From positions 1 through 9,776 of the forward strand of contig JACZRM010000048.1 of NCBI GenBank assembly GCA_022576105.1: a stretch of DNA of 9,776 nucleotides. Reading direction: 5' to 3'. The DNA is from Chloroflexota bacterium. Lineage in GTDB: Bacteria; Chloroflexota; Dehalococcoidia; UBA3495. Position 1 is the stretch's first letter. Each line of letters starts with the position of its first letter. The notes below the pieces were generated by a model. The model did not search any database. It was not told the DNA's origin and saw nothing but the letters and a program-made list of their open reading frames with translations. The translations under genes were made by a program, and so were the position numbers. Below, piece by piece: positions 1 through 9,776 of this stretch.

Positions 1-333
1 GAGGGAGTCCCGACCCTTGCCGTGGACGAACAGTGATATAGCCTGGACCTGATTACGCTCCCGTTGGGTGATGCCCGGGGCCAATTTCTCCGCTTGAGTG
101 GCGCTGGCCCTGGCCTCCTCAGCCTTTCCCTGCAGCATGAGCATGTAGGCCAGGCCGGCGTGGGGCAGGGCAAACCCTTCATCGATGTCGATGGCTTCGC
201 TGAACTTGGCGTCGGTCCCGAAGTTTTGCGACACCAGCAGGTCGACGCCCTCCAGCCAGCGTTCGGCGGCCAATGGCGAGCTGGTGCTGATATTCATTCC
301 ATGACGGTCTTTAATACTGCCGGACTTGACCAT
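1..333 (-). CDS. TPR protein, TTC38-like, N-terminal part (runs off window edge)
   Basis: The 111 residues present read as the N-terminus of a TTC38-like tetratricopeptide protein. An N-terminal stretch with RHGMNISTSS and a WLEGVDLL helix is followed by a TPR-like helix pair (AIDIDEGFALPHAGLAY, then GKAEEARASATQAEKLAPG) and a TQRERNQVQA helix. That order (S/T-rich start, xxGVDxLL, D..FALxHA.LA, A..A..A..LA, RE..xxxA) is typical of bacterial TTC38 relatives, whose function is unknown. The ATG at 333 has AGGGGG upstream; an ATG at 340 is in another frame and stops quickly. The gene begins 31 bases after the alcohol dehydrogenase stop on the same strand, so it is probably the third gene of that operon. 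The C-terminal majority lies outside the window. Family assignment is from memory of the pattern, not from a search. Confidence 0.8.
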   Translation of the reverse strand, partial: MVKSGSIKDRHGMNISTSSPLAAERWLEGVDLLVSQNFGTDAKFSEAIDIDEGFALPHAGLAYMLMLQGKAEEARASATQAEKLAPGITQRERNQVQAISLFVHGKGRDSL

Positions 334-364
334 GTTTCATCCCCCTGTTTCGGTTCGGCTAGAA

Positions 365-1462
365 TTAAGCGTCGGGAAAGCGGATTACCGAGCGCAGCGT
401 CTCGCCCCGCTGCATCGCCTCAAAAGCGGCCTCGGTATCTTCCAGTTTTATCACCCGCGACACCACTCGGTCCAGGTCTAACTCGCCGTTCAGGTAATAG
501 CCGGCCAGCAAAGGGAAGTCGCGGGAAGGTAGGCAGTCGCCGTACCAGCTAACCCGCAGAGCGCCGCCCAGCCCAAAGAATTGCAGCATCGGCAGCTCCA
601 GCTTCATGGTTGGGTCTGGCACGCCGATCAAGGTGCAGGTACCCGCCAGGTCTCGCGACCACAGGGCCTGCAGCAGGGTCTGGGGAGTGCCCACCGCCTC
701 AAAGGAGTAGTCCACCCCGTGGCCGTCGGTCAATTCTTTGATCGCCGCCACCGGGTCGCCTTTGGTGGCGTCCACCACATCGGTTGCGCCGAATTCCTTG
801 GCCCATTCCAGCTTGTTGGCGGCGATGTCAACGCCAATTATTTTGGATGCTTTGGCCAGCTTGGCGCCCATGATTACGCTGTTGCCGATTCCCCCGCACC
901 CGAATACCGCTACGGTGCTGCCCCGGCGCACCCCGGCAGTGTACAGGACGGCCCCCACGCCGGTGGTTACGCCGCAGCCCAGCAGGGAGGCTTGCTCCGG
1001 GGGGCACTCCTTGGGCACCGGCACGGCCTGCTTGGCGGAGACCACGGTGTGGGTGCAAAAAGTGCCAATGCCCAGTGCTGGGCTCAACCTGGCGTTGTCT
1101 TTCTTGGCGGTCATCCTGGGCTGCGCGTTGAGGCTGGCCGAGCACAGGTTGAGCTGACCCAGGGCGCAGAACCGGCAATAGCCGCAGGGCGCCCGCCAGG
1201 CCAGTACGACATAGTCTCCTATCTTGGGCTCGGTCACGCCTTCGCCAACAGCTTGCACGATCCCGGCGCCCTCGTGGCCCAATAAGTAGGGGAAGTCGTT
1301 GCCGATTGCACCCAGCTTGTAGTGCAAATCGGTGTGGCAAACCCCGCTGGCCTGGATGCGCACCAGGACCTCGCCGGGGCCTGGGTCTTCGATAATTATT
1401 TCTTCTAATTCAGTGGGTTCTCCCACCTTCCTGGAAATTACTCCCAGTCCGGTAATCGACAC
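365..1462 (-). CDS. Zn-dependent alcohol dehydrogenase, class III / S-(hydroxymethyl)mycothiol dehydrogenase-like
   Basis: A 365-residue medium-chain dehydrogenase/reductase. The GroES-like catalytic domain has zinc ligands Cys42 (GVCHTDLH), His63-Glu64 (GHEGAG) and Cys163 (LLGCG). The structural zinc lobe has Cys93, Cys96, Cys99 and Cys107. The Rossmann motif GCGGIG is at 188-193, and Asp212 at the end of the next strand indicates NAD(H). The overall text (GVISRK.GEP.EL, ALGIG.F, SWYGDCLPSRDFPLL, ETLRSVI) closely resembles mycothiol-dependent formaldehyde dehydrogenase (MscR), so oxidation of a thiol-formaldehyde adduct or an alcohol is plausible; the substrate is not proven. The start is GTG at 1462 with GGAGG eight bases upstream. 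An ATG at 1470 is out of frame and abuts the ribosome site. It is the middle gene of a CoA-transferase/dehydrogenase/TPR operon. Length is normal for the family. Confidence 0.9.
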   Translation of the reverse strand: MSITGLGVISRKVGEPTELEEIIIEDPGPGEVLVRIQASGVCHTDLHYKLGAIGNDFPYLLGHEGAGIVQAVGEGVTEPKIGDYVVLAWRAPCGYCRFCALGQLNLCSASLNAQPRMTAKKDNARLSPALGIGTFCTHTVVSAKQAVPVPKECPPEQASLLGCGVTTGVGAVLYTAGVRRGSTVAVFGCGGIGNSVIMGAKLAKASKIIGVDIAANKLEWAKEFGATDVVDATKGDPVAAIKELTDGHGVDYSFEAVGTPQTLLQALWSRDLAGTCTLIGVPDPTMKLELPMLQFFGLGGALRVSWYGDCLPSRDFPLLAGYYLNGELDLDRVVSRVIKLEDTEAAFEAMQRGETLRSVIRFPDA

Positions 1463-1500
1463 GGTATCATCCTCCTCCCTGGGTTGAGTTCCCAGATAGT

Positions 1501-1514
1501 ATTATACCTGGTAT
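1501..1514 (-). promoter_or_regulatory. Possible internal promoter/operator: TATAAT plus small palindrome
   Basis: In the 51-base gap before the dehydrogenase gene, the minus strand has a perfect TATAAT (1501-1506). It overlaps an inverted repeat ATACC-T-GGTAT (1504-1514). Only a weak -35 candidate (ACAGGG) exists 17 bases upstream, so this is a faint hint of an internal promoter or operator and no more. Confidence 0.2.
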
Positions 1515-2749
1515 CACACCGCCCCCTGTTCCTCTAGCTGGGACAGTTGCTCCCGTGAGAGGCCGCCAATGCCGCAAAGAATCTCAACGTTGTTTTCGCC
1601 CAGCAGAGGAGGAGTATCGGCGGTAAATTCTTCGCAGTCAGTCAAGTGGATTGGGGTTTTTAGCGACCGGAAGCGACCGCCCAATGTATCATCTGTCTCT
1701 ACGAACATCTGGCGTGCTTCCAGATGAGGGCACTGGTCCAAGTCGGATATGGTCTGAGCGATGCCCATGGAAAAGCCAATCTCGGTCAGCTTCTCAGCTA
1801 CTTCCCACTTAGGCAGGTGCTGGGACCATTCCTCAATAGCCGGTATCACATTACTGAAGTAGAAATCTCCGTCTGGGTCTTTACCCAAATAGCGAGGGTC
1901 TTCGGCCAGATCATCCCTGCCCAATAACTGCCACATTGTGCGGAACCGTTCTTCCGAGCGGACACCGGCCATCAGAACGTAGCCGTCTTTTGCTTTGAAT
2001 GGCATTCCAGCAGTGACCAGACGAGCACGAGAGCGAGTTGGATTCTTGCCGGTCGCCTGGTATACGCTGGAACTGGATATAAGGTGGGACACCATACATT
2101 CGTACATCGACATGTCCACTAGCTGGCCCTGACCAGTCTGCTGTTTGGTTTGCAGCGCAAGGACAATTCCCAAGGCAGTCCACAATCCTGGAACGGAGTC
2201 CCCGATATTGTCTCCCACTGCTTGGGGTCCTCCGTCAAGGTCACCGGTCACCTCCATCCACCCGGCCATTCCCTGGATGCTAAGGTTGTTGGCGGGCCAG
2301 TTGGAATAAGGGCCGCGCAGACCTTCGCTGTCGCCGTAGCCGGTGATGCTGGCGTAGACCAGACCCGGATTTAGTTCGTGCAGGTATTTATAACCCAGGC
2401 CAAGGCGTTCGAAAGCCCCCGGCCCCCAGTTGTCGATTAACACATCCGATTTTCTCACTAGATTCTCAAAGGCCGATTTGCAGAGCGGGTTTCTCAAATC
2501 CAGGGTGACGCTTTTCTTGTTGCGGTTGACTCCCAAATAACGGGAGCTAATCTCCTGTCCATCTTCACCCTGGATAAAGGGGCCCCTTCCTCGGGACAGG
2601 TCGCCAGTACCGGGGCGCTCAATCTTGATGACTTCGGCGCCCATGTCGGCCAGAATCAGAGAGCAGAAAGGCCCGGCGACGATGTGGGTGGCGTCAAGTA
2701 CGCGGATTCCCTTCAGGGGTAGGGGCAGTTTGCCATCGGTGGTGTTCAT
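1514..2749 (-). CDS. CoA-transferase family III (CaiB/BaiF/Frc type)
   Basis: A 411-residue family III CoA-transferase, which moves CoA between carboxylic acids through a covalent aspartyl intermediate. The N-terminal nucleotide-binding fold is textbook: LKGIRVLDATHIVAGPF at 12-28, LADMGAEVIKIERPGTGD at 33-50, then NRNKKSVTLDL and SDVLIDNWGPGAFERLGLGY. The catalytic Asp is most likely Asp184, in the NIGDSVPGLW segment that aligns with the GDS of formyl-CoA transferase. It is followed by QTGQGQLVDMSMYE, where members of the family continue. The acyl substrate cannot be read from sequence; carnitine, oxalate, succinate/benzylsuccinate and many other subgroups share this layout. The ATG at 2749 has GAGGT about seven bases upstream. 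It leads the operon, with the alcohol dehydrogenase following after 51 bases, suggesting a pathway in which an oxidised substrate is handled as a CoA ester. Confidence 0.92.
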   Translation of the reverse strand: MNTTDGKLPLPLKGIRVLDATHIVAGPFCSLILADMGAEVIKIERPGTGDLSRGRGPFIQGEDGQEISSRYLGVNRNKKSVTLDLRNPLCKSAFENLVRKSDVLIDNWGPGAFERLGLGYKYLHELNPGLVYASITGYGDSEGLRGPYSNWPANNLSIQGMAGWMEVTGDLDGGPQAVGDNIGDSVPGLWTALGIVLALQTKQQTGQGQLVDMSMYECMVSHLISSSSVYQATGKNPTRSRARLVTAGMPFKAKDGYVLMAGVRSEERFRTMWQLLGRDDLAEDPRYLGKDPDGDFYFSNVIPAIEEWSQHLPKWEVAEKLTEIGFSMGIAQTISDLDQCPHLEARQMFVETDDTLGGRFRSLKTPIHLTDCEEFTADTPPLLGENNVEILCGIGGLSREQLSQLEEQGAV

Positions 2750-2788
2750 ATTCTTACCTCGGCATTAGCGAGCAGGTTATTCGGCTAG

Positions 2789-2818
2789 AATATACCATAG
2801 CGAGGCCGAACCAGCCAA
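2789..2818 (-). promoter_or_regulatory. Candidate promoter of the CoA-transferase operon
   Basis: On the minus strand, TTGGCT (2813-2818) and TATATT (2789-2794) are separated by 18 bases and sit 40 bases upstream of the CoA-transferase start codon. Each hexamer is a fair match to sigma70 consensus. A six-base inverted repeat, TTCGGC (2780-2785) and GCCGAA (2805-2810), brackets the -10 and could be an operator. There is no experimental support. Confidence 0.35.
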
Positions 2819-2911
2819 AAACACCGTATGCTCGACCGGCATCCGGGCGTTAACGTGGTGCTCCGATAGCCACGAACATCTGAAGAACTTATTCAGTCAT
2901 GTCCTGACCTA

Positions 2912-3351
2912 TTGGCCCGGACTGACCGGTCGTCCCGATGCAGGTGGGCGATCTTTATCTGGGTTTTTCATAGGGAAATAAACGGGATGGCGAATTCAGA
3001 CGCCACTCCGTATCTGTTGGTACAACAAAATACAGGAGCAAACAAACGGCCGTTTATTCCCAAGCTGAGGCGCGACCGGCCAGCCGAGCCGCAGGTGCGC
3101 ACCGATACTTATCAGCTGGGAGCGCTACTCTTGGTGATGCTTACCGGCAAGTATCCCAACCAGGGTGGCATTCGTCTCCTGGAAAATCGCGTGGATGTGG
3201 CCGAGGGCTGACCGAGATTATTCAACGGTGTCTGCCAGAGGACCGGTCAGAGCGTTTTCGAAGCGAGGCAACGCAGGTGCGATCCTTGAACTCTCAGCCA
3301 TGGTCGAATCGGGAGAACAGCAGCACTCAGACGGTTTTGATAATAAACTAA
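2912..3351 (+). pseudogene. Decayed serine/threonine protein kinase C-lobe remnant, frameshifted
   Basis: The plus strand encodes pieces of a bacterial Ser/Thr kinase C-lobe. In the first frame (ending TGA 3209-3211) TDTYQLGALLLVMLTGKYP, at about 3101-3157, matches kinase subdomain IX (DxYxLGxxLxxMLTGxxP). It is preceded by PFIPKLRRDRP, a degraded version of the APE region. A frame shift at the GGG run 3205-3207 moves to the frame reading LTEIIQRCLPEDRSERFRS (3208-3264), matching subdomain XI (L..II.RCL..DP..RF.S). Restoring one G would join the two as AEGLTEII. The stop is then TAA at 3349-3351, overlapping the 3' end of the opposite SDR gene. An upstream HREIN (about 2970) may be a worn HRD loop, but no DFG motif or ATP-binding lobe is present. 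It is probably non-functional. A sequencing indel would explain the shift but not the missing N-lobe. Confidence 0.5.
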
Positions 3352-4226
3352 AAGGGAAATGTCTCCCCTCCGCCCACTGAGATTACCTCCCCGCTGATGT
3401 AGCCAGCGTCATCAGATGCGACGAAAGCGATGGTTGCAGCGACCTCTTCGACCGTGGCGGGCCGATTGAGGCCCAGGGAGAGTGGACGCTCCTGCCGGTT
3501 TCCTTCCTGATCGACCGGTTGCTCGATTTGCGCTTCTTCCGGCACAACACTTCTTTCAACGTGCTCCAGCCGATAATCCCGCGGGTAGACTGTCACCTTT
3601 CCCTGATTCCCTGAGGGCGCCACACAGTTGATTCGGATGCCGTAACGACCGACCTCCTTACAGACCGAGCTGGTTAAACCAATCAGGCCACCTTTGGCGG
3701 CGGCATAGGGGACTCGATTCAATCCGACCAGGGCATGGGTTGCCAGAGTCACGATGTTCCCACCGACACCAGTCTCACTTACCTTGTGCTGCTCAATCAT
3801 GTAGGGCAGCACGGCCCTAGTGCACCAAACCGCGGGCCAAAAGTTCTTATTGACGGTTTCGACGATCTGTTCCGGCGTGTTGTACTGGAAGGGTGTGCTC
3901 CATACCGTGCCACCGACGATGACAATTAGGGAATCGATCCGCCCATAGGTTTCTATGCAGAATTCCATCAGGCTTTGGCAGCCTTCCCAGCTCCGGTAGT
4001 CCCCGACGTGGATGCTGGCGGATTCGCCGACACCCACCACCTCTTCTTGGGTCTTCTGAGCAATATCCTCCGCCCAGTCGCCGATAACGATCTTAGCGCC
4101 TTCCGTCGCCAGACGGCGAACAGTGGCGAGGCCGATCCCTTGGCCAGCTCCGGCAACGACGCAGACCTTGTCCTCGAAACGCCGCGCTCCCCGGGCCAGC
4201 GGGTCCAGGGCCTTGTCTCTGCTCAT
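3348..4226 (-). CDS. Short-chain dehydrogenase/reductase, BenD/XylL-like (cis-diol dehydrogenase type)
   Basis: A 292-residue classical SDR. The dinucleotide motif is GAGQGIG at 26-32, with Asp50 after the second strand suggesting NAD(H). The catalytic segment has Tyr174 and Lys178 (VPYAAAKGG). The residue that should be the catalytic Ser is Thr163 (TLATHALVGLNRVPY); BenD-like enzymes have a Ser there. The LNRVPYAAAKGG stretch and the closing DDAGYISGEVISVGGG resemble the dihydroxycyclohexadiene carboxylate dehydrogenases of benzoate degradation. Residues about 205-250, between NCVAPSGN and LNRPATVEEVA, form a charged insertion in the substrate-loop region. The ATG at 4226 has AGGAGG five bases upstream. 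It stands alone, with 285 gene-poor bases upstream, and ends tail to tail with a kinase remnant. It probably oxidises a hydroxyl or diol substrate; the exact reaction is unknown. Confidence 0.88.
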   Translation of the reverse strand: MSRDKALDPLARGARRFEDKVCVVAGAGQGIGLATVRRLATEGAKIVIGDWAEDIAQKTQEEVVGVGESASIHVGDYRSWEGCQSLMEFCIETYGRIDSLIVIVGGTVWSTPFQYNTPEQIVETVNKNFWPAVWCTRAVLPYMIEQHKVSETGVGGNIVTLATHALVGLNRVPYAAAKGGLIGLTSSVCKEVGRYGIRINCVAPSGNQGKVTVYPRDYRLEHVERSVVPEEAQIEQPVDQEGNRQERPLSLGLNRPATVEEVAATIAFVASDDAGYISGEVISVGGGETFPF

Positions 4227-4511
4227 GGCTGCCTCCTGCTGCCGGTCATCCCCGGCGAACCACGCATCTGGACTCCCGTAACCGGACCTGGCGCATACAA
4301 CCTACGCCGAGGTCTATCGATATCTTGGCGGAAAATTGCCTGACAGTGCCCAAAGCGGGCCAATCCCTCTTTAGCCTCCTCCCCGTGCCCACCGTTATGC
4401 AGCCTGCCGGCCCTAGGCCGACGCCAGCGGCAACAGGGTATGCCGCACGCAGCCTCATAAGGTTTAGTTGAAACGGTCGTTTTTGTTAGTGACCGTCGGA
4501 GCCAACTAGTG
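4227..4511. other. Gene-poor stretch upstream of the SDR gene
   Basis: No convincing gene is seen on either strand. Minus-strand open frames exist, but they are arginine-rich, lack recognisable motifs and have no good ribosome site. The only structure is an inverted repeat, ACGGTC (4473-4478) and GACCGT (4491-4496), separated by 12 T-rich bases, which could be a regulator site for the SDR gene. No clear -35/-10 pair was found. Confidence 0.5.
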
Positions 4512-4700
4512 TTAGCTACCAACTACAACCAGCAGTACGAGTAGAGCCGCAGCCCCAATGAGCGTCGATTTGGGATAACGAATTAACCCAGGCCACCACT
4601 CACAGTGGATGAGATTGTCCACTGACAATGGCCCGACTTCGCTGAGTCGGGAGTTCATGGCTCCTTTAATTCCACTATCACTAGGGCCTAACTCCGTCAT
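4512..4700 (-). CDS. Possible small C-terminally anchored membrane protein
   Basis: An open frame of 62 codons overlaps the last 20 bases of the DUF3179 gene in another frame. Its C-terminus is a clean hydrophobic run (about residues 46-60, TLIGAAALLVLLVVV) ending two residues before the stop, the layout of a tail-anchored protein. The N-terminal part has no motif I recognise. ATG 4700 has GGAG four bases upstream. An internal ATG at 4658 has AAAGGAG only two bases upstream and would give 48 residues. Support comes from the membrane segment and the overlap with the preceding gene; no homology was recognised, and chance is possible. Confidence 0.3.
   Translation of the reverse strand: MTELGPSDSGIKGAMNSRLSEVGPLSVDNLIHCEWWPGLIRYPKSTLIGAAALLVLLVVVGS
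4632..4651 (-). repeat. Inverted repeat just after the DUF3179 gene
   Basis: CCCGACT (4632-4638) and AGTCGGG (4645-4651) form a seven-base-pair stem with a six-base loop, beginning 29 bases past the DUF3179 stop codon. There is no U-run after it on the minus strand, so it is not a standard intrinsic terminator. It may stabilise or attenuate the transcript, and it lies inside the small membrane-protein frame. Confidence 0.4.
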
Positions 4701-5820
4701 AAAACTCCGAATGGGGGTAGAAGTCTTGCCAGGCCCAATCTAAGGCAGTGATGTAGGGAACCCGCTGCAAGACTTCTCCCCGTAGTGGCCCACCAACGGC
4801 AATTCCCCGGTTCGCATCCCAGGAGCTACCGGTTTGTAGGTCTACCAATTTCCCTTCTTTAAGAGTGAATTCCAAGTCCCGATCTTTGGTGTTTCTAAGA
4901 AACGAGTGGACCGCCTTCGTGTCGGCGTCCACCAGCAGGACTATTGGGAAATCTCCAATGTTGTCATTTAATACTGCCTCTTCGCTTGCCATTTCAAAGG
5001 GGTAGGCTTTTGCGTACTCTCCCAAGGCTATGCCGATCACGAAGTCGCTGCTAAATCGTCTGCTCCCATTGTAAGGTAAGTCTAAGACTAGGGTTTCGGG
5101 ATGCTCGGCTTGCCAGGCAGCCCAGGGTACTATGCCCGCTGGGATCAGGCCGAGCCGTGTCCCTTCAAGAGGTCCGTCGATGGCCATTCCCCAAGGCTGA
5201 GACCAGACACTTTCGGTCTCATGGTCCCACCAGGTCATCGCTCTCATGAACAAGGCCCCTTGATTGCCAAAAGTGTGGACCTCATCCCCAATCCTCCGGT
5301 CATGAACCAGACCGGTATAGCAAATCGGTCACCAGGTTACAAGGATGGGCACACCTCCCACCACGTCATTAACCATCTCCCTGCGGTTTAGCGGTCCCAC
5401 CGGGTAGGCCTTGCTTTCCCCGTTAATAGCAACCCCTATCACCAGATCCTGTGGGTCAAGGACAACAGATTGTCCAGGAAGGAACTGGGGCTTGTAAATG
5501 GGGTTGATGGCATCCCTGGGAATAAGCTGCCTGAACCGGCGAAAGTCAACTTCAACCTCCCTGGTGCTGTCCAAGGACGCCCGCGGAGCTTCCGCGGGCG
5601 GATCTAGCGGTGCTACCACAGAGGGTTTTTCTTTAGGCTGAAGGTTAGGTGCCTGTTGGGCGCTTCCGTTCCCCGTCTGTGAGACAGGGGCGCTCAGCCC
5701 CTCAACGCCGGAGTTATCATCTCTTGGCTCGCCAAACCTGCCAACTAGAAGAGCGCCAGCGGAAAGGAACAAGGTTAGCACCAGTAATCCGATTACTGCG
5801 AGTGTATATTGTTTCTTCAA
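4681..5820 (-). CDS. DUF3179 protein, probable selenoprotein (in-frame TGA at the CPxC Cys)
   Basis: One continuous frame of 380 codons, broken only by TGA at 5329-5331 (codon 164). Residues 5-27 are a membrane anchor, 30-90 a Pro/Ser-rich linker, and 91-379 the DUF3179 domain: RQLIPRDAINPIYKP, VIGVAINGESKAYP, EMVNDVVGGVPILVTW, then TGA, then PICYTGLVHDRR, FGNQGALF and SVWSQ. In the family as I know it this place reads VTYCPLC, so the TGA stands for the conserved first Cys, giving U-P-I-C. Downstream coding stays in frame with no other lesion, and a SECIS-like hairpin follows. The start is TTG 5820 with GGAGG five bases upstream; internal starts after the TGA would remove the conserved core. 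The domain is an internal duplication (about 126-240 and 260-370), and only the first copy carries the Sec/Cys motif. Function is unknown; a thiol-selenol redox role outside the membrane is inference. A nonsense mutation (TGC/TGT to TGA) is the alternative. Confidence 0.8.
5296..5315 (-). promoter_or_regulatory. SECIS-like hairpin downstream of the in-frame TGA
   Basis: On the minus strand CCGGTC (5315-5310) pairs perfectly with GACCGG (5301-5296) around the eight-base loop TGGTTCAT. The stem starts 13 bases after the TGA and the loop 19 bases after it, with G as the second loop base. These values fit the bacterial SECIS pattern I know: a stem of at least four pairs, a small loop with a G in its first two bases, and a loop about 16-37 nt past UGA. 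SelB binding is not shown. Confidence 0.6.
5578..5600 (-). repeat. Perfect GC-rich hairpin inside the DUF3179 linker
   Basis: CGCCCGCGGA (5578-5587) and TCCGCGGGCG (5591-5600) are perfect reverse complements separated by GCT. This makes a very stable ten-base-pair hairpin in the mRNA, within the Pro/Ala-rich linker (about residues 74-81) and upstream of the TGA codon. It could be a chance product of Pro/Arg/Ala codons, or a structure that slows ribosomes. Confidence 0.6.
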
Positions 5821-5891
5821 CGCTCCCTCCTACTGTACATACGTGGCAGAAAGTGGTCATGGATGCAGGACTGACGAGCCTTGCTATTGCC

Positions 5892-5987
5892 TCACTTTGG
5901 TAACTGATGTGGTTCCAGCGCTCCTAATGCAAGAAATAGTCCAGAACCTACCAACGTAACTACTGCAACCACGGTGAATGGCACCAC
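5892..5987 (-). CDS. 31-residue membrane peptide upstream of the DUF3179 gene
   Basis: A short frame starting with GTG at 5987, preceded by TAAGGAG with an ideal five-base spacing, and ending at TGA 5892-5894. The product is essentially one transmembrane helix (residues 3-24: PFTVVAVVTLVGSG, then LFLALGAL) with a short polar tail EPHQLPK. It lies 71 bases upstream of the DUF3179 start on the same strand, so co-transcription is likely. No homology was recognised. Favourable points are the strong ribosome site, a coherent hydrophobic segment and the operon position; the small size is the main reason for doubt. It could be a single-helix accessory subunit or a leader peptide. Confidence 0.4.
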   Translation of the reverse strand: MVPFTVVAVVTLVGSGLFLALGALEPHQLPK

Positions 5988-6010
5988 AATGGCTCCTTAA
6001 ATGACACGAT

Positions 6011-6033
6011 CGGACCGCTTAACAATTGGTCCG
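6011..6033. repeat. Inverted repeat in the divergent control region
   Basis: CGGACC (6011-6016) and GGTCCG (6028-6033) form a six-base inverted repeat with an eleven-base spacer, about 24-46 bases upstream of the GTG start of the 31-residue peptide. It could be an operator or a 5' leader hairpin of the DUF3179 transcript. Confidence 0.35.
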
Positions 6034-6136
6034 ACATGAGGCTCATCAGAGGTGGCTAGCTTAGCACATTGGTGCCCGTGGCTTTGGGTAAGGTAGTTAC
6101 GGAAGTGTTCGGAGGATCTTGGAGCTATGAGAAACG

Positions 6137-6165
6137 ATTTTATCGTACATGGGCCAAGACTTTAA
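6137..6165 (-). promoter_or_regulatory. Weak candidate promoter for the DUF3179 cluster
   Basis: On the minus strand TTAAAG (6160-6165) and TAAAAT (6137-6142) are 17 bases apart. The -10 is good and the -35 poor. The -10 lies inside the perfect palindrome ACGAT-TTT-ATCGT (6134-6146), which could be a regulator site. If used, the transcript would have a leader of about 140 bases before the peptide gene. Confidence 0.25.
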
Positions 6166-6382
6166 CCATATCCTAATTTTGTATTTCTCGCCTTGGGAAA
6201 GGAAATCCCGGGTAATAGAGTAGGACAGCTTACCTGGGTTGATACCAAGTTGCTCTTCCCGAGCCAGGTCCCGTCACGGCCCTGCGGGTCCAAAGGAACA
6301 ACTTGCTCCGCCACCAGCGCAACGCTACCTTACAACTAGCATCAAAATAACGAAAGCCCTAAGATTTACGAATAGAAACGTG

Positions 6383-6991
6383 ATGATAAAAAGTGCTCAG
6401 GTCGCCTACTTACTGCCGATCCTGCTGGTTTTGGTGGCTGCCTGTGGGCCTGCCCAATCGGCGACTGATGGTCCAACCGCTAGGAGAGACGCGACAGTTT
6501 CGGCAAATTCCTCCGCGGCAATTGAAGTTGGGTCCACTGCGCCCGAGGTTCTTGCCAAGACTACGTTTGTGCATGACGGCTTTCGCACCGAAGTCAGCAA
6601 GACCATCGAAGGAAAAGAGGTCGGTAGCCGGGCCTCTTCCCCCGCCGGGGGTAGGCAAGCGGTGACGGTGAGCTTGCGAAATCTCAGCCAATCCACGGGA
6701 GGTATTCAGAGTCGGGCTACCATCAATTTTGCTTCGGGACTTAATAATTTCGTGGTGCTTCCTACCGGAGAGGGGCCGCTAACCCTGTATTTGCATCGGG
6801 ATGGCACGCTGGGTCCGTCGCCGGACGATGGCGGATTTACTTGACCTGACATTTTACCGAGCGGATCCGCTCTTACTTTTTCGACGGTTTTGGACCAGCC
6901 GTTGTCCGGCAACAGCTACAGCTTTACCCTGAATTTGGCGACCGTAGCGCCCAGTCCGATACAAGTCGCCATCTCCGTGAACCCGGCGTAG
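6383..6991 (+). CDS. Secreted lipoprotein with an in-frame TGA at codon 154
   Basis: A predicted lipoprotein: MIKSAQ, a hydrophobic stretch at about 7-20 and a lipobox VAAC with the lipidated Cys21. A Ser/Thr/Ala-rich linker follows, then a beta-rich Ig/CARDB-like segment (VTVSLRNLSQ, RATINFASGLNNFVVLP, LTLYLHRDG). TGA at 6842-6844 interrupts the frame, which then stays open for 48 codons (ILPSGSALTFSTVL, SYSFTLNLATV, IQVAISVNPA) to TAG 6989-6991. That tail has the same beta-strand character, so it is most likely the true C-terminus. A perfect palindrome lies just downstream of the TGA at SECIS-like distance. The TGA may therefore encode Sec, be a Trp or Cys nonsense mutation, or be a sequencing error. 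ATG 6383 (GTG at 6380 is adjacent) has no strong ribosome site; it was chosen because it begins the signal peptide. The stop is 13 bases before the hydrolase gene, so it probably leads that operon. Family not recognised. Confidence 0.6.
6859..6872 (+). promoter_or_regulatory. Palindromic hairpin 19 nt after the lipoprotein TGA
   Basis: GAGCGGATCCGCTC is a perfect 14-base palindrome. It can fold as GAGCG/CGCTC with the loop GATC, whose first base is G. The loop starts 19 bases after TGA 6842-6844, the same distance as in the DUF3179 gene. This is compatible with a bacterial SECIS, but the loop is small and a palindrome this size can arise by chance. Confidence 0.35.
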
Positions 6992-7004
6992 GGGGAAATA
7001 AGGC

Positions 7005-7901
7005 ATGGAAAGATACCAGTACCCCTTTGAGAGTCACTTCATCACCATTGATGGAGTCCGCATCCACTACGTGGACGAGGGCCAAGGCGACCCGGTCCTG
7101 ATGGTCCACGGTCAGCCTACCTGGTCTTACCTGTGGCGTAACATTATCCCGGTCGTAGCCAGGAGCCATCGCGCTATATCCTTAGACCTCATGGGGTTCG
7201 GACTCTCCGACAAACCCCAGGACCGGCAGTACTCCTTCGATGAGCACACCCGCATCCTTCGGGAATTTATCGAGGCGTTAGAGCTTAAGAATCTGACCCT
7301 GGTCCTCCACGATTGGGGCGGCCCCATCGGGCTGGAGTATGCCGTCTATCATCAGGAGAACATGAAAAAGCTGGTGCTGCTAAATACCTTAGCCACGGTT
7401 GAATTCAAGCTCCCCTGGGTCTTCAAGGCGGCCTTCCGCTCTCCGTTCCTCTCCGATTTTCTAGTACGTCGTTTGAACATCTTTGGCCTTCTTGCCTTCA
7501 GATTTGGTGTGCGCCATAGTTTGAGCAAGCAGGTGCTCCAGAACTACCGGGACCCTCACCCTAACTACGCTTCTCGGAAAGGAGTAGCTCAATTCCCTCG
7601 CCTGATTCCCGCCAGACCGCGGGATGCCACTTATGGCCCCATTAAAGCCATCTCTGAGGCTCTGGCCAGCTTCCCTATCCCCACTTTGTTCCTTCTTAGC
7701 GATGGAGACCCGGTCACGGCCCGTATTGATGCACGACGGGTCATCGAGCGCATGCCCAACGCCAGACTCGCCGAGGTGATGGACGCTGGCCACTACCTCC
7801 AGGAAGACCAGCCCGAAGAGGTGGCCCGGAATATTCTGGAATTTCTGGATGAAACCGAGCCAAACCCTACTCCCACCCCGCATGTATCGACAGATGAGTA
7901 A
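7005..7901 (+). CDS. Haloalkane dehalogenase-like alpha/beta hydrolase
   Basis: A 298-residue alpha/beta hydrolase that reads like haloalkane dehalogenase, which cleaves carbon-halogen bonds hydrolytically to give an alcohol and halide. Seen: the oxyanion/halide loop HGQPTWSYLWRNIIP (35-49), LDLMGFGLSDKP (60-71), the nucleophile elbow VLHDWGGPIG with Asp103 and the halide-binding Trp104, an acid at Asp235 (SDGDPVT, type I/III position) and the catalytic His263 (DAGHYLQED). The cap domain is about 130-215. The family normally has Asn (or Glu in DhlA) at the position of Gln37, so the second halide contact is altered and specificity is uncertain. Epoxide hydrolase is less likely because Trp follows Asp103 directly. 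ATG 7005 lies 13 bases after the lipoprotein stop, with GGGGGA eight bases upstream. The Pro/Thr-rich tail (285-294) is unusual. The next gene follows after 20 bases. Confidence 0.85.
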   Translation: MERYQYPFESHFITIDGVRIHYVDEGQGDPVLMVHGQPTWSYLWRNIIPVVARSHRAISLDLMGFGLSDKPQDRQYSFDEHTRILREFIEALELKNLTLVLHDWGGPIGLEYAVYHQENMKKLVLLNTLATVEFKLPWVFKAAFRSPFLSDFLVRRLNIFGLLAFRFGVRHSLSKQVLQNYRDPHPNYASRKGVAQFPRLIPARPRDATYGPIKAISEALASFPIPTLFLLSDGDPVTARIDARRVIERMPNARLAEVMDAGHYLQEDQPEEVARNILEFLDETEPNPTPTPHVSTDE

Positions 7902-7921
7902 ATTGGACTGAGAGGATTCCT

Positions 7922-8620
7922 ATGGCTCGCAGCAGTTTCCGTACCGTGGTTATAAAGGTGAGCGGCAATCGCACTGTACTGCGCATATTCTATTACCCGT
8001 GGCGGGCCTTCCCCTATCCTTTGCGCCGGGCAGTCACCGCTCTGTTCATAAAAGTTGTGCTCTTGCAGAAGAGGCTGTTCCGTGTGGATAGTCAGAACGA
8101 GCTTACCCTGACTAAACAATTGCTCAATCTCTCTTTCTGGGGTATTCCAGAGATAGAGCTCAAGGATTATCGCCTGCATATCGAAGGAGCTGTGGCGCAG
8201 CCAATGAGTTTCTCCTTTGATGAAATTCGTGCCCTGCCCTCGGTCACTCGTCAGGTGCGCATGGACTGTGTGGGAGGCCCCCGAAACAACTCCATCATGA
8301 AGGGGGTATTACTCAAGGAGTTCCTGGACCGTCTAGGTATCGAGCCTGAGGCACAGCGGGTGGTTTTCCATTGCGCCGACCGCTACTACACCTCAATAGA
8401 CCTCAAGGAGTTGCTGGATAGAGGAGCCTTTCTGGCCTACACCGTGAATGATGGAGCAATACCCAAGTTCGGCTATCCCCTGCGCCTGGCGATAACGGGA
8501 AAGTACGGCTACCAGTGGGCAAAATGGGTAGTGGGGATCGAGCTAGTTGCCGATGCGCGCAAGGGATACTGGGCACACCTGGGCTTGCCCGACCGGGCCG
8601 ACCTGGGGGACGTTTGGTAA
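7922..8620 (+). CDS. Molybdopterin-binding oxidoreductase, sulfite oxidase/MsrP (YedY) family
   Basis: A 232-residue protein with the oxidoreductase molybdopterin-binding fold. The domain starts near residue 72 (WGIPEIELKDYRLHIEGAV), has the probable molybdenum-ligand Cys116 (VRMDCVGG), then GVLLKEFLDRLGI, VVFHCADRYYTSIDL and the characteristic GYPLRLAITGKYGYQWAKWV toward the end. It lacks the C-terminal dimerisation domain of eukaryotic sulfite oxidase, so it belongs with the short bacterial catalytic subunits. The N-terminal 60 residues are basic with a moderately hydrophobic stretch (about 33-49); no twin-arginine motif of the standard form is seen, so location is unclear. The substrate is unknown (sulfite, sulfoxide or other). 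ATG 7922 has GAGG six bases upstream and follows the hydrolase by 20 bases, so it is most likely in the same operon. It would need molybdenum cofactor made elsewhere in the genome. Confidence 0.88.
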   Translation: MARSSFRTVVIKVSGNRTVLRIFYYPWRAFPYPLRRAVTALFIKVVLLQKRLFRVDSQNELTLTKQLLNLSFWGIPEIELKDYRLHIEGAVAQPMSFSFDEIRALPSVTRQVRMDCVGGPRNNSIMKGVLLKEFLDRLGIEPEAQRVVFHCADRYYTSIDLKELLDRGAFLAYTVNDGAIPKFGYPLRLAITGKYGYQWAKWVVGIELVADARKGYWAHLGLPDRADLGDVW

Positions 8621-8756
8621 GTTCAAATCGTCACCTGGGATTTGTCAGGACTCAGAACGCGTTAAGGCCATGCACCATCAATTCGGTGCAGAAGATTTCA
8701 TCTGGGAAATCGCGGTTAAGATATCCCACTCATTGGTGCGTCCAGAGGTCTTGAGC

Positions 8757-9374
8757 TTGGACTGGTTGCTGGCGATACCGTTAAGTATCGGAGCCTATCT
8801 TCTCGGTTCCATACCCTCCGCCTACATACTGGTGTATATGGTCAGAGGGGTGGACATTCGGCAGGTGGGTACCCGAAATGTAGGGGCGATGAACGCCTTC
8901 GATCAGGTTGGGCCTTGGGGTGGTCTGCTGGTGCTGCTGGCCGACGGTGGTAAGGGTGTGCTGGCAGCTTTACTCCCTGGCTGGGTCGGCGCTCCGGACT
9001 GGGTGGTCTTCCTGACCGCCACGTTAGCCGTCGCAGGGCACAACTGGCCGGTGTTCCTAAACTTTCGTGGTGGAAAAGGGGCTGCGGTCATCCTCGGCAT
9101 CTCCCTGGCAGTACTACCGGTGCTGACCATGATCGCTGTGGGGCCAACTGTGCTGGTTATCCTCCTGACCCGCAACGTTATCATTGGCGCAGGGCTGGGA
9201 TTTATCCTATTGAATACACTATTAGTGGTAACCAACCAGTGTGCCGAGATGATTGCCCTCTGCCTCTTTTTAACCTTTGTGGCCACCGTTACCTACGTGG
9301 TTAGCATCTGGACACAGATAATCACCGCTATTAAAACCCACCACTGGCGCAGGTTGTTCTATGGGCCAGGCTGA
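8757..9374 (+). CDS. plsY: Glycerol-3-phosphate acyltransferase PlsY, divergent
   Basis: An integral membrane acyltransferase that uses acyl-phosphate to acylate glycerol-3-phosphate, the first step of phospholipid synthesis. Numbered from TTG 8757: YLLGSIPSAYI at 14-24, VGTRNVGAMNAF at 37-48 (canonical enzymes have GSGNxGATN), a GKG at 65-67 and GHNWPVFLNFRGGKGAA at 94-110. Hydrophobic helices fill the rest. The frame is open much further upstream. I prefer TTG 8757 because AGAGG lies eight bases before it and the product then begins at the first membrane helix, as usual (205 residues). ATG 8670 (234 residues) has AAGG only two bases away and sits against a hairpin. The preceding gene ends at 8620. 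The TGA stop overlaps the next ATG. The changes in the GSGN motif make it a divergent PlsY; a paralogue with a different role is possible. Confidence 0.85.
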   Translation: MDWLLAIPLSIGAYLLGSIPSAYILVYMVRGVDIRQVGTRNVGAMNAFDQVGPWGGLLVLLADGGKGVLAALLPGWVGAPDWVVFLTATLAVAGHNWPVFLNFRGGKGAAVILGISLAVLPVLTMIAVGPTVLVILLTRNVIIGAGLGFILLNTLLVVTNQCAEMIALCLFLTFVATVTYVVSIWTQIITAIKTHHWRRLFYGPG

Positions 9375-9415
9375 TGGAGCGGGTGCTGTCCAGGCGGGAT
9401 ATTCTGAAGGCGTAA
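9374..9415 (+). pseudogene. 13-codon Tat-signal-like start of a lost gene
   Basis: ATG 9374 overlaps the plsY stop by one base (TGATG), typical of translational coupling. The frame encodes MERVLSRRDILKA and then stops at TAA 9413-9415. SRRDILK is almost the standard twin-arginine signal motif (SRRxFLK), which should be followed by a hydrophobic stretch. I found no continuation in any plus-strand frame. It may be the decapitated start of a Tat-exported protein, or a coincidental short frame. Confidence 0.3.
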
Positions 9416-9619
9416 ACCGGTCTCCCCCATAACAGCATTTCTCAGTAATACCAGGATGAGTCGCAACCCGGAAGCTCCTTCCTACCGACCCTTGGGAGGG
9501 TGATCAGGTGCCGGTCTGTAAGAAGGTAACTCGAGGGGCCTTCTAAACCGCACCAATGGCATCGGCGCAACCAATGTCAAAGGTCGAGAACCACTGGCAA
9601 TATATGAGGAGGTGGAACA
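9416..9619 (+). other. Intergenic leader with several short hairpins
   Basis: No gene was seen. Three short inverted repeats occur in a row: GGAAG/CTTCC (9470-9482), ACCCT/AGGGT (9488-9501, flanked by ACCG 9484-9487 and CGGT 9512-9515) and AGAAGG/CCTTCT (9521-9544). None has a following U-run, so none is a clear intrinsic terminator. They may end the plsY transcript or form a folded leader for the lactonase gene. No known riboswitch was recognised. Confidence 0.3.
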
Positions 9620-9776
9620 ATGCCCTACTACATGTACGTATCTCTCCAGGACGATGACAAGATCGCTACCTACACCATGGATTCGGATAACGGAAAGCTG
9701 ACGCCCAAGGGCGAGACGCAGGTGGAGGGTGGACCGTCTTCGCTGGCGATCAGTCCAGACCGGCAGGTCCTCTACG
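9620..9776 (+). CDS. Lactonase family beta-propeller, 6-phosphogluconolactonase-like, N-terminal part
   Basis: The first 52 codons of a gene that runs off the right edge. MPYYMYVSLQDDDKIATYTM and SDNGKLTPKGETQVEGGPSS, followed by LAISPDRQVLY, match the first blade of the seven-bladed lactonase propeller (Pgl/YbhE type): a YV strand, I..Y..D...G.L, GGP..LA.SPD...LY. Known members hydrolyse 6-phosphogluconolactone or act as carboxy-cis,cis-muconate cyclases, and many environmental copies have no assigned role. ATG 9620 is preceded by a strong GGAGG seven bases upstream. There is no signal peptide in this start, so it is probably cytosolic, unless the upstream Tat-like fragment once belonged to it. 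Confidence 0.8.
   Translation, partial: MPYYMYVSLQDDDKIATYTMDSDNGKLTPKGETQVEGGPSSLAISPDRQVLY

Follow-up and report, generated by a model that had tools for sequence, protein, structure and literature searches.

We find that a DUF3179 gene of a Chloroflexota bacterium very probably encodes a selenoprotein, likely exported and membrane-anchored, in which an in-frame UGA would be read as selenocysteine (Sec) by means of a hairpin downstream. The gene lies on contig JACZRM010000048.1, analysed here as a stretch of 9,776 nucleotides (the window). Its features are collected in Table 1, together with those of a nearby gene that also carries an in-frame TGA.

Table 1. Coordinates of the predicted selenoprotein genes and their elements in the window.
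Feature	Position	Strand	Description
DUF3179 selenoprotein gene (predicted)	4681..5820	-	379 codons + TAG stop, TTG start; PF11376 212.2 bits with TGA read through
In-frame TGA, residue 164, U of UPIC	5329..5331	-	TGA in 64/76 loci; Cys in 32/34 listed site-spanning homologues
TGC, Cys167, second residue of UxxC	5320..5322	-	The protein's sole other Cys
SECIS hairpin (predicted)	5296..5315	-	Stem CCGGUC/GACCGG, apical loop UGGUUCAU, 19 nt from UGA to loop
N-terminal helix, residues 2-26, then low-confidence linker	5743..5817	-	Predicted secondary structure
Shine-Dalgarno-like AGGAGG	5826..5831	-	5 nt before TTG start; read from sequence
Second candidate selenoprotein, lipoprotein-like	6383..6991	+	202 codons + TAG with TGA read through
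In-frame TGA of lipoprotein, residue 154, GGFT-U-PDI	6842..6844	+	31/31 database relatives end here
Hairpin GAGCG-GAUC-CGCUC past second TGA	6859..6872	+	Barely within SECIS limits; not above coding expectation

The sequence-only reading had described a frame intact on both sides of a single TGA at the first Cys of the DUF3179 CPxC motif, and the analysis bore this out. Read on the reverse strand from 5820 to 4681, the frame of 379 residues is open apart from the TGA at 5331-5329, which occupies that Cys position and gives the local motif T-W-U-P-I-C-Y-T-G, as claimed. The read-through product belongs to PF11376 (212.2 bits; gathering score 27), and the segment preceding the TGA (51.8 bits) and the one from 5253 onward (108.9 bits) each hit the family by themselves (cut-off 27 for both), such that a single in-frame UGA is flanked on both sides by conserved sequence. 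Elsewhere in the window, the stretches at 365-4226 (reverse strand) and 7005-9374 (forward strand) encode a zinc alcohol dehydrogenase, a CoA-transferase III, a short-chain dehydrogenase, an alpha/beta hydrolase, a molybdopterin oxidoreductase domain and a glycerol-3-phosphate acyltransferase.

The homologue search accepted sequences of 0.55-1.75 times the query length, and the share of pieces given below holds for that range; it found 713 DUF3179 homologues, and the sorting given here covers the 120 listed. Thirty-four of these span the site, with Cys in 32 and Glu and Gly in one each, so that Sec is paired with Cys at the UGA column, as the earlier reading had anticipated. At the protein level, P0002 carries Glu (EPSS) and P0020 Gly (GPIC) in place of Sec or Cys, while NCBI calls P0004 and P0034 'DUF3179 domain-containing (seleno)protein', yet both have Cys at the site. 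Most of the listed homologues (86 of 120 under the same length filter) are pieces: 81 C-terminal ones whose match starts at query residue 166-192, and five N-terminal ones, 70-76% identical, every one of which terminates exactly at residue 163 (Trp163).

Such a preponderance of pieces would suit a true stop, with the gene split or a pseudogene and its halves separate or dead. However, both halves match PF11376 and are conserved across phyla, and the wider distribution of the codon also argues against this explanation, which we regard as very improbable. One scan of a genome collection gave 76 loci with 81 aligned sites, at which the codon is TGA in 64 (in 64 different loci), TGC in 11 and TGT in 6; the stop is invariably TGA, and the codon otherwise encodes Cys. 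Further environmental DUF3179 genes with TGA at this place, proposed earlier as a check, thus exist at 64 of the 76 loci. By record title these belong to Chloroflexota (SAR202, Dehalococcoidia, Anaerolineae and others), to Acidimicrobiia and other Actinomycetota, and to individual MAGs labelled Acidobacteria and Spirochaetaceae. Closest to the window gene are a SAR202 and a Dehalococcoidia locus (L001 and L002), each 65% identical. A single base separates TGA from a Cys codon, such that a sequencing or assembly error concealing TGC or TGT might be suspected. Nevertheless, the presence of TGA in 64 of 76 loci and the five N-terminal fragments (5/5) ending at the same place indicate that there is no such error, and the bases after the TGA fold into a hairpin absent from the Cys genes; we attach practically no weight to this possibility. 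Two loci (L010, sites 2806, 4083 and 5304; L021, sites 2822, 4099 and 5304) each have three consecutive DUF3179 sites on the same strand, two with Cys and one with TGA, i.e. adjoining Sec and Cys paralogues.

The hairpin following the TGA in the window satisfies every limit (loop size, stem, spacing, loop G and energy) of the published bacterial SECIS model that we applied, as set out in PMC13188914. Two classes were distinguished among the relatives. Nearly all class A genes (n=37) read ACC GGT CTN GTN CAY GAC CGG, unlike the four Cys sites that share the TG..DR motif, where the Gly codon is GGC or GGG. Class B genes (n=27; mostly in Acidimicrobiia and other Actinomycetota, with four Chloroflexota) read CGGCGAUG-GUN-CAUCGCCG or variants; among the exceptions, L017 and L018 have a G-A mismatch at one core pair, and Asp is replaced by Val in L009 and L016, giving a G-U pair. 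Counting a family hairpin where the class A stem has its full 6 pairs or the class B stem no fewer than 7 of its 8, we found it in 63 of 65 TGA genes (the misses being L012 and L030) and at none of the 17 Cys sites, against a synonymous expectation of 3.6 (sd 1.8, maximum 10 in 2000 draws). This excess, which further opposes a true stop, yields no clean probability, because the definition was drawn from the same, kindred sequences. The Cys control is partly independent of the hairpin definition and of shared ancestry, and so is the observation, made with a manually positioned bulge, that both partners have changed in three of the five core pairs.

When the published rules were applied strictly, the predicted fold passed in 34 of 65 TGA genes, where 12.2 were expected, and at 4 of 17 Cys sites, where the expectation was 5.2. 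All but one of the 31 failures among TGA genes arose because the loop G is third in the predicted fold; accordingly, 30 of 65 TGA genes miss the loop-G rule of the model, which the window hairpin obeys. A loop-closing U-A pair would repair those 30. Judged from these alignments, the DUF3179 hairpin appears to form two covarying classes under selection, and we add its spread in Chloroflexota and Acidimicrobiia.

For 50 of the 76 loci, the genome was searched for selenocysteine machinery: 38 of these genomes carry a TGA gene (the 30 at the head of the list plus 8 of class B, leaving 26 TGA loci outside the sample) and 12 have a Cys-only locus. Matches over the cut-off were obtained for selB in 35 of 38 TGA genomes, all 12 Cys-only genomes and 2 of 14 controls; for selA in 28 of 38 and 1 of 14 controls; for selD in 34 of 38 and 2 of 14 controls; and for tRNA-Sec in 35 of 38 and 5 of 14 controls. 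Since five control genomes passed the tRNA cut-off, only tRNA-Sec matches of at least 55 bits (our own threshold) were counted, leaving 33 of 38. All four components, with tRNA-Sec at this strength, are present in 24 of the 38 TGA genomes of relatives. They occur together in G022, a single-contig Dehalococcoidia chromosome (locus L022), which carries four DUF3179 genes with one TGA in each. In the relatives, 35 of 37 selD rows over the cut-off themselves contain one TGA; Sec-containing SelD is known.

From a sample of 148 genomes of the class to which G022 belongs, 55 have DUF3179; a hand count of rows with one internal stop, anywhere within the match, gave 23 with TGA and 2 with TAG (G182:C27 and G140:C45), and the latter two would be in keeping with a true stop. 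Alternatively, another code or read-through might place Trp or a near-cognate residue at UGA, an idea that has the open frame in its favour and nothing besides. We consider it highly unlikely, given that 32 of the 34 listed site-spanning homologues have Cys there, that the preceding residue is a Trp coded by TGG, and that most of the relatives' genomes hold the Sec machinery. Taken together, the recurrence of the TGA, the hairpin and the machinery of relatives make it very probable that the TGA encodes Sec. SelB, as seen in those relatives, would bind the hairpin directly past the UGA and deliver Sec-tRNA-Sec, and the UGA would consequently be decoded as selenocysteine.

Profile comparison showed the DUF3179 protein to be a tandem of two homologous beta domains, and structure comparison suggests that the two repeats are possibly built on a Rieske-like scaffold. 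The UxxC lies in the first repeat, whereas the second is without Cys. From the predicted N-terminal helix and linker, the protein is probably exported and anchored in the membrane. Cys167 would serve as the resolving Cys of UxxC, and the Sec164-Cys167 selenol/thiol couple could cycle via a selenenylsulphide on the outer side of the cytoplasmic membrane, the protein acting as an oxidoreductase. We favour such thiol/selenol redox chemistry with modest confidence; the Cys paralogues that adjoin the Sec gene at some loci presumably perform comparable chemistry. For PF11376, one of the Pfam families of unknown function, a selenol at CPxC, a SECIS hairpin under selection and a tandem of domains that may be Rieske-like together provide a concrete thiol/selenol redox hypothesis. 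It is addressable by comparing Sec and Cys forms, even though the family is already on record.

A second candidate lies 560 bases from the DUF3179 gene, in a lipoprotein-like frame with a single in-frame TGA followed by 48 further codons. One protein search yielded 17 relatives and another 15; together these are 31 different proteins, all of which end at the place of the TGA, with last residues GFT in 24, AFT in 3, PFT in 2, and GIT and GFI in one each. The TGA recurs in the DNA of L081 (genome G010) and L117 (G511), and similarity extends beyond it in the same frame with the marks of coding conservation: past the TGA, third codon positions vary most in 6 of 6 pairwise comparisons among the window, L081, L117 and L082 (window against L081: 21, 11 and 30 differences by codon position). 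In the structure model (mean pLDDT 81.7) the part after the TGA falls in confidently predicted strands and would belong to one jelly-roll-like domain, although that part is covered by only 4 of the 33 alignment rows. G010 has selA, selB, selD and tRNA-Sec; the sole machinery match in G511 is a short selB-like one below the cut-off.

We think it likely that this gene encodes a second selenoprotein, founding an undescribed family. Against this stand the fact that just three TGA copies are readable, a window hairpin that does not exceed what coding constraint would produce, and the lack of a Cys form. No Cys homologue was found at the UGA column, both non-TGA DNA copies having other residues: L082 (G007) has TTA (Leu), although three relatives of 77-80% identity end at that place, and the distant L085 (27% identity) has TCA (Ser), each codon one base away from TGA. 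No Pfam match over the cut-off was seen in four members of the family and no NCBIfam match in three; Table 1 of PMC13188914 lists 119 families, of which none fits by name or domain identifier. The literature searched, including that table, together with Pfam and NCBIfam, yielded no described family. If true, the protein, with its jelly-roll-like fold, would have no Cys/Sec other than this Sec and the Cys of the lipid anchor, and would be unusual in that only Leu and Ser have so far been found in place of the Sec. Because no Cys form was found, searches based on Cys/Sec pairs would miss such a selenoprotein. The lipoprotein is the more novel lead of the two genes.

Comparison with known systems sets the DUF3179 protein in context. 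The ligands of a Rieske iron-sulphur cluster are two Cys and two His in two separate motifs, and NirD has the Rieske fold without the cluster. Unlike Rieske ferredoxins, the DUF3179 protein lacks the cluster ligands, its sole Cys/Sec residues being 164 and 167 of one CxxC, and the scaffold would therefore be unable to hold a Rieske cluster. As to the family itself, the sequence-only reading had proposed a candidate new selenoprotein family and knew of no described DUF3179 selenoprotein. Both PMC9312934 (2022) and PMC13188914 (2026) table the 'DUF3179 domain-containing protein' (pfam11376/PF11376, UxxC/T) as a predicted selenoprotein, the former with reference 63, Zhang and Gladyshev 2007. Since two reviews already list it, the claim to a new family fails, while Sec at CPxC is strongly supported. 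The 2007 work is reportedly a study of the Olavius algarvensis symbiont, a deltaproteobacterium. The recorded selenoprotein and the gene in the window share the Pfam family, the UxxC motif and the predicted Sec; they differ in that the former comes from a deltaproteobacterium, whereas the genes described here are from Chloroflexota, Acidimicrobiia and, by their titles, other MAGs, with a hairpin in two classes.
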